The notes: generated from the sequence alone by a model not told the origin. A DNA stretch of 61,083 nucleotides from an uncultured Neomegalonema sp. (GCA_937922185.1 CAKZUT010000115.1:1-61083), one strand, 5' to 3'; positions 1-61,083 are shown, counted from the first letter of the stretch. A program made the numbers and translations.

Positions 1-729
1 CAGAGCGTGATCCGCCGCCTTCAGACGCGGCGGCATGTCTTTATGCTCGGACATGATCTCGTGTATCAGGGTCAGCATGAACGCTCGGCCTATATTCTGC
101 TGTCGGGCTGGGCCAGTTCCTACAAGCTGCAACCCGACGGGGGGCGGCAGATCGTCGATATCCATGTGCCCGGCGATTTTCTCGGGTTGCGGAGCATATT
201 ATTGCACAAGTCGGATCATAACGTCGAACCTGTGGCGGATATCGAGGTTGCCGAGCTTGGGATGGAGGATCTTCTGGAAGGCTTCGCCCGTATGCCGCGC
301 CTGTCGGCGGCAATTCTCTGGGCCGCCTCCAGGGACGAGGCAATGGTTGCGGAGCGTCTGGTCAGCCTGGGGCGTCGCACGGCCATCGCCCGCGTGGCCC
401 ATTTCATGCTGGAACTGGGGGAAAGGCTTGCGCTTGTCGGCCAGGGGAGCGATGCGGGATATGACTGTCCCCTGACCCAGTATCAGCTCGCCGATGCATT
501 GGGATTGAGCGCGGTACATGCCAACCGCGTCCTCCGGCAATTACGCCTGAAGGGCATGATGACATTCCGTGACGGGTATGTGGCTTTCGATGATCGCGAC
601 GGCCTCGTTGACCTCGCCGGTTTCGATCCCGCCTATCTCGATCAGGTCGGCCCGCTTCAAAGGAAGATCATATCCGAAACGGGGCCGGTCCGCATGGCGA
701 CCTCTCCGGCTCCGCAGAATCAGATCTGA
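1..729 (+). CDS. Crp/Fnr-family transcriptional regulator, 5' end cut by window
   Basis: The reading frame is open to the left edge (codons CAG AGC precede the first GTG), so the true start lies outside the window. What remains is a cyclic-nucleotide-binding-like beta-roll (about residues 10-110, with GDFLGLRSILL in the place of the phosphate-binding cassette), a long dimerisation helix and a C-terminal winged helix around LTQYQLADALGLSAVHANRVLRQL. This is the usual Crp/Fnr arrangement. No Fnr-type cysteine cluster is visible in the part present, so the effector is unknown. It is convergent with the secretion locus to its right and need not control it. The family assignment is confident; the role is not assigned. 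Confidence 0.9.
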   Translation, partial: QSVIRRLQTRRHVFMLGHDLVYQGQHERSAYILLSGWASSYKLQPDGGRQIVDIHVPGDFLGLRSILLHKSDHNVEPVADIEVAELGMEDLLEGFARMPRLSAAILWAASRDEAMVAERLVSLGRRTAIARVAHFMLELGERLALVGQGSDAGYDCPLTQYQLADALGLSAVHANRVLRQLRLKGMMTFRDGYVAFDDRDGLVDLAGFDPAYLDQVGPLQRKIISETGPVRMATSPAPQNQI

Positions 730-744
730 TCCCTGCCGATGGGG

Positions 745-1134
745 CTATTGCGTCAGCGTTGACAGCACTTCATCGGCACCGGAAATCGTTTCGCCGGTCA
801 GGGTCACGGATTCCGAGTTCGTCGATGCCTGATCGCCGTCGGAGAGCTGATCGGTCGCTACCTGGCCGGTAGAGCCGTTGAGAATGATGCAGGTGTTGTT
901 TGCCGTGGCGGTCGAAGCCCCTCCGCCGCAGACGATGGTGGTGGACCCGGCCCCACCGCCGCTGCCGATACCGCCATTGCCGCTGTCCTCGATCTGCTTC
1001 ATGGCCACGGCGATCTGCGCGCGGTTCTGCGGATCGAAATTATAGGACGGGAACTGCTGGGCCTCCGCCGCAGGGGAAAGCATGGTGGCGAACGCGATGA
1101 TCGCCGCTGACCGGACAAGGGGAATAGATGACAT
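745..1134 (-). CDS. Small secreted protein, possible substrate of the CsgG-like secretion locus
   Basis: A 129-residue protein with a clear Sec signal peptide (hydrophobic run ending AAEAQQ, cleavage near residue 25). The mature part is Gly/Ser/Thr/Asn rich, with two cysteines (VCGGGAS and NNTCII) and a Ser/Thr-rich tail. A good ribosome-binding site (GGAGG, about 9 nt upstream) supports this ATG. It is the last gene of the leftward csgG-like, repeat-protein, small-protein cluster, but a terminator-like hairpin lies just upstream of it, so its expression may be partly separate. Low-complexity secreted proteins next to CsgG/HfaB pores are often amyloid subunits or attachment proteins (compare CsgA, HfaA). 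I recognise no named family and this role is inferred from context. Confidence 0.75.
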   Translation of the reverse strand: MSSIPLVRSAAIIAFATMLSPAAEAQQFPSYNFDPQNRAQIAVAMKQIEDSGNGGIGSGGGAGSTTIVCGGGASTATANNTCIILNGSTGQVATDQLSDGDQASTNSESVTLTGETISGADEVLSTLTQ

Positions 1135-1167
1135 GGCCTGTGGCCTCCATGGTATTCGTCTCTGCGG

Positions 1168-1197
1168 AAAAAAGGGGCGGGTGGATGACCCGCCCCT
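1168..1197 (-). terminator. Rho-independent terminator after the repeat-protein gene
   Basis: Read on the minus strand, an AGGGGCGGGT stem pairs perfectly with ACCCGCCCCT around a 5-nt loop and is followed at once by TTTTTT. It lies about 100 nt after the stop of the 355-residue protein and about 35 nt before the start of the small secreted protein, so it would cut or attenuate transcription between them. Confidence 0.8.
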
Positions 1198-1299
1198 CGA
1201 TGGTGATGACGCTATCGGCGCGCTCCGGGAATGGGGTCACATCGCCCGGAATGCGCCGACAGCGATCCTGCCCGACCGGGAAGGATGCTTTGGCGAGGC

Positions 1300-2367
1300 T
1301 CAGAGGTCGCCGACGTTGCCGACATTGATCGACACGTTGTTGCCAACCGCCGTTGCGGAGGAGCCTACCAGCGGGTTCACCGCTGCGAGGTTGGTGTAGT
1401 TGTTGACCGTCACACCGCTGACGCTGGACGATGCGGAGATATCCGCAAGCGCGAACTGCGTCATATCCGCGATCAGCACCGAGTCTCCCTCGGGCGTACC
1501 ATCGGCATTCACGTTGACCGACACGTTGTTGCCCACCGACGTCGCGGCGCTGTCAACACGCGCGTTGAGGATATCGGACACCTCGGACGTGGAATCGACT
1601 TCAGCTTTGGCGATGGTGCCGGTGACGGCGAGAGCGGTCGCACCCACTGCGAAAGCGGTGTGGGAATTGTCAGCAAACGCCGAGCCGAGGCCGATCGCCG
1701 CGATGGCACCGACAGCATCAATCTCGTCGAAAGCCACATCCCGGCCATTGGTGTCGAGCAGGAACTGACCGTCATGCAGCAGGGTGGCCACATCGCTGTT
1801 GATCGACTGGTTGTTGCCGACGGCGGTGGCCGCGCTGTCGATGCTGGGCAGCTCGACCTCTGCATCCAGGCTGTCCGCAGGATCGACGGTGACCGTCCCT
1901 TCGACCGAGAAGGTCAGCTCGGTAAGCTCGCCCGACATATTGGGGCCGAACTCGTTTTCGTTGGTGCTTCCACCATCGAAGCTTGCCGTAATGCCGTTCT
2001 GCTCGATCGGGCCTGCCGGCAGGATCGGATCATTGCCGGCCACCTCCTGATTCAGGTCCGTCTCGAACGTGAACGTCTCGGAGAACGTGCCGACGCCCGC
2101 TCCGTCACCGGCAGGCTGGTTGTTGGTGATGCCGCTCACGGTCGATGTCGCGCTGACATCACCGATCTGGACCTGAAGCTTTTCCACCTGCGTCAGGCCG
2201 GTCGGTACGAGATCCGCCTCAACGGTGATATCGATGTCGGTGCCGCCGGTGACCTCGTTGTCCCAGACCCAGTTGACCGCATCGAACGCGAAGGCCCCTG
2301 TCGGCATTGCCGCAAACATGGCCACAGCAGCCGCAGAACTCAGCATCTTTTTATTCAGGATACGCAT
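1300..2367 (-). CDS. Secreted VGNN-repeat protein, candidate amyloid or holdfast-anchor (HfaD-like) protein
   Basis: A 355-residue exported protein with a signal peptide ending near AFAFDA (residue 28). It carries imperfect repeats of two related types. DSAATAVGNNQSIN (about 178-190), DSAATSVGNNVSVNV (272-286) and SSATAVGNNVSINV (337-349) form one. VSATSTVSGITNNQ (71-84) and ISASSSVSGVTVNN (310-323) form the other. The regular Ser/Val/Asn spacing and absence of Cys recall beta-solenoid or curli-like repeats. Its ATG overlaps the stop of the CsgG-like gene (TAATG), which implies translational coupling and a shared job: it is the best candidate for cargo or surface anchor of that pore. The match to holdfast anchor protein HfaD is from context and composition only. 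Confidence 0.8.
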   Translation of the reverse strand: MRILNKKMLSSAAAVAMFAAMPTGAFAFDAVNWVWDNEVTGGTDIDITVEADLVPTGLTQVEKLQVQIGDVSATSTVSGITNNQPAGDGAGVGTFSETFTFETDLNQEVAGNDPILPAGPIEQNGITASFDGGSTNENEFGPNMSGELTELTFSVEGTVTVDPADSLDAEVELPSIDSAATAVGNNQSINSDVATLLHDGQFLLDTNGRDVAFDEIDAVGAIAAIGLGSAFADNSHTAFAVGATALAVTGTIAKAEVDSTSEVSDILNARVDSAATSVGNNVSVNVNADGTPEGDSVLIADMTQFALADISASSSVSGVTVNNYTNLAAVNPLVGSSATAVGNNVSINVGNVGDL

Positions 2368-3266
2368 TACTCTTCTCCGTTGGTTTCAGGTGACAGCCGC
2401 TTAAGGTGGCCATCGAAATGGCCGGTCTCGACGAGCGCGCAGCTCTCGGAACTCGGGAGACCCAGAAAGTCCGTCATGATCTGGTAGACACCCATCTCGA
2501 CGACAGACCGGACGCCGAGCTGCAACGGTTCATTGCGAACCGAGCCGGCTTCCAGCTCAACGAGCGTGTTTCCGAAGAAGCGGAACACGTTCGCTTCCAC
2601 CTCGAACCCGTAGATTTGCTTTTGCAGGGTCGAGACGTAACGGACAGCGAAATTCTTCGCATCGACGACGCGCAGATCGAGCGCGACATTGATGACAACG
2701 GTGCGAACTCCGCCGCCGATTCCTCTGATGGCAAGCCGTGCTCCGCCTGACGCGATGTTGTAGTTCAGCTCGGTCAGGGCGCCGACGACGATAAAGTCGC
2801 TGGCGGGAAGATCCCTGAATGCCGAGATATCGCGGTTCAGACGCTTCTGTTCGGCCAGCTTGACCTCGGCCAGCGGGATACGCAGGTCGAGGCGTTCGAC
2901 GAGATTGACCTTGCCCGTCTTGTAGAGCGCGGAGACGGTCATCTCCGAGATGCCCTGACTGATGACATGGCCGTTTTCGTCGTAGTTGATCTGTCCGGTC
3001 TTGTCGGCGACTTCGCCCACGGAGAAGACCGGCAGATTATTCCCCCTGAAGGATGCAAGACCCTTCAGGCACTGGGAATAGGGTGTTTCGTTGGACGTGA
3101 CCGGATAGGTATAAAGCGGCTTGATGCCTTGCGGCTCCTGCCCGGTCGCCACACAGCCCGCCAGCGCAAGACCACAGAAGGCGGGCATGAACCGCGCAAT
3201 GCAGCCCGGTGCCGCTATGCGCCGCCCCCATCCCGTTCGTTTCGATCTGTCAGCCGGTCCTGGCAT
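2367..3266 (-). CDS. CsgG/HfaB-family outer-membrane secretion lipoprotein
   Basis: This encodes a CsgG-like protein. Members of this family form an outer-membrane pore that exports amyloid or adhesive subunits (CsgG in curli, HfaB in the Caulobacter holdfast anchor). A lipoprotein signal is visible (PAFCGLALAGC, lipobox Cys). After it come family-typical segments: SVGEVADKTGQ, TVSALYKTGKVNLVERLDL, PASDFIVVGALTELNYNI, VALDLRVVDAKNFAV and a C-terminal VVEMGVYQIM helix. The ORF track starts at an upstream TTG; I prefer the ATG of MPGPADR because GGGGGA lies 5-6 nt upstream of it. The start coordinate is good to a base or so. It is first in the cluster and overlaps the repeat-protein gene. No CsgE or CsgF homologue was recognised nearby. 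Confidence 0.88.
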   Translation of the reverse strand: MPGPADRSKRTGWGRRIAAPGCIARFMPAFCGLALAGCVATGQEPQGIKPLYTYPVTSNETPYSQCLKGLASFRGNNLPVFSVGEVADKTGQINYDENGHVISQGISEMTVSALYKTGKVNLVERLDLRIPLAEVKLAEQKRLNRDISAFRDLPASDFIVVGALTELNYNIASGGARLAIRGIGGGVRTVVINVALDLRVVDAKNFAVRYVSTLQKQIYGFEVEANVFRFFGNTLVELEAGSVRNEPLQLGVRSVVEMGVYQIMTDFLGLPSSESCALVETGHFDGHLKRLSPETNGEE

Positions 3267-3748
3267 GGTTTCCCCCATTACAGCTCGATGCTGCGAAAAC
3301 TGCCGTTTGCACGGCACGGACAATGCGGGAAGTACGGCTCTCAGCGACCCTTTCGGGCGGCCTGCACGGTCATTCTCGTTCCGACCGGCAGGGAGCAGTA
3401 GTTGTGACCCCCGTCTCGAATAGAGAATGTCGGAAAAGCATGGGGGCGAATATTCTCCTTAAGGTTGATTTTGATACAGTCAAAGGATCTAGACCTTAAG
3501 ATCAGGTCCGCAAATAACCGGATTCACAGTGATCCAGAGCACACCTTCAGGGTGATTAATGTGAAGAGTGCCGCGCCGCATCGTCATGGCGTGTATTTCG
3601 TATATCTTTTCGATCTAAGCCCTTCGGCCTAGGTCGAACCGCGCCTTGCCAATACCCTGTATTCCCCTTCATTCTTCGCGATATGGCGGCTCCGTGGCTG
3701 AAACCATCACCCCCGGTGTCCCCAACAAAAGCGCGAAAAGGATATGTC
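3267..3748. promoter_or_regulatory. Divergent control region of the secretion locus with inverted repeats
   Basis: No gene is supported in these about 480 bases between the leftward CsgG-like gene and the rightward secreted-protein gene. The middle is AT-richer than its surroundings. It holds an inverted repeat GAGAAT...ATTCTC (3423-3457), a palindrome CCTTAAGG (3457-3464), a second CCTTAAG copy (3494-3500) 37 bp away, and GACCT-N7-AGGTC (3492-3508). These could be operators for the LuxR-type regulator encoded 1 kb away, but that is inference. No confident -35/-10 pair was chosen. Confidence 0.45.
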
Positions 3749-4279
3749 ATGCCTGTTCCTTTCACCCGGACCGCAGCACTGTCGGTCGCCGTCGTCCTTT
3801 CGGGGCTTCCCGGCATCGAGGCCTATGCCCAGCAGGACACGCTTCAGGTGGATATCGGCAGTGTCGGCGGGCTGACGGTCATCGAGAATGGCCGTCCGGT
3901 TATTTCCGGTCCGCTCACTTCAGGCGTGATGCTGATCGATCCTGCGACCGGCAGCCTGGGGCCGGGCCAGAACAACCGGCTGTTCATCGGCAGGGTCGAG
4001 GACGCGATCCCGACCGCCCCCTCCCCAGAGCAGAGGCGCAGAAGCGCATTGTCCTCTGCCGACAGAGCGGAGAGCGGCCTTTCCGATACCTTTTTTATCC
4101 GGCGCGTCCCGGAGGGCACGACGGAGTTCGCTCCCTTTGACTTCAACCATCCGGCAGAGGCTACGGTCGATACCTGGACCGAGCAGATCATGACGAACGG
4201 TGACGTATCGGGCGCGCCGACCTCCCCGGTCACGATGTGGACAGGCACTGTCTACGGCGCTGAGCAGGGCACCCCGTGA
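3749..4279 (+). CDS. Secreted protein of unknown function linked to the CsgG-like locus
   Basis: A 176-residue exported protein with a signal peptide (RTAALSVAVVLSGLPGIEAYAQQ, cleavage near residue 27). I chose the ATG at 3749 rather than the track start because AAAAGGA lies just upstream and the signal peptide begins there. The mature part starts with a short beta-rich segment (LQVDIGSVGGLTVIENGRPV), has an Arg/Ser-rich middle and ends GTVYGAEQ. It has no Cys and no recognised family. It is divergent from the CsgG-like gene across a shared control region and convergent with the LuxR-type regulator, so it plausibly belongs to the same system as an accessory or subunit; that is inference. Confidence 0.72.
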   Translation: MPVPFTRTAALSVAVVLSGLPGIEAYAQQDTLQVDIGSVGGLTVIENGRPVISGPLTSGVMLIDPATGSLGPGQNNRLFIGRVEDAIPTAPSPEQRRRSALSSADRAESGLSDTFFIRRVPEGTTEFAPFDFNHPAEATVDTWTEQIMTNGDVSGAPTSPVTMWTGTVYGAEQGTP

Positions 4280-4307
4280 TCCGGTACGGTGATGTCGAAT
4301 GGACAGG

Positions 4308-4958
4308 TCAGGCGACCTCGCCATTGAGGAAGGCCCAGCGGGCGGCCTGTGTGCGGTTCGAGGTGCCCGTCTTTCGGAGTACGGCGTTCAGATGGGCTTT
4401 CACCGTCGATTCCGCGATCCCCAGCTCGCGCGCGATAACCTTGTTCGCCATACCTTTCCCGATCAGGAACAGGACCGATTGCTCACGCGGGGTCAGTGTG
4501 ACGCAGGCAGGCTCGGGCGGCGGGGCGATATTCGGAAGCCTGTGGACCCTGGCCTCTTCATTCTGCGGAAAGCAGCGCGTCCCTGCGGCAACGAGCCGAA
4601 GGCCCGACAGCAGCAGTTCCGGTTGCAGATCAAGAGACAGACATCCATCCAGCCCCAGAATCCCGGCAGTCCGGCCCATTTCGTCGATCTCTCCCGCATC
4701 CAGCAGCATAAGGCGGCTGGTCGGAAATCGCATACGCAGCATTGCACACAGATCAGGCAAAGCCGAGGGACAGAATCCGACAATGCAGACCGAGGGGTCC
4801 GCAACGGATGAGATCTCTCCGGTTTCCTCAAGCTGTGAGAGAGTTCCCAGCACCCTTAAATCGGTACCATCCAGCACATCTGCGATATATTTCGCCATGA
4901 ACTCGCGCTCATGCGCGATTAGAATAGTTTCGTCACTGCACGTCATATTTACCGCCAA
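4308..4958 (-). CDS. LuxR-type DNA-binding regulator with degenerate receiver domain (CsgD-like layout)
   Basis: A 216-residue regulator. Residues 1-125 have the length and hydrophobic pattern of a response-regulator receiver (ILIAHEREFMAKYIADVL...) but the expected phospho-acceptor position reads VCIVGFCPS with no Asp, so it is probably not phosphorylated. The C-terminus is a clear LuxR/GerE helix-turn-helix (LTPREQSVLFLIGKGMANKV, then a recognition helix in AESTVKAHLNAVLRKT). A pseudo-receiver joined to a LuxR domain is the layout of CsgD, master regulator of curli. Its position next to a CsgG-like locus supports a similar job, but this is inferred. The start could also be the Met at residue 5. 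Confidence 0.85.
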   Translation of the reverse strand: MAVNMTCSDETILIAHEREFMAKYIADVLDGTDLRVLGTLSQLEETGEISSVADPSVCIVGFCPSALPDLCAMLRMRFPTSRLMLLDAGEIDEMGRTAGILGLDGCLSLDLQPELLLSGLRLVAAGTRCFPQNEEARVHRLPNIAPPPEPACVTLTPREQSVLFLIGKGMANKVIARELGIAESTVKAHLNAVLRKTGTSNRTQAARWAFLNGEVA

Positions 4959-5242
4959 ACCATACTCAATTACAACTTAACTTCATACAAGCAATACTTG
5001 CTTTACAGTCTCTATAGGCTCATAAAACCCGACAGACTCGCACTAACATGCGTTAATATGATCCAACACGGAAGAAATTCGCCCCTTTATTCTTCATATG
5101 AAGTTCCCGATAAGGCATTAATAAGGCGTTGTCCGGTGAAGGGTTAAGAGATTTCACAGGTTTGTGATTGTATGTTGCTGTCAGGCCGGATGAAGCCGAC
5201 AATCCTCCGGGATGACACGGCTCGCCATATGGTCTTTTTCCC
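4959..5242. promoter_or_regulatory. AT-rich intergenic region with two palindromes upstream of the LuxR-type gene
   Basis: No gene is supported here. The region is clearly more AT-rich than the flanking genes. It holds AAGCAA-TAC-TTGCTT (4989-5003), 31 bp before the regulator start, and a perfect 12-bp palindrome CTTCATATGAAG (5092-5103). Both have the form of dimeric regulator sites. Autoregulation by the LuxR-type protein is possible but untested. Confidence 0.4.
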
Positions 5243-6016
5243 TCACCGCCCTTCCCATTCCGGTTCCCGTTTTTCGATGAAGGCGTCGATGCCTTCTACG
5301 GCGTCGGCGGTCATCATGTTGGCGGCCATGGTGGTTCCGGCATCGGTATAGGCGGCGCTGAGGGATTGGCCGATCTGGCGGTAGAAGAGGGCTTTGCCCA
5401 TTTTCAGCGGCACCGGGCTTTTGCGGGTGATGCTGGTGGTGAGGCGGGTGATTTCCGCGTCCAGATCCTGCGCCGGGACAGCCCGGTTGATGAGGCCCCA
5501 GGACTCCGCCGTGGCGGCGTCGATGAACTCGCCGGTGGTCAACATCTCGAAGGCCCGCTTGGGGTTTACGGCGCGGCTGAGGGCGACGGAGGGGGTCGAG
5601 CAGAAGAGGCCGAGATTGACCCCCGACACGGCAAAGCGCGCATCGTCCGAGGCCACGGCCATGTCGCAGGTCGCGACCAACTGGCATCCGGCGGCTGTGG
5701 CCAGCCCCTGCACCCGCGCGATCACGGGGACGGGCAGGGCCACGAGGCTCTGCATGAAGCGTGAGCAGCGGGTGAAGAGAGCCTCATAATACGCCCGCTC
5801 CGGCGTCGCGCGCATTTCCTTGAGGTTATGCCCCGCGCAGAACGCCTTTCCGGCGGCGGCGATGACCAGCACCTTGAGGTCCGTCCGTCCGCCGATCTCC
5901 GCGATCTCCGCTTCCAGCGCGCCGAGCATGGCTTCGGACAGAACATTGTACTGCCCCGGATCATTCAGGGTGAGGGTGACGGTTGCGCCCGCCTCTTCAC
6001 GAAGGACCAGACTCAT
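5243..6016 (-). CDS. Enoyl-CoA hydratase/isomerase family protein
   Basis: A crotonase-fold protein of 257 residues. It shows the family oxyanion-hole segments: FCAGHNLKEM and GLATAAGCQLVATCDMAVAS. ARFAVSGVNLGLFCS follows. Family members hydrate enoyl-CoA esters or act on related acyl-CoAs; the exact substrate cannot be read from sequence. I chose the internal Met (MSLVLRE) because its ATG overlaps the stop of the upstream hydrolase gene as ATGA, whereas the track start overlaps by 19 bases. It forms a two-gene leftward operon with the 3-hydroxyisobutyryl-CoA hydrolase, which suggests a role in valine or acyl-CoA breakdown. Confidence 0.9.
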   Translation of the reverse strand: MSLVLREEAGATVTLTLNDPGQYNVLSEAMLGALEAEIAEIGGRTDLKVLVIAAAGKAFCAGHNLKEMRATPERAYYEALFTRCSRFMQSLVALPVPVIARVQGLATAAGCQLVATCDMAVASDDARFAVSGVNLGLFCSTPSVALSRAVNPKRAFEMLTTGEFIDAATAESWGLINRAVPAQDLDAEITRLTTSITRKSPVPLKMGKALFYRQIGQSLSAAYTDAGTTMAANMMTADAVEGIDAFIEKREPEWEGR

Positions 6017-7086
6017 ACGATCGTCTCCCATCCAAATTCCGGTGTATCGGTCGCAGGCTCGAACATCGACGCGACCTCGGCCTCCGTCACGCTTTCCAGC
6101 GCGGGGTGCGGCCAGCGGGGATTGCGGTCCTTGTCGATCACCTGCGCGCGGATGCCTTCGAGAATTGCGCCGGTCTCGATGAAGCGCCGGGTGATCGCAT
6201 ATTCCATCCGCAGGGCATGGGTGATGTCAAGCCTGCTGCCCAGCGCCAGCGCCCGGTGCGTGACCTTCAGGCTCAGGGGCGCGCCCCGGCGGATCGCGGC
6301 CAGTTGCTCGCCTGCCCAGTCGCCGCCCTGCGTTTCCAGCCCGGCGACGATCTCCTCCACGCTGCCCCTGTCGAAGGCCGCATGAATCTCGTGCCGCGCG
6401 TCGATGGCCGGGGTCGGAGCGTCGGGCACCTCGTGACAGGAATCGAGCGCCTGCTCGACCGCTTCCCACGCTCCGTCACGCCAGTCCACCGCGCGCAGCC
6501 GCGCCTCGACAGCCCCGAGCGCGCCGGAAGGCACCGTATGCGTCGCCAGTCCCAGCCCCAGCATGTCGCCCTGTCCCAGCCGCGCGCCGGTCAGGCCCAT
6601 CCAGATCCCCGCCGATCCGGCGAGGCGCGGCAATACATGGGTCGCGCCCACATCGGGATAGAGACCGATCCCGCATTCGGGCATCGCGAACAGCGCATCG
6701 GGGGTCGCCACGCGATAGCGGCCATGGATCGATATCCCGACCCCGCCGCCCATCACCGCGCCGTCGATCAGCGAGACATAGGGCTTCGGAAACCGCGCCA
6801 CACGCCAGTTGGTCAGGTACTCGTCGGCGAAGAACCGCATCGGCCCCGCCGTATCCCCCGCCAGCCGCGCGCGATACAGTTCCCGGATATCCCCTCCGGC
6901 ACAGAATGCCCGGTCCCCGGCAGCCTTGAGCAGCACGCCCCGGATCGCGGTATCCGCCCGCCACTGCACCAGCCGCTCGCCGAGGCTGCGGCACATCGCG
7001 TGTGACAGGGCATTGAGGCGCTGCGGGGCATTGAGGGTCACGATCCCCCACCCATCGGCCTCCTCGAAGATGATTTCGTCGCTCAT
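6013..7086 (-). CDS. 3-hydroxyisobutyryl-CoA hydrolase (crotonase superfamily)
   Basis: A 357-residue crotonase-superfamily enzyme of the longer HIBYL-CoA hydrolase type. These hydrolyse 3-hydroxyisobutyryl-CoA to free acid in valine catabolism. Visible signatures are FCAGGDIRELY, SLIDGAVMGGGVGISIHGRY, FAMPECGIGLYPDVGATHVL (the extended HIBCH motif) and a C-terminal half (GLETQGGDWA, SLKVTHRALALG) found in the hydrolases but not in simple hydratases. The gene is followed with a 4-base overlap by an enoyl-CoA hydratase, which fits the same pathway. Confidence 0.9.
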   Translation of the reverse strand: MSDEIIFEEADGWGIVTLNAPQRLNALSHAMCRSLGERLVQWRADTAIRGVLLKAAGDRAFCAGGDIRELYRARLAGDTAGPMRFFADEYLTNWRVARFPKPYVSLIDGAVMGGGVGISIHGRYRVATPDALFAMPECGIGLYPDVGATHVLPRLAGSAGIWMGLTGARLGQGDMLGLGLATHTVPSGALGAVEARLRAVDWRDGAWEAVEQALDSCHEVPDAPTPAIDARHEIHAAFDRGSVEEIVAGLETQGGDWAGEQLAAIRRGAPLSLKVTHRALALGSRLDITHALRMEYAITRRFIETGAILEGIRAQVIDKDRNPRWPHPALESVTEAEVASMFEPATDTPEFGWETIV

Positions 7087-7129
7087 GACCCGACCCTAAC
7101 TTTTCCCGTATTCCTTCGCCACATTGAGC

Positions 7130-10100
7130 CTAACCCGCGAACACGATCAGCAAGTCCTTCGCGTCCACCTGTGTTCCCGGTCCCGCGACGACGCGCCCGA
7201 CCTCGCCGTCGCGTTCGGCATGGATAGCCGTTTCCATTTTCATCGCCTCCAGCGACAGCAGCAGATCGCCGGCCTTGACGACCTGCCCCTGCTTCACCGC
7301 AACCGAGACGACCGAGCCGGGCATGGGGGCCGCAACATGGGTTTCATTCGTCGGATCGGCCTTCTCCGCCCGCCCCGCCGAGGCCACGGCATCGCGGTCG
7401 GGGACGCGGATGACGCGCGGCTGGCCGTTCAGCTCGAAGAACAGCTTGACGTCGCCCTCATCGGTCGTCTCGGAAATCGCGGAGAGACGGATATGCAGCG
7501 TCTTGCCTGCCTCCAGATCGACCGGGATCTCCTCGCCCGGCTCCATGCCGTAGAGAAAGGTCGGTGTCGGCACCGTGCGAACGGGGCCATAATCGCGGCG
7601 ACGGGCCATGTAATCGGTATAGACCTTCGGATACATCAGGTAGGAGGCGAGATCCTCGTCATCGACTTCCCGGTCCACCTGTGCCTCGGCCTCGGTGCGG
7701 GCGGCCTCCAGATCGACCGGCTCCATGAGCGAGCCGGGACGTACCGAGATCGGGGTCTCGCCCTTGAGCACCTTGGCCTGGATATCCGCCGGAAAGCCCC
7801 CCGGAGGCTGACCCAGATCGCCGCGCATCAGGCCGACCACGGATTCGGGGAAGGAGACATCCACGTCCGGGCTTTCCACCTGCGCGCGGGTCAGTCCGGC
7901 GGAGACCATCGACAGCGCCATGTCGCCCACCACCTTCGAGGTCGGCGTCACCTTGATGATATCGCCGAACATTGCGTTGACATCCGCATAGGTGCGGGCG
8001 ACCTCGTGCCAGCGATCCTCCAGCCCCATCGAGCGGGCCTGCGCCCGCAGGTTCGTGACCTGACCGCCCGGCATCTCGTGCAGATAGACCTCCGAGGTCG
8101 CGTGGCGCATATCGGATTCGAAGCCCGCATAGAGCCGCCGCACACCTTCCCAGTAATCGCTGATCTCCCGGATCGCATCGATATCGAGACCGGTATCGCG
8201 CGGCTGGTGGCGCAGGGCTTCGACCAGCGATCCCATGCAGGGTTGCGAGGTCAGCCCCGAAAAGGCGTCCATCGCCGCATCCGCCGCATCGACCCCCGCG
8301 TCGGAGGCCGCGAGAATGGAGGCCGCCGTAATCCCGGATGTGTTGTGGGTGTGAAAGTGGATGGGAATCGTTATCTCGTCCTTCAGGGCCTTCACCAGTG
8401 CCGTCGCGGCGGCGGGTTTGACGAGGCCCGCCATGTCCTTGATGCACAGCACATGCGCGCCCAAGGCTTCCAGTTCCTTCGCGATGCCCACATAGTAGCC
8501 GAGGGAGTATTTCGCCCGGTCGGGATCGTGGATATCGCCCGTGTAGCAGAAGGACGCCTCCAGTATGCGCCCGCTCTCCAGCACGGCATCGCAGGCGACG
8601 CGCATATTCTCGACCCAGTTCAGCGGGTCGAAGACGCGGAAGATATCCATGCCCACATCCGCCGATTTGCGGATGAAAAGCTGCACCACGTTATCGGGCA
8701 GGTTCGTGTAGCCGACCCCATTGGACGAGCGCACGAGCATCTGCGTCAGTAGATTGGGCATCGCCGCCCGCATCTCGCGCAGGCGTTGCCACGGGCATTC
8801 CTGCAAAAAGCGATAGGCCACGTCGAAGGTCGCCCCACCCCAGCATTCCATCGAGAACAGGTTCGGCAATGTCGCGGAATAGGCCGGGGCCACGCGCAGC
8901 ATGTCGATGGAGCGCATCCGGGTCGCCAGAAGGGACTGGTGCGCGTCGCGCATGGTCGTGTCGGTCAGGAGCAGCCGGTCCTGCGCCAGCATCCAGTCCG
9001 CAACCGCCTTCGGCCCCTGCGCGTCGAGCATCTGTTTCAGGCCGTCCGGCGCACCGCTGGCGCGCGGGGCTTTGGGCGGGCGCGCATCGGCGGGAGGGCG
9101 GGGCCTGCCCGCCGCCTCGGGGTTTCCGTTCACCGTGATATCGCCGATGAAGGTCAGCAGGCGCGTGGCCCGGTCACGGCGGCGCTCGAATTCAAAGAGG
9201 CCGGGCGTCTCGTCGATGAATTTCGTGTGGTAGGTGTCGTCCAGAAAACTCTCGTGCTTGAGCAGGTTTTCCACGAAGGCGATATTCGTCGCGACGCCCC
9301 GGATTCTGAACTCCCGGAGTGCGCGGTCCATCCGGGCAATCGCCGCGTCCGGGGTCGGCGCCCAGGCCGTCACCTTCTCCAGCAGGCTGTCGTAATAGCG
9401 TGTGATGACGGCCCCGGAATAGGCCGTGCCCCCGTCGAGCCGGATGCCGAAGCCCGTCGCCCCGCGATAGGCGGTGATGCGCCCGTAATCGGGAATGAAG
9501 TTGTTGAGGGGGTCTTCCGTGGTGATCCGGCACTGAATCGCGTGGCCGTTCAGTTCCACGTCTCCCTGCGAGGCCGCTCCCGTCGCCTCCGCCAGCGACT
9601 TGCCTTCGGCGATGAGGATCTGCGCCCGAACGATGTCGATCCCGGTCACTTCCTCCGTCACCGTATGCTCGACCTGCACACGCGGATTGACCTCGATGAA
9701 ATAGAAGGCGTCGGTTTCCATATCCATCAGGAACTCGACCGTGCCCGCGCATTCATATGTCGCATGACGGGCGATCTTCAGGCCCAGTTCGTTGATCTCC
9801 GCGCGCTGGGCATCGGTCAGATACGGGGCCGGTGCGCGCTCGACGACTTTCTGGTTGCGCCGCTGGACCGAGCAGTCGCGCTCATAGAGATGCAGCAGGC
9901 TCCCCTGTTTGTCGCCCAGTACCTGCACTTCCACATGGCGGGCCTTGAGGATCAGCTTTTCGAGATAGCCCTCGCCATTCCCGAAGGCCGCCTCCGCCTC
10001 GCGCCGCCCTTCGCGCACCTTCGCGTCCAGTTCATCCGGGCCGTGGATCGGGCGCATTCCGCGTCCGCCGCCGCCCCAGCTTGCCTTGAGCATCAGCGGA

Positions 10101-10582
10101 TAGCCGACCTCCTCGGCCATGGCGCGGATGCGGTCCATCGCGCCCGGTTCGTCAGGGTCGGGCAGTACCTCGGTTGCGGGGATCACCGGCACCCCGGCGG
10201 CGATGGCGGCACGGCGGGCGCTCGCCTTGTCGCCCAGCATCCGCATCGTCTCGGCCTTCGGTCCGATGAAGGCGATGCCGCTGGCATGGCAGGCATCCAC
10301 GAAATCGGGGTTCTCGGACAGGAGGCCATAACCGGGATGCACGGCATCCGCGCCGCATTCCCTCGCCACGCGAATAATCTCGTCGATGGACAGATAGGCC
10401 TCGACCGGCCCCAGCCCCTCGCCGATGCGATAGGCTTCGTCGGTCTTGAACCGATGCAGCCCCAGCTTGTCCTCTTCCGCATAGACCGCCACGGTCGCCT
10501 TGCCCAGTTCATTGGCGGCACGGCTGACGCGGATGGCGATTTCGCCCCGGTTTGCGATGAGAATTTTGCGGAATTCGGGCAT
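7130..10582 (-). CDS. pyc: Pyruvate carboxylase
   Basis: This biotin enzyme makes oxaloacetate from pyruvate, bicarbonate and ATP. At 1150 residues it has the normal single-chain length. Order of domains: biotin carboxylase (MPEFRKILIANRGEIAIRV, later GGGGRGMRP and EVNPRVQVEHTVTEEVTGID), carboxyltransferase (RDAHQSLLATRMRS, HFHTHNTSG), tetramerisation region, and the C-terminal biotinyl domain with SLEAMKMETAI, the Lys being the biotinylation site. The ORF track runs 67 codons further upstream; I place the start at MPEFRK since the enzyme's usual N-terminus begins there. It stands alone on the minus strand, just upstream of the crotonase pair. Confidence 0.97.
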   Translation of the reverse strand: MPEFRKILIANRGEIAIRVSRAANELGKATVAVYAEEDKLGLHRFKTDEAYRIGEGLGPVEAYLSIDEIIRVARECGADAVHPGYGLLSENPDFVDACHASGIAFIGPKAETMRMLGDKASARRAAIAAGVPVIPATEVLPDPDEPGAMDRIRAMAEEVGYPLMLKASWGGGGRGMRPIHGPDELDAKVREGRREAEAAFGNGEGYLEKLILKARHVEVQVLGDKQGSLLHLYERDCSVQRRNQKVVERAPAPYLTDAQRAEINELGLKIARHATYECAGTVEFLMDMETDAFYFIEVNPRVQVEHTVTEEVTGIDIVRAQILIAEGKSLAEATGAASQGDVELNGHAIQCRITTEDPLNNFIPDYGRITAYRGATGFGIRLDGGTAYSGAVITRYYDSLLEKVTAWAPTPDAAIARMDRALREFRIRGVATNIAFVENLLKHESFLDDTYHTKFIDETPGLFEFERRRDRATRLLTFIGDITVNGNPEAAGRPRPPADARPPKAPRASGAPDGLKQMLDAQGPKAVADWMLAQDRLLLTDTTMRDAHQSLLATRMRSIDMLRVAPAYSATLPNLFSMECWGGATFDVAYRFLQECPWQRLREMRAAMPNLLTQMLVRSSNGVGYTNLPDNVVQLFIRKSADVGMDIFRVFDPLNWVENMRVACDAVLESGRILEASFCYTGDIHDPDRAKYSLGYYVGIAKELEALGAHVLCIKDMAGLVKPAAATALVKALKDEITIPIHFHTHNTSGITAASILAASDAGVDAADAAMDAFSGLTSQPCMGSLVEALRHQPRDTGLDIDAIREISDYWEGVRRLYAGFESDMRHATSEVYLHEMPGGQVTNLRAQARSMGLEDRWHEVARTYADVNAMFGDIIKVTPTSKVVGDMALSMVSAGLTRAQVESPDVDVSFPESVVGLMRGDLGQPPGGFPADIQAKVLKGETPISVRPGSLMEPVDLEAARTEAEAQVDREVDDEDLASYLMYPKVYTDYMARRRDYGPVRTVPTPTFLYGMEPGEEIPVDLEAGKTLHIRLSAISETTDEGDVKLFFELNGQPRVIRVPDRDAVASAGRAEKADPTNETHVAAPMPGSVVSVAVKQGQVVKAGDLLLSLEAMKMETAIHAERDGEVGRVVAGPGTQVDAKDLLIVFAG

Positions 10583-10652
10583 GGAGGCGCTCCCTGCGTT
10601 ATGGCGTTGGGGCAGAGGTAACGGGTTTGCCGGCAGGGAGCAATTCGGTCGG

Positions 10653-10793
10653 TCAGACGAGCGCGGGTTTCCCGCGTACCCGGCCACGGGCTTCCGGCAC
10701 AGCGACGAACAGGCCCCGGATATCCGCAGGCAGGAGCGACTGACGGACCATGTCCTCCCACACCGCCGGATGCGGAGCCGCAAGCGGATTCAC
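10653..10793 (-). CDS. Possible small protein or gene remnant (46 aa)
   Basis: Too short for the ORF track. From a GTG, the frame reads NPLAAPHPAVWEDMVRQSLL and later PADIRGLFVAVPEARGRV before a TGA. The residue mix looks like real coding sequence, and the frame stays open about 22 codons further upstream. It lies 70 bp before pyc on the same strand. I recognise no family. It may be a small protein or the C-terminal remnant of a lost gene. The rest of the 10583-10921 gap holds nothing I can support. Confidence 0.3.
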   Translation of the reverse strand: MNPLAAPHPAVWEDMVRQSLLPADIRGLFVAVPEARGRVRGKPALV

Positions 10794-10921
10794 CGCAACA
10801 GGGACGCTATTCGTGGCGCAAGTCGTGATGGCAGCCTTTGGTCGTGTGGCGTTCTTTGCTGTCTGACCCCTGACGGTTCACCGGTCATGTTCGGGATGCA
10901 TTGATTTTCCGCCGCTGCCCC

Positions 10922-11236
10922 TCAATCCGCGTCGCCCTCGTAAGGTTCCTCGTTGATGTCGTCGTCGGCGTCCTGCCGCCTGCGGGCGGAGCGGCGCAGC
11001 AGGGTCGCGCCCAGCAATCCGCCGATGCCGCACAGGACATAGGGCAGGCTGGTGTTGACGTTCTCGCTCACCACGGCCGGATCGACGACCATCAGTGTCA
11101 CGGCGGTCAGGAAGGCCCCGATGCAGGCCCCGCCGAAGAAGAATTCATCCGTCAGCAATTGCAGACCGGCAAGGGCGAAGGCGGCCATGAACCAGAAGTA
11201 AGGATGAAAACTCCAGGTCGCCAGCCAGTCCATCAT
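10922..11236 (-). CDS. Short NfeD-like membrane protein
   Basis: A 104-residue membrane protein with two or three hydrophobic segments (YFWFMAAFALAGLQLL, GACIGAFLTAVTLMVV, VLCGIGGLLGATLL) and an acidic tail. The pattern matches the membrane part of NfeD proteins, which accompany stomatin-like proteins and are thought to help them at the membrane. The soluble OB domain typical of longer NfeD proteins is not evident, so this would be a reduced form. It starts directly after the stop of the stomatin-like gene, forming an operon. Confidence 0.8.
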   Translation of the reverse strand: MMDWLATWSFHPYFWFMAAFALAGLQLLTDEFFFGGACIGAFLTAVTLMVVDPAVVSENVNTSLPYVLCGIGGLLGATLLRRSARRRQDADDDINEEPYEGDAD

Positions 11237-12109
11237 CTATCTCGCCTTCAACAGGTCCACCGCGCGCCCGAACGTCTCCAGCATTTCGGCGGGCAGGAGT
11301 ACGGTACGGGTATTTGTGCCGTCCGCAACCTTCGTCATCGCCTCGATCTGCCGTTTCCGCACTTCGAACTCAACCGCCTGCACCCCGTGTTCGGCGATGG
11401 CGCTGGAGACGATCTGGATCGCATAGGCATCCGCATCGGCGATGACCTTGCGGCCCTCGGCCCGTTTGCGGGCGTCATAGAGCATCGCGTCGGCCTTCAG
11501 TTCGATGGTTCGCTTGTCTCCCTCCGCTTCGGTCACCGAGGCCCGCCGCTTCCGCTCGGCATTGAGCTGCTGCATCATTGCCTCGCGGGTGCGTTCGTTG
11601 AGATTGACATCCAGCACCTCGGCGCGGGTGATGACCACGCCCCAGTCCCGTGTCGCGCCTTCGAGCTGTTCCTTGATCGCCATGTTCAGATCGGCGCGGT
11701 TCGACTGCACCTTGTCGAGATCGGTCGTGCCGATCTCGGATCGCACGATGCCCGCCACGGTCGTCGTCACCGCCGAATCGATATCCCGGATGCGGTAGAT
11801 CATGCGTTCGGGCGAGACGACCCGGAAGAAGACGGCCACCACCACCTCGATCACCACGTTGTCGTTCGTGATCGCGTCCTGATGCATGGGCGGCAGGGGG
11901 CGTTCGAGGATATCGACCTCACGCCGCACCGTCTCGATGAAGGGAACCAGGACATGCAGTCCGGCTGTGGCGACCCGGCTGTACTTGCCGAGGCGCTCGA
12001 TCACGAAGGCCTGACTCTGGGGGACGATGATGAAACTCTTCCACAGAGCCAGCAGCAGCAGGAGCGCGAGGACCAGCCCCATGCCCAGTGCCAGATACTC
12101 CAGTCCCAT
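11237..12109 (-). CDS. SPFH/band 7 (stomatin-like, QmcA-type) membrane protein
   Basis: A 290-residue protein: one N-terminal membrane helix (LALGMGLVLALLLLLALW), then the band 7/SPFH domain with SQAFVIERLGKYSRV, NDNVVIEVVVAVFFRVV and DWGVVITRAEVLDVN, then a coiled-coil region (NAERKRRASVTEAEGDKRTI). Stomatin-like proteins form oligomers in membrane microdomains and modulate membrane proteases and transporters. It is paired with an NfeD-like gene downstream, the classic arrangement. A second, unrelated SPFH protein lies at 25503-26618. Confidence 0.93.
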   Translation of the reverse strand: MGLEYLALGMGLVLALLLLLALWKSFIIVPQSQAFVIERLGKYSRVATAGLHVLVPFIETVRREVDILERPLPPMHQDAITNDNVVIEVVVAVFFRVVSPERMIYRIRDIDSAVTTTVAGIVRSEIGTTDLDKVQSNRADLNMAIKEQLEGATRDWGVVITRAEVLDVNLNERTREAMMQQLNAERKRRASVTEAEGDKRTIELKADAMLYDARKRAEGRKVIADADAYAIQIVSSAIAEHGVQAVEFEVRKRQIEAMTKVADGTNTRTVLLPAEMLETFGRAVDLLKAR

Positions 12110-12205
12110 CGCTGCTTCCTTCCCGTCTCAACCCGTTGTCATAAGACCTTACAATGAAAGGCGGACCGGGGGAAGAGTCGGAAAGGTCTGCACCCTGAAG
12201 CGCGT

Positions 12206-12781
12206 TCAGGCCACCCGGCTGTCCAGCAGATACTCGTCCGACAGCAGAAACAGCTCGTTGGTCAGTTCGGGTTCGTCCGTTTCCAGCGCCATGACCTCAT
12301 GTTCTTTGAAAGGCACATAGACCGAGGCCGCCGTCGCGCCCGGCTCGATCGGTGCGACCCAGATAATGAACCGTTCGACCGTGTCCTGATCGTCGAGGGA
12401 GAGCGGCAGGATCATGCGCTCAAGGCTTTTGAACAGGCCACTCTCAAGCGTCGCGCGCTGAATCGAATAGCAGGGTTTGCGTGTGCGGATGCTCAGTTCA
12501 TAGGGAGCGACGGTATCGTGATACGATGCCTCGGGAATGGCATCCTCAAGATATTTCTTGTGAAAATTCGGGCCGAGATGCCGCGCCACATTCGCGCCGT
12601 GCAACGATACGAAGTATCGCTTGTCGCCTTCGTGCAGATGGACGATGCTGATATCCCCGACCCATTGGCGCAGACGAAGCGGGTCGGCGAAGCGGGCGGT
12701 CGGCAGGGCATGGGTGCCACATGCATCATGCCATTGCCTCAGCAGCGCCTCGGCAGGCTCCTGCAAAATCAGTCGTGTCAT
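12206..12781 (-). CDS. PAS_5-family protein (alphaproteobacterial, 191 aa)
   Basis: A soluble 191-residue protein resembling the PAS_5 family, a single degenerate PAS fold common in alphaproteobacteria and of unknown role. Typical features are the N-terminal LLRQWHDACG and LPTARFADPLRLRQWVGDIS, the FVSLHGANVARHLG core, and a C-terminal half beginning RMILPLSLDD. No output domain is attached. It is divergent from the MOSC gene across an AT-rich gap. Confidence 0.75.
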   Translation of the reverse strand: MTRLILQEPAEALLRQWHDACGTHALPTARFADPLRLRQWVGDISIVHLHEGDKRYFVSLHGANVARHLGPNFHKKYLEDAIPEASYHDTVAPYELSIRTRKPCYSIQRATLESGLFKSLERMILPLSLDDQDTVERFIIWVAPIEPGATAASVYVPFKEHEVMALETDEPELTNELFLLSDEYLLDSRVA

Positions 12782-12845
12782 GTCGCTCTCCAGCTTCAGC
12801 TCTGTTCCGCCCCCAGAGGTAGCAATATACTATCGTGCTAAACTG

Positions 12846-12876
12846 AATTCCGGGTTGAAATACAATCCTTGGAATT
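12846..12876. promoter_or_regulatory. Spaced inverted repeat in the AT-rich gap between divergent genes
   Basis: AATTCC and GGAATT face each other across 19 bases in the AT-rich gap (12782-12942) that separates the leftward PAS_5 gene and the rightward MOSC gene. This gap must hold both promoters. The repeat could be an operator, but it is short and may be chance. Confidence 0.3.
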
Positions 12877-12942
12877 ACTCAAGTTTGATGCTTTTTAAAA
12901 CCCTTCGCCCGTCGCCCTGAATTTTCCGAGCCTGAATGTGCC

Positions 12943-13524
12943 ATGCCTGTCCTGACACCGAGCGACATAGAAGGCGAAACCGTCGGGCTGTTCGTCAATC
13001 CCGACCGGGAGGACGGCATGGCGAGTCGTGCGGTGGAAGCCGTGCGAGTGACCTTCGCGGGGTTCGAGGGCGAGGCGCATGGGGGGCTGACCCGCCCCTC
13101 CTGTACCCGTGTGAAGCTGCAATATCCGCGCAATACCGAAATCCGCAATGTCCGCCAGATCTGCATCCTGTCGGAGGAGGAGATCGCCGGGATCGCCGCC
13201 GATATGAAACTCGATACGATAGACCCGCGCTGGCTGGGCGCGAATGTGGTGATGCGGGGCATCCCGGACCTGACGCAGCTTCCGCCCGCATCGCGCCTGA
13301 TCTTCGCGAACGGGGTCTCGCTCGTCATCGACATGGAAAACGCCCCCTGCCGCATCGCCGCACAATCCATCGAGGATCACAGACCGGGACAGGGCATGAG
13401 CTTTCCGGCACATGCAGCGGGTCGCCGGGGCGTCACCGCCTGGGTCGAGCGCGAGGGCGAGATCACGACCGGCGAACGCGCGCGCCTTCATGTTCCGCCC
13501 CAGCGGCTCTATCCGCATCTGTAA
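12943..13524 (+). CDS. MOSC-domain protein
   Basis: A 193-residue protein with the MOSC fold signature: GEAHGGLTRPSC, NVRQICILSEEEIAGIAA, LGANVVMRGIPDLTQLPPAS, and a cysteine in MENAPCRIAAQSI at the place of the conserved MOSC Cys. MOSC domains handle sulfur carried as persulfide and occur in molybdenum-cofactor sulfurases and stand-alone enzymes that reduce N-hydroxylated compounds. No molybdenum-cofactor genes are near, so the substrate is open. Confidence 0.85.
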   Translation: MPVLTPSDIEGETVGLFVNPDREDGMASRAVEAVRVTFAGFEGEAHGGLTRPSCTRVKLQYPRNTEIRNVRQICILSEEEIAGIAADMKLDTIDPRWLGANVVMRGIPDLTQLPPASRLIFANGVSLVIDMENAPCRIAAQSIEDHRPGQGMSFPAHAAGRRGVTAWVEREGEITTGERARLHVPPQRLYPHL

Positions 13525-13713
13525 TGCCGATGCGCGCGCCGGGGTGATATGGGCCGCCTTTCGCGAAGTATTCCCGCCGTGACCCCTGCCCCAGCCCGGT
13601 GATGATTTGATATCGCATCAAAAATTCACACCTTCCCCCGTGATCTTTGTGTCGGGTCTTGTTAAGCCCGTGCATCATACGCCCCGAACGCAGCCCTGAG
13701 CAGGTGCCCGCCC

Positions 13714-15162
13714 ATGAACCAGTCCAGAAACGTCAAGATCGTCGCCACTCTCGGACCGTCTTCCTCAGACCGGGCGATGATCCGCACGTTGTTCGAGACG
13801 GGCGTGGATGTCTTTCGCCTGAACATGAGCCACGGGACGCAGGAGGATCAGCGTGACCGCTACGAACTGATCCGCGAGGTCGAGCATGAGCTGGGCCGCC
13901 CCATCGGCGTCCTCGCCGACCTTCAGGGGCCGAAGATCCGATGCGGCGTCTTTGCGGATGCGCCCCATGAGCTGAGCGTGGGACAGAGCTTTCGCTTCGA
14001 TCTCGACGAGACACCGGGGGATGCCAGCCGGGTTCGCCTGCCTCATCCCGAAATCCTCGGTGCCCTGACCGAAGGGGCGACCATCCTCGTCAATGACGGC
14101 AAGATCCGCATGAAGGTGCGCGAGGCCTATGGTGACGCGGTGGTCGCGGAGGTGCTGGTCGGCGGCGAGATTTCCGACCGCAAGGGCATCAATCTGCCCG
14201 ATGTCGTGCTGCCCGTTGCGGCCCTGTCCGACAAGGACCGCTCCGATCTGGAGTTTGCCTGCGATCTCGGCGCGGACTGGATCGCGCTGTCCTTCGTGCA
14301 GCGCGCGGCGGATATCGAGGAGGCCAAGGCTCTTATCAAGGGCCGCGCCCTTGTGATGACCAAAGTGGAGAAACCGGCGGCGGTGAGGGATTTTCCCTCC
14401 ATCCTCGCCGCATCCGACGGCATTATGGTCGCGCGCGGTGATCTGGGGGTCGAGATGGAGCTGTCCGACCTGCCCGCGATCCAGAAATCGCTGATCCGGT
14501 CCTGCCGGGATATCGGCAAGCCCGTCGTCGTCGCCACGCAGATGCTGGAGAGCATGATTTCCAGCCCCGTGCCCACCAGGGCCGAAATCTCCGATGTGGC
14601 GGGTGCGATCTACGAGGGGGCCGATGCCGTCATGCTGTCGGCGGAATCGGCGGCGGGGCAATTTCCCGTCGAGGCCGTCGCGACCATGGTGAATGTCGCC
14701 CTGCGCGTGGAGGCCGATCCCCAGTATCGCGAGCAGATCGATGCCTCGCGCACCGCCGCCAAGGCCAGTGTCGCCACAGCCATCACCGCCGCCGCCCGCG
14801 AGGTTGCCGAGGCCGTCGAGGTCAGCGCCGTCTGTTGCTTCACCCATTCGGGCACCACCGCCCGCCTCGCCGCCCGTGAACGCCCGAACGCTCCGATCAT
14901 CGCCCTGACCCCGGTGATGAGCACCGCCCGCGCCCTGACGATGTACTGGGGCCTGCATTGCATCGTTTCCGACGAGGTGACACGCTTCAAGCTGGCGGTC
15001 GTGTCGGCGGCGCGGGCCGCAAAGGCCATGGGCATCGCGGAGGAGGGCGACCGCATCGCCGTCACCGCCGGAGTTCCCTTCGGTCGTCCGGGTACCACCA
15101 ACATCCTCCGGGTCGCCCCCGTGGACGAGCAGGCGATCTACGAGGGCGAGAGCAATTACTGA
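13714..15162 (+). CDS. pyk: Pyruvate kinase
   Basis: Catalyses phosphoenolpyruvate plus ADP to pyruvate plus ATP. The 482-residue length is normal. Signatures: KIVATLGPSSSD at the N-terminus, FRLNMSHGT, LQGPKIRCG, and the active-site stretch MTKVEKPAAVRDFPSIL followed by DGIMVARGDLGVEM. The C-terminal domain (CFTHSGTTARLAARERP) is complete. It stands alone on the plus strand with a 190-bp upstream gap in which I could not assign a promoter with confidence. Confidence 0.97.
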   Translation: MNQSRNVKIVATLGPSSSDRAMIRTLFETGVDVFRLNMSHGTQEDQRDRYELIREVEHELGRPIGVLADLQGPKIRCGVFADAPHELSVGQSFRFDLDETPGDASRVRLPHPEILGALTEGATILVNDGKIRMKVREAYGDAVVAEVLVGGEISDRKGINLPDVVLPVAALSDKDRSDLEFACDLGADWIALSFVQRAADIEEAKALIKGRALVMTKVEKPAAVRDFPSILAASDGIMVARGDLGVEMELSDLPAIQKSLIRSCRDIGKPVVVATQMLESMISSPVPTRAEISDVAGAIYEGADAVMLSAESAAGQFPVEAVATMVNVALRVEADPQYREQIDASRTAAKASVATAITAAAREVAEAVEVSAVCCFTHSGTTARLAARERPNAPIIALTPVMSTARALTMYWGLHCIVSDEVTRFKLAVVSAARAAKAMGIAEEGDRIAVTAGVPFGRPGTTNILRVAPVDEQAIYEGESNY

Positions 15163-15261
15163 TCCCCGTTCCGGGTCGCCGATTTTCACGTTGCGGAGCC
15201 TTGCGAATATTGTCAGCATCCGGCGCGGGGGCTGGGACGATCATACTGAGGAGATGACGCG

Positions 15262-16206
15262 ATGCGCTTCCTGACCACTCTAGCCACCCTGACCGTGCTG
15301 ACCATAGCCCTGCCCTGGACGGCGCAGCCGGTTGCCGCGCAGCAGGTCGTGAAAGAATCGATCACCTGCGAATCCACCAACCGGCAGCGAGTCGAATGCC
15401 CCGTGAACGGGCGCCTGCGCGCCGTCCGGCAGACCGCCGCGATCGGGGGAGGGTTCTGCCTGCAAGGATTTTCCTGGGGCTATGAGAGCGGTCATGTGTG
15501 GGTCGATCTTGGTTGTTCGGGCACCTTCGATGTCGAGGTTCAGCGGGAAGTCACCGCCGAACGACAGCAACGGCGGGCCGCGCGCCAGACCTTCACCGAG
15601 GCGCTCGATTGCCGGGCGCAGGGGCGGCAGCGCCTGGAATGCCCGGTCGATGGGCGCATCGAGAATGTTGAGCCGGTCGGCTCCTTCACCAGCATTCCCT
15701 GTCGCTATGGCACGTCCTGGGGTTATGAGAGGCGTCATGTGTGGGTAGAGCGTGGCTGCGAGGCCCGTTTCAACGTGACCTTCACGCGCCGGATCGCCGA
15801 ACCTGCCCCCGAACCCGCACCCGCTCGCAGGGACGAGCCGCAGGTCACCCGCGACAAGGCCCCGGCCAGAGGCATCGCGGACGCGGCCCTCTCCGATATC
15901 GTCGCGCAGGGGGCCTGCACGGGCCTCTATCCCTCGCTCGGTTCCGGCGGCTTCGTTTTCGCCGTTCCCCGCGAATGCTCGCAGAATGCTCCCGATTGCT
16001 CGGCTGTCTGCAAGGGCATCACCCAAACCGTCGAGACGCGGAGCTGGCGCAAGAGGCTCAGCAGCAGGAAGCTCGGATGCTTCAATTCCGTGCATGTCTA
16101 TGCCAACGGGCCGGGCGAGGTCGGCGGGGCCGGGCTTCGCAGCTACGTCTATAACAGTTGCGGCGGTCAATGCGGCCCCAATTACTGTTGCTGCTCCGCC
16201 GAGTGA
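15262..16206 (+). CDS. Secreted protein with two DUF3011 repeats and a Cys-rich C-terminus
   Basis: A 314-residue exported protein with a signal peptide ending QPVAAQQ. Two tandem copies of a roughly 65-residue unit follow: one contains FSWGYESGHVWVDLGC, the other TSWGYERRHVWVERGC; each has paired cysteines around a CP(V/I) segment, as in DUF3011. After a Pro/Glu-rich linker a third domain of about 100 residues carries eleven cysteines and ends NSCGGQCGPNYCCCSAE. The unit is found in secreted proteins and thought to be a small binding fold. GAGGAG precedes the ATG. Function is unknown; disulfide-rich structure suggests a stable extracellular or periplasmic role. Confidence 0.8.
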   Translation: MRFLTTLATLTVLTIALPWTAQPVAAQQVVKESITCESTNRQRVECPVNGRLRAVRQTAAIGGGFCLQGFSWGYESGHVWVDLGCSGTFDVEVQREVTAERQQRRAARQTFTEALDCRAQGRQRLECPVDGRIENVEPVGSFTSIPCRYGTSWGYERRHVWVERGCEARFNVTFTRRIAEPAPEPAPARRDEPQVTRDKAPARGIADAALSDIVAQGACTGLYPSLGSGGFVFAVPRECSQNAPDCSAVCKGITQTVETRSWRKRLSSRKLGCFNSVHVYANGPGEVGGAGLRSYVYNSCGGQCGPNYCCCSAE

Positions 16207-16248
16207 CCTGACCCGCCCTGCCGCATGGCACCATCCGAGGACAATCCC

Positions 16249-17187
16249 ATGGCCGAGCAGGGCATCACCCACGCCGCCGATGACGACCCGCGCAACGCCG
16301 ATGTGCTGATCTATGTCGATGGGGATCTCGCCCATCGCGATGCGGCCAGGGTCTCGGTTTTCGACAGCGGCTTCATGCTGGGTGACGGCGTGTGGGAGGG
16401 CCTGCGCCTTTATAACGGGCGCTGGGCCTTTCTCGATGCCCATCTCGACCGCCTGTTCGAGGCGGCCAAGGCCATCGATCTCGATATCGGCATGGACAGG
16501 GCAGGGGTGATCGACGCGCTGGAACGTACCCGCCACGCCAATGGCATGACCGGGAACGCCCATGCCCGCCTGATGATCACGCGCGGGAAGAAGGCCAGGC
16601 CCTTCCAGCATCCCAATCTCTCGCGCTTCGGCCCCACCATGGTCATTATCATGGAGCACTCGACCCCCGTGGCGGCGCTGGCTGACCGGGGCGTACGCCT
16701 TGCCACGGTGCCGCAGATACGCGGGATGCCCATGGCGCAGGACGCCAAGCTGAACTCCCATTCCAAGCTTAACTGCGTGCTGGCGGCGGTGCAGGCCGAG
16801 AAGGCGGGGGCGGATGAGGGCCTGATGCTCGATCCCCACGGCTTTGTGAATACTACGAATTCATGCAATTTCTTCATTGTCCGCAAGGGCGAGGTTTGGA
16901 CCAGTACAGGCGATTATTGCATGAATGGCGTCACCCGCGCGAATATCGTGCGCCTGTGCCGCGATGACGACATCCCCGTCTTCGAGCGCAACTATTCGCT
17001 GGTCGATACCTACGGTGCCGATGAGGCGTTCATGACCGGCAGCTTCGGCGGTGTGACGCCGGTGGCCGAGATCGACGGGCGCAGGATGGGCGGGGACTTC
17101 CCCGGCCCCCTGACCCTGCGGCTGCGCGCGCTGTACAGGGCGCTGGTGCAGGCGGATACGACGATGGCGCAGGCCACCGACCGGTAA
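16249..17187 (+). CDS. Class IV (branched-chain/D-amino-acid type) PLP aminotransferase
   Basis: A 312-residue fold-type IV aminotransferase. VFDSGFMLGDGVWEGLRLY near the N-terminus, LMITRGKKARP, the SHSKLNCVLAAVQAE segment with the candidate PLP lysine, and GFVNTTNSCNFFIVRKG with EAFMTGSFGGVTPV near the end match the family. Members include branched-chain aminotransferase, D-amino-acid aminotransferase and aminodeoxychorismate lyase; the sequence alone does not settle which. I preferred the second Met because GAGGA lies upstream of it. Confidence 0.9.
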   Translation: MAEQGITHAADDDPRNADVLIYVDGDLAHRDAARVSVFDSGFMLGDGVWEGLRLYNGRWAFLDAHLDRLFEAAKAIDLDIGMDRAGVIDALERTRHANGMTGNAHARLMITRGKKARPFQHPNLSRFGPTMVIIMEHSTPVAALADRGVRLATVPQIRGMPMAQDAKLNSHSKLNCVLAAVQAEKAGADEGLMLDPHGFVNTTNSCNFFIVRKGEVWTSTGDYCMNGVTRANIVRLCRDDDIPVFERNYSLVDTYGADEAFMTGSFGGVTPVAEIDGRRMGGDFPGPLTLRLRALYRALVQADTTMAQATDR

Positions 17188-17291
17188 AGTCCGGGGCCGG
17201 GCGTATCACTGTCTGTTTACCGATAACGCGATATTAACCGGGGTCATCGACGGTCTTGACTGTCAAGATCAGCAAAGACCCGGAACGCGCC

Positions 17292-17831
17292 ATGACATCG
17301 GACCTTTATACTTATGACGGTTGCTCGCTTGCTGCGGAATTGAGTTATCTCGCGAATGATACGTATTCGTCCTGTGCTGTCATCTGCGACATGGAGCACA
17401 AATCGGCCCCGATCATTCTGGCGACCCGCGAATTCTATCGCGTGACCGGGTATCGTCGGAACGAGGTCATCGGACAGAACTGCCGCTTTCTTCAGGGCCG
17501 GAATACGGACCCGAGAGACGTGGAGGAAATCCGCGATGCGATTGCGGAGCGGCGGCAGGTCAGCCTCGAAATCCTGAATTACACGAAATCGGGTACGGAG
17601 ATGCTCAACTCGCTGTATATGGCCCCCTGTTTCAACGACAGCGGCAAGATGGTGCGATATCTGGCCTATCAGACCTTCTGCATGAAGGAAGCGCGGGAGG
17701 ACGATGCGCCCTATCGGGTCATCCTTCCGCGTTCGGGGTGCCGGGTGTCCCTGCAACGGTACAGCAAGGGCGAGTTCCATGCCGGATACCGGACTGCCCC
17801 GGCGATGCCGGAGCATGATCTGAGCCGGTAA
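17292..17831 (+). CDS. Short LOV-domain blue-light photoreceptor protein
   Basis: A 179-residue protein that is essentially one PAS/LOV domain. The flavin-adduct motif is canonical (GQNCRFLQGRNTD). Other chromophore positions look intact: the ILNYTKSGTEMLNSLYMAP strand with its Asn residues, and the Gln in YLAYQTF that senses flavin protonation. LOV proteins bind FMN and form a reversible Cys adduct in blue light. There is no kinase, GGDEF or DNA-binding output, so this is a short LOV protein with N- and C-terminal extensions. The track start is a TTG; the ATG at 17292 is preferred. A hairpin follows the gene, indicating a monocistronic unit. Confidence 0.9.
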   Translation: MTSDLYTYDGCSLAAELSYLANDTYSSCAVICDMEHKSAPIILATREFYRVTGYRRNEVIGQNCRFLQGRNTDPRDVEEIRDAIAERRQVSLEILNYTKSGTEMLNSLYMAPCFNDSGKMVRYLAYQTFCMKEAREDDAPYRVILPRSGCRVSLQRYSKGEFHAGYRTAPAMPEHDLSR

Positions 17832-17843
17832 GCGAGGATCGCC

Positions 17844-17867
17844 GCGCAGGGAATTTTTCCGCTGCGC
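17844..17867 (+). terminator. Terminator-like hairpin after the LOV gene
   Basis: GCGCAG pairs with CTGCGC and an inner GGAA pairs with TTCC around a TTT loop, with one bulged G. It starts 13 nt after the LOV stop codon. There is no clear T-run after it, so it is a likely rather than certain terminator. Confidence 0.55.
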
Positions 17868-18019
17868 CGGACCTGATTGTCCGTGTGAAGCGACGGAGCC
17901 TGCGTGTTTTCCGGGAAAGCGTGTTGTGTTCAGGTCGGATCGCGCGTTCGGAACAGTCCGCCCGGTCGGTCGGCCAATTCCGCTTGTCCCCGCCTTCCGG
18001 GCCGGTCTATCTACCCGGC

Positions 18020-19549
18020 ATGAACACACGATCCGATTATGCCGCGAACCACCTCGCCCGCGCCCTGCGTGCCGGGTCCGTCGGGCGCGATGACGCGCTG
18101 TGCCTCGATCTGCATGACCGGGGCGTGACGCTGGATTTCGGGACGGTCTTCGCCATGGCCGAACGCTATGCGAACGCCCTTGTCGCGCAGGGGGTGGCGC
18201 CCGGTGACCGGGTGATGGTGCAGGCGGAGAAATCGGTGGAGGTGCTGGCCGTCTATCTGGGCACTGTGCTGGCGGGCGCGGCCTTCGTGCCGCTCAATAC
18301 GGCCTATACCGCCCGCGAACTGGAGCATTTCATAACGGATGCGGAACCGGCCCTTGTCGTCTGTGACCCGGCGGGGGAGGAGACGGTGCGCGGCCTTGCG
18401 ACGGGGGCGGTGCTGACCGTTGCCGCCGACGGCACGGGTACGCTGGCCGAGGCGGTGGCGCGCGCGGCGGAGGGGTTCGACGCCGTTCCCCGCGCGGCGG
18501 ATGACCTTGCCTGCATCCTCTACACCTCCGGCACCACGGGTCGGTCGAAGGGGGCCATGCTGACCCATGCCAATCTCGCCTCCAATGCCGAAACGCTGAG
18601 CGATTACTGGCGCTTTACCCGTGACGACGTACTGATCCATGCCCTGCCGATCTTTCATGCCCATGGTCTTTTCGTCGCCGCGAACGTGTCGCTGAACGCG
18701 GGCAATGCGATGATCTTTCTGCCGAAATTCGATCCCGATACGATCCTGTCGCTCATGCCCCGCGCCACGTCGATGATGGGGGTGCCGACCTTCTATACCC
18801 GCCTGCTGGCCCGACCCGGCCTGAAGGAGGCAAGCGCCGCCATGCGCCTCTTCGTCTCCGGTTCCGCGCCCCTGCTGGCCGAGACGCACCGGGCATGGAC
18901 CGCCGCCACGGGCCATAACATTCTCGAACGCTATGGCATGACCGAAACGGCGATGAACACCTCCAACCCCTATGACGGCGAGCGTCGCCCCGGCACCGTC
19001 GGCTTTGCGCTGCCCGATATCGAGATCCGCGTGACCGATCCCGAAACCGGCGCGGCGCTCGGAGCGGATGAAATCGGCGGGATCGAGGTGCGCGGTCCGA
19101 ATGTCTTCACGGGATACTGGCGGATGCCGGAGAAGACGGCGGAGGAGTTCCGCGCCGACGGATTCTTCATCACCGGCGATCTGGGCACGATCAGCGAGGA
19201 CGGCTATGTCACCATCGTGGGCCGGTCAAAGGATCTGATCATCTCTGGCGGCTATAATATCTATCCGAAGGAAATCGAGGGTCTGATCGATGATCTGCCC
19301 GGTGTGATCGAATCCGCCGTCTTCGGCGTTCCGCATCCCGATTTCGGTGAGGGCGTGGTCGCGGCGGTGGTGTCCGGTCCCGATGGTTCCGTGCAGGGAG
19401 AGGCGATCAGGGCGGCCCTGTCGGACCAACTCGCGAAGTTCAAGCAGCCCAAGGCCGTCGTGATCCTCGATGACCTGCCCCGCAATACCATGGGCAAGGT
19501 GCAGAAGAATGTCCTGCGCGAAACCTATGCGGATATCCTGTCGGGCTGA
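18020..19549 (+). CDS. matB: Malonyl-CoA synthetase-like AMP-dependent CoA ligase
   Basis: A 509-residue acyl-adenylate-forming enzyme. The AMP-binding P-loop reads ILYTSGTTGRSKGAM; ERYGMTETAMNTSNPYDGER is the stretch characteristic of malonyl-CoA synthetase (MatB/ACSF3 type); the C-terminal GRSKDLIISGGYNIYPKEIE and the Lys of NTMGKVQKN complete the family signature. It would activate malonate, or a methylmalonate-like acid, to its CoA ester with ATP. The track extends 45 codons further upstream without support; the ATG at 18020 fits the usual N-terminus. No malonate transporter or decarboxylase gene is adjacent. Confidence 0.88.
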   Translation: MNTRSDYAANHLARALRAGSVGRDDALCLDLHDRGVTLDFGTVFAMAERYANALVAQGVAPGDRVMVQAEKSVEVLAVYLGTVLAGAAFVPLNTAYTARELEHFITDAEPALVVCDPAGEETVRGLATGAVLTVAADGTGTLAEAVARAAEGFDAVPRAADDLACILYTSGTTGRSKGAMLTHANLASNAETLSDYWRFTRDDVLIHALPIFHAHGLFVAANVSLNAGNAMIFLPKFDPDTILSLMPRATSMMGVPTFYTRLLARPGLKEASAAMRLFVSGSAPLLAETHRAWTAATGHNILERYGMTETAMNTSNPYDGERRPGTVGFALPDIEIRVTDPETGAALGADEIGGIEVRGPNVFTGYWRMPEKTAEEFRADGFFITGDLGTISEDGYVTIVGRSKDLIISGGYNIYPKEIEGLIDDLPGVIESAVFGVPHPDFGEGVVAAVVSGPDGSVQGEAIRAALSDQLAKFKQPKAVVILDDLPRNTMGKVQKNVLRETYADILSG

Positions 19550-19569
19550 AGCGCCGAGGACCGTTTCGC

Positions 19570-19579
19570 GGGGGGGGGG
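19570..19579. repeat. Run of ten G residues in an intergenic region
   Basis: A G10 tract 20 bp after the ligase stop codon, within the 264-bp gap before the next gene. Nearby are short G/C inverted repeats (CCCC-AAAT-GGGG and CCGGG...CCCGG). Such tracts are prone to length change, but this one is not inside a reading frame. The rest of the gap shows no gene. Confidence 0.7.
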
Positions 19580-19813
19580 CGGCCCCAAATGGGGACCGGG
19601 GTAGGGAACCCGGCCCCCGATACTGACACGCCCGATGTGGTTGGCTGGGTGTGGATCGGACATGCCGCTCACGGAAGGCTTGCCGCCGCGAACAGGGGTG
19701 TCACGGGGCAGGGGTCGCTTTCCGTCGAATTTTTTTCATCGCACGGGCGATGGGACGCGAAGAGTGCGCCGCTATTCCCGTTGTTTTAACGCTCCGCGCC
19801 CTATCGTGATGCC

Positions 19814-21316
19814 ATGCGAGGGCACTTTCGATACGCGATTTCCATGATTCTCAGCCTCGTGGCCGCGTTCGTCGTGCTGTGGGGCGGAGTGGCCCGTGCG
19901 GAGCCGGAGGGGCGCGAGGCACTCAGGAACGGGGCCGACGTGTCATGGCGGATCGAGCCTTACAGCGATGGTTCCCGTCTCGGCCTGTCTGTTCCTGCCT
20001 TCGCGCAATGGAGGCCGGACGGCTTTGAGGAGCCGATGACCATCGAGATGCGAAGCGATGCGCTTGCGATGATCGATGCGTGGGAACTGGCCATTCATCG
20101 CCTCGGTGATACGGATTTCAGTCGCCCGCTGCGCCGGTTCCGGGGAACAGCGCGCACGCTGCACCGCCCGCTGCAATGGTCGGGGGAAACCGGCGACGGA
20201 CCGGCCCTGCGCCCCGGTGAAACCGTGGTCACGCGCCTGAGCGTTCGGGACGTGTCCGGCAATATCGACCGCAGCGCGCCGCAGAATACGCTGATCGCGC
20301 GCTACATCATGCGGGCCGAGCGTCGCAAGATCGCCGTCACGGATGCCGACCGGGCCAGCCTGCTGGATATCGGTACCGCCCCGCTGCCCCGCCGGATTCC
20401 CGTGCGGGGCCACCCTGTCGATCTGTTGCTGGAAAACTGGGACGAGAGCGACGCGCCCCATGCCTCCGGTGTGCCCCTGCGGCGCTCCGCCGATGCGTGG
20501 GTGCTCAACCAGTTCATGCCGACGGGGGACCACAGTATCGTCATCCAGTCCACCCGCCCCATCATCGGCGGTGTGCGCGCGGTGCCGGTGGGGGTCGTGC
20601 CGGTATCGGCCCCGCCTGACCTGCCGCTCGTCGCGGGGGTGAAGGGAACCGGCAAGCTGGAGCGCGAACCGACCGAACAGGAGGCCCCGTCCGGTTTCGA
20701 GATGGAAGGGGTCGTCTCCGGCAGGGGGGCGATCTCGCGTGTTCTGACGAACCGGGAAGGGGCGGAGGACCGGCTGGCCTTTGCGCTGATCGATGTGGAT
20801 CGGCCCGTGGCACTGGTCAAGGACGCGCGCAAGCGGCGGTCCCTGTTGATGTCCTACGATGCCGGGACGGTGGCCTGGCCGGGGTCGGGGCGGTCACAGG
20901 CATCCCTGCGCGATCCCGCAGACCCGGCGACCCGGCGCATCACGCTGACCTTCGCGATCCCCGCGCGGCCCGAACTGGTGCTGCCCCATACGGATGTATC
21001 CGATATCACGCTTTCCGTCCGGGGCGAGGGCAGGGCGCTCAGGGCGTTCCGCGATTATTTTCCCAATACCGCCGAAGGGCGGCTGCTTCTGTCGGGAACC
21101 GTGCTCACGCGGCTGGGGCAGATGCCGGATGCCGTTCTCGATGTGGGATATGATGTCCCGAAATTTGCCCCCTCGGTGCCGGTGGTCGGAACGATCCGCG
21201 AGGGCGGCGGGGGGGCCGACACCCGCTGGAACGATATCGAGGGCGGACCCTCTGTCGTCTCGTCCGGTGCCCGGAAGGATGGGCTGATAGAGCGATTTCT
21301 GAGCCTGTTCTTCTGA
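19814..21316 (+). CDS. Large exported protein of unknown function
   Basis: A 500-residue protein with an N-terminal signal (MILSLVAAFVVLWGGVARAEP). The mature part is beta-rich and without obvious catalytic motif: FSRPLRRFRGTARTLHRPLQWSG, GETVVTRLSVRDVSGNIDRS and ITLSVRGEGRALRAF have the alternating pattern of extracellular beta domains, and the chain ends in FLSLFF. I recognise no family. It precedes the XpaC-TelA genes on the same strand, but a promoter-like sequence lies between them, so it may be a neighbour and not a member. The start could also be the internal Met at residue 11. Confidence 0.75.
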   Translation: MRGHFRYAISMILSLVAAFVVLWGGVARAEPEGREALRNGADVSWRIEPYSDGSRLGLSVPAFAQWRPDGFEEPMTIEMRSDALAMIDAWELAIHRLGDTDFSRPLRRFRGTARTLHRPLQWSGETGDGPALRPGETVVTRLSVRDVSGNIDRSAPQNTLIARYIMRAERRKIAVTDADRASLLDIGTAPLPRRIPVRGHPVDLLLENWDESDAPHASGVPLRRSADAWVLNQFMPTGDHSIVIQSTRPIIGGVRAVPVGVVPVSAPPDLPLVAGVKGTGKLEREPTEQEAPSGFEMEGVVSGRGAISRVLTNREGAEDRLAFALIDVDRPVALVKDARKRRSLLMSYDAGTVAWPGSGRSQASLRDPADPATRRITLTFAIPARPELVLPHTDVSDITLSVRGEGRALRAFRDYFPNTAEGRLLLSGTVLTRLGQMPDAVLDVGYDVPKFAPSVPVVGTIREGGGGADTRWNDIEGGPSVVSSGARKDGLIERFLSLFF

Positions 21317-21342
21317 ATTTCCCCGTTGATCGTGCAACGGTT

Positions 21343-21371
21343 TTGACCGATGGGCCGACCATGGCGTATGA
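21343..21371 (+). promoter_or_regulatory. Candidate sigma-70-type promoter of the XpaC-TelA cluster
   Basis: TTGACC, a 17-bp spacer and GTATGA form a plausible -35/-10 pair, 72 bp before the small ORF and about 190 bp before the XpaC-like gene. It follows closely the end of the large exported protein gene. Assigned by eye only. Confidence 0.45.
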
Positions 21372-21442
21372 GAGGTTCTGAAGATCGAACCGCCCCCTCG
21401 GGGAGCGGTGTCTCGGGCCAGATCATCGGGAAAGACCGTCAG

Positions 21443-21535
21443 ATGAGTCCACGATTCCTGCGTACCCTCGCCTTCATCGTCCTGATCGGCATCGTATTCG
21501 CCGCATCCTGTGCTACATTCGCACAGGTGGGCTGA
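21443..21535 (+). CDS. Possible 30-residue single-span membrane peptide
   Basis: The ORF track has a longer frame; the plausible part is the 30-residue MSPRFLRTLAFIVLIGIVFA... which is a positively charged start followed by one hydrophobic helix and a short tail with one Cys (AASCATFAQVG). It lies 29 bp before the XpaC-like gene on the same strand. Small membrane peptides are common beside stress genes, but no homologue is recognised, and chance cannot be excluded. Confidence 0.4.
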   Translation: MSPRFLRTLAFIVLIGIVFAASCATFAQVG

Positions 21536-21564
21536 ACGATGTTCGAACGGGAGGACGCCGCGCG

Positions 21565-22506
21565 ATGACGGGCGATGCCGACGGCAAGAAGGAATACACG
21601 CCGAATTCCGCGAGTCGGTTCGGCGGGGCCGGTGCGGGCCGGGACGGAGCAGACCGATTCAAGAGCGCCCTGCGGCTGGATGATCGCGGAAAGCGGCGCT
21701 CGCGGTTTCGCAAGCGGACGCTTGGGCTGCTGCTTGCGGCCTCTCCCCTGCTGTTTGCCGCGATCAGGTCGCTGATGACCGGCAATGCCATCGGCATGGG
21801 CACGAATATCGGCCTTTTCGCGCTGTTCGCCTTCTCGGTCTTCCTGATTCGGGAAGGGGGCGAGGCGGAAGCGGCCTATGTGGACCGCACCTATGCCTCG
21901 CCGCCGCGCCTGCCCCGCAAGCTGCTCGGGTCGCTGGTGCTGGGCGGGGCGACCGTGCTGACGGGGCTGTTCGGCTGGGATATCGGCATGATCCAGTCGC
22001 TGGGCCTTGGGGTGCTGGCGGCGGGGGCGTCCCTGATGACCTTCGGTATCGACCCGATGCGGGCGAAGGGCGAGGTGTCGCTGTCCGGTGTCACGCCGCA
22101 GATGGTGGAGGAGGCGATTTCGGAGGCCGAGACGCGGATCGAGGGGATCGAGCGCGCCGCCGCCGATATCGTGGACCGCCCCCTGCGCGATCGCCTGTCG
22201 AAGATCACGGCGCGGGGGCGCGATATCCTCGCCCGGATCGAGGAAGACCCGTCCGACCTGCGCCGCGCCCGTAAGTTCCTGAAAGTCTATCTCGAAGGGG
22301 CGCTGGAGGCGACACGCAAATATGCGCGCAGCCAGCACGATCTCGCTGACAGCGAGATGTACCTGAAATTCCGCAGCCTGCTCGACGACATGCAGGCGAC
22401 CTTCGACCAGCAGCATCAGAAATTGCTGACGAATGACCGGATCGATCTGGATGTCGAAATCGATGTCCTCGCTGAACGCTTGAACAGAGAGGCCGTGCTG
22501 CAATAG
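21565..22506 (+). CDS. XpaC-like membrane protein (5-bromo-4-chloroindolyl phosphate hydrolysis family)
   Basis: A 313-residue protein. After a charged N-terminus there are four hydrophobic segments (LGLLLAASPLLFAAI, IGLFALFAFSVFLI, LLGSLVLGGATVLTGLF, SLGLGVLAAGASLMTF), then a long helical cytoplasmic domain (EEAISEAETRIEGIERAAADI to ADSEMYLKFRSLLDDMQATF). This matches XpaC-family proteins, which are commonly encoded next to TelA, as here: the TelA gene follows after 34 bp. The biochemical function is unknown despite the historical name; the pair is linked to tellurite and cell-envelope stress tolerance. Confidence 0.82.
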   Translation: MTGDADGKKEYTPNSASRFGGAGAGRDGADRFKSALRLDDRGKRRSRFRKRTLGLLLAASPLLFAAIRSLMTGNAIGMGTNIGLFALFAFSVFLIREGGEAEAAYVDRTYASPPRLPRKLLGSLVLGGATVLTGLFGWDIGMIQSLGLGVLAAGASLMTFGIDPMRAKGEVSLSGVTPQMVEEAISEAETRIEGIERAAADIVDRPLRDRLSKITARGRDILARIEEDPSDLRRARKFLKVYLEGALEATRKYARSQHDLADSEMYLKFRSLLDDMQATFDQQHQKLLTNDRIDLDVEIDVLAERLNREAVLQ

Positions 22507-22540
22507 CTTGGCACTGACCTAAAAAGAGACAGGGACCGTC

Positions 22541-23752
22541 ATGGCCGTTGAACAGACCGAGGCACTGCGGAACAGAACCGCGCTGGCAATCCGCGAAGCC
22601 GAGGATATCATCACGATCACGCCGCCGCCCCCGGCGCAGGAACTGATCACGCTTCAGAGCGCCGATCCGAATGCCGTGGCCGCGATCCGGGCGCGGATGG
22701 GCGAAATCGACCTGTCCAATACCCAGACAATCATCAAGTTCGGCTCGAAGGCGCAGGAAGACCTGACCGCGATTTCCGACGAGATGCTCGACGGGGTGCG
22801 GAACAAGGATGTCGGCCCCGCCGGGAATTCCCTGCGGAAAATGGTCACGACCATTCGCGGCTTCGATGTCAGCGAACTGGCCCCCGGCGAGAAGCCCGGT
22901 TTCCTCGCCCGCATGTGGAACTGGATCATGGGCAAATCGGCATCGACCGCCGATTTCGTCGCGCAATACGAGCAGGTGCGCGGCCAGATCGACAATATTC
23001 AGGACGAGTTGCTGACCCATGAGACCAAGCTGCTGAAGGACATCAAGTTCCTCGACAAGCTGTATGATTCGTCGTTGTCCTTCTATGACGAGCTGGCCCT
23101 CTACATCGCCGCCGGTGAGGCCAAGCTCAAGGAACTGGACGAGGTGGAGATTCCGGCCAAGGAACGCTATGTCGCCGAAGCCTCCGAGAATGACGGCGTG
23201 TTGCGGGCGCAGGAATTGCGCGATTTGCGCGCGGCCCGCGATGATCTGGAACGGCGCGTCTATGACCTGAAACTGACCCGGCAGGTGACGATGCAGTCGC
23301 TGCCCTCGATCCGGCTGGTGCAGGAAAACGACAAGAGCCTCGTCAACAAGATCAACTCGACCCTCGTGAACACCGTGCCGCTGTGGCAGACGCAGCTTGC
23401 TCAGGCGGTCACGATCCAGCGGTCGCGCGATGCGGCGGGGACGGTGAGGGATGCGACCGACCTGACCAACGAGTTGCTGACCAAGAATGCCGATAACCTC
23501 CAGATGGCGAACCGCGAGGTACGCGAGCAGATGGAGCGCGGTGTCTTCGACATCAATGCGGTCAAGCAGGCGAACCAGAGCCTGATCGACACGATCAATG
23601 AAAGCCTAGCCATTGCCGATGAGGGCAAGAAACGCCGCGCCGATGCGGAGATCGAACTGGCGCGCATGGAGGAGGAGCTGAAGAAGACCCTTTCCTCCGC
23701 GAAGGCGCGCCGGGACGGGACCGGCGACAATGTCGGCATTTCCGCCGGGTGA
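22541..23752 (+). CDS. TelA-family (toxic anion resistance) protein
   Basis: A 403-residue, almost wholly helical soluble protein typical of TelA/KlaA: RKMVTTIRGFDVSEL, ASTADFVAQYEQVRGQIDNI, then LTRQVTMQSLPSIRLVQENDKSLVNKI and LWQTQLAQAVTIQRSRDA, and a coiled-coil tail (DINAVKQANQSLIDTINESL). TelA proteins are associated with tellurite and other stress resistance, but the mechanism is not established. The gene lies between XpaC-like and DUF2927 genes, and the next gene's GTG overlaps its TGA (GTGA), so the cluster is an operon. Confidence 0.92.
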   Translation: MAVEQTEALRNRTALAIREAEDIITITPPPPAQELITLQSADPNAVAAIRARMGEIDLSNTQTIIKFGSKAQEDLTAISDEMLDGVRNKDVGPAGNSLRKMVTTIRGFDVSELAPGEKPGFLARMWNWIMGKSASTADFVAQYEQVRGQIDNIQDELLTHETKLLKDIKFLDKLYDSSLSFYDELALYIAAGEAKLKELDEVEIPAKERYVAEASENDGVLRAQELRDLRAARDDLERRVYDLKLTRQVTMQSLPSIRLVQENDKSLVNKINSTLVNTVPLWQTQLAQAVTIQRSRDAAGTVRDATDLTNELLTKNADNLQMANREVREQMERGVFDINAVKQANQSLIDTINESLAIADEGKKRRADAEIELARMEEELKKTLSSAKARRDGTGDNVGISAG

Positions 23753-24630
23753 GCGGATATCGCGCATATTCCGCCGCGTTTGCCGTGGCGCTTTCGCTGG
23801 CCGTGACGGCCTGCGGGGGGACGGGGAACCCGTACCCGACGCAGCAGCCCCGCGCGACATCGGTGGGGGTGCTGCCCCCTGACGTGCTGTCGCCGGTCTC
23901 GCGGGAGACTTTGCCCTTCGTCGCGGCGCGCCCCAGGGTCGAGCCTGACTATTCCAACAGCGAAGTCCTGCGTAATTTCCTCTCCATCGCGCTTCAGGCC
24001 GAAGCTGCCGACGAGGTGGGGCCGGATGGCGGCATCGCGATCTCGAAATGGCGCAGCCCGATCCGCTATCGTCTGACGGGCGCGCAGGTTCGGGACAGCG
24101 TTCAGGTCGCGGCCTTCGCGCAGCACCTGGCGTCCCTCACGGGCCTCGATATCCGCGAGGCGCGGGAAGTCGAGCGGTACAATATGGATATCCGCTTCGT
24201 GCCGCGCTCCTATCGCGGGGCCGAGATGCGCGAATTGCTGGGGACGCAGTGGCTGGGGCCACAGGTCGCGCGGCTGGCCTCCAACTGGCGGGATTTTGAG
24301 GCTGACCGCTGTTTCACGCTCACCACCCGCGATCCGCGCTCGGGCGTGACCGGGACCGCGCATATCTATATCAAGGATGAGTTACCCCTCGTGTGGCGCG
24401 AGACCTGTATCATCGAGGAGATGACTCAGAGTCTGGGCCTTCTGAACGATGATTCGCGGGCAAGGCCGTCGATCTTCAATGACGACGGTGCCTATCAGGC
24501 GCTGACGACGCATGACGAGTTGCTGCTGCGTATTCTCTACGATCCGCGCATCCGATCCGGGATGCGGCGTCGGAGCGTGGTGCCGCTGGCAGAACAGGTA
24601 CTCGCTGAACTGCGACCGGAGACGCGCTGA
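23749..24630 (+). CDS. DUF2927 lipoprotein, first of a tandem pair
   Basis: A 293-residue protein with a lipoprotein signal (AFAVALSLAVTAC, lipobox Cys near residue 23). The body matches DUF2927: NFLSIALQAE, ISKWRSPIRYRL, then CIIEEMTQSLGLLNDDSRA and RPSIFNDDGAYQALTTHDE, ending LRILYDPRIRSGM. The spacing of the EEMTQSLGL segment resembles a zinc-protease HExxHxxG motif in which the His residues are replaced. Function unknown. It overlaps TelA by GTGA and is followed by a paralogue through a TGATG overlap. Confidence 0.85.
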   Translation: MSGYRAYSAAFAVALSLAVTACGGTGNPYPTQQPRATSVGVLPPDVLSPVSRETLPFVAARPRVEPDYSNSEVLRNFLSIALQAEAADEVGPDGGIAISKWRSPIRYRLTGAQVRDSVQVAAFAQHLASLTGLDIREAREVERYNMDIRFVPRSYRGAEMRELLGTQWLGPQVARLASNWRDFEADRCFTLTTRDPRSGVTGTAHIYIKDELPLVWRETCIIEEMTQSLGLLNDDSRARPSIFNDDGAYQALTTHDELLLRILYDPRIRSGMRRRSVVPLAEQVLAELRPETR

Positions 24631-25469
24631 TGAAACATCTTTTGAGCGGAACGGGACTGGCTCTGGCCCTCACGGCCTGTGCGCCGCCATCGGCGGGGCC
24701 GGAACTGGCTGACCTGTATGGTCGGGCGGAAGTCCTCTACCGGACGGAAGCGAAGTTCCGCACGGAATACGATCCGGTCGATGCGCCCATCGACGCGCAG
24801 GCGCTGGAGCGCAATTTCCTGAAACTCGCCTTCAACAGCGAGGAACAGGTGATCGGCGACCGCACTATCGTGGCGGGCGATACGGTGCAGTTGCTGCGCT
24901 GGCCCTCGGATGTGACCTATGCCTCGATCGGGATCACATCGGCGGATGCCGCGCATCTCGATGCGCTGGCCCTGCGGATCGGCGGGGTGATCGGTCGCCG
25001 CGTGATCGCGACCGATGACGTGGCCGGTGCCCATGTGAAGATATGGATGCTCGACGGGCGCGACCGCTTCATCCTGCGCCAGACCGTCACCGAACGGTTC
25101 GGCGAATCGCTGGGGGCCTTCATCGCCGCCTGGACCGAACGCCCCGAATTGCCCTGCATCGGGATGATCTCGACCGACCCCGAAGATGACAGCCTCGCCG
25201 TGGGCCTGATCTTCGTGAAGGCGGAACTGAGCGGAAATTTCCGTCGTGCCTGCCTGACCGAGGAGTTCACGCAGGTCTTCGGCCTCATCAATGACGACCC
25301 CGAGGCGCGGCCCTCAATTTTCAATGACGACCAGGAGTTCATTGAATTGACCCGCCACGATGAATATCTGCTGAAGGTGCTTTACGATCCGAGGCTGAGG
25401 CCGGGCATGACCGAAGCGGAGGCCCGCCCGCTGGTGCGTCGGATCGTGCAGGATATTCCGGGCCTTTAA
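24630..25469 (+). CDS. DUF2927 lipoprotein, second of a tandem pair
   Basis: A 279-residue paralogue of the preceding protein. A short lipoprotein signal (LSGTGLALALTAC) precedes the same landmarks: RNFLKLAFNSEE, LLRWPSDVTYAS, CLTEEFTQVFGLINDDPEA, RPSIFNDDQEFIELTRHDE and LKVLYDPRLRPGM. The two proteins differ throughout, so the duplication is not recent, and both kept the family core. They are probably exported and lipid-anchored partners. Its ATG overlaps the upstream stop (TGATG). Confidence 0.85.
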   Translation: MKHLLSGTGLALALTACAPPSAGPELADLYGRAEVLYRTEAKFRTEYDPVDAPIDAQALERNFLKLAFNSEEQVIGDRTIVAGDTVQLLRWPSDVTYASIGITSADAAHLDALALRIGGVIGRRVIATDDVAGAHVKIWMLDGRDRFILRQTVTERFGESLGAFIAAWTERPELPCIGMISTDPEDDSLAVGLIFVKAELSGNFRRACLTEEFTQVFGLINDDPEARPSIFNDDQEFIELTRHDEYLLKVLYDPRLRPGMTEAEARPLVRRIVQDIPGL

Positions 25470-25502
25470 CAGGCCGCGAACGACGAGAACCAGGAGAGCC
25501 GG

Positions 25503-26618
25503 ATGAGCTTGTGGGACCGCCTTACGGGCGAATTTATCGACGTTATCGACTGGACGACCGATGACGGCGATACGATGGTCTGGCGCTTCGAGCGTTATGG
25601 AAACGAGATCAAGCATGGCGCGAAGCTGACCGTGCGCGAGGGGCAGGCGGCGGTCTTCGTGAACGAGGGGCAGGTCGCGGATGTCTTTCCGCCGGGCCTG
25701 TACATGCTGGAAACGAATAACCTGCCCATCCTCTCGACGATGCAGGCCTGGGACCACGGGTTCCAGTCGCCCTTCAAGGCGGAAATCTACTTCGTCAGCC
25801 TCAAGCAGTTCACCGATCTGAAATGGGGCACGAAGAACCCGGTCATGCTGCGCGATCCCGATTTCGGGCCGACGCGCCTGCGCGCCTTCGGCACCTATGC
25901 GATCCGGGTGGAAGATCCCACGGTCTTCCTGCGCGAGATCGTGGGCACGGACGGCGAGTTCACGACCGGCGAGATCGAGGGACAGCTTCGCAATATCATC
26001 GTCTCGCGGTTCTCGAACGCTATCGCCTCCTCGCATATCCCTGTGCTTGATCTGGCCGCCAATTACGACGATCTGGGCAAGTTCGCGGGCGTGAAGATCG
26101 GCGAGGAGATGACCGAATACGGGCTGACGCTCACCAAGCTGCTGGTCGAGAACGTCTCGCTGCCGCCGGAGGTCGAGAAGGCCATGGACCGGCGCACCCA
26201 GATGGGCGTCATCGGTGACCTGCACAAGTACACGCAGTTTCAGGCCGCCGAATCCATGCGTGCCGCCGCCGAGAATCCGGGGGAGGGTGGCGGGGCCGCC
26301 TCCGCCGGGATCGGGGCGGGTATCGGCATGGCCATGGGCGGCATGATGGGCAATGTGATGGGCGCGGGCGCCGCCGGGGGCAATGTGATCGCTCCGCCGC
26401 CGCTGCCTTCGGGCAAGCAATGGCATGTGGGCATCGGCGGGCAGACAAGCGGGCCGTTCGACGGGCAGGCCGTGGCCGGCATGGCCCGCGATGGCCGCCT
26501 GACGCGCGATACGCTGGTCTGGACGGCGGGTATGGAGGGCTGGGAACGCGCCGGTGCTGTCTCCGATCTGGCGCAGATGTTCGGAGCGACGCCCCCGCCG
26601 TTGCCGCCGGAAAGCTGA
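25503..26618 (+). CDS. SPFH-domain protein with C-terminal GYF_2 domain
   Basis: A 371-residue protein without an N-terminal membrane helix. Residues about 20-250 form an SPFH (virion-core/YdjI-like) domain: HGAKLTVREGQAAVFVNEGQ, LRAFGTYAIRVEDPTVFLRE, YGLTLTKLLVENVSLPPEVE. A Gly/Met/Ala-rich linker follows (GMAMGGMMGNVMGAG), then a GYF_2 domain (WHVGIGGQTSGPFDGQAV, LVWTAGMEGWERA) and a proline tail (PPPLPPES). GYF_2 domains bind partners, often Pro-rich. It follows the DUF2927 pair by 33 bp with AGGAGAG as ribosome site, and closes the cluster. Confidence 0.9.
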   Translation: MSLWDRLTGEFIDVIDWTTDDGDTMVWRFERYGNEIKHGAKLTVREGQAAVFVNEGQVADVFPPGLYMLETNNLPILSTMQAWDHGFQSPFKAEIYFVSLKQFTDLKWGTKNPVMLRDPDFGPTRLRAFGTYAIRVEDPTVFLREIVGTDGEFTTGEIEGQLRNIIVSRFSNAIASSHIPVLDLAANYDDLGKFAGVKIGEEMTEYGLTLTKLLVENVSLPPEVEKAMDRRTQMGVIGDLHKYTQFQAAESMRAAAENPGEGGGAASAGIGAGIGMAMGGMMGNVMGAGAAGGNVIAPPPLPSGKQWHVGIGGQTSGPFDGQAVAGMARDGRLTRDTLVWTAGMEGWERAGAVSDLAQMFGATPPPLPPES

Positions 26619-26929
26619 GGGGGTTGTCAGGGGTCGGGTGGCGTGGTTGTTGCCCGGCTCCGAGGCGTGCGAGCGGCTCTTTTCAGAGATGTCGCATTGG
26701 AGAATGGCTATTGTGGCGGATCGTTGGGGTGCCTAATACGGTCGTTCGCTTGATGCGTCAGTCCGGGTGCTGCGGCTGATCGTGTCTCTCTTGGTGGAGA
26801 GGCCGGGGCGCGCTTGTGGGCAGTTTTTGCAATTTGCTCGGTGCGGCATGGACCCATCATCCCGCTTGCGGTGTGCGGAGGGATGGTTAAAGTCCGCCAC
26901 GCCCGATCCATGCCTGAAAGGCTGCTCCG
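26619..26929. other. Intergenic region before pyrH
   Basis: About 310 bases with no supported gene; the frames listed in the track here are short and lack coding character. The last 80 bases contain CATCCC...GGGATG (26858-26885), which could fold in the pyrH leader. Base composition is slightly less GC-rich than the flanking genes. No confident promoter was assigned. Confidence 0.4.
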
Positions 26930-27661
26930 ATGACAGACGACCCCTCCCATCCGAAATGGTCGCGCGTCCTGCTGAAAATCTCGGGCGAGGCGCTGATGGG
27001 CGATCAGGGCTATGGGGTCCATCCGCCGACGGTCAATCGCATCGCGGAGGAGATCTACGCGGTTCAGCAGCAGGGCATCGAAATCTGCCTCGTCATCGGG
27101 GGCGGCAATATCTTTCGCGGGCTGTCCGCCGCCGCCTCGGGGATGGAACGGGCCTCCGCCGATTACGTGGGGATGCTGGCGACGATCATGAACGCGCTGT
27201 CGATGCAGAGCGCGCTGGAGGCGCTGGGGGCCGAAACCCGCGTGATGTCGGCCATTCCGATGCAGGCCGTGTGCGAACCCTATATCCGGCGCAAGGGGAT
27301 GCGGCATCTGGAGGAGGGACGCATCGCGATCTTCGCCGCCGGGATCGGCAACCCCTTCTTCACCACCGACACCGCCGCCGCCCTGCGGGCCATCGAGATG
27401 GGCTGCGATGCCCTGCTCAAGGGAACGCAGGTGGACGGGGTCTATGATTCCGACCCGAAGAAGAACCCGGATGCCAGACGGTTCGAGACGGTCAGCTACC
27501 GGCAGGTTCTGGCCGATAATCTGAACGTGATGGACGCGACCGCTATCGCCCTGGCGCGGGATAACAAGCTGCCCGTCGTCGTCTTTGACCTGCACCAGAA
27601 GAGCGGATTCGCCTCGGTCTTGTCGGGTGAGGGAAAATCGACCATTGTACAGGAGAGTTAA
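26930..27661 (+). CDS. pyrH: UMP kinase
   Basis: Phosphorylates UMP to UDP with ATP in pyrimidine nucleotide synthesis. The 243-residue bacterial type belongs to the amino-acid-kinase fold: [72 protein letters not shown]-like segment reading [17 protein letters not shown], and [15 protein letters not shown]. It opens the conserved pyrH-frr-uppS-cdsA-dxr-rseP-bamA block. Confidence 0.97.
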
Positions 27662-27679
27662 TACCATGGGTCTTTTCCG

Positions 27680-28246
27680 ATGAGTGACGATTTCGATATC
27701 GATCTCGATGATCTGGGTCGCCGTATGGAGGGGGCGCTGACCGCCCTGCGCGGCGAGTTCGGCAGTCTGCGGACGGGCCGGGCCACCGCCAGTATGCTCG
27801 ACCCCGTGATGGTGGATGCCTATGGCGCGAACACGCCGATCAATCAGGTGGGCACCGTCAATGTGCCCGAGCCGCGCATGGTGACCATCACGGTATGGGA
27901 CAAGGGCCTCATCAAGGCCGTGGAGAAGGCGCTGCGCGAGTCCGGCCTCGGGATCAATCCGCAGGTGGACGGTACGCTGTTCCGCCTGCCGATTCCCGAG
28001 CTGAACGAGGAACGCCGTGCCGAGCTGGCCAAGGTCGCCGCGAAATACGCCGAATCCGCGCGTGTCTCTGTCCGCAATGTGCGGCGGGACGGCATGGATC
28101 AGGTGAAAAAAGCGAAGAATGCCAACGATATCTCCGAGGATGACCAAAAACTTTACTCGGATGAAATACAGGAAATGACAGACAAGCATATCGCCGAGAT
28201 CGACGAGGCGCTGGCGGCGAAGGAAAAGGAAATCATGCAGGTGTGA
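27680..28246 (+). CDS. frr: Ribosome recycling factor
   Basis: Splits post-termination ribosomes together with EF-G. 188 residues, normal length. Signatures: [60 protein letters not shown], and the C-terminal helix [18 protein letters not shown]. It starts 18 bp after pyrH. Confidence 0.97.
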
Positions 28247-28318
28247 TCCTTCGCCTGCGGCCCGTGCCCCGCCGTCGCCTCCAACCGTCGGTCCGAGGGC
28301 CGGAACAGAAAGAGTCCC

Positions 28319-29095
28319 ATGCGTAGATTGCTGCCCGGCCGCCCCGCCCCTGTGACGGATGTTCCGCCAAAGACAGGCGATACCAGACCCTTGCCCGGTC
28401 ATGTGGCGATCATCATGGATGGTAATGGCCGCTGGGCCACGGGGCGCGGTCTGCCCCGGATCGCGGGGCATAAGCGCGGAATCAACTCCGTCCGCAAAAT
28501 CACCCGTCACGCCAAGGCGCGGGGGGTCAGATACCTGACGCTCTTTGCCTTCTCGACCGAGAACTGGCTGCGCCCGAAAGAGGAGGTCCACGGCCTTTTC
28601 GACCTGTTCCGCTACTACATGCGGCGGGAATGCCGCACGCTGGCGCGCGAGGGCGTGCGTATCCGTTTCATCGGCGACTCATCCGAGATGCCACAGGATA
28701 TCCAGTCGATGATGGTCGAGGCGGAGAACATGACCGCCGCAGGCGATACGATGACCCTGATCGTCGCGCTCAATTACGGCTCGCGGGCCGAGATTGTGAC
28801 GGCGACCCAGCGGCTGGCCGCGCGGGTGGCGGCGGGAGAGCTGTCCGCCGGAGACATCACCGACACGATGATCTCCGCCGAACTGAACACGTCGGACTTC
28901 CCCGACCCCGATCTCATCATCCGCACGAGCGGTGAACAGCGGCTGTCGAACTTCCTGCTCTGGCAGGCGGCCTATTCTGAATTCCTGTTCGTGGATCGCC
29001 ACTGGCCGGATTTCGACGAGCCGTCCTTTGACGAATGCCTTGACCTCTATTGCCAGCGTGACCGCCGCTTCGGCGGGCTACGCAAGTCCGGGTAG
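28319..29095 (+). CDS. uppS: Undecaprenyl (polyprenyl) diphosphate synthase
   Basis: Cis-prenyltransferase that makes the C55 lipid carrier for peptidoglycan and other envelope polymers. 258 residues. Motifs: HVAIIMDGNGRWATGRGLPR (catalytic Asp in MDGNGRWA), GHKRGINSVR, LTLFAFSTENW, and the C-terminal DLIIRTSGEQRLSNFLLWQA with the RxSGE(x)RxSNF signature. It is 72 bp after frr and 3 bp before cdsA. Confidence 0.97.
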   Translation: MRRLLPGRPAPVTDVPPKTGDTRPLPGHVAIIMDGNGRWATGRGLPRIAGHKRGINSVRKITRHAKARGVRYLTLFAFSTENWLRPKEEVHGLFDLFRYYMRRECRTLAREGVRIRFIGDSSEMPQDIQSMMVEAENMTAAGDTMTLIVALNYGSRAEIVTATQRLAARVAAGELSAGDITDTMISAELNTSDFPDPDLIIRTSGEQRLSNFLLWQAAYSEFLFVDRHWPDFDEPSFDECLDLYCQRDRRFGGLRKSG

Positions 29096-29098
29096 CGG

Positions 29099-29908
29099 AT
29101 GCGGTTCGGGTCCGATCTGCGCCAGCGGGTGATTTCGGGTGCCTTGCTGGCAGGGGCAGCGGTGATCGCGGTCACGCTCGGCGGGTGGGTATCGGCGCTG
29201 TTCGTCGCGCTGGGCACGGGGATCATGGCGTGGGAACTGACCCGGATGACGCGCGGAGTGCTGGGTTTCCGCCTGCCCGGTGCGATTCTCGCCTTTCTGA
29301 CCGGAGCCGCCGCGCCCGTCGTGGTCGAGGTCGCCGGGATCGTGCCGGCACTGGCGACGGCAAGCGTACTGTCCGTCGTGACGGGCTTCGGGCTGGCGCG
29401 AAAGACGCCCCGGCCCGAACTGCTGGCCCTCGGTATCTTTCTGCTCGCCTGTGCGGGCGCATTCTTCGTCTGGCTGCGCGATCTCGACAGTATCGGCCTG
29501 ACGATCGTTATCTGGCTCGTGCTGGTGGTCGTGGCGGCGGATATGGGCGGGTATTTCGTGGGACGTGCCGTCGGCGGGCCGAAGCTGGCCCCGATTCTCA
29601 GCCCGAACAAGACCTGGGCGGGGGCGCTGGGGGGGATCACCTTCGCCGTTATCGCCTCGGAGATGGTCGCGCTGGTCGTCCAGGGTAAACCGGTCGTCTT
29701 CGCCCTGCTCGCGGCCCTGACCGCGATTGTCTCGCAGGCGGGCGACCTGATCGAATCCGCCACGAAACGCCGGTTCGGCGTGAAGGATTCGAGCGCGCTG
29801 ATCCCCGGTCACGGCGGCGTTCTCGACCGTTTCGACGCCCTGGCGGCAGCATCTCTGTTCGTCGGGCTGGTTCTGTTTCTCTTCCCGTCCCTGATACGCC
29901 AATGGTAG
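29099..29908 (+). CDS. cdsA: Phosphatidate cytidylyltransferase
   Basis: An integral membrane enzyme making CDP-diacylglycerol from CTP and phosphatidate. 269 residues with about seven hydrophobic segments. The C-terminal signature is clear: NKTWAGALGGITFAV, SQAGDLIESATKRRFGVKDS and LIPGHGGVLDRFDAL. Its end overlaps the start of dxr by 7 bases. Confidence 0.96.
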   Translation: MRFGSDLRQRVISGALLAGAAVIAVTLGGWVSALFVALGTGIMAWELTRMTRGVLGFRLPGAILAFLTGAAAPVVVEVAGIVPALATASVLSVVTGFGLARKTPRPELLALGIFLLACAGAFFVWLRDLDSIGLTIVIWLVLVVVAADMGGYFVGRAVGGPKLAPILSPNKTWAGALGGITFAVIASEMVALVVQGKPVVFALLAALTAIVSQAGDLIESATKRRFGVKDSSALIPGHGGVLDRFDALAAASLFVGLVLFLFPSLIRQW

Positions 29909-31086
29909 CGCGTCGCTCTGTTTCCGTCTTCGGCTCGACCGGATCGGTGGGGCGCAGCACACTCGACGTGATCGCGGCCCATGGCGGGGCCGGGACGTGG
30001 GATGTGGAGGTTCTGACCGGCGGATCGAATGCCGCGTTGCTGGCCGAACAGGCCAGGGCAACCCGCGCGAAGCTGGCCGTTATCCAGAACGAGGATGCCC
30101 TGCCGACCCTGCGCGAGGCGCTGGCCGGAACGGGGATCGAGGCGGCGGCGGGGGATGCGGCCCTGCTGGAGGCGGCGGGTCGGCGTGTGGATGTCTGTCT
30201 GTCGGCCATCGCGGGCGCGGCGGGGCTGGCCCCGACAATGGCCGCCATCCGCGCCGGATCGACCCTCGCACTGGCCAATAAGGAATCCATGGTCTGCGCC
30301 GGGGGCCTCGTCCGGCAGGAGGTCGATAAGGCCGGTACGCGCATCCTGCCCGTCGATTCCGAACACAGTGCGATCTTTCAGGTGCTGGAGGAACGCCATT
30401 CGGAGGCCATCGACCGCATCGTGCTGACGGCTTCGGGCGGCCCGTTCCGCGCGTATTCGCTGGAGCAGATGCGCGCCGTGACCCCCGAGGACGCCATCGC
30501 GCATCCGCAATGGTCGATGGGGGTGGCGATCTCGCTTGATTCCGCCACGATGTTCAACAAGGGGCTGGAACTGATCGAGGCCGATCAACTGTTTCCCGTC
30601 GCGGCCCACAGGATCGAGATTCTGGTCCATCCACAGTCGATCATTCATTCCATGGTCGGCTATCGCGACGGGTCGATCCTCGCACAACTGGGCACGCCCG
30701 ATATGCGGACCCCCATCGCCTATGCGCTGGGCTGGCCCCGGCGCGTCGATGCGCCGGTCGAGCGACTCGATTTCGTGGCGCTTTCCCGCCTCGATTTCGA
30801 GGCACCCGACGATATCCGCTTTCCGGCCCTGCGGATTGCGCGCGAGGCGATGGAGGCCGGTGCCCTCGCCCCCTGCGCGATGAATGCGGCCAAGGAGGTC
30901 GCCGCTGAGGCTTTTCTGACCCGAAGGATACCCTTTCTTGAAATCGCCGTGGTTGTAGAGTGTGTCATGGAAAGCTTCGACCATGGCCCCGCCGCCACAT
31001 CGCTGGATGACGTGATCGCCGCCGACCGGGACGCCCGTGCGCTTGCCCGCGAGGTCATGGAACGACGCGCCCGCCAGTTTGCCTGA
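29902..31086 (+). CDS. dxr: 1-deoxy-D-xylulose-5-phosphate reductoisomerase
   Basis: Second enzyme of the MEP isoprenoid pathway; converts DXP to MEP with NADPH. 394 residues. SVFGSTGSVGRSTLDVI is the NADPH-binding start, ALANKESMVCAGGLV and PVDSEHSAIFQVLEERH are active-site segments, followed by LTASGGPFR, HPQWSMGVAISLDSATMFNK and a complete C-terminal helical domain. It overlaps cdsA, and with uppS and cdsA links isoprenoid and lipid supply. Confidence 0.97.
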   Translation: MVARRSVSVFGSTGSVGRSTLDVIAAHGGAGTWDVEVLTGGSNAALLAEQARATRAKLAVIQNEDALPTLREALAGTGIEAAAGDAALLEAAGRRVDVCLSAIAGAAGLAPTMAAIRAGSTLALANKESMVCAGGLVRQEVDKAGTRILPVDSEHSAIFQVLEERHSEAIDRIVLTASGGPFRAYSLEQMRAVTPEDAIAHPQWSMGVAISLDSATMFNKGLELIEADQLFPVAAHRIEILVHPQSIIHSMVGYRDGSILAQLGTPDMRTPIAYALGWPRRVDAPVERLDFVALSRLDFEAPDDIRFPALRIAREAMEAGALAPCAMNAAKEVAAEAFLTRRIPFLEIAVVVECVMESFDHGPAATSLDDVIAADRDARALAREVMERRARQFA

Positions 31087-31104
31087 TACGAGGATCGCAT
31101 AAAT

Positions 31105-32448
31105 ATGGGCTTCATCGAACAGATACCCCTGATCGGACCCACGCTCTACTATGTGCTGCCATTTCTGCTGGTCCTCGGGATCGTGGTCGCGGTGCATGAA
31201 TACGGCCATTACATCGTCGCCAAATGGTGCGGGGTCCATTCGGACGTGTTCTCGCTGGGCTTCGGGCCGGAACTCTATGGCTGGGAAGACGGCAAGGGGA
31301 CGCGCTGGAAGGTGTGCCTGATCCCTCTCGGAGGGTACGTGAAGTTTCGCGGGGATGCGGATGCGGCCAGCGCCCGCCCGGATGATGAGGCTATCGGACA
31401 GATGACCGAGGCGGAACTCGCCGCCTCCTTCCCCCGTGCCTCTCTGGGCAGACGCGCGATGATCGTCGCGGCGGGGCCGGTGTTCAACTTCGTGCTGGCC
31501 GCCCTGATCTTCGGCGGCGTCGCGATGATCTCCGGGCTGCCCTCCGAAAAACCGGTGATCGGCGTCGTTCAGGAGGACACCGACGGCGCGAAGGCCGGGT
31601 TCCTGGAGGGGGACCGCATTCTCGCGGTGGACGGGGCATCGGTCGAGACCTTCCGCGACTTCGGCACCACTGTCCTCGACGATACGGGAGGGCGGCGCGA
31701 GGTGGAGATCGAGCGCGACGGTCGCCGCATGGTGATTCCCTTCGAGATCATCAGCCCGGTGACCCTCGCCAGCGTGACGGACGGTGCCGCGCGCGAGGCG
31801 GGCTTGCAGGCGGGCGACACGATCCTGACCATCGACGGCAGGGATATCCGCGTCTTTCAGGATCTGCGCGAGGCGGTGCTTGCCTCGGAAGGACAGCCTC
31901 TCGATGTGGAGGTGGGCCGGGGAGACGAGACACTGCGCGTGGAGCTGACCCCGCGCCGAACGGACACGACCGACGAAAACGGCGAGCCGGTGACGCGCTG
32001 GCTGATCGGGGTGACGGGGGGATCGTCCTTTGGCCTCGGACCTGCCCTTGAACGGGCCGGGCCGGTCGAGGCGGCGACCTACGGGGTCAGGGCGACGGTC
32101 AATATCATCAGCAGTTCGCTTTCCTTCATCGCCGATATCTTCCGGGGGCAGGGCGATTCCGCCGATCTGGGCGGACCCATCCGCATCGCGGAGGTCTCCG
32201 GCGAGGCGGCGAATGACGGGTTCGCCTCCCTGATGCGGCTGACCGCGATCCTCTCGGCATCCATCGGTCTCATCAATCTGTTCCCAATTCCGGTTCTGGA
32301 TGGGGGACATTTACTCTTTTACGGTATTGAAGCCATACGAGGCCGTCCGCTGAGCGAACGGATGCAGGAAATCGGCTTGACGATAGGGCTTGCGATGGTC
32401 GTGATGCTCATGGTTTACGCCACGTATAACGATGTTATGCGATTGTGA
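31105..32448 (+). CDS. rseP: RIP metalloprotease RseP (site-2 protease)
   Basis: Membrane zinc protease that cleaves anti-sigma factors and signal-peptide remnants. 447 residues. HEYGH at about residues 31-35 inside the first membrane segment, two PDZ domains (around GVVQEDTDGAKAGFLEGDRI and AAREAGLQAGDTILTIDGRD), and the third zinc ligand in NLFPIPVLDGGHLLFYGIEA. Membrane segments at both ends are intact. Its end overlaps the longest bamA frame, but the preferred bamA start is 80 bp on. Confidence 0.96.
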   Translation: MGFIEQIPLIGPTLYYVLPFLLVLGIVVAVHEYGHYIVAKWCGVHSDVFSLGFGPELYGWEDGKGTRWKVCLIPLGGYVKFRGDADAASARPDDEAIGQMTEAELAASFPRASLGRRAMIVAAGPVFNFVLAALIFGGVAMISGLPSEKPVIGVVQEDTDGAKAGFLEGDRILAVDGASVETFRDFGTTVLDDTGGRREVEIERDGRRMVIPFEIISPVTLASVTDGAAREAGLQAGDTILTIDGRDIRVFQDLREAVLASEGQPLDVEVGRGDETLRVELTPRRTDTTDENGEPVTRWLIGVTGGSSFGLGPALERAGPVEAATYGVRATVNIISSSLSFIADIFRGQGDSADLGGPIRIAEVSGEAANDGFASLMRLTAILSASIGLINLFPIPVLDGGHLLFYGIEAIRGRPLSERMQEIGLTIGLAMVVMLMVYATYNDVMRL

Positions 32449-32528
32449 TCTCGAAACGGGACGGTATGCTCCGTTCAGTGTCAGGGAATTGGTTTTGCGG
32501 TGCCCGCAGGGTGTCGCCGGAGGACGAC

Positions 32529-34898
32529 ATGCGAAAGATACTGGGAACGTCGGCACTGGTGGGGCTGGTCGCGCTGGCCTCTGGAAGTCTGCCGGGCAGG
32601 TTGGCCGCGCAGACCTTCGGGGTCGTGTCGCCGGGGTTCGGAACCCCCGCACCGGCGATCGTTCAGCCCGGTGTCATCTCTCAGGTTCTCGTGGAGGGAA
32701 ATCAGCGGATCGAACCCGCCACTGTCCTGTCCTACATGACCGTGCGCGCGGGCCAGCCCGCCAGCGCCGATCAAATCAACGACAGTGTGCGCGCCCTGTT
32801 CGAGACGGGCCTGTTCCGCGATGTGAGCATCGTGCCGCGCGGTAATGTGCTGGTGGTGACGGTCGAGGAAAACCCGGTCATCAACCAGATATCCATCGAG
32901 GGAAATGACCGCATCGATGACGACCCGCTGCGCGCCCTGCTCACCAGCCGCGAACGCCGGGTCTTCACCCGCGCGAAGGCCGAGGCCGATGCCGATGTGC
33001 TGCTGGAGCAATATCGTCGCTCGGGCCGCTATGCCGCCGTCGTCGAGCCGAAGATCATCGAACTGCCCCAGAACCGCGTGGACCTCGTGTTCGAGATCGA
33101 GGAAGGCCCGCTCACGGGGGTCGAGAGCCTGCGCTTCATCGGGAACACCAAATTCTCAGACCGCCGCCTGCGCCGGGTTGTCTCGACCGATGAATCGACG
33201 CTGTTCAACTTTCTGTCCAGCACGGATACCTACGATCCCGACCGGCTGGAACTCGACAAACAGCTTCTGCGGCGCTTCTATCTGTCGAACGGCTATGCCG
33301 ATTTCGAGATTCTCTCCGCCGTCGCCGAACTCGCCCCGGACCGGGAAGGATTTTTCCTGACATTCACGGTCAACGAGGGCGAGGAATACGATTTCGGCCC
33401 CATCGACATCATCTCCAATGCCGAAGGCGTCGATGTGGAGGAACTTCGCTCGCTGGTCGTCGTACGGGAAGGGGCGGATTACGATGTGAAGGACGTCGAG
33501 GACTCCATTGCCGCGCTCACGTTGCGCCTCGGTGAACTGGGGTATGCCTTCACCGAAATCGACCCCGTTCCGACGAAAGACGAGGCAAACCGCACACTCG
33601 GCGTGACCTTCGAGGTGAATGAAGGTGAGCGCGTCTTTGTGGAACGTATTGATATCGAAGGTAATTCGCGGACTCTTGACCGGGTGATCCGGCGTGAGTT
33701 CGAGCTGGTGGAAGGCGATGCCTTCAATGCGCTTCAGGTGCGCCGCTCGCGCTCGAATATCCGGGGGCTGGGGTTCTTCAGAACGACCGATGTGACCACC
33801 GAACCGGGCAGCGCACCGGATCGCGTGGTCCTGAAAACCCAGGTCGAGGAGCAATCCACCGGCCAGATCAGCTTTGGCCTCGGCTTCTCGACCTCCGACA
33901 GCGTGTCGGGCGAGGTCAGCATCGTCGAGCGTAACCTTCTGGGGCGGGGCCAGTTCCTGCGCGTGCGCGCCCGGCTTTCCGGTTCCAACCAGCTTTATGA
34001 TCTCAGCTTTACGGAGCCGCGTTTCCTCGACCGCGATGTGGCCGTCGGCTTCGATCTCTATCGCCGCGAAACCAACGATCAGGACACATCCTCCTTCGAT
34101 ACGCGCAATACCGGCTTCTCGCCGCGTGTCAGCTTTCCGCTCGGTCGCCATTCGCGGCTCGCGACCCGCTACCGGATATCGCAGGACGAAATCATCGACG
34201 TGCCGGACGATGCCTCGCCGCTCATCCAGCGCGATATCGGCGACAATATCACGTCATCCGTCGGCTACACTCTGACCTATGATCGCCGGAACGATCCCAT
34301 CGAGCCGAGCAAGGGCTATCTTCTCAGGCTTGATCAGGATTTCGCCGGTCTGGGCGGAGACACCCGCTATGTGCGGACCGAGGCATCGGCAAAGGCGTTC
34401 ACGCGCCTCATCTCCGACGAGATTATCGGCAGTGTCGAGATCGCGGGGGGAGCGATCGTCGGGTTCGGCGGGTATGAGCCGAATATCTCCGACCGTTTCT
34501 TCCTCGGCGGCGACAGTTTCCGGGGCTTTGAAAATGCGGGCATCGGCCCCGAAGATTCGTTCACCGAAGACTCGCTCGGCGGGAAATATTACGGGATTGT
34601 CCGAACCGAAGTCACTTTCCCGTTGCCTATCCCCGAGGAATATGGCCTCGCCGGGGGACTTTTCGCCGATGCCGGTACGGTCTGGGGGCTTGATGAAACC
34701 ACCTATACCGATCCCAACATCAATGGCGGTAACCCCGTGACCGTCGATGACAGCGCCCGGCTCCGCGCTGCCGTCGGGGCCAGTCTCTTCTGGCAATCGC
34801 CCTTCGGCCCGGTTCGTATGAACTTTGCCGTGCCGGTGGTTCAGGAAGACAGCGATGATGACGAGTTCTTCCGGTTCACGGCGGGTACGCGCTTCTGA
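32529..34898 (+). CDS. bamA: Outer-membrane assembly factor BamA
   Basis: Central protein of the BAM complex that inserts beta-barrel proteins into the outer membrane. From the chosen ATG it has 789 residues with signal peptide MRKILGTSALVGLVALASGS. GGAGG lies just upstream, and the 28-residue extension in the track lacks a signal character. Five POTRA repeats follow (first around ISQVLVEGNQRIEPATVLSY, last around RVFVERIDIEGNSRTLDRVI), then the barrel, with FFLGGDSFRGFENAGIGP as the conserved RGF loop and a terminal aromatic (TAGTRF). Confidence 0.96.
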   Translation: MRKILGTSALVGLVALASGSLPGRLAAQTFGVVSPGFGTPAPAIVQPGVISQVLVEGNQRIEPATVLSYMTVRAGQPASADQINDSVRALFETGLFRDVSIVPRGNVLVVTVEENPVINQISIEGNDRIDDDPLRALLTSRERRVFTRAKAEADADVLLEQYRRSGRYAAVVEPKIIELPQNRVDLVFEIEEGPLTGVESLRFIGNTKFSDRRLRRVVSTDESTLFNFLSSTDTYDPDRLELDKQLLRRFYLSNGYADFEILSAVAELAPDREGFFLTFTVNEGEEYDFGPIDIISNAEGVDVEELRSLVVVREGADYDVKDVEDSIAALTLRLGELGYAFTEIDPVPTKDEANRTLGVTFEVNEGERVFVERIDIEGNSRTLDRVIRREFELVEGDAFNALQVRRSRSNIRGLGFFRTTDVTTEPGSAPDRVVLKTQVEEQSTGQISFGLGFSTSDSVSGEVSIVERNLLGRGQFLRVRARLSGSNQLYDLSFTEPRFLDRDVAVGFDLYRRETNDQDTSSFDTRNTGFSPRVSFPLGRHSRLATRYRISQDEIIDVPDDASPLIQRDIGDNITSSVGYTLTYDRRNDPIEPSKGYLLRLDQDFAGLGGDTRYVRTEASAKAFTRLISDEIIGSVEIAGGAIVGFGGYEPNISDRFFLGGDSFRGFENAGIGPEDSFTEDSLGGKYYGIVRTEVTFPLPIPEEYGLAGGLFADAGTVWGLDETTYTDPNINGGNPVTVDDSARLRAAVGASLFWQSPFGPVRMNFAVPVVQEDSDDDEFFRFTAGTRF

Positions 34899-34899
34899 T

Positions 34900-35472
34900 A
34901 TGCGCGCCGCGCTCGGCGTTCTCTGGCTCTGCACGGCTCTGCTGTCGGCATGGCCCGCGTTTGGACAGGATGCACAGGACACGGGGCGGAGCGCCCCGGT
35001 CCTCATCGTCGATATGCAGAGGATCAAGAGCGACACCTCTGCCGGACGTGACATGCTCGCCAAGCAGACCGAAATCCGCAACCGCATCCAGGCGGGCCTT
35101 GCCGAGCGTCGCGAACGCCTGCGCGAGGAGGAAAACCGGCTTGCCGAGGAACGGGAAAAACTCACGCCCGAAGCGTTCCGCGAACAGGTTCGCGCATTTG
35201 AACAGCAGGTCTTTGCCAATCGGGAATTCTCCGAGCGGGAAAGCCGGCGCCTGCAACTGGTGCTGTCCCGTGCATCCGCATTGCTGAAAGAGCGGGCGAC
35301 CGCCGTTCTGGCCGGCATCATGCGTGAACGGAGCGCGGAAGTCCTGCTCGACTCGACCCAGATCATTCTCAGCGTCAACAGCCTCGACATCACCGATGAG
35401 GCGATCCGGCGGCTGGATGAGATCCTGCCGGAGATCCCCATCGACCTTTCCAAACCCGAGATCGAACCCTGA
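34900..35472 (+). CDS. OmpH/Skp-family periplasmic chaperone
   Basis: A 190-residue exported protein: signal peptide ending SAWPAFGQ, then the Skp-like core with VLIVDMQRIKSDTSAGRDML, a long charged coiled coil (RRERLREEENRLAEEREKL) forming the holding tentacles, and a return strand (ILSVNSLDITDEAIRRLDEI). It would carry unfolded outer-membrane proteins to BamA. The ATG follows the bamA stop by one base. Usual next genes of this block (fabZ, lpxA) are missing here. Confidence 0.88.
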   Translation: MRAALGVLWLCTALLSAWPAFGQDAQDTGRSAPVLIVDMQRIKSDTSAGRDMLAKQTEIRNRIQAGLAERRERLREEENRLAEEREKLTPEAFREQVRAFEQQVFANREFSERESRRLQLVLSRASALLKERATAVLAGIMRERSAEVLLDSTQIILSVNSLDITDEAIRRLDEILPEIPIDLSKPEIEP

Positions 35473-35549
35473 CGGCGCGGACTTGCCCGCTATCCAGCCG
35501 GTCGCTACAGTCGGCACCCGTGAGGTTCAGCCGTCAATGTCGTGACATA

Positions 35550-35563
35550 CGCGAATTTTCGCG
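35550..35563. promoter_or_regulatory. Palindrome CGCGAA-TT-TTCGCG upstream of the EVE gene
   Basis: A perfect 6-bp inverted repeat with a 2-bp centre, 53 bp before the EVE-protein start, in the gap after skp. It could be an operator or part of a hairpin. Nothing else is assigned in this 143-bp gap. Confidence 0.35.
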
Positions 35564-35615
35564 CGTTTGGTGACCCGGCCCGATCCCGGATGACTGCGAA
35601 GAGAAAGAAACGTCG

Positions 35616-36035
35616 ATGCGCTACTGGCTGTTCAAATCCGAACCGGACAAATGGTCCTGGGACGATCAGGTCGCGAAGGGCGATGCGGGCGAGGAATGGG
35701 ACGGTATCCGCAACTATCAGGCGCGCAACAATATGCGTGAGATGGCGATAGGTGACCGGGGGTTCTTCTATCACTCCAATGCGGGCAAGGATATTGTCGG
35801 CATCGTGGAGGTCTGTGCGACGAGCCACCCGGACTCGACCACGGATGACGAACGCTGGGACTGCGTGGATGTGAAAGCCGTGCGTCCCTTCAAAACGCCC
35901 GTGACCCTCGCGCAGATCAAGAACAGCCCCGAACTGGAGGATATCGCGCTCGTGCGTCAGTCGCGCCTGTCCGTTGCGCCGATCACCGCCGATGAATGGC
36001 GGATTATCTGTAAGATGGGCGATACAAAGCCTTGA
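35616..36035 (+). CDS. EVE-domain protein
   Basis: A 139-residue single-domain protein: YWLFKSEPDKWSWDDQVAKG, WDGIRNYQARNNMREM, GDRGFFYHSNAGKDIVGIVE and ALVRQSRLSVAPITADEW are standard EVE features. EVE domains are PUA-like folds that bind modified bases in nucleic acids (human THYN1 is related). The next gene appears to start within its stop codon (TTGA), so it heads a short operon with two glycosyltransferases. Why an EVE protein sits there is not evident. Confidence 0.93.
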   Translation: MRYWLFKSEPDKWSWDDQVAKGDAGEEWDGIRNYQARNNMREMAIGDRGFFYHSNAGKDIVGIVEVCATSHPDSTTDDERWDCVDVKAVRPFKTPVTLAQIKNSPELEDIALVRQSRLSVAPITADEWRIICKMGDTKP

Positions 36036-36808
36036 GCACCGACCCCGCAGAAGCCCCGCCGGTCAATATCCTGTGCATGAAATGGGGGACGCTCTACGGC
36101 CCGGAATATGCCAATCGCCTTTATGCCATGGTCGCGCGGAACATGACGCGGCCTTTCCGGTTCGTCTGCTTCACCGATGACGAGACGGGCCTGCGCGGGG
36201 AAATCCTCGCCCGCCCCCTGCCGCCTGTCGCGATTGATGCGCCTTATGAAACGACGCCGTGGAAAAAGCTGGCGCTCTACAATGCCGATCTGGGTGATGT
36301 GACGGGGACAGCCCTGTTTCTCGATCTCGACCTGCTGATTATCGGGCCTCTGGACCATTTCTTCGACTTTCCGGGGGAGTATTGCGTGATCCGCAACTGG
36401 ACGCGGCCCAATGATATCGTGGGCAATACCTCGGTTTTCAGGTTCGAGATCGGCGCGCATACCGATTTGCTGGAAACGTTCCATGCAAAGCCGACCCAGC
36501 ACTGGGTCGATGAGGTCCGTATAGAACAGACTTTCCTGTCGCGTATCCTGCATGAGCAGGGGCGGCTGACATTCTGGCCCGAGGGCTGGTGCGCCTCCTT
36601 CAAGGTCCATGCGTTGCCCGGTGGCTGGAAGTTTCCGCGCCTGCTGCTCAACTGGATCAGGCCCTCGCGGGTGCCGCAGGGGGCGAGTATCGTGGTGTTC
36701 CACGGGCATCCCAACCCGGACGACGCGCTGGCCGGGCGCTGGCCGGGGGCGTGGTACAAGCGCCTGCTGCCTGCGACATGGATCGATGATTACTGGCACG
36801 AACGATGA
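36032..36808 (+). CDS. Glycosyltransferase with DxD motif
   Basis: A 258-residue cytoplasmic protein with a nucleotide-sugar-binding layout: VNILCMKWGTLYGPEYANRL, the DLDLLIIGPLDHFF metal-binding (DxD) segment at about residues 97-99, and a terminal FHGHPNPDDA segment. Similar proteins are annotated as glycosyltransferases of GT8-like fold. The start is a TTG overlapping the EVE stop; the first internal ATG would remove the first strand (VNILCM), so TTG is more likely. Acceptor and sugar are unknown. Confidence 0.8.
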   Translation: MSTDPAEAPPVNILCMKWGTLYGPEYANRLYAMVARNMTRPFRFVCFTDDETGLRGEILARPLPPVAIDAPYETTPWKKLALYNADLGDVTGTALFLDLDLLIIGPLDHFFDFPGEYCVIRNWTRPNDIVGNTSVFRFEIGAHTDLLETFHAKPTQHWVDEVRIEQTFLSRILHEQGRLTFWPEGWCASFKVHALPGGWKFPRLLLNWIRPSRVPQGASIVVFHGHPNPDDALAGRWPGAWYKRLLPATWIDDYWHER

Positions 36809-37710
36809 GCGAGCCGATGCTGAGCGTGATCTCGGCGGTGTATAACAAGGCCCGGTACCTGCCTGCCCTGTTGCAGAATTTGCGCGAACAGACCGGGATG
36901 GCCGGTGCGGTCGAGTACGTCTTTGCCGATGATGTCTCTACCGACGGGTCCGCCGATTTGCTGGAGGCGGAGGCCGCTCGCGATCCCCGGATCAGGGTGA
37001 TCCGCAATGCGGAGAATGCAGGACCGTCGATCCGGTTCAATCAGGCGGCAGAGGCCGCGCGTGGAAGCTGGCTGTTGCCCGTCGATCCCGATGACAGGCT
37101 TTCACGCAATGCGGCGGCGGTCTTCCTGAAAGTGGCGCGGAATCATAGCGCCGATCTGGTTTTCGCGCGTAGCCGGAGGGGGGGCGAACCGCAGGATATC
37201 CCTGCTCCGCCGGATGTCACGGTATCGGATGATCCACTTCTGCTGGCGGCAAGCCGCAAGATTGTCCGCATGGGCTATCTGGCGAGAGCCGGAACGTGGC
37301 GCGAGGCCGGAGGCGCGGATGAGCGGGTATTCATTCAGGATCAGTCCCTGCCGCTGCGACTGGGGTCCATGGCGCGGAAGGCGGCCTTTGTCGATCATGT
37401 CGCCTACTGGCTCGGGGCGCAGGAAAGCACCTCGCTCTCGACCGATACGGTTCAGCAGCATCACGACCGTTTCCTGTCCATGGTGCATATGCTCGACCGT
37501 CCTCTCACTGCGCCACAGCGGCGGGCGCTGGAGCGGCAGATGATATCGGCATGGTGGAAGATGCGTCGCGAGACGGGCGGCGGCTATTATGATGCCCTGC
37601 CCGCTTATCTGCTGAACCGTCTGGCCGCGCGTGGATTGTCACCGCGACAGCTTGCCCGCGCCCGTTCCGCTTTTGCGGCCCTGCCGGATGTGCGCCGGAT
37701 GATGTCCTGA
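36805..37710 (+). CDS. Family 2 glycosyltransferase
   Basis: A 301-residue GT2 enzyme: LSVISAVYNKARYLPALLQN, VFADDVSTDGSADLLEAEAA and the VDPDDRL metal-binding motif at about residues 94-98 are typical. The C-terminal third, with EYPLxQD-like content reading ERVFIQDQSLPLRLG, is also familiar in GT2 enzymes that act on surface polysaccharides. Its ATG overlaps the preceding stop (ATGA). The pair likely decorates a cell-surface glycan; the product cannot be named. Confidence 0.9.
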   Translation: MSEPMLSVISAVYNKARYLPALLQNLREQTGMAGAVEYVFADDVSTDGSADLLEAEAARDPRIRVIRNAENAGPSIRFNQAAEAARGSWLLPVDPDDRLSRNAAAVFLKVARNHSADLVFARSRRGGEPQDIPAPPDVTVSDDPLLLAASRKIVRMGYLARAGTWREAGGADERVFIQDQSLPLRLGSMARKAAFVDHVAYWLGAQESTSLSTDTVQQHHDRFLSMVHMLDRPLTAPQRRALERQMISAWWKMRRETGGGYYDALPAYLLNRLAARGLSPRQLARARSAFAALPDVRRMMS

Positions 37711-37718
37711 TCGCATAC

Positions 37719-37749
37719 TTGACGCGGAGGACGGGGCGCGGCCCTATAT
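37719..37749 (+). promoter_or_regulatory. Candidate promoter of the membrane cyclic-nucleotide-binding gene
   Basis: TTGACG and CCTATA with an 18-bp spacer lie about 25 bp before the start of the next gene. Assigned by eye. Confidence 0.4.
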
Positions 37750-37771
37750 CGGGATTGAACGACGCGGGGGT

Positions 37772-38485
37772 ATGATGACCGAAATGACGCTTGCCGGAGT
37801 GCTGGGGCTGCTCGGGGTGGTGCTGTACATCACGGCGTATGCCGCCATGCAGGTCGGATTGGTCCGGGGGCAGTCCTATCTCTATGCCGGAGCGAACATT
37901 GCCGCCGCAATCTGCGTGCTTTTCTCCCTGACCGAGAACTACAACCTGTCCTCCGCACTGATCCAGATCATGTGGATCGTCATCAGTATCGTCGGCATCC
38001 TGCGTCTGTGGGTCATCGAAAAGACCCTGCGGTTCACGCCTGTCGAACAGCGATTGCTGGAGGCGCTGGCGCCCGGTCTGCCGAAAGATCAGGCGCGCAA
38101 GGTGCTCGATCTCGGAGAGTGGCGTGCGATGAGCGCGGAGGAGATGCTCATCGAGGAGGGCAAGCCCGCTTCCATGCTCGGATATCTCGATGAGGGGGCG
38201 CTCGTTGTCTCGAAAGGCGGTGTTCCGATCCTGTCGCTCGGGCCGGGGGCGATCATCGGGGAGATAACCTATCTCGACGCATCGCCCGCCACGGCGCGGG
38301 TCAATGTGCTGGACAATGCCTCGGTCTTTTGCATCGACGCGGAGCGCCTGCGAACTCTGGTCGCGCGTAATGACAGTATCGCGAATGCGCTGGAACGCAC
38401 CGTCGCCGGAACCTTGCGCGCCAAACTTCAGAACACGTCCCAGGAACTGCGCGATGCGACGTCCGGTTTTATGCCGTATACGTAA
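37772..38485 (+). CDS. Membrane protein with cyclic-nucleotide-binding domain
   Basis: A 237-residue protein. Three membrane segments at the N-terminus (LAGVLGLLGVVLYITAYAAM, YAGANIAAAICVLFSL, LIQIMWIVISIVGILRL) resemble the CBU_0592 family. Residues about 90-215 form a Crp-like cNMP-binding roll (EEMLIEEGKPASMLGYLDEG, LGPGAIIGEITYLDASPATA) in which the Glu and the region usual for phosphate binding (GEITYLDASPATA) are kept. There is no DNA-binding domain, so signalling would act at the membrane. The ligand is unknown. Confidence 0.85.
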   Translation: MMTEMTLAGVLGLLGVVLYITAYAAMQVGLVRGQSYLYAGANIAAAICVLFSLTENYNLSSALIQIMWIVISIVGILRLWVIEKTLRFTPVEQRLLEALAPGLPKDQARKVLDLGEWRAMSAEEMLIEEGKPASMLGYLDEGALVVSKGGVPILSLGPGAIIGEITYLDASPATARVNVLDNASVFCIDAERLRTLVARNDSIANALERTVAGTLRAKLQNTSQELRDATSGFMPYT

Positions 38486-38710
38486 GGCGAAAAGCGTCTC
38501 AGAATTAGGCAGTTATCTCCTTGCCCGCCCGGTCGATGCCACGCCCCGGTCAATCGACGGGGATGACGGCAGGGGCCACGCGCAGGGTGTTCCAGAGGTC
38601 GGCTATGGTCCCGCCGCGCGGGCGATGCGTGAGGGGGGCAGGCTTCAGGTTGATTCGCAGCGCGCACACCACAGATCGAACAGTGCAACGTCCTATGAAG
38701 GAGCCACCTC

Positions 38711-39958
38711 ATGTCCCTCGCCTCCGCCCGAGAACGTCTGAACGCTGCCGCGAGGCATATCGACGTGCCTGAAGAGGTGGTCAAACGGCTTGAATACCCG
38801 ATGGAGACGCTGGCCGCGTCGATCCCCGTGCGGATGGATGACGGGACGCTGACATTCTTCAAGGGCTGGCGGTCGCGCTATTCGGATGTGCTGGGGCCGA
38901 CCAAGGGCGGCATCCGCTTTCACCCCGATGTCAGCATGGATGAGGTGATGACGCTTGCCTTCTGGATGACCATGAAATGCGCGGTGGTGGACCTGCCTTT
39001 CGGCGGAGCGAAGGGGGGCATCTCGGTCAATACCAAGGAACTGTCCGAGATGGAGATCGAACGCCTCGCGCGGGGCTGGGTGCGGGCCTTTGCGCCGGTG
39101 ATCGGGGCGGAGCGGGATATCCCGGCCCCGGATATGTATACCGGCCCGATGACGATGGCATGGATGGTGGATGAGCTGGAAATCCTGCGCGACCGAAAGG
39201 AACCGGGGGCCTTCACCGGCAAGCCCGTTTCACTGGGCGGTAGCAAGGGGCGCGACACGGCAACGGGGCGCGGGGCCTTTCATGCCCTGACACGCCTGCA
39301 CGGATCACTCGATCTGCCGAAGGAGGGCGCGACCATCGCTCTGCATGGCTTCGGCAATGCGGCGAAAGCGTTTGCGAAGCTGGCGGAGGAGGAAGGCTAC
39401 AGGATCGTCTCGGCGTCCGATTCCAGTGGCGGGATCTTCGACGGAAACGGGCTGGATGTCGATGCGCTGATCAAAGCCAAGGAAAGCGGTGGCTCGGTCA
39501 CGGCCTATGAGGGGGCAGAGGAGATCGATAATGACGCGCTGTTGCGGCTCGATTGCGATCTGCTGGTCCCGTCCTCGCTTGGCGGGGTGATCGACGAGAC
39601 GGTTGCCAGGGAGATGAAGGCCGGTGCGATACTGGAAATCGCCAATGGTCCGGTCACGAGCGATGCGGATTCGATCCTGCGCGAGCGGGGGATCGAGGTC
39701 GCCCCCGATATTCTGGCCAATGCGGGGGGCGTGGTGGTGTCGTATTTTGAATGGGTGCAGAATCGCAGCGGCGATGTCTGGTCGCTCGACCGGGTGCAGG
39801 ACCGGCTGCAAACCCGCATGAACGATGCCTGCGATGCGCTCGGCAAGCGGATGGAGACGGTCGGCAGCCTGCGTGAGGCGGCCTATGTCGTCGCGCTGGA
39901 TCGGCTGGCCACTGCCCTGAAGGACAGGGGAACCTGCCGTGATTTCGGAGGATGCTGA
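38711..39958 (+). CDS. Glu/Leu/Phe/Val dehydrogenase
   Basis: A 415-residue NAD(P)-dependent amino-acid dehydrogenase, most like glutamate dehydrogenase. FFKGWRSRYSDVLGPTKGGI holds the first substrate Lys region; CAVVDLPFGGAKGGISV contains the catalytic Lys of PFGGAKGG; AFAPVIGAERDIPAPDMYTG follows; the dinucleotide fold is at IALHGFGNAAKAFAKLAEEE. It interconverts an amino acid and its 2-oxo acid with ammonia. GAAGGAG gives a strong ribosome site. Convergent with the next gene. Confidence 0.93.
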   Translation: MSLASARERLNAAARHIDVPEEVVKRLEYPMETLAASIPVRMDDGTLTFFKGWRSRYSDVLGPTKGGIRFHPDVSMDEVMTLAFWMTMKCAVVDLPFGGAKGGISVNTKELSEMEIERLARGWVRAFAPVIGAERDIPAPDMYTGPMTMAWMVDELEILRDRKEPGAFTGKPVSLGGSKGRDTATGRGAFHALTRLHGSLDLPKEGATIALHGFGNAAKAFAKLAEEEGYRIVSASDSSGGIFDGNGLDVDALIKAKESGGSVTAYEGAEEIDNDALLRLDCDLLVPSSLGGVIDETVAREMKAGAILEIANGPVTSDADSILRERGIEVAPDILANAGGVVVSYFEWVQNRSGDVWSLDRVQDRLQTRMNDACDALGKRMETVGSLREAAYVVALDRLATALKDRGTCRDFGGC

Positions 39959-39961
39959 CCC

Positions 39962-40990
39962 TCACGCCTCCAGCAGCGCATCGGCATAGGCGAAGAGGGC
40001 GGGCTGTCCGCCTGTATGCCAGTAGAGAACCCGGTTTCCGGCAAGTTCCGCGCGTTCTTGCAGGGTAATCAGCCCCGCCATGACCTTGCCGGTATAGACC
40101 GGATCGAGCAGCAATCCCTCCTGCCGCGCCGCGCGCAGGATGGCATCATGGGTGGCCGCGCTCATCTGTCCGTAGCCCTTCTCACGCGCATCATGGAAGC
40201 AGCGGACATCCGCATCGGGGATGGTCAGGTCCAGGCCGGTCAGGGCGGCCATGTCCTTCAGACGGCGGGCGACCCGCGCCTCCTGAATATCCGCAGCGCG
40301 GCGAACGCAGATGCCCCTGACGGGCGTTTGCAGCCCGAGCGCCCGCAGCCCGAAGAGAATGCCGCAATGGGTCTGGGCACTGCCCGAGGCCACGAGGATT
40401 TCGTCATAGGGCAGATCGCCGCCATGCTGGTCGGCCAGTTCCATCGCGCCGATCACATACCCCAATGCGCCTAACGGCGGAGTGCTGGCGGCCAGACCGA
40501 TGATATACGGGGTGCGGCCCTCGCCGCGCAGGCGCTCCGCGATTCCCTCCAGCGAGGCATCGGCGGCGTCCTCGTTTTCCCCCTCCGGGAAGGTATGGAT
40601 CGTCGCCCCGAACAGATGATCGAGCAGGACATTGCCATTGCGGCGATGGGTGTCGTCGATATCGGGTACGCGCTCCTCAAGCTGGACATGGCAATCCATC
40701 CCCGCCCGTCGCGCCATGGCGGCGGCGGTGCGGACGAAATTGGACTGCACAGCCCCGGTAATCAGGATCGTGTCAGCCCCCTTCGCCTGCGCCGCACCGA
40801 TATAGAATTCGAGCTGCCGCACCTTGTTGCCGCCGAAGGCGACGCCTGTGCAATCGTCGCGCTTGACCGTCAGGTCGAGACCGAGGGACGCCCCGAGCCG
40901 GGGCAGGGCCTCCAGCGCCGTGGGGGCATGGGTGGCAAGATGGCGGGGAAAGCGGGCCAGAGCGCGCTCGACGATCTCAGGTGAAAACAT
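39962..40990 (-). CDS. D-cysteine desulfhydrase / L-cysteate sulfo-lyase family PLP enzyme
   Basis: A 342-residue fold-type II PLP enzyme. LTVKRDDCTGVAFGGNKVRQ carries the PLP lysine (GGNKxR), followed by TGAVQSNFVRTAAAMARRAG and GSAQTHCGILFGLRALG. The family holds D-cysteine desulfhydrase, ACC deaminase and L-cysteate sulfo-lyase (CuyA, known from marine roseobacters), and these are hard to separate by motif. No sulfite exporter or sulfonate gene is adjacent to decide. Transcribed opposite to the SDR gene, whose start is about 50 bp away. Confidence 0.85.
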   Translation of the reverse strand: MFSPEIVERALARFPRHLATHAPTALEALPRLGASLGLDLTVKRDDCTGVAFGGNKVRQLEFYIGAAQAKGADTILITGAVQSNFVRTAAAMARRAGMDCHVQLEERVPDIDDTHRRNGNVLLDHLFGATIHTFPEGENEDAADASLEGIAERLRGEGRTPYIIGLAASTPPLGALGYVIGAMELADQHGGDLPYDEILVASGSAQTHCGILFGLRALGLQTPVRGICVRRAADIQEARVARRLKDMAALTGLDLTIPDADVRCFHDAREKGYGQMSAATHDAILRAARQEGLLLDPVYTGKVMAGLITLQERAELAGNRVLYWHTGGQPALFAYADALLEA

Positions 40991-41040
40991 GGGGCGGCTC
41001 TGTTATGGGAGGCAAAATCTTATATGGGCGGAGAGATACC

Positions 41041-41790
41041 ATGACACGGAAGATCGCATTGGTCACGGGGGCGGCGCAGGGAATCGGCCTTGCCTGCGCG
41101 CAGGCACTGGCGGAAGACGGGGCGCAGGTCGTGCTGGTCGATATCAAGGCCCATGCCGTCGCCGAGGCGGCGGCGGTGCTCGGCGACGCTGCGGTCGGCC
41201 TCGGCGTCGATGTGGCGGATCGCGAGGCGCTGGCCGGACTGTTCGACAGGGTTGAGGCCGATTACGGGCCGGTCTCGATTCTCGTCAATAATGCCGGGAT
41301 CGCCATGCCGGAGGATTTCATGTCGGTGACGCCGGATCGATTCCAGCAGGTGCTGGATCTGAACCTGCTGGCCCCTTTCATCGCGACCCAGCGGGCGGCG
41401 CGGACGATGATCGATCAGGGTATCAAAGGGGCCGTCGTCAATATGTCCTCGATCAACGCGCAGGTCGCGATCCCCTCGATTCCCGCCTATTGCGCCTCCA
41501 AGGGCGGTATCATGCAACTGACCAAAGCCTCCGCGCTGGCGCTGGCCCCCCATGGCATCCGGGTCAATGCGGTCGGCCCCGGTTCCATCGATACCGAAAT
41601 GATGGCGGGGGTGAATGCCGACCCGACGGCGATGTCGCGCGTCCTGTCGCGCACGCCGCTTGGCCGGGTCGGGGATGCGCGGGAGATCGGTGACGTGGTG
41701 GCTTTCCTCGCCTCGGAAAAAGCCAGTTACATCACCGGCGAGACGATCTATGTCGATGGCGGGCGGCTCGGAATGAACTACACCTGTTGA
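41041..41790 (+). CDS. Short-chain dehydrogenase/reductase (SDR)
   Basis: A 249-residue classical SDR: nucleotide motif VTGAAQGIGLACAQALAEDG, NNAGIAMPEDF, catalytic Ser in VVNMSSINAQVAIPSIP, YCASKGGIMQLTK (Tyr-x3-Lys) and the C-terminal YITGETIYVDGG. The substrate is unknown. I chose the ATG preceded by GGAGAG over the track start 20 codons upstream. The irr gene starts 33 bp downstream. Confidence 0.92.
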   Translation: MTRKIALVTGAAQGIGLACAQALAEDGAQVVLVDIKAHAVAEAAAVLGDAAVGLGVDVADREALAGLFDRVEADYGPVSILVNNAGIAMPEDFMSVTPDRFQQVLDLNLLAPFIATQRAARTMIDQGIKGAVVNMSSINAQVAIPSIPAYCASKGGIMQLTKASALALAPHGIRVNAVGPGSIDTEMMAGVNADPTAMSRVLSRTPLGRVGDAREIGDVVAFLASEKASYITGETIYVDGGRLGMNYTC

Positions 41791-41822
41791 AAAACCGGCA
41801 AAAGCGCCGTATCGTCAAAGGC

Positions 41823-42254
41823 ATGAACGACGTTTCTTCTACTGCGGCCCCTGAATCCAGTGCGGTCTGGCTGGCCCGCGCGGGCCTGCGCCCGACGCGG
41901 CAACGCCGTGCGCTCGCCGACCTGTTGCTGGCGGGCGGACACCGGCATCTGACGGCGGAGACTTTGCACGGCGAGGCGCTGGAGGCGGATGCGGGGGTAT
42001 CTCTTGCGACGGTCTACAATACGCTCAAGGCCTTCACGTCGGTGGGCCTGCTGCGCGAGATCGTCATCGAGCCGGGGCGCGTCTACTACGACACCCGCAG
42101 CGACGACCACCCGCATTTCTATCACGAGGATGACGGCACCATCGCCGACGCCCCGGTCGGCTCGGTCGCGTTCGCCTCATTGCCCGATGCCCCCGACGGC
42201 ATGGAAATCGCGGCGGTGGACGTGGTGGTGCGACTTCGCAGACAGGCGCGCTGA
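41823..42254 (+). CDS. irr: Irr, iron-response regulator of the Fur family
   Basis: A 143-residue Fur-family protein of the alphaproteobacterial Irr type, which senses heme/iron state and represses or activates iron genes. Features: winged helix with LRPTRQRRALADLLLAGGHR and GVSLATVYNTLKAFTSVGLL, then DTRSDDHPHFYHEDDGTIAD, the His-rich metal/heme segment typical of Irr and distinct from Fur. The short C-terminus lacks the CxxC zinc motifs of Fur. I use the ATG (MNDVSS) and not the TTG that overlaps the SDR stop. Confidence 0.92.
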   Translation: MNDVSSTAAPESSAVWLARAGLRPTRQRRALADLLLAGGHRHLTAETLHGEALEADAGVSLATVYNTLKAFTSVGLLREIVIEPGRVYYDTRSDDHPHFYHEDDGTIADAPVGSVAFASLPDAPDGMEIAAVDVVVRLRRQAR

Positions 42255-42318
42255 ACCGCCTCTGTCATACAAATTCAGCCACTGCCACTGTTATGCCCGC
42301 GAAGACGGACAGCCTGCT

Positions 42319-42370
42319 GAACCGGATCAGGCCGGGTCATCAAAGCGCGTTCGATGACACTGTCCGGTTC
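42319..42370. other. Two-step stem-loop between convergent irr and CoA-transferase genes
   Basis: GAACCGGA (42319-42326) pairs with TCCGGTTC (42363-42370), and inside it GTCATC pairs with GATGAC around an 11-base loop. The structure starts 65 bp after irr and 75 bp before the end of the CoA-transferase gene read from the other strand. It may end transcription from either side or belong to a small RNA. No T-run is present. Confidence 0.5.
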
Positions 42371-42444
42371 AATCGAGAGCGACTGTAGGGAGATTTCCGC
42401 TTCCCGGAGGTCGCGATAACAATCAGCAAGAAACGCTGCCGGTG

Positions 42445-43650
42445 TCAGATCGCGCCGTCTTCTCGCATCTTGTCGATGGCCGCTTCGTCATAACCCAGTG
42501 CCGTGAGGATGGTGTCGGTGTGCTCGCCCGCTTTCGGAGGGGGGGCTGTCAGGGTGGCCTGCGTGCGGCTCATCCTGATCGGCTGGCTGACGGCGTGGGT
42601 ATCGCCGCGTTCGTGGCTGTGCATGGGGGCGGCCATGCCCAGATGCCGGACCTGCGGATTGGCGAAGGTGCCCCCGATATCGTTGATCTCGCCCGCCGGA
42701 ACACCGGCTTCCGTCAATGTCTCGATCCAGTGGGCGGTCGGGGCGGTGGCGGTGATTTCGACGATCCCGGCATTCAGGGCGGCCCGGTTTTCCGAACGCC
42801 CCTCCGCATCGGCGAAACGCGGGTCGGTGATCCAGTCCTCGCGGCCCATGGCCTTCGCGAAGCGTTGCCAGATCACTTCTCCGGCCACGGCGATGTTCAT
42901 ATGACCGTCCGATGTGACGAAGACGCCTGTGGGAATGACGGTCGGGTGATCGTTGCCGGCCTGACCTGCGATCTCGCCGTCCATCAGGTATCGCGCCGCC
43001 TGAAAATCGAGCATGAAGACCTGAGCCTGCAATAACGAGGTCTGCACCCATTGCCCGCGCCCGGATGCCTGTCGTTCGAGCAGGGCGACGAGGATGCCCT
43101 GAGCGGCGAAGATTCCCGCGCAGAGATCGGCGATGGGGATGCCGACGCGCATCGGTCCCTGCCCCGGCTCTCCGGTGATGGACATCAGCCCGCCCATGCC
43201 CTGCGCGATCTGGTCGAAGCCGGGCCGTGTCGCCAACGGGCCGTCCTGCCCGAACCCGGAGATGGAGGCGTAGACAAGGCCGGGATTGGTGGCGCTGAGG
43301 GTCTCGTAGTCGATGCCGAGACGGGTTTTCACGTCGGGGCGGAAGTTCTCGACGATGACGTCCGCTTTGTCGGCGAGTTGCCGGAAGACGCGCATTCCCG
43401 CTTCGGATTTGAGGTTCAGGGTCAGGCTGCGCTTGTTGCGATGCAGGTTCTGGAAATCCGCACCCGCGCGGGGACCGCCCATTTCGGCATCGTCGTGCGG
43501 AGCCTCGATCTTGATGACGTCCGCCCCCCAATCGGCAAGCTGGCGCACGCAGGTCGGGCCGGAACGCACGCGCGTCAGATCGAGAACGAGATAGCGGGAG
43601 AGAGCCGCGCTGGCGGGGGGCGTCCGCTCACCGATGGTTCCTGTGGTCAT
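42445..43650 (-). CDS. Family III (CaiB/BaiF) CoA-transferase
   Basis: A 401-residue class III CoA transferase: YLVLDLTRVRSGPTCVRQLA, DVIKIEAPHDDAE, NKRSLTLNLKSEAG, DVIVENFRPDVKTRLGIDY, ASISGFGQDGPLATRPGFDQ, and the likely catalytic Asp in GIPIADLCAGIFAAQGILVA. These enzymes move CoA between carboxylic acids. The donor and acceptor are not readable from sequence and there is no pathway partner alongside. Confidence 0.93.
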   Translation of the reverse strand: MTTGTIGERTPPASAALSRYLVLDLTRVRSGPTCVRQLADWGADVIKIEAPHDDAEMGGPRAGADFQNLHRNKRSLTLNLKSEAGMRVFRQLADKADVIVENFRPDVKTRLGIDYETLSATNPGLVYASISGFGQDGPLATRPGFDQIAQGMGGLMSITGEPGQGPMRVGIPIADLCAGIFAAQGILVALLERQASGRGQWVQTSLLQAQVFMLDFQAARYLMDGEIAGQAGNDHPTVIPTGVFVTSDGHMNIAVAGEVIWQRFAKAMGREDWITDPRFADAEGRSENRAALNAGIVEITATAPTAHWIETLTEAGVPAGEINDIGGTFANPQVRHLGMAAPMHSHERGDTHAVSQPIRMSRTQATLTAPPPKAGEHTDTILTALGYDEAAIDKMREDGAI

Positions 43651-43766
43651 CTGCTGCTGCTCCCTTCGATCTCATGTTCTGCGAGTCGGCATCCATGAAA
43701 GGCAGCATCGATGGTAAAGGATATCCACTCCGGCGGCGACCATTGCTGTCGCGCCCTGCATAGGGC

Positions 43767-43793
43767 TGATGCGGGTGAAGCCGACCCGCATCA
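43767..43793. terminator. Perfect 10-bp hairpin between the M15 peptidase and CoA-transferase genes
   Basis: TGATGCGGGT pairs with ACCCGCATCA around a 7-base loop. Both flanking genes are leftward, and the hairpin lies about 70 bp after the peptidase stop, so it may terminate that gene. It has no T-run, which lowers certainty. The remaining bases of this gap hold no supported gene. Confidence 0.5.
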
Positions 43794-43859
43794 CCGCGAA
43801 TCGCCGGTGGGGTGGTGGGAGAAAGACGTCCTGTTCCGGCAGGACCGGACAGCGCAGGC

Positions 43860-44591
43860 TCAGCCGCGCCAGGTCCGCACCGGCCCGGTATCCAGATGGA
43901 TGAATCCCGCGCGCGGGTAGTATCCGACGCCTCCGGCGTGCATCTTCAGGGCCAGCTTGCGGAGGGTATTGGTCGAAACGCCGTCGAGGCGGATATCCGC
44001 CGCCATGCCGCGCACATGATAGCTGTTCTTGGCGACCCCGCGCAGGCGGCGGCGCAGCATCCGGTTCGTCGCCTCCGAGCGATAGCCGGAGACGACCGTG
44101 ATCGCCTGATCGAAGCCGATTTCCTCCTGCACCATGGACAGCAGTTCGATCAGGCCCCGGTCGATCTTGACCACCTCGTCCCGGCGCCAGTCGCGCAGCA
44201 GGTGGTCGATCTCGCCCAGGGCGTCGTCATATATGATCGGCCCGGTGCGGAAGACCCCGTCGAAGATTTCGCCCGTGCGCTTGACGCGCAGTTTCAGGCG
44301 GTGTTCGCGGTTGTCCTCATAGCCCATATCGACGCGCAGAGGCTTGCGGACGGGCAGGGGGAACAGACCCTTGCGGCTGACTGCCGGTTCGGGCTGCACT
44401 TCGGACAGGGCGTGGTATTCGATCCTTGCGTCCCAGCCCCGATTGGCGCGGTAGGTCGCGACTCCCTGCCCCACATCGCCGTCATAGATCGGACTCATCC
44501 CCGCGAGGGCAGGGGATGCGCCCGCGAGAGTCAGCCCGGCGGCGGCGCGGGATGCGTTCATCAGAAACAAGCGGCGGGTGGTATCGGCCAT
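43860..44591 (-). CDS. DUF882 / M15A-type peptidase with Tat-like signal
   Basis: A 243-residue exported protein. The N-terminus TTRRLFLMNASRAAAGLTLAG has twin arginines before a hydrophobic stretch, which suggests Tat export. The C-terminal half is the YcbK-like M15 fold: VVSGYRSEATNRMLRR, NSYHVRGMAADIRLDG and GFIHLDTGPVRTW supply the expected zinc ligands (SxHxxGxAxD and HxD). Family members cut peptidoglycan peptides. The track begins 45 residues earlier without a signal character; the ATG at the Tat motif is chosen. Divergent from lysK. Confidence 0.88.
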   Translation of the reverse strand: MADTTRRLFLMNASRAAAGLTLAGASPALAGMSPIYDGDVGQGVATYRANRGWDARIEYHALSEVQPEPAVSRKGLFPLPVRKPLRVDMGYEDNREHRLKLRVKRTGEIFDGVFRTGPIIYDDALGEIDHLLRDWRRDEVVKIDRGLIELLSMVQEEIGFDQAITVVSGYRSEATNRMLRRRLRGVAKNSYHVRGMAADIRLDGVSTNTLRKLALKMHAGGVGYYPRAGFIHLDTGPVRTWRG

Positions 44592-44768
44592 GCGTGGTAG
44601 TCCCCAGATCGTACTGCGTACTGGTGCAGCAACGCGGAGCCTAGATGCCGGGGGTTTAACAAGGGTTAACGCGCCGTACTTCGTATCCGCATTGACGCAA
44701 GCCTTACCGACGGTTAGCAGACACAAGTTCAGACAATCTTATCCATGTTCGACAGCGGGGCCTGACCG

Positions 44769-46337
44769 ATGACCGAGTTGCGCGATATTGCCCTCTCCGC
44801 CAAAGCGTGGCCTTTCGAGGAAGCGCGCCGACTGGTCAAACGCTTCGAGCGCAAGCCGCCCGAAAAGGGCTATGCCCTGTTCGAGACAGGCTATGGTCCC
44901 TCCGGCCTGCCGCATCTGGGCACCTTCGGCGAGGTCGCGCGCACGACCATGGTGCGACGTGCCTTCGAATCGATGAGCGACATCCCCACGAAGTTGATCG
45001 CGTTCTCCGACGACATGGACGGGTTGCGGAAAGTTCCGACCAACGTGCCCAATGGCGAGATGCTGGCCGAGGATCTGAATCTGCCCCTGACCAAAGTGCG
45101 CGATCCCTTCGGCGAGCATGAGAGCTTTGCCCATAACAACAACGCCCGTCTGTGCGCTTTTCTCGACGGTTTCGGCTTCGATTACGAATTCGCCTCCTCG
45201 ACCGATTACTACACTTCGGGCAGGTTCGATGAGATGCTCGTCCGCTGTCTGGAGCGTTTCGATAAGATCATGGCGATCATGCTGCCGACGCTGGGGGCCG
45301 ACCGTCAGGCGACCTATTCCCCCTTTCTGCCCGTCAGCCCGAAGACCGGCCATGTGCTTCAGGTGCCGACTCTGGAGCGCAATGTCGAAAAGGGCACCAT
45401 CACCTATGAGGAACCCGATGGCGAGCGCGTCGAGCTGCCGGTCACGGGGGGCAACGTCAAGCTGCAATGGAAACCCGACTGGGCCATGCGCTGGGCCGCG
45501 CTCGGCGTCGATTACGAAATGGCCGGGAAAGACCTGATCGATTCGGTCACGCAATCCTCGAAAATCTGCAAGGCACTGGGCTGTCCGCCGCCCGAGGGCT
45601 TCAATTACGAACTCTTCAACGACGAGAAGGGCGAGAAGATATCCAAATCGAAAGGCAATGGCCTCTCGATGGAGGAATGGCTGGCCTATGCGCCCGCCGA
45701 GAGCCTGTCCTACTTCATGTTCCAGAAGCCGAAAACCGCCAAGCGGCTGTATTTCGACGTCATCCCCAAGGCCGTGGACGAATATCATCAGCAATTGCGC
45801 GCCTACCCGGAGCAGGACACCGCCAGGCGGATCGCCAACCCTGTCTGGCATGTCCATCAGGGAAATCCGCCCGAAACGGCGATGCCGGTCAGCTATTCGA
45901 TGCTGCTCAATCTGGCGAGCGCGGCGGGGGCCGAGGATACGGAGACTCTGTGGGGCTTCATCCGCAAATACGCTCCCGATGCCACACCGGGCAGCCACCC
46001 GGCGCTCGATGAGGCGGCGGCGGGGGCGGTGCGCTACTACCACGACCGGATCGCGCCCTATAAACTGCGCCGCGCCCCCGACGACAAGGAACGCGCCGCC
46101 CTTGCCGATCTCCGCAACCGCCTCGCCAACGCCCCCTCAGACCTCGACGGCGAAGCCCTGCAATCCATCGTCTACGAAGTCGGCATGGCCCACGATTTCG
46201 ACCCCCTGCGCGCATGGTTCACGGCGATCTACGAGACGTTGCTGGGCCAGTCACAGGGACCGCGTTTCGGCGGCTTTGTCGAACTGTACGGGGTGCCGGA
46301 GACAGTGGCCCTGATCGACGAGACATTGGGGGAGTAG
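44769..46337 (+). CDS. lysK: Lysine--tRNA ligase, class I
   Basis: Class I lysyl-tRNA synthetase, the archaeal-type enzyme used by many alphaproteobacteria in place of class II LysS. 522 residues. The HIGH-type motif reads [17 protein letters not shown] and the KMSKS-type motif is [25 protein letters not shown] and [20 protein letters not shown] are family segments. A 6-bp hairpin without T-run follows the stop codon. Confidence 0.96.
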
Positions 46338-46351
46338 GGCATCTCTGCCCT
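46336..46351 (+). terminator. Weak hairpin at the lysK stop codon
   Basis: AGGGCA and TGCCCT pair around TCTC, beginning inside the lysK stop codon. No T-run follows, so terminator function is uncertain. Confidence 0.35.
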
Positions 46352-46425
46352 TCGGGTGGCTTGAAATGACGGGCCGCAGTGGCCACGTTCCGAATACGGG
46401 GCATTCTGACGCGAGGGTTCTCACT

Positions 46426-47145
46426 ATGTATTTCGATATGACCTACATGCTTCTGGTCGTGCTTCCGGGCATGGTTCTGTCCGGCGGTGCTTCGTGGATG
46501 GTGAAGAACACCTTCAAGAAATACGAGACGGTCGGTACCCGCAGCAATCTGACGGGGGCCGAGGCCGCACAGTTGATGCTCGAACGGTCGGGGGTCACGA
46601 ATTGCCGGATCGAGCCGGTTTCCGGGCGTCTCAGCGACCATTACGACCCTCGCGACCGCACGTTGCGACTCTCCGAACCTGTCTATGCGTCGCGCTCCAT
46701 CTCCGCCATCGGGGTTGCCTGCCATGAGGCGGGCCATGCCCTGCAACACGCTCAGGGCTACAAGTGGCTCAGGATGCGCTCTGCGATGGTGCCGGTGACG
46801 AATATCGCCAGCAAGATGTCGATGCCGATCCTGATGGTCGGCATGATGCTGCTGTCGCTCGCGCCGATCCTCGGTCAGTGGGTCGTGCTGGTCGGTGTTG
46901 CCCTGTTCGCGGCGGCGGTCGTCTTCTCGGTCGTCACGCTGCCGGTGGAATGGGATGCGAGCGCGCGGGCCAAGACCGCCATGGTGCAGGCGGGCATCGT
47001 GGACGGGCAGGAGGCACGCGGGGCGGCCAAAGTGCTCAATGCCGCCTTCCTCACCTATCTGGCCTCCGCCATCGCCTCGATCATGACCCTGATCTATTAT
47101 CTGCATCGTTCGGGTCTGTTGCGGCAGATGATGAGCCGCCGCTGA
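46426..47145 (+). CDS. YugP-family membrane zinc metallopeptidase
   Basis: A 239-residue membrane protein. An N-terminal membrane segment (MLLVVLPGMVLSGGASWMV) precedes the HEAGH zinc motif in AIGVACHEAGHALQHAQGYK at about residue 100, then two more hydrophobic stretches (ILMVGMMLLSLAPILG, VVLVGVALFAAAVVFSVV) and LPVEWDASARAKTAM, a conserved family segment with a further Glu. It is the neutral zinc peptidase (DUF2268-unrelated, YugP) type, of unknown substrate. The ATG at 46426 is preferred (GCGAGGG upstream). Confidence 0.9.
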   Translation: MYFDMTYMLLVVLPGMVLSGGASWMVKNTFKKYETVGTRSNLTGAEAAQLMLERSGVTNCRIEPVSGRLSDHYDPRDRTLRLSEPVYASRSISAIGVACHEAGHALQHAQGYKWLRMRSAMVPVTNIASKMSMPILMVGMMLLSLAPILGQWVVLVGVALFAAAVVFSVVTLPVEWDASARAKTAMVQAGIVDGQEARGAAKVLNAAFLTYLASAIASIMTLIYYLHRSGLLRQMMSRR

Positions 47146-47163
47146 CGCCAGCCGAGGAACGGG

Positions 47164-49035
47164 TTGGCCCTGACCGTGCGAAGCGGCTATACCCGCCCGC
47201 GAACCACGGAGCGCACAGGCTTGGCCGACATCACCTCACCCCCGCCCCCCGCCAGAAAGGTGAAGGATGCCGGGCTGTCCCTCGCCGAGCCGCAGTCAAA
47301 GGTGCTGCTCGGCCGCCTCTGGCACGAATACGTCAGGCGCCATTTCAGGGTGCTGATCGTCGCCACTGTCCTCATGATGATGGAAGGCAGTGTTCTGGGG
47401 GGCCTCTCCTTCCTCGTCGCGCCGATGTTCGATCAGGTGATGATCGACAAGGACCGCGACGCGATGGTCTGGATCGGCGCGCTGGTCTTCGGCCTGTTCT
47501 TCATGCGGGCCGTCGCGGGGTTTATCCAGCGGATGCTGATCGTGCGTGTGGGCCTGAAGGTCGTGACCGACATGCAGAGAGATCTGCTCGGACATATCCT
47601 GTCTCTCGATTCCGCGTTCTTCCAATACCATCCCCCCGGCCACCTGATCGAGCGGGTGCGGGGGGACGCCCAGAGCCTCCAGAGTTTCGCCGCCACCGCC
47701 CTGATGACCGTGGGCCGCGATACCGTGAGCCTGATCTCACTGATCGCCGTGGCGCTGTATTACGACTGGAAGCTGACCCTGATCGCCTTTATCGGCGTGC
47801 CGCTGCTGGTCTTGCCGATGGTGAAGACCCAACGCTGGATACGCTCGAATACCCGGTTTTCGCGGGAGGCATCTGCCCGGATATCCAATCGCCTCGACGA
47901 GATTTTCCACGGCGTTCACGCGATCAAGGTCAACCGGCTGGAAGAGCATGAGCGGGGCCGTTTCCTGGGCGATCTCAATGAATTTCTGCGCCTTCGCATC
48001 CGGGAAGCCATGGGGCAATCGGCGCTGCCCGCCCTGATCGATATTCTGGCGGCGGGCGGTTTTCTGGCCGTCCTCGTCTATGGTGGCAGTCAGATCATCG
48101 ACGGCAACAAGTCGCCGGGGGAGTTTCTCAGCTTCTTCGCCGCCGTCGGCCTTGTCTTCGACCCCCTGCGCCGTCTGAGTTCGGTTTCGGGCCGGATTCA
48201 GTCGGCCCTTGCCTCGCTGGAGCGGCTCTACGGTCTCTACGATGCGCGCCCGGACATTGCCGATCCCGTGCCCGCGCAGGCGATGGACGTTCCCGCCGAT
48301 ACCACCATCGCCTTGCGGGACGTGCATTTCCGGTATGATGACTATCCGGTCCTGCGGGGGCTGTCCTTTACCGCCAAGGCAGGCGAGACGACGGCGCTGG
48401 TCGGCCATTCGGGGGCGGGCAAGAGCACGGTTTTCCACCTGCTGACGCGCCTGATCGATCCGCAATCGGGCGAAGTGACGGTCGGGGGTGTTCCTGTCTC
48501 CGCCATGCGGCTGGGCGCGTTGAGGAACCTCTATTCCGTCGTCAATCAGGATGCGGCCCTCTTCGATGAGACGATCCGCTACAATTTCCGCCTCGGCAGA
48601 CTGGATGCCACCGATGCCGAGATCGAGGCGGCGGCGGAACAAGCCTTCGTCACCGACTTCGCAAGGGATCAGCCCGAGGGTCTCGATACCCGTGTCGGCC
48701 CGCGCGGCGGTTCGCTCTCGGGCGGTCAGCGCCAGCGTATCGTCATCGGTCGCGCCATGCTGCGCGATGCCCCGATCCTGCTGCTGGACGAGCCGACATC
48801 GGCGCTGGACGCCTCCGCAGAGGCCACGATCCAGAAAGCCCTGAACCGCCTTTCCGCCGACCGCACCACCCTCGTCATCGCCCATCGTCTTGCCACCATT
48901 CGCGATGCCGACAAGATTGTCGTCATGGACAAGGGGGCGGTCGTGGATGAGGGCCGCCATGAGGATCTGTTGTCACGGGGCGGCCTCTATGCCGATCTCT
49001 ACAACCTGCAATTCAGGACGGGAGATGTGGGATAA
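47164..49035 (+). CDS. MsbA-like ABC exporter (fused permease and ATPase)
   Basis: A 623-residue half-transporter. Six membrane segments in residues about 60-340 (LIVATVLMMMEGSVLGGLSF, WIGALVFGLFFMRAVAGF, LISLIAVALYYDWKLTLIAF and others), then the ATPase with Walker A GHSGAGKST, Q-loop, signature LSGGQRQRIV, Walker B ILLLDEPTSALD and switch His IAHR. It resembles lipid A or glycolipid flippases of the MsbA group. The start is unsure: the track TTG is followed by an in-frame GTG and another TTG with no clear ribosome site. Confidence 0.92.
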   Translation: MALTVRSGYTRPRTTERTGLADITSPPPPARKVKDAGLSLAEPQSKVLLGRLWHEYVRRHFRVLIVATVLMMMEGSVLGGLSFLVAPMFDQVMIDKDRDAMVWIGALVFGLFFMRAVAGFIQRMLIVRVGLKVVTDMQRDLLGHILSLDSAFFQYHPPGHLIERVRGDAQSLQSFAATALMTVGRDTVSLISLIAVALYYDWKLTLIAFIGVPLLVLPMVKTQRWIRSNTRFSREASARISNRLDEIFHGVHAIKVNRLEEHERGRFLGDLNEFLRLRIREAMGQSALPALIDILAAGGFLAVLVYGGSQIIDGNKSPGEFLSFFAAVGLVFDPLRRLSSVSGRIQSALASLERLYGLYDARPDIADPVPAQAMDVPADTTIALRDVHFRYDDYPVLRGLSFTAKAGETTALVGHSGAGKSTVFHLLTRLIDPQSGEVTVGGVPVSAMRLGALRNLYSVVNQDAALFDETIRYNFRLGRLDATDAEIEAAAEQAFVTDFARDQPEGLDTRVGPRGGSLSGGQRQRIVIGRAMLRDAPILLLDEPTSALDASAEATIQKALNRLSADRTTLVIAHRLATIRDADKIVVMDKGAVVDEGRHEDLLSRGGLYADLYNLQFRTGDVG

Positions 49036-49138
49036 GCCCGCTTCTCTCTTCGCCTTGCCTGCCGATGCGCGGCTCCGATATAGATTCCCCTTGCGTTCCC
49101 GCCCCGTTATGCAACCATGCTGAGAGACTTCCCGGCGG

Positions 49139-49831
49139 ATGACGATGGCGACGGACGTGCTGACCCTGAGCGTATGTGACGATCTGGTGGAGCCGCGTCC
49201 GAGCGGGGCGCTCTGGCTTGCCCAATCGCGCACGCTCGTTGTCTCCGACCTTCATCTGGGCAAAGCCGAGCGCAATGCAAGGCGGGGCGGGGGATTCTGG
49301 CCCCCCTATGAGAATACCGAGACACTGACCCGACTCGAACACGAAATCACGGCCCTCGATCCGGCTTGTGTCGTGACGCTGGGCGACAGTTTCGATGATG
49401 GAGCCTGTATCGCGGCGCTGGACCCGCAGACCCGCGCGCGGATTGATGCGCTGGTGGCCGCGCGGCGGTGGATCTGGGTGACGGGCAATCATGATCCTGC
49501 TCCTGCCGGTATGGGCGGTGAGAGCGCGGATGCCGTGCCGCTGGGTTCCCTCATGCTGCGCCATATCGCGGAGCCGGGCGCACAGGGCGAGATTTCGGGG
49601 CATTATCACCCGAAGGCCAGCCTGCGTATCCGGGGGCGGCGCATCACCCGCAAATGCTTTCTGGCCAGTGCCGACCGGATCATCCTGCCCGCTTTCGGGG
49701 CCTTTACGGGTGGCCTCGATGTCTTCGATCCTGCCTTTGAACCGCTGTTCGACCGCGATGCCTGCGTCGTGCTGACCGGAGCGCGGGGCGCTGCCCTGCC
49801 GCTCACCCGCTTGCGCCGTATGGCGGCATAA
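49139..49831 (+). CDS. pdeM: Ligase-associated DNA damage response endonuclease PdeM
   Basis: A 230-residue metallophosphatase. The metal motifs are complete: VVSDLHLGKAERNARRGG, VTLGDSFDD, WVTGNHDP and ISGHYHPKASL. Proteins of this exact layout are named PdeM and usually travel with an ATP-dependent DNA ligase and a helicase; neither is in this window. The next gene, a ClpP-like protein, is 17 bp away on the same strand. Confidence 0.88.
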   Translation: MTMATDVLTLSVCDDLVEPRPSGALWLAQSRTLVVSDLHLGKAERNARRGGGFWPPYENTETLTRLEHEITALDPACVVTLGDSFDDGACIAALDPQTRARIDALVAARRWIWVTGNHDPAPAGMGGESADAVPLGSLMLRHIAEPGAQGEISGHYHPKASLRIRGRRITRKCFLASADRIILPAFGAFTGGLDVFDPAFEPLFDRDACVVLTGARGAALPLTRLRRMAA

Positions 49832-49848
49832 TCCCTCTGGAGAGTTTC

Positions 49849-50523
49849 ATGATCCGATCACTTGGCGCGTTTTGCCTTTGCATGGGCCTCGCGGCCACCC
49901 CGGTCGCCGCGCAGGAGGGTCGGGCTGCCACCTCCCCGAAGAAGGGCGGCACGATGGTCATCAACTTTCTTGGCCCGGTGACGTCGTTCTCCATGGCCGA
50001 GATCGTGCGCGGCGCACAGGATGCGGTACTGGTCGGGGCGGATGAGGTGCAGATCAATATCAGTTCGGGGGGCGGGCGTGTCTATGCCGCCCGGTTCGCC
50101 GTGAACGTCCTGCGCTCCCTGCCGATCAGGATCACGACCGTGGCCATGTCGGATGTCGGCAGTTCAGCCGTCGCGCTCTTCTGTGCGGGGGAGGAACGCT
50201 ATGTTGCCCCCGGCGCATCGGTCTTTCTGCACCAGCTCACGCGCTTTGCCGAACGCTCGGTCAAGACGGCACGGGCGCAGGAGCGCGAGGACGAGATCGT
50301 GCGCGGCTGGTATGACAACATGCTCGGCCAGTGTCTGGCCGACCGCGCCTCGATGAGCGAGATCGAGGTCTATAACGAGCGTGATCTGATCCTCGACGAT
50401 GCCGATATCCTGCGCCTCGGCATGGCGAACAAGGCGTATTCGACCCTCAACGAGAAACGCCAGTTCGGGCGGGCCATCAACGTGGTGCCCGGTGACCTCA
50501 AGCGGATCGTGCCCGACAATTGA
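49849..50523 (+). CDS. Exported ClpP-like serine protease family protein
   Basis: A 224-residue protein with a signal peptide (MIRSLGAFCLCMGLAATPVAAQ) followed by a ClpP/crotonase-type fold. ADEVQINISSGGGRVYAA is the first oxyanion segment; VGSSAVALFCAGEERY gives the nucleophile Ser region; ASVFLHQLTRF gives the His (as HQ in ClpP); YNERDLILDDADILRLGMAN gives the Asp in the ERD position. All three catalytic positions therefore look kept. Normal ClpP is cytoplasmic and works with ATPases; an exported form would act alone in the periplasm or outer space. Function is inferred. Confidence 0.8.
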   Translation: MIRSLGAFCLCMGLAATPVAAQEGRAATSPKKGGTMVINFLGPVTSFSMAEIVRGAQDAVLVGADEVQINISSGGGRVYAARFAVNVLRSLPIRITTVAMSDVGSSAVALFCAGEERYVAPGASVFLHQLTRFAERSVKTARAQEREDEIVRGWYDNMLGQCLADRASMSEIEVYNERDLILDDADILRLGMANKAYSTLNEKRQFGRAINVVPGDLKRIVPDN

Positions 50524-50553
50524 TCCGCTGTCGGCCCTCGCAGCGACCGCCGG

Positions 50554-51519
50554 TTACTCCAGACACCATCGCAGGATGCTCTTCTGGGCGTGCAGGCGGT
50601 TCTCGGCCTCGTCGAAGATCACCGATTGCAGCCCGTCCATGACGGCCCCCGTCGCCTCTTCCTCGCGATGGGCGGGCAGGCAGTGCATGAACACCGCTCC
50701 GGGATTGGCCTGTGCCATCAGGGCCTCGTCCACCTGATAGGGGGCAAGCTGGTTATGCCGCCGTTCGCGCACATCATCGCTGTCATTCATCGACAGCCAT
50801 GTGTCCGTTACCACCGCATCGGCCCCCGCGACCGCCTGTGCCGGATCATCGACCACGCGAACTCTGGCCCCGTTCGCCTTCGCCCAGTCCAGTGCGCGCG
50901 GATCGGGGCGCAGGGTTTCGGGGCAGGCAATATCCAATGCAAAATCGAACTGTCCGGCGGCATGGATCAGGCTGGTGACGACATTGTTGCCGTCCCCTGT
51001 CCAGGCCAGTTTGCGCCCTCTGATCGGGCCGATATGCTCCTCGAAGGTCATGACATCGGCCATGATCTGACAGGGATGCGTGTCATCGGTCAGGCCGTTG
51101 ATGACGGGCACTGTCGCGTGGCGGGCCAGCTCGGTCAGCGTGTCATGCGCGTTGCAACGGATCATGATCGCATCGACGTAGCGGCTGAGGACGCGGGCCG
51201 TATCGGCAACCGTCTCGCCGCGCCCCAGCTGCATATCCGCCGCCGAGAGCACGATGGTTTCCCCCCCCAGTTGCCGCATCCCCACATCGAAGGATACGCG
51301 GGTGCGGGTGGAGGGTTTTTCGAAGATCATCGCCAGCAGTTTTCCGGCAAGCGGGGCATCCGCATCGCGCGCGGCCTGCCCCAGTCCGTTGCGCGCGGAT
51401 TTACGGCGGCGGCTGTCATCGAGGATGCCGCGCAGGTCGGTGGGGGACACCTTGTGCAGATCGAGGAAATGACGTCCCCGTCCGGCCCCCAGGGGCCGGT
51501 CACTTGTCTTGTCCGTCAT
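50554..51519 (-). CDS. argF: Ornithine carbamoyltransferase
   Basis: Makes citrulline from ornithine and carbamoyl phosphate in arginine synthesis. 321 residues. Carbamoyl-phosphate-binding [15 protein letters not shown], then ALADYxT-equivalent [20 protein letters not shown], and the ornithine-binding [13 protein letters not shown]. It lies 11 bp downstream of argD, so the two form an operon. Confidence 0.97.
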
Positions 51520-51530
51520 GGGAAAGCCCT

Positions 51531-52733
51531 CTACTTCGCGGCGACCGCCGCGCTGTCGCGCAGGGCCTTGCAGGCATTGGTCAGGGTATCGACCGCCTGT
51601 CCGATATGCGCGGCCTCCACGATCAGCGGGGGCAGGATACGCACGACATTATCCCCTGCGGGCACCGTCAGCAGGCGTCGCTCGAAGGCCGCCGTTACCA
51701 ACGCCGTGTTCGCCACGCTTTCGCGCAGTCGCAGGCCGATCATCAGGCCCTCTCCGCGCACGCTCTCGATGATATCGGGGAACTCGTCCGCCAATCCCGC
51801 GAGGCGCTGGCGCAGCAACCCGGCCATCTCGACCACATGGTCCATGAAGCCCGGCGCGGTCATCTCCTCCATCACGGCATTGCCGACCGCCATGGCCAGC
51901 GGATTGCCGCCATAGGTTGAGCCATGCGTGCCGCCGGTCATCCCTGCCGCCGCGCGTTCGGTGGCCAGACACGCCCCCAACGGAAAGCCGCCGCCGATGC
52001 CCTTGGCACTGGCGAGGATATCCGGCGTCGCGTCCCCCGCCCATTCATGGGCGAACAGCTTGCCGGTCCGGCCCATGCCGCACTGGATCTCGTCATGGAT
52101 CAGCAGAATGCCGTGCTCGTCACACATCTCCCGCAATCCGCGCAGGCACTGGTAGGGCACGGGCCGGATGCCGCCCTCGCCCTGTACCGGCTCGATCAGG
52201 ATTGCCGCCGTCCTGTCGGTCACGGCGGCTTTCAGCGCCTCATGATCCCCGAAGGGCACAGAATCGAAGCCATCGGGCATCGGCCCGAACCCCTTGACCA
52301 GCTTTTCCTGTCCTGCGGCGGCGATGGTGGCCAGCGACCGCCCGTGGAAGGCCCCTTCAAAGGTGATGATCCGATACCGTTCCGGGGCACCGTTATGCGA
52401 GTGGTACTTGCGCGCCATCTTGATCGCGCATTCCATCGCCTCCAGCCCCGAATTGGTGAAGAACACGGTATCGGCAAAGCTCGCCGCCACCAGCCGCTCG
52501 GCCAGTTCCTGCTGTCCGGGGATGCCGTAGAGGTTGGAGGTATGCCACAATCGTCGCGCCTGCCCTTCCAGCGCGGCGACGAGTTTGGGATGAGCATGGC
52601 CAAGGGCGCAGACGGCGATGCCGGCCCCGAAATCCAGATACTTCTCACCCGCCTCGTCGAAGAGCCATGGCCCTTCGCCTCTTTCGAAGGCGACCGGGGC
52701 GCGCGCATAGGTCGGCAGCACCGGAGCGATCAC
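51531..52733 (-). CDS. argD: Acetylornithine aminotransferase
   Basis: Class III PLP aminotransferase that makes N-acetylornithine; related enzymes also serve lysine synthesis. 400 residues. [20 protein letters not shown] is the PLP-binding Asp region, and [20 protein letters not shown] contains the catalytic Lys. [20 protein letters not shown] marks the N-terminal half. It is preceded by a strong GGAGGA site and by a terminator-like hairpin in its leader. Confidence 0.96.
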
Positions 52734-52743
52734 GACATTTCCT

Positions 52744-52783
52744 CCATAAAAACAAAAAACGCGCCGCCCACGGGTTGTGGGCG
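52744..52783 (-). terminator. Intrinsic terminator-like leader element upstream of argD
   Basis: On the minus strand CGCCCAC-AACCC-GTGGGCG forms a perfect 7-bp stem, followed after GCGCG by TTTTTTGTTTTT and then directly by the argD ribosome site. This is the form of an intrinsic terminator placed inside the leader. Confidence 0.7.
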
Positions 52784-52789
52784 ACGTCG

Positions 52790-52826
52790 TGTTTTACGTG
52801 TGCCGGGAAGGGAAGGGGATTGTCAA
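52790..52826 (-). promoter_or_regulatory. Candidate argD promoter
   Basis: A perfect TTGACA lies on the minus strand at 52826-52821; the -10 region about 17-19 bp on is weak (around CACACG/GTAAAA). A transcript starting near 52785-52790 would reach the hairpin almost at once, making a leader of about 60 nt before argD. Confidence 0.5.
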
Positions 52827-52889
52827 GCGCGGGATGAGCGATGTGTCGGCCCGCCGTCATCTCGCCGCGCTTCAGGGCGTCCAGCTTGC

Positions 52890-53297
52890 TCAGGTCATGG
52901 TGTCGGAATGCTGCGGGACTTTCACTTTCCGCTCTCCCATCACCTTTCGCAGGGTCGGCAGGATGATCAGAAACACCCCATACGCCCGTTCCAGCACCCA
53001 TCGTCCCGGAGCGGTCCGGCCCAGCTTTGCGGCCCAGTGCAGGGCGGGCAGGCGCGCCCAGATTTCCACGAAGGCCCGCCCCCCGCTGACCAGCGTTCCC
53101 GCCGCATCGCGCACATGGAACTTGCCCTTCGCGGTCTCCGGGGTCAGGCCGGGGCCGAGCGCCGCCGCATCGGCCCCCGTGAGGTCAAACCAGTGGATAC
53201 GCTCGGCCCCTCGCATCTTCGCGTAGAGGTCGATCTCCCAGCCACAGATCGGGCAGGTGCCATCGTAATAGACGGTCAGGTCCGGTGTCTCTGTCAT
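52890..53297 (-). CDS. DCC-family (DUF393) thiol-disulfide protein
   Basis: A 135-residue thioredoxin-fold-like protein. The YYDGTCPICGWEIDLY motif near the N-terminus is the DxxCxxC signature of the DCC family, followed by IHWFDLTGADAAALGPGL and a VSGGRAFVEIWARLP helix. Predicted to carry out thiol-disulfide exchange; partners are unknown. It starts just after the large hairpin at the end of the peroxidase gene. Confidence 0.9.
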   Translation of the reverse strand: MTETPDLTVYYDGTCPICGWEIDLYAKMRGAERIHWFDLTGADAAALGPGLTPETAKGKFHVRDAAGTLVSGGRAFVEIWARLPALHWAAKLGRTAPGRWVLERAYGVFLIILPTLRKVMGERKVKVPQHSDTMT

Positions 53298-53311
53298 GGG
53301 AAGTGATGTAA

Positions 53312-53343
53312 CACGCGCCGCATCCCCGGCGATGCGGCGCGTG
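53312..53343 (-). terminator. Perfect 13-bp hairpin after the peroxidase gene
   Basis: CACGCGCCGCATC pairs with GATGCGGCGCGTG around a 6-base loop, with possible extension through GTGA/TCAC outside. It begins 7 nt after the peroxidase stop on the minus strand and ends 15 nt before the DCC gene start. It is a strong terminator candidate, although the T-run is poor. Confidence 0.7.
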
Positions 53344-53349
53344 GTCCCG

Positions 53350-54978
53350 TCACCCGTAAGCGAAGTCGATCATCGCCCGCATCGACATGCGCGGTCCGAA
53401 CTTCATGCCCGCCAGCGCAACCCCGTCACCGCCCGTCGGCACGTCGGGGTCGTAGTCGAGGCCCTTGCCGGTCGCATCGCGGTAATGGTCGAGCAGGCCC
53501 ATCAGCACCTCGCCCACGATCCGCCCGCCCACGGGGCCGAGCCGATCACCGCCCGCCGATTGCTTCTCGTGATCTTCCTGCAAGTCCTTGCTGGCGAAAC
53601 CTTTACCCCAGATCGCGGCTTCCATGAGGATATAGAGCCACAGAGGCGTCTCCGGCAAGGCGTACTCGCCCGAGAGCTTTTTCTGCAACGCCTTGATTTC
53701 GGTAGGTATTTCGGTCGTATCCGGCCCGATCATATCGCTGTCCGTCATGGGCTGATCATAGGCGATATGCGCCCCGTCCGCGATCATGCGGCGGGCGATG
53801 GATTCGCCCGAGGGCAGGCGGAAGATGCGCCCGCGCATCAGGTTCCGCGAGGCCAGCGATTGCTCTTTCCCGGCGAACTCCATGGGCAGGGCGAATAGCG
53901 GTTCAGGCAGGAACGGATCGATCCGGTGCGCGAACTGTGTCGCCGTATCATCCTGCGCGACGAAGAAATTGCCGAAATCCATGAGCTGTGCAGCCGGAAT
54001 GGCGTGAAAACCCCGCAGGGAGTCGTCGAACAGCTTCTTCTTCCTGCTGCCCGAATTGACGTCATAGGTATCGCGGACCGTCGAATGGCCGTAGCGATAG
54101 GCCGCGACCGAGAATTCCACCGGCATGAAGGGCCGCTCGGGCCAGCCTTTTTCGCCGTCGAAGCCGTTCGGAAAGTAATACTGCCGCCCCTGGGTCGAGA
54201 TCGCCTGAATCATGTCCAGCCCGATCACGCGATAGAGAAAATCCTCCAGAATGATGCGGTGGTAGTAATGCGTGGTGGTGTCACGCGCCTTCTCGAACAG
54301 TTCCTCGGCATCCTCCAGCCCTCTGGCGTGCAGGTAATCGACGCATTTGTTGTGAAACCGGATAAAGGCGCATTGTACCTGCGCCACGAAGATATTCTCG
54401 TCATTGCGGGGATCGCCGATGATCGCGCGCCCCGCGCTGTTGCGTTGCAGGTCGTTGCGGCCCGATCCGGTGCCGGGGCCGGTGAACAGATCGCCTTCGA
54501 TCAGTCTGGCGCTTTCCCATGCCTCACCGCCGGTATTGTAGAGATACGGGCTGGCCTCGCGACCGCCGCCATAAACGCAATCGAGGTCGAGATTGGGGGT
54601 GCGCGCATTCTCCAGCCGCGCGTTCATCTGCGGTGAGGAGAATTTCGACTGCACGTCCAGCGTGATGTCATGGTCGATGAACTGCCCGAGGAAGGTGATC
54701 CCGGCAGGGGCGAGCGAGTCGCGCTTGCCGGCCTTGGGGCCGTTCTTCGGCTCCAGTGGTCCGTCCTTCGCGCCGAGACGGCGTAATTCGTAGCGGGGCA
54801 CGGGGTTGGGTTGCAGCTTCTCGGTCCCGTCCTCGGCCCTGCCCTCACCGATGACGAACATGCGGCCAAAGCGACCGTCGGACTCCTCGTCCACCCGATC
54901 ACCGGAAAAATCATTGACCTCATACAGACCCGGATTCTTGCCCGGTGCGCCATGGGCGCCGAGTTGGCGATTGTTCAT
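53350..54978 (-). CDS. Animal-type heme peroxidase family protein
   Basis: A 542-residue protein of the peroxidase-cyclooxygenase superfamily. TFLGQFIDHDITLDVQSKF contains the distal His in its DHD setting; QVQCAFIRFHNKCVDYLHAR and YRYGHSTVRDTYDVNSG (proximal His) follow as in the family. There is no clear signal peptide. The chain starts MNNRQLGAHGAPGKNP, chosen in place of the longer track frame because it is the first Met with a family-like N-terminus. Such bacterial enzymes oxidise halides or organic substrates with H2O2; the true substrate is not known here. Confidence 0.92.
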   Translation of the reverse strand: MNNRQLGAHGAPGKNPGLYEVNDFSGDRVDEESDGRFGRMFVIGEGRAEDGTEKLQPNPVPRYELRRLGAKDGPLEPKNGPKAGKRDSLAPAGITFLGQFIDHDITLDVQSKFSSPQMNARLENARTPNLDLDCVYGGGREASPYLYNTGGEAWESARLIEGDLFTGPGTGSGRNDLQRNSAGRAIIGDPRNDENIFVAQVQCAFIRFHNKCVDYLHARGLEDAEELFEKARDTTTHYYHRIILEDFLYRVIGLDMIQAISTQGRQYYFPNGFDGEKGWPERPFMPVEFSVAAYRYGHSTVRDTYDVNSGSRKKKLFDDSLRGFHAIPAAQLMDFGNFFVAQDDTATQFAHRIDPFLPEPLFALPMEFAGKEQSLASRNLMRGRIFRLPSGESIARRMIADGAHIAYDQPMTDSDMIGPDTTEIPTEIKALQKKLSGEYALPETPLWLYILMEAAIWGKGFASKDLQEDHEKQSAGGDRLGPVGGRIVGEVLMGLLDHYRDATGKGLDYDPDVPTGGDGVALAGMKFGPRMSMRAMIDFAYG

Positions 54979-55247
54979 GGTGTTTTCCCCTTCGGAAACT
55001 CGCAACACAGATGACTCATCGCGCCACGGACTCACGCATGGCGCATCCGACCGTTCTAAAAGGACTCACGATCAGGAAAGTGATCCATAACACGACAACG
55101 TGTACACTGAAAGATGAATGCGATCAGAAGGCGAGTCAGCCTGTCGGTTCTTCGCTCTTTTCCGCATGAAACCTGCCAGCCTTTGCTTGCCAAGTGCCCT
55201 CGTCCCGGCCATTCTCCCGCCACGGGCGAATTACGGGGCACAGGCGG
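54979..55247. promoter_or_regulatory. Divergent gap between peroxidase and GTPase-module genes
   Basis: About 270 bases without a supported gene. It contains a short inverted repeat ACACG-ACAA-CGTGT (55090-55103) in a slightly AT-richer stretch, and must hold the promoters of the leftward peroxidase and the rightward GTPase module. No clear -35/-10 pair was picked. Confidence 0.35.
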
Positions 55248-56417
55248 TTGAACGATCCGACGAATGACACATTTCGACAGTTGTTGATGGAGGCCCGCAT
55301 CGATGATGCGGAGAAAGCCCGTGTTGCGATTGAGGAAATCGGCGAAAAGGTTGAGCGCGCTGAAACGCGCTGGACCGAGGACGAATTGCGCGAGACCGTA
55401 GCGCGTGTTCTCGCCGATGCTCTGCGCGAGGCCGGGCGCACGGATCGTGATGCCCTCATCCGCGCCATCGCCCCCAATGTCCTCGCCACTGTCCGGGGTG
55501 AGATTTCCAACGCCCATCCCGAAATCATCGAAGCACTGTCTCCGCGTATCGGTGAGCTGATCCGTACGGCAGTGAACAAGGCGGTCGAGGGCCTGCAACG
55601 CCAGATCGACGATGCGGTGCCGGTCGATCTGTGGATCGCGACGCTCAAATCCCGCCTCACCGGAACGTCCAGCGCAAGCTGGATCATTCACGAGGAAGAC
55701 GGCTTTCGGGTCATCGAAGCCTTTCTGATCGAGCGCGGTTCCGGCCTGATACTGGCGCAGGATCGCCCTGTCGGTTCCGAACTGGATGATTCCGCCACCC
55801 TCGACGATGATCTTCTGGGCGGCATGATCGCCGCCCTCGATGCCTTTGCCCGCGATGCTTTTGGCGGCGGCGGAATAGACGAGTTGCGTCAGCTCAACCT
55901 GTCTGCGGGGACGATCTATCTGCGCGCCAGTCCGATGAAGATTCTCGCCCTGCGCTGCACCGGAACTGCGCCGCCGAAGATCGAGGAAGAGATCGATCAT
56001 CTGCTCGATCAGGTGATCCGCCGTTTGCAGGAGGGGGGAGACGATGCGCTTCCCGCCCGCCTTCTCGCGGTTGATGTCGCGCCCGTCTCCGGGGATGACG
56101 GGGTGAGCGGTGCCGCGCTGATCGGCAAGGGCGTTGCCGCCGTTGCCGCGATTATGCTGACGATATGGGGTCATTTCGCGCTGGAAGGAGCAAACATTGA
56201 ACGCTGGACCGAATCCGCCTTCGATGTTGCGAACGGGCATCCGGCCATGACCGGGTATCCTGTGGAGGCGGCCTATGCGGACGGGGCCGTGACCGTGACC
56301 GGCCTCGTTCCTGACGAGGCGACACGGGCCGATATCGCGGACGCTCTGTTGCGCTGGCCGATGCCGGTGGCGACGACGCTGGCGATGCCCGTTGCCGGAA
56401 GGCGACTCGATCCATGA
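55248..56417 (+). CDS. Membrane-anchored partner protein of the small GTPase (lacks OmpA domain)
   Basis: A 389-residue protein starting at TTG (an ATG exists 13 codons on). Residues 1-290 are mostly helical: RQLLMEARIDDAEKARVAIE, ALIRAIAPNVLATVRGEISN, SPRIGELIRTAVNKAVEGLQ, then a mixed domain with SASWIIHEEDGFRVIEAFLI and DDLLGGMIAALDAFARDAFG. This resembles the cytoplasmic half of a protein type found upstream of Rab-like GTPases, usually ending in an OmpA domain. Here one membrane helix (GKGVAAVAAIMLTIWGHFAL) is followed only by a short BON-like segment (EAAYADGAVTVTGLVPDEAT). Overlaps the GTPase gene by ATGA. Family memory, not a search. Confidence 0.7.
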   Translation: MNDPTNDTFRQLLMEARIDDAEKARVAIEEIGEKVERAETRWTEDELRETVARVLADALREAGRTDRDALIRAIAPNVLATVRGEISNAHPEIIEALSPRIGELIRTAVNKAVEGLQRQIDDAVPVDLWIATLKSRLTGTSSASWIIHEEDGFRVIEAFLIERGSGLILAQDRPVGSELDDSATLDDDLLGGMIAALDAFARDAFGGGGIDELRQLNLSAGTIYLRASPMKILALRCTGTAPPKIEEEIDHLLDQVIRRLQEGGDDALPARLLAVDVAPVSGDDGVSGAALIGKGVAAVAAIMLTIWGHFALEGANIERWTESAFDVANGHPAMTGYPVEAAYADGAVTVTGLVPDEATRADIADALLRWPMPVATTLAMPVAGRRLDP

Positions 56418-56920
56418 AGACCTACAAGATTGTGGTCCTCGGCGATTTCGGCGTCGGCAAGACGTCGCTGATCCGCCGCTATGTCCTCGATGAATTCTCG
56501 GAAGCATACCGTGCGACCATCGGGGTTCACATCTACAAGCATCTCGATAGCCTTGAGGGAGACGATCTCGAAGTCAGCCTCGTCGTCTGGGATATTGAGG
56601 GCGCGCCTCTGCCCGGTGAGCAGACCCGCCGCTACATCGTCGGGGCATCGGGGGCGGTCATCGTCGGTGATCTGACCCGCGATGATCCCTTCCCGGCCAT
56701 GTGGCAGGCGGCGGATATGTTCGAGGAGGCTCTGCCGGGTCGCCCGCTGTGCCTCGCGCTCAACAAATCCGACATCGCATCCGTGAAAAGCCCTGAAACC
56801 GTAAAACGCATGGCACGTCGCTACGATTGCTCCGTGTTCGAGACCAGCGCGCGCACGGGTGATGCCGTGAATACGATGTTCCGCGCTCTGGCGCGCTCCA
56901 TTCTCTCGCTTGGATTGTAG
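56414..56920 (+). CDS. Ras/Rab-like small GTPase
   Basis: A 168-residue single-domain GTPase of the Ras superfamily. G1 is VVLGDFGVGKTSLIRRYV; the switch I Thr lies in YRATIGVHIYKHL, close to the Rab pattern; G3 is VVWDIEGAPLPG, with DxxG kept but the Gln that normally follows (DTAGQ) replaced by Ala; G4 is LALNKSD; G5 is FETSAR. Loss of the Gln predicts slow intrinsic hydrolysis and dependence on a partner. The gene is locked between a membrane protein (4-base overlap) and a histidine kinase (7-bp gap), so all three should act together at the inner membrane. Confidence 0.92.
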   Translation: MKTYKIVVLGDFGVGKTSLIRRYVLDEFSEAYRATIGVHIYKHLDSLEGDDLEVSLVVWDIEGAPLPGEQTRRYIVGASGAVIVGDLTRDDPFPAMWQAADMFEEALPGRPLCLALNKSDIASVKSPETVKRMARRYDCSVFETSARTGDAVNTMFRALARSILSLGL

Positions 56921-56927
56921 GGCCGGT

Positions 56928-58022
56928 ATGGACCTGCAACCCGATCTTCTGACCGCGACCCTGGGCATTGTCGTGATCCGGCTCGACGATGACCTCACCG
57001 TGACGGAGGTGCATGGTGAGATTGACGATCTCGCGCCCGGCCATGACATCCGCGAGACGATGCCGGTTCTCTACGGGCTGGAGGAGGCGCTGGCCGGGCC
57101 GGATGTGGATATCGCCATGCCGCTGATCCAGACCGGGCGCAATAATGATGAGCCTGTATCGCTTCATATCCGGCGTGACCCGGAAACGGGCGGGCTATGG
57201 CTGTTCCGCCGCGATGTCTCCGAGGAAAGTGCCATTCATCGCCAGCTTGTGCAGAACCATAATTCGCTGTCTCTGGCTCAGGCCGAGCTGGTCAAGGCCC
57301 GCGATGCGGCCCGTGAGGCCGACCGTACCAAGACCGCTTTCCTCGCCAATGTCAGCCATGAGTTGCGGACGCCGCTGCACGTCATCATCGGGGGGGCGTC
57401 CATCCTGTCGAAGACGGGCGAGCGGCGTCCCGATCCGTCTGAAGTCGTCGAATATGCAACGGATATCCACGAAAGCGGCATTCTGCTGCTGCAACTTGTC
57501 GATGACCTGATAGATCTGTCGCGTTCCGAGACCGGCGACCTGACACTCTACGAGGAATCCTGCGATCTCTGCACTATCGTTGCCGGGATCGTATCGCTCT
57601 GCCGCGACCTGCCCGAGGCGCGCGGGACACGCATCGACAGTGACATTCCCGACGAGCGCGTGGGCCTGACGGGTGATGCGCGCCGCCTCAAGCAGGTGTT
57701 GCTCAACCTGATCTCCAACGCCCTCAAGGCGGTGAACGGTCTGGCCGAGGCAAAGGTCACCGTTACGGTCGATCCAGACGGCCCGCGCCTGATCGTTGCC
57801 GATAACGGTGCGGGGATGACGGCGGAAGACCTTGCGATCGCGCGTCAGCCTTTCGGACAGCCCCGCGCCGCCGTGCGCGCGAAGGGCGCGGGGCTGGGCC
57901 TCGCCATTGTCCACCGCCTCGTCGCCCTGCATGGTGGCGACCTGGTGATCGAGACCGCCCCGAACGAGGGCCTGACCGCTATCGTCACCTTCGATCCGGC
58001 CCGCGCGCGACCGGCCTCCTGA
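56928..58022 (+). CDS. PAS-containing histidine kinase encoded with the small GTPase
   Basis: A 364-residue soluble histidine kinase. Residues 1-100 form a PAS-like sensor (GIVVIRLDDDLTVTEVHGEI, GGLWLFRRDVSEESAIHRQL), a short coiled coil follows, then the dimerisation His in LANVSHELRTPLHVIIGG, N-box LLNLISNALKAVNG, G1 IVADNGAGM, and G2 GAGLGLAIVHRL. No receiver or Hpt domain and no adjacent response regulator are visible. The ATG at 56928 is chosen over a TTG that overlaps the GTPase stop. Its link to a GTPase suggests that kinase output and GTPase state are coupled; this is inference. Confidence 0.92.
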   Translation: MDLQPDLLTATLGIVVIRLDDDLTVTEVHGEIDDLAPGHDIRETMPVLYGLEEALAGPDVDIAMPLIQTGRNNDEPVSLHIRRDPETGGLWLFRRDVSEESAIHRQLVQNHNSLSLAQAELVKARDAAREADRTKTAFLANVSHELRTPLHVIIGGASILSKTGERRPDPSEVVEYATDIHESGILLLQLVDDLIDLSRSETGDLTLYEESCDLCTIVAGIVSLCRDLPEARGTRIDSDIPDERVGLTGDARRLKQVLLNLISNALKAVNGLAEAKVTVTVDPDGPRLIVADNGAGMTAEDLAIARQPFGQPRAAVRAKGAGLGLAIVHRLVALHGGDLVIETAPNEGLTAIVTFDPARARPAS

Positions 58023-58050
58023 GTCCGACGAACGGAACGAAACAGGAAGC

Positions 58051-58308
58051 CGTTTCCCGGAAGACTCATTTTCGCCCCTTGATGCGGTTTTGCTGTCACC
58101 GTTGCGTCTTGAAGCGCGCCACCCGGATGATTTTTTGCTGGATCAATATGGGCTGTCATCGGCTGAGTTCCTCAAAGCGGTCAGGAGGGACAAGGCCCAT
58201 TATCTCAACCCGCCGCTTGATACCGACAGTTACCTGTCCTCGCTCGGCAAAGCAGGGGTCCCGAAGACAGTTGACCGCCTTCGGGACGTTGCGATCCTGC
58301 TCGATTGA
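58051..58308 (+). pseudogene. Remnant of a PIN-domain (VapC-like toxin) gene
   Basis: The frame keeps a C-terminal PIN signature: LEARHPDDFLLDQYGLSSAE and FLKAVRRDKAHYLNPP, with the helix RLRDVAILLD before the stop. The N-terminal two-thirds with the first acidic residues are missing: upstream the frame runs into the histidine-kinase gene in another phase, and no start codon with a ribosome site is seen (TTG at 58090 is possible). PIN proteins of this class are RNases of toxin-antitoxin pairs; no antitoxin is next to it. It is read as a decayed fragment. Confidence 0.65.
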
Positions 58309-58316
58309 AACCGGAT

Positions 58317-60812
58317 CTATCCGCTGACCCGGATCGTCTCGTTTTTCGGATCATAGGGGCTGTCTTGCACGATCTCGGCATCCCATAATTCGGTGAGCAT
58401 CCGAACTTTGAGTTTCGTGCCCACCGCCGCGCAGGTCGGGTCCACATAGCCGAGGCCGATCTGCTTGCCGAAATGTACCGAATACCCGCCCGAGGTCAGC
58501 CGCCCGACCCGTGTGGTGCCGTCTTCGCGATAGAGGGCCTCGCGGCCCCAGGGATCGGTATCCTCCGGCCCATCGATCAGCAGCGTGACACATTTTGCGC
58601 GAATGCCGGTCTCCTGCATCGCCGCCTTGCCCCGGAACTCCTTCGAGAGATCGACGAAGCGGTCCAGCCCGGCCTCCAGCGGGGTCGCATCGCGGCCCAG
58701 ATCGGTGCCGAAGGCGCGATAGGATTTTTCCTGCCGTAGCCAGTTCTGCGCCCGCGCGCCGCACAGCTTCAGGCCCAGCGGTTCCCCGGCGGCCATGATC
58801 CTGTCATAGAGATGGTTCTGCATCTCCATCGGGTGGTGCAGTTCCCAGCCCAGTTCGCCGGTATAGGCCACCCGGATCGCCATGGTCGGCACCATGCCGA
58901 GATCAATCTGCCTGGCCGACAGCCACGGGAACGCCTTGTTGGTGAAGGCTTCTTCGGGATTCTCGGTAAAGACCAGCTTCTTCATCAAATCGCGCGAGCG
59001 GGGGCCGGCAATGGCGAAGACACCGTATTGCGAGGTCACATCCACCAGCATCATCGGTCCGAATTCGGGGGCCTTGTCCGTGACCATCCTGTTCAGGAAA
59101 TCGCTGTCATAGGCCTGTGCGGCCCCGGCGGTGACGAGGTAATAGCTGTCCTCGGCCTGCCGCACGATGGTCAGTTCGGTCCGCACGGTTCCGGCGGTGG
59201 TCAGCGCATAGGTCAGGTTGATGCGCCCGACCTTCGGCAGCTTGTTGCAGGTCAGCCAGTCGAGAAACGCGGTGGCCCCCGGTCCCTTGAGCGCGTGTTT
59301 GGTGAAGGCGGTGGCGTCGAACATGCCTAACCCCTCGCGCACGGCCTCGGCCTCGCGCCTGGCATATTCCCACCATCCCCCGCGCCGGAAGCTGCGCGAA
59401 TCGTGGTCGTTGAAGCCCGGTTCGGCGAAATAGTTTGGCCGCTCCCACCCGTTGACGCAGCCGAACTGCGCCCCTTCGGCCTTCATGCGGTCATAGCAGG
59501 GGGCCGTCCGAAGAGGGCGCGCGGCGGGGCGTTCCTCATCGGGATGGTGCAGGATATAGACGTGTTCGTAGGCTTCCTCGTTCTTCTTGACCGCATAGGC
59601 ACGGTTGACCCATTTGCCGAAGCGGCGGGGGTCGAGCGACCACATATCGATCTCGGCCTCGCCCTCGGTGATGAGCTGCGCGAGATAGTGCCCCGCACCG
59701 CCCGCCGCCGTGATCCCGAACGAGAACCCTTCCGCAAACCAGAAATTCCGCACTCCCGGTGCAGGCCCGATCAGTGGATTGCCGTCGGGCGTGTAGCAGA
59801 TGGGACCGTTGAAATCGTCCTTCAGGCCGCAATTCTCGGAGGAGGGGATGCGGTGGATGAAGCTGGCATATTCCTCCTCGATCCGCTCCAGATCGAGTTG
59901 CAGCAGGTCCGCGCGGAAATTCTCCGGCACGCCATGCACGGCCCAGGCGGGGGCATTGCGCTCATAGGGGCCGAGAATCCAGCCGCCCCGTTCCTCGCGC
60001 ACATACCATTTCGCATCGGCATCGCGCAGGACGGGGTGTTCGCCGTTCTCCTTGCGCCATTCGACCAGCATCGGGTCCGGCTCGGTGACGATATACTGGT
60101 GTTCGACCGGAATGGCGGGGATATAGGCTCCGATCATCGCCGCCGTGCGCTGGGCATGGTTGCCCGTGGCCGTGATGACGTGTTCGCAGCGGATTTCGAA
60201 GGTCTCTTCGGTCGGCAGCAGCGAGTTGCCCCGCTCGACCATGATACGGCCCATGACGACCCACTCGTTGCCCTCGCGGCGATAGCCGTCCACCTGCGCC
60301 CGGCGCACGATCTCGACGCCCCGCATCCGTGCGCCCTTGGCCATGGCCTGAGACACATCCGCCGGATTGATGTAGCCGTCTGTCGGGTGATAGATCGCCC
60401 CTTCCAGGTCTTCGGTGCGGACCAGGGGATAGCGTTCCCTGACCTGTGCGGGGGACAGCCACTCGAAGGGCACGTCGCAGGTCTCGGCGGTGGTCGCGTA
60501 GGTCATGTACTCGTCCATCCGCGCCTTGGTCTGGGCCATGCGAAGGTTGCCGACGACCGAGAAACCCGCGTTCAGGCCCGTTTCTTCTTCCAGCGTCTTG
60601 TAGAACTTGATCGAGTAGTCATGGATATGCGTAGTCGCATAGCTCATGTTGAAATACGGCAGCAGGCCCGCCGCGTGCCATGTGGACCCGGCGGTCAACT
60701 CGTCGCGTTCGAGCAGGATGGTATCGGTCCAGCCCGCTTTGGCCATGTGATAGGCGATGGAGCAGCCGACCGCTCCCCCCCCGACGACAACCGCGCGTGC
60801 CTGCGTTCTCAT
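58317..60812 (-). CDS. FAD-dependent oxidoreductase with C-terminal GcvT domain (dimethylglycine/sarcosine dehydrogenase type)
   Basis: An 831-residue enzyme with two parts. Residues 1-390 form a DAO-type FAD domain (AVVVGGGAVGCSIAYHMAKA, AGSTWHAAGLLPYF with the likely His for covalent FAD, and LIGPAPGVRNFWFAEGFSFG). The rest is the GcvT-like folate-binding half (SFRRGGWWEYARREAEAVRE, GLGMFDATAFTKHALKGPGA, RVAYTGELGWELHHPMEMQN). Such enzymes oxidise N-methylated amines such as dimethylglycine or sarcosine and pass the C1 unit to tetrahydrofolate. I chose the second Met because GGAG lies 8 nt upstream. Substrate is not fixed by sequence. Confidence 0.92.
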   Translation of the reverse strand: MRTQARAVVVGGGAVGCSIAYHMAKAGWTDTILLERDELTAGSTWHAAGLLPYFNMSYATTHIHDYSIKFYKTLEEETGLNAGFSVVGNLRMAQTKARMDEYMTYATTAETCDVPFEWLSPAQVRERYPLVRTEDLEGAIYHPTDGYINPADVSQAMAKGARMRGVEIVRRAQVDGYRREGNEWVVMGRIMVERGNSLLPTEETFEIRCEHVITATGNHAQRTAAMIGAYIPAIPVEHQYIVTEPDPMLVEWRKENGEHPVLRDADAKWYVREERGGWILGPYERNAPAWAVHGVPENFRADLLQLDLERIEEEYASFIHRIPSSENCGLKDDFNGPICYTPDGNPLIGPAPGVRNFWFAEGFSFGITAAGGAGHYLAQLITEGEAEIDMWSLDPRRFGKWVNRAYAVKKNEEAYEHVYILHHPDEERPAARPLRTAPCYDRMKAEGAQFGCVNGWERPNYFAEPGFNDHDSRSFRRGGWWEYARREAEAVREGLGMFDATAFTKHALKGPGATAFLDWLTCNKLPKVGRINLTYALTTAGTVRTELTIVRQAEDSYYLVTAGAAQAYDSDFLNRMVTDKAPEFGPMMLVDVTSQYGVFAIAGPRSRDLMKKLVFTENPEEAFTNKAFPWLSARQIDLGMVPTMAIRVAYTGELGWELHHPMEMQNHLYDRIMAAGEPLGLKLCGARAQNWLRQEKSYRAFGTDLGRDATPLEAGLDRFVDLSKEFRGKAAMQETGIRAKCVTLLIDGPEDTDPWGREALYREDGTTRVGRLTSGGYSVHFGKQIGLGYVDPTCAAVGTKLKVRMLTELWDAEIVQDSPYDPKNETIRVSG

Positions 60813-60954
60813 GTGAGTCTCCATGGCCGGAAATGCTGTTTTCGCCTTTTAAGGCGACTTTAGCACAGGGCGCGGATGGAGGGCGACGGGGAAACGCGGA
60901 TTTGCGACCCCGGAATGCAGTCAGCGTGGATTACCTATTCGGACCTTGAGATTT

Positions 60955-61083
60955 TCATGGTGCTTCCCACGTATCGAGAAAGTCTTCCCATCGCTTTGCG
61001 AAATCTTTCGGTTTTGGCCCCTTCTCCGGCAACGCTACCTGTACGCCGTGGTACTGCGAATACTCGGATGAAAGACCATCCAG
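60955..61083 (-). CDS. C-terminal end of a gene cut by the window edge
   Basis: Not on the ORF track. On the minus strand the frame is open from the right edge to a TGA: LDGLSSEYSQYHGVQVALPE and KGPKPKDFAKRWEDFLDTWE, then AP and stop. Only 42 residues are visible, with hydrophilic, Trp-rich coding character. No family is recognised. Confidence 0.55.
   Translation of the reverse strand: MDGLSSEYSQYHGVQVALPEKGPKPKDFAKRWEDFLDTWEAP

Follow-up and report, generated by a model that had tools for sequence, protein, structure and literature searches.

In Bacillus subtilis, the SPFH protein YdjI is needed, together with YdjG and YdjH, for recruitment of PspA to the membrane, and its loss lowers membrane fluidity (PMC8581546). 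The pspA-ydjGHI genes are under sigmaW control (PMC8581546), and YdjG combines two zinc ribbons with an NTF2-like domain and a transmembrane (TM) segment (PMC11237479). B. subtilis xpaC-yaaN lies within the core sigmaW regulon (PMC3498285). In Listeria, a TelA mutant shows a 4-fold increase in sensitivity to nisin and a 2-fold increase in sensitivity to tellurite, according to work cited in PMC12791056. Both TelA and XpaC are widespread, and neither has a known biochemical activity. Among the open-access papers searched, none joins TelA, XpaC, and SPFH, and none mentions DUF2927, a family of unknown function. Here, an operon that brings these four families together is described in an uncultured Neomegalonema sp.

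The window is the whole stretch of DNA analysed, 61,083 nucleotides long (GCA_937922185.1 CAKZUT010000115.1:1-61083). It contains a five-gene block at 21565-26618, encoding XpaC, TelA, DUF2927, DUF2927, and SPFH plus GYF_2, with intergenic gaps of at most 34 nt (Table 1). Pfam assignments and these spacings bear out the gene list of the original prediction. Including a small upstream peptide, six plus-strand ORFs run head to tail, separated by 29, 34, -4, -1, and 33 nt. The 34-nt gap lies between XpaC and TelA, with Pfam placing the XpaC-family gene directly upstream of the TelA-family gene on the same strand. TelA overlaps the first DUF2927 gene by 4 nt (GTGA), the two DUF2927 genes overlap by 1 nt (TGATG), and the second is followed by SPFH after 33 nt. 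The hydropathy profile of XpaC reveals four hydrophobic N-terminal segments, which precede a C-terminal helical domain. No match to the operon was found in PADLOC-DB up to an E-value of 1, and NCBIfam holds no name for the gene set.

The operon had been predicted to start at 21443. This position instead belongs to a 30-codon hydrophobic ORF, and XpaC begins at 21565. The small ORF is probably a genuine, conserved small membrane peptide because similar ORFs precede XpaC in five relatives (L114, L115, L117, L118, and L121), where they span 38-41 codons and encode peptides resembling RTLAF..L.G..FAASCATF. Just upstream of the operon, 19814-21316 encodes a 500-aa protein that carries a hydrophobic segment near its N-terminus and to which Pfam assigns no family above the cut-off. 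Further away, the ORF at 17256-17831 contains GQNCRFLQG, which we take to resemble a LOV-type photoreceptor motif. On the 3' side of the operon, 26930-31086 holds ORFs read by eye as pyrH, frr, uppS, cdsA, and dxr. The operon therefore occupies a different chromosomal site from that in most relatives.

Table 1. Features of the operon, in coordinates of the window.
Feature	Position	Strand	Basis
Small ORF, 30 aa, one hydrophobic helix, MSPRFLRTLAFIVLIGIVFAASCATFAQVG	21443..21535	+	Sequence, hydropathy, peptides in relatives
XpaC-like PF10112 (XpaC/Halogen_Hydrol), 313 aa	21565..22506	+	Pfam 2.3e-29; hydropathy
TelA PF05816, 403 aa, soluble	22541..23752	+	Pfam 2.8e-105; AF2 model
DUF2927 (PF11150) lipoprotein copy 1, GTG start	23749..24630	+	Pfam 3.1e-42; AF2; Foldseek, VIA-align 2
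Copy 1 degenerate metzincin motif (predicted) EEMTQSLGLLND	24415..24450	+	Column census, 55 homologues
DUF2927 (PF11150) lipoprotein copy 2, ATG start	24630..25469	+	Pfam 2e-36
Copy 2 degenerate metzincin motif (predicted) EEFTQVFGLIND	25260..25295	+	Sequence, column census
SPFH protein, Band_7_1 type (PF13421) + C-terminal GYF_2, 371 aa	25503..26618	+	Pfam 4.8e-101
PPPLP oligoproline segment before GYF_2	26394..26408	+	Sequence
GYF_2 (PF14237), residues 307-356	26421..26570	+	Pfam 5.3e-17
PPPLPP C-terminal oligoproline tail after GYF_2	26592..26609	+	PPP in homologues' last 25 residues

The closest TelA matches come from uncultured Neomegalonema MAGs (95-96% identity), and the gene set is nearly universal in the order. 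Profile searches for each family in 101 Rhodobacterales genomes detected TelA in 100, DUF2927 in 100, PF10112 in 99, and Band_7_1 in 99, of which 98 score above the cut-off. Judged by the coordinates of the matches listed, DUF2927 lies within 800 nt after TelA in at least 95 of the 100 TelA genomes. It is directly 3' of TelA in 96 when G059 is counted, whose locus (L070) shows DUF2927 in place. The gap between the two genes ranges from -4 to 27 nt in 36 sampled cases, and among the matches listed SPFH follows within 6 kb of TelA in 97 of the 100 genomes. The original prediction had proposed checking neighbourhood conservation in Rhodobacterales, and adjacency proves near-constant. Because DUF2927 adjoins TelA in 96/100 genomes, a random association, with DUF2927 genes mostly elsewhere, fails as an explanation, and chance is excluded. 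The near-universal distribution also argues against an accessory role in anti-phage defence.

The neighbourhoods of approximately 60 TelA loci define the layout of the full module. The usual order is [RsuA], [TerC], (small TM protein), XpaC, TelA, DUF2927, (variable slot), SPFH-GYF_2, (small membrane protein), and ZnR-TM. The ZnR-TM protein has approximately 370 aa, two four-Cys zinc ribbons, a C-terminal hydrophobic segment, and many invariant residues, and its gene is found downstream of SPFH in most relatives. The predicted membership list was thus correct for its five genes and lacked this usual sixth member. No zinc-ribbon gene lies beside SPFH in the window's operon or in its closest relatives; the window's genome carries ZnR-TM unlinked, at G000:C125, with 58% identity. 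The PspA family is represented in this genome at G000:C161 only, plus a weak second match at C228, and not in the operon. A 200-220-aa protein with a signal-like N-terminus and weak similarity to DUF4241 is a frequent occupant of the variable slot between DUF2927 and SPFH (L034, L036, L037, L045, L046, L100, and L101), with three tandem copies in L037.

In other families of the class, the core of XpaC, TelA, SPFH, and ZnR/TM occurs without DUF2927 (L056, L057, and L059). Two loci inside the window's family, L041 and L071, have the same core and also lack DUF2927. Among 241 genomes of the class, only a few outside the window's family contain both TelA and DUF2927 (G177, G253, and G277), and there they are on separate contigs. 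Because the TelA-SPFH cores outside the window's family lack DUF2927, its position beside TelA is, judging from gene neighbourhoods, an addition of the Rhodobacterales lineage. Other arrangements of these families also exist. In L055, L058, and L065, a different TelA set comprises TelA, a solute-binding+VWA fusion, a short XpaC, and a second solute-binding-like protein. One genome outside the family carries several DUF2927 matches, seven as listed, within approximately 20 kb of a single contig, G232:C1 (L085, 42000-60000 and beyond).

Both DUF2927 copies in the window begin with a signal peptide and a lipobox (VTAC and LTAC). Of 38 operon-encoded DUF2927 proteins, 35 have a lipobox-like signal that fits a strict pattern, and the other three have a near-fitting Cys. 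These signals place the operon DUF2927 proteins outside the cytoplasm, as putative lipid-anchored proteins. The pair had been predicted to supply a periplasmic arm. The lipoboxes uphold a lipid-anchored extracytoplasmic arm; the pairing is clade-specific, one copy being usual elsewhere. Of the 11 Neomegalonema-like loci covering this region, 10 (L112-L120 and L122) have two DUF2927 genes, and L121 has one. The tree traces the two copies along separate lineages, which points to a single ancient duplication within the Neomegalonema-like clade, after which both copies were kept, although copy 2 forms a single clade with only moderate support. Both tandem copies retain the motif EExxQxxGxxND.

At meaningful E-values, no protein of solved structure matches the sequence of TelA, XpaC, or DUF2927. 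The fold of DUF2927 was assigned from an AF2 model of copy 1; this single model, built from a 55-sequence alignment, has a mean pLDDT of 82, mostly above 90 in the folded domain. Foldseek searches of the PDB are led by matrix metalloproteinases (MMPs), karilysin, snapalysin, and astacin, mostly with probabilities of 0.9-1.0 and with E-values no better than 2.3e-3. VIA-align 2 aligns 143 of 165 residues with MMP-8 (1bzs) at Z 12.5 and rmsd 2.4 Å; models that lack a clear match typically reach a best Z of 7-8. The best 50 listed matches are metzincins (MMPs, karilysin, and serralysin-type PrtC). DUF2927 is thus predicted to adopt a metzincin fold across residues ~77-266. The proposed homology rests on the predicted fold because profile-profile comparison was not significant: hhalign against 15 alphaproteobacterial M10 metzincins gave a probability of 0.6% and an E-value of 0.099, with the motif unaligned.

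The loss of the metzincin zinc motif is read directly from the sequences. Where metzincins have HExxHxxGxxH, approximately 53 of 55 DUF2927 homologues, including both window copies, have EExxQxxGxxND. The column census gives E 53, E 53, Q 53, G 55, N 50, and D 53, along with two invariant Cys, and the second His column is occupied by Q, R, or S and never by H. We infer the register of the two motifs from the order of the helices together with the GxGL that both have, and with it the residue-by-residue match to the zinc ligands. The columns after the motif read PS[IL]F, with no Met where this register would place the Met-turn. Given a predicted metzincin fold whose zinc motif reads EExxQxxGxxND, DUF2927 proteins look like conserved pseudoproteases. 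The conservation of the replacement residues suggests that the binding cleft still functions and has not simply decayed. Because zinc-binding residues appear to be replaced by other strictly conserved ones, the DUF2927 lipoproteins may bind, and not cleave, a target outside the membrane. Both the fold and the broken active site proposed for this family are new here.

DUF2927 also has a second genomic setting. Most genomes of the family encode a further, often longer DUF2927 protein (approximately 455 aa) elsewhere. In 17 of 22 such loci (L088, L089, and L147-L166), the gene is flanked on one side by that of a MoxR-type AAA ATPase and on the other by that of a VWA_CoxE protein. The same kind of exported partner is thus found with two different intracellular modules. 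This arrangement links the family to a second, MoxR-type system. DUF2927 proteins could tentatively be viewed as secreted pseudometzincins that provide a non-catalytic periplasmic binding module, a receptor or substrate clamp, for both TelA-SPFH and MoxR-CoxE, a generalisation that we hold with less than even confidence.

The GYF_2 domain of the SPFH protein has a weak sequence match to the GYF domain of a Myxococcus gliding protein (7z3c). It was predicted that this domain could bind Pro-rich partners. In 42 of 43 SPFH-GYF_2 homologues, PPP occurs within the C-terminal 25 residues, and nearly all homologues, read by eye, also have oligoproline before the domain. Because oligoproline brackets GYF_2, the simplest reading is that its likeliest ligand is the SPFH protein's own PPPLP/PPPPP tail, bound in cis or between subunits. 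PPP is rare in XpaC (2/49) and the ZnR protein (5/36). TelA was considered as a ligand since the window's copy has PPPP near its N-terminus, yet only 3 of 57 TelA homologues contain PPP. The AF2 model of TelA (mean pLDDT 80, pTM 0.61) consists of helices of 80, 116, and 55 residues and a small N-terminal helical part. Its best structural matches, with Z up to 12.7, are coiled coils, a designed helical mimic, and ClyA-type helical proteins. No fold is claimed for TelA because these Z-scores are within the range for unrelated helical bundles and the pTM is low. No ESCRT-III/PspA-type chain is among the TelA structure matches listed, and the TelA and XpaC profiles show no similarity to each other.

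Taken together, the operon may be the Rhodobacterales form of an XpaC-TelA/SPFH envelope-maintenance module in which DUF2927 is a non-cutting outside half, a reading to which we assign a probability of roughly 45%. The originally predicted membrane-stress role is kept here as an analogy, drawn from Bacillus and Listeria, by which the operon probably functions in envelope stress. Its gene content and order, their conservation, the lipoboxes, and the motif loss are observed directly, and the DUF2927 fold is predicted; we infer that its products attach to the membrane, cross-link, bind ligands, and act under stress in the following way. XpaC would be the membrane anchor and TelA a long cytosolic helical scaffold. 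The SPFH protein would oligomerise at the inner face, where the zinc-ribbon+TM partner (unlinked here) probably fixes it to the membrane, and its oligomers would be cross-linked when GYF_2 grips a neighbour's oligoproline tail. On the outside, lipid-anchored DUF2927 proteins of metzincin fold, their zinc ligands swapped for conserved EE/Q/N(D), may use the old substrate cleft to retain, uncleaved, either periplasmic polypeptides or a damage signal. The inner-membrane scaffold would then respond to envelope damage that DUF2927 reports, or to outside material that it holds.

The strongest competitor concerns DUF2927 itself, which could still be an enzyme. Its conserved Glu-Glu, Gln, and Asn-Asp residues, lying in what was the zinc cleft, might bind another metal or catalyse reactions other than peptide hydrolysis, with peptidoglycan or lipoproteins as possible substrates, making the operon an envelope-processing pathway. 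Even distant homologues show almost no variation at the substituted positions, beyond what mere loss of function predicts, and D256 is invariant in the alignment, as are the two Cys. A conserved non-catalytic binding cleft, however, accounts equally well for this conservation, and HExxH is absent in either register from all 55 DUF2927 sequences. We consider continued catalysis unlikely, at about one chance in four.

Two further explanations are less probable still. The operon could be mainly a device for resistance to toxic oxyanions such as tellurite, with the other genes in support, as the TelA family name implies and as a TerC-family gene (PF03741) adjoining the operon in several relatives would fit. 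However, it is present in almost all members of the order that were sampled, a distribution more like that of housekeeping genes, and the Listeria mutant, as cited in PMC12791056, is sensitised more to nisin than to tellurite. An equally doubtful proposal is that XpaC-TelA, DUF2927, and SPFH share only a promoter and have separate functions within a conserved chromosomal neighbourhood. The wider surroundings are indeed conserved (RsuA upstream; a PfkB-type kinase and DTD downstream), and the slot between DUF2927 and SPFH admits unrelated genes, such as a lactate permease. Against this, the window has the block intact at another site, upstream of pyrH; XpaC-TelA-SPFH-ZnR is kept together in other families of the class; and stop and start codons overlap.

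If the operon is indeed an envelope-maintenance module with DUF2927 as its outside half, its order-wide pairing of an SPFH scaffold with a putative lipid-anchored pseudoprotease offers a concrete two-sided membrane complex to test. Compared with metzincins (MMPs, karilysin, snapalysin, and serralysins), DUF2927 keeps the predicted fold, the active-helix Glu, and GxGL, but the three zinc-ligand His are replaced by E, Q, and N, and a lipid anchor is present. The MoxR AAA ATPase-CoxE/VWA module has its own DUF2927 protein in most of the Rhodobacterales loci examined but lacks TelA, XpaC, and SPFH. B. subtilis xpaC-yaaN and Listeria lmo1966-lmo1967 have XpaC directly upstream of TelA, as in Rhodobacterales; however, they consist of two genes only, whereas the Rhodobacterales set is extended by DUF2927 and SPFH/GYF_2. 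A PF13421 search also has a match in B. subtilis, presumably YdjI. With pspA-ydjGHI, the Rhodobacterales operon has in common a Band_7_1 SPFH protein, a TM partner with two N-terminal zinc ribbons (compared by architecture), and a putative membrane-stress setting. The partner with YdjG architecture is in the operon in most relatives but absent from that of the window. Unlike pspA-ydjGHI, the Rhodobacterales operon has no PspA and includes XpaC, TelA, and lipid-anchored DUF2927, and its SPFH protein ends in GYF_2 and oligoproline rather than in the zinc-ribbon end of the B. subtilis protein. Thus, parts that belong to separate sigmaW operons in Bacillus are joined in one Rhodobacterales operon, to which a putative exported clamp has been added.
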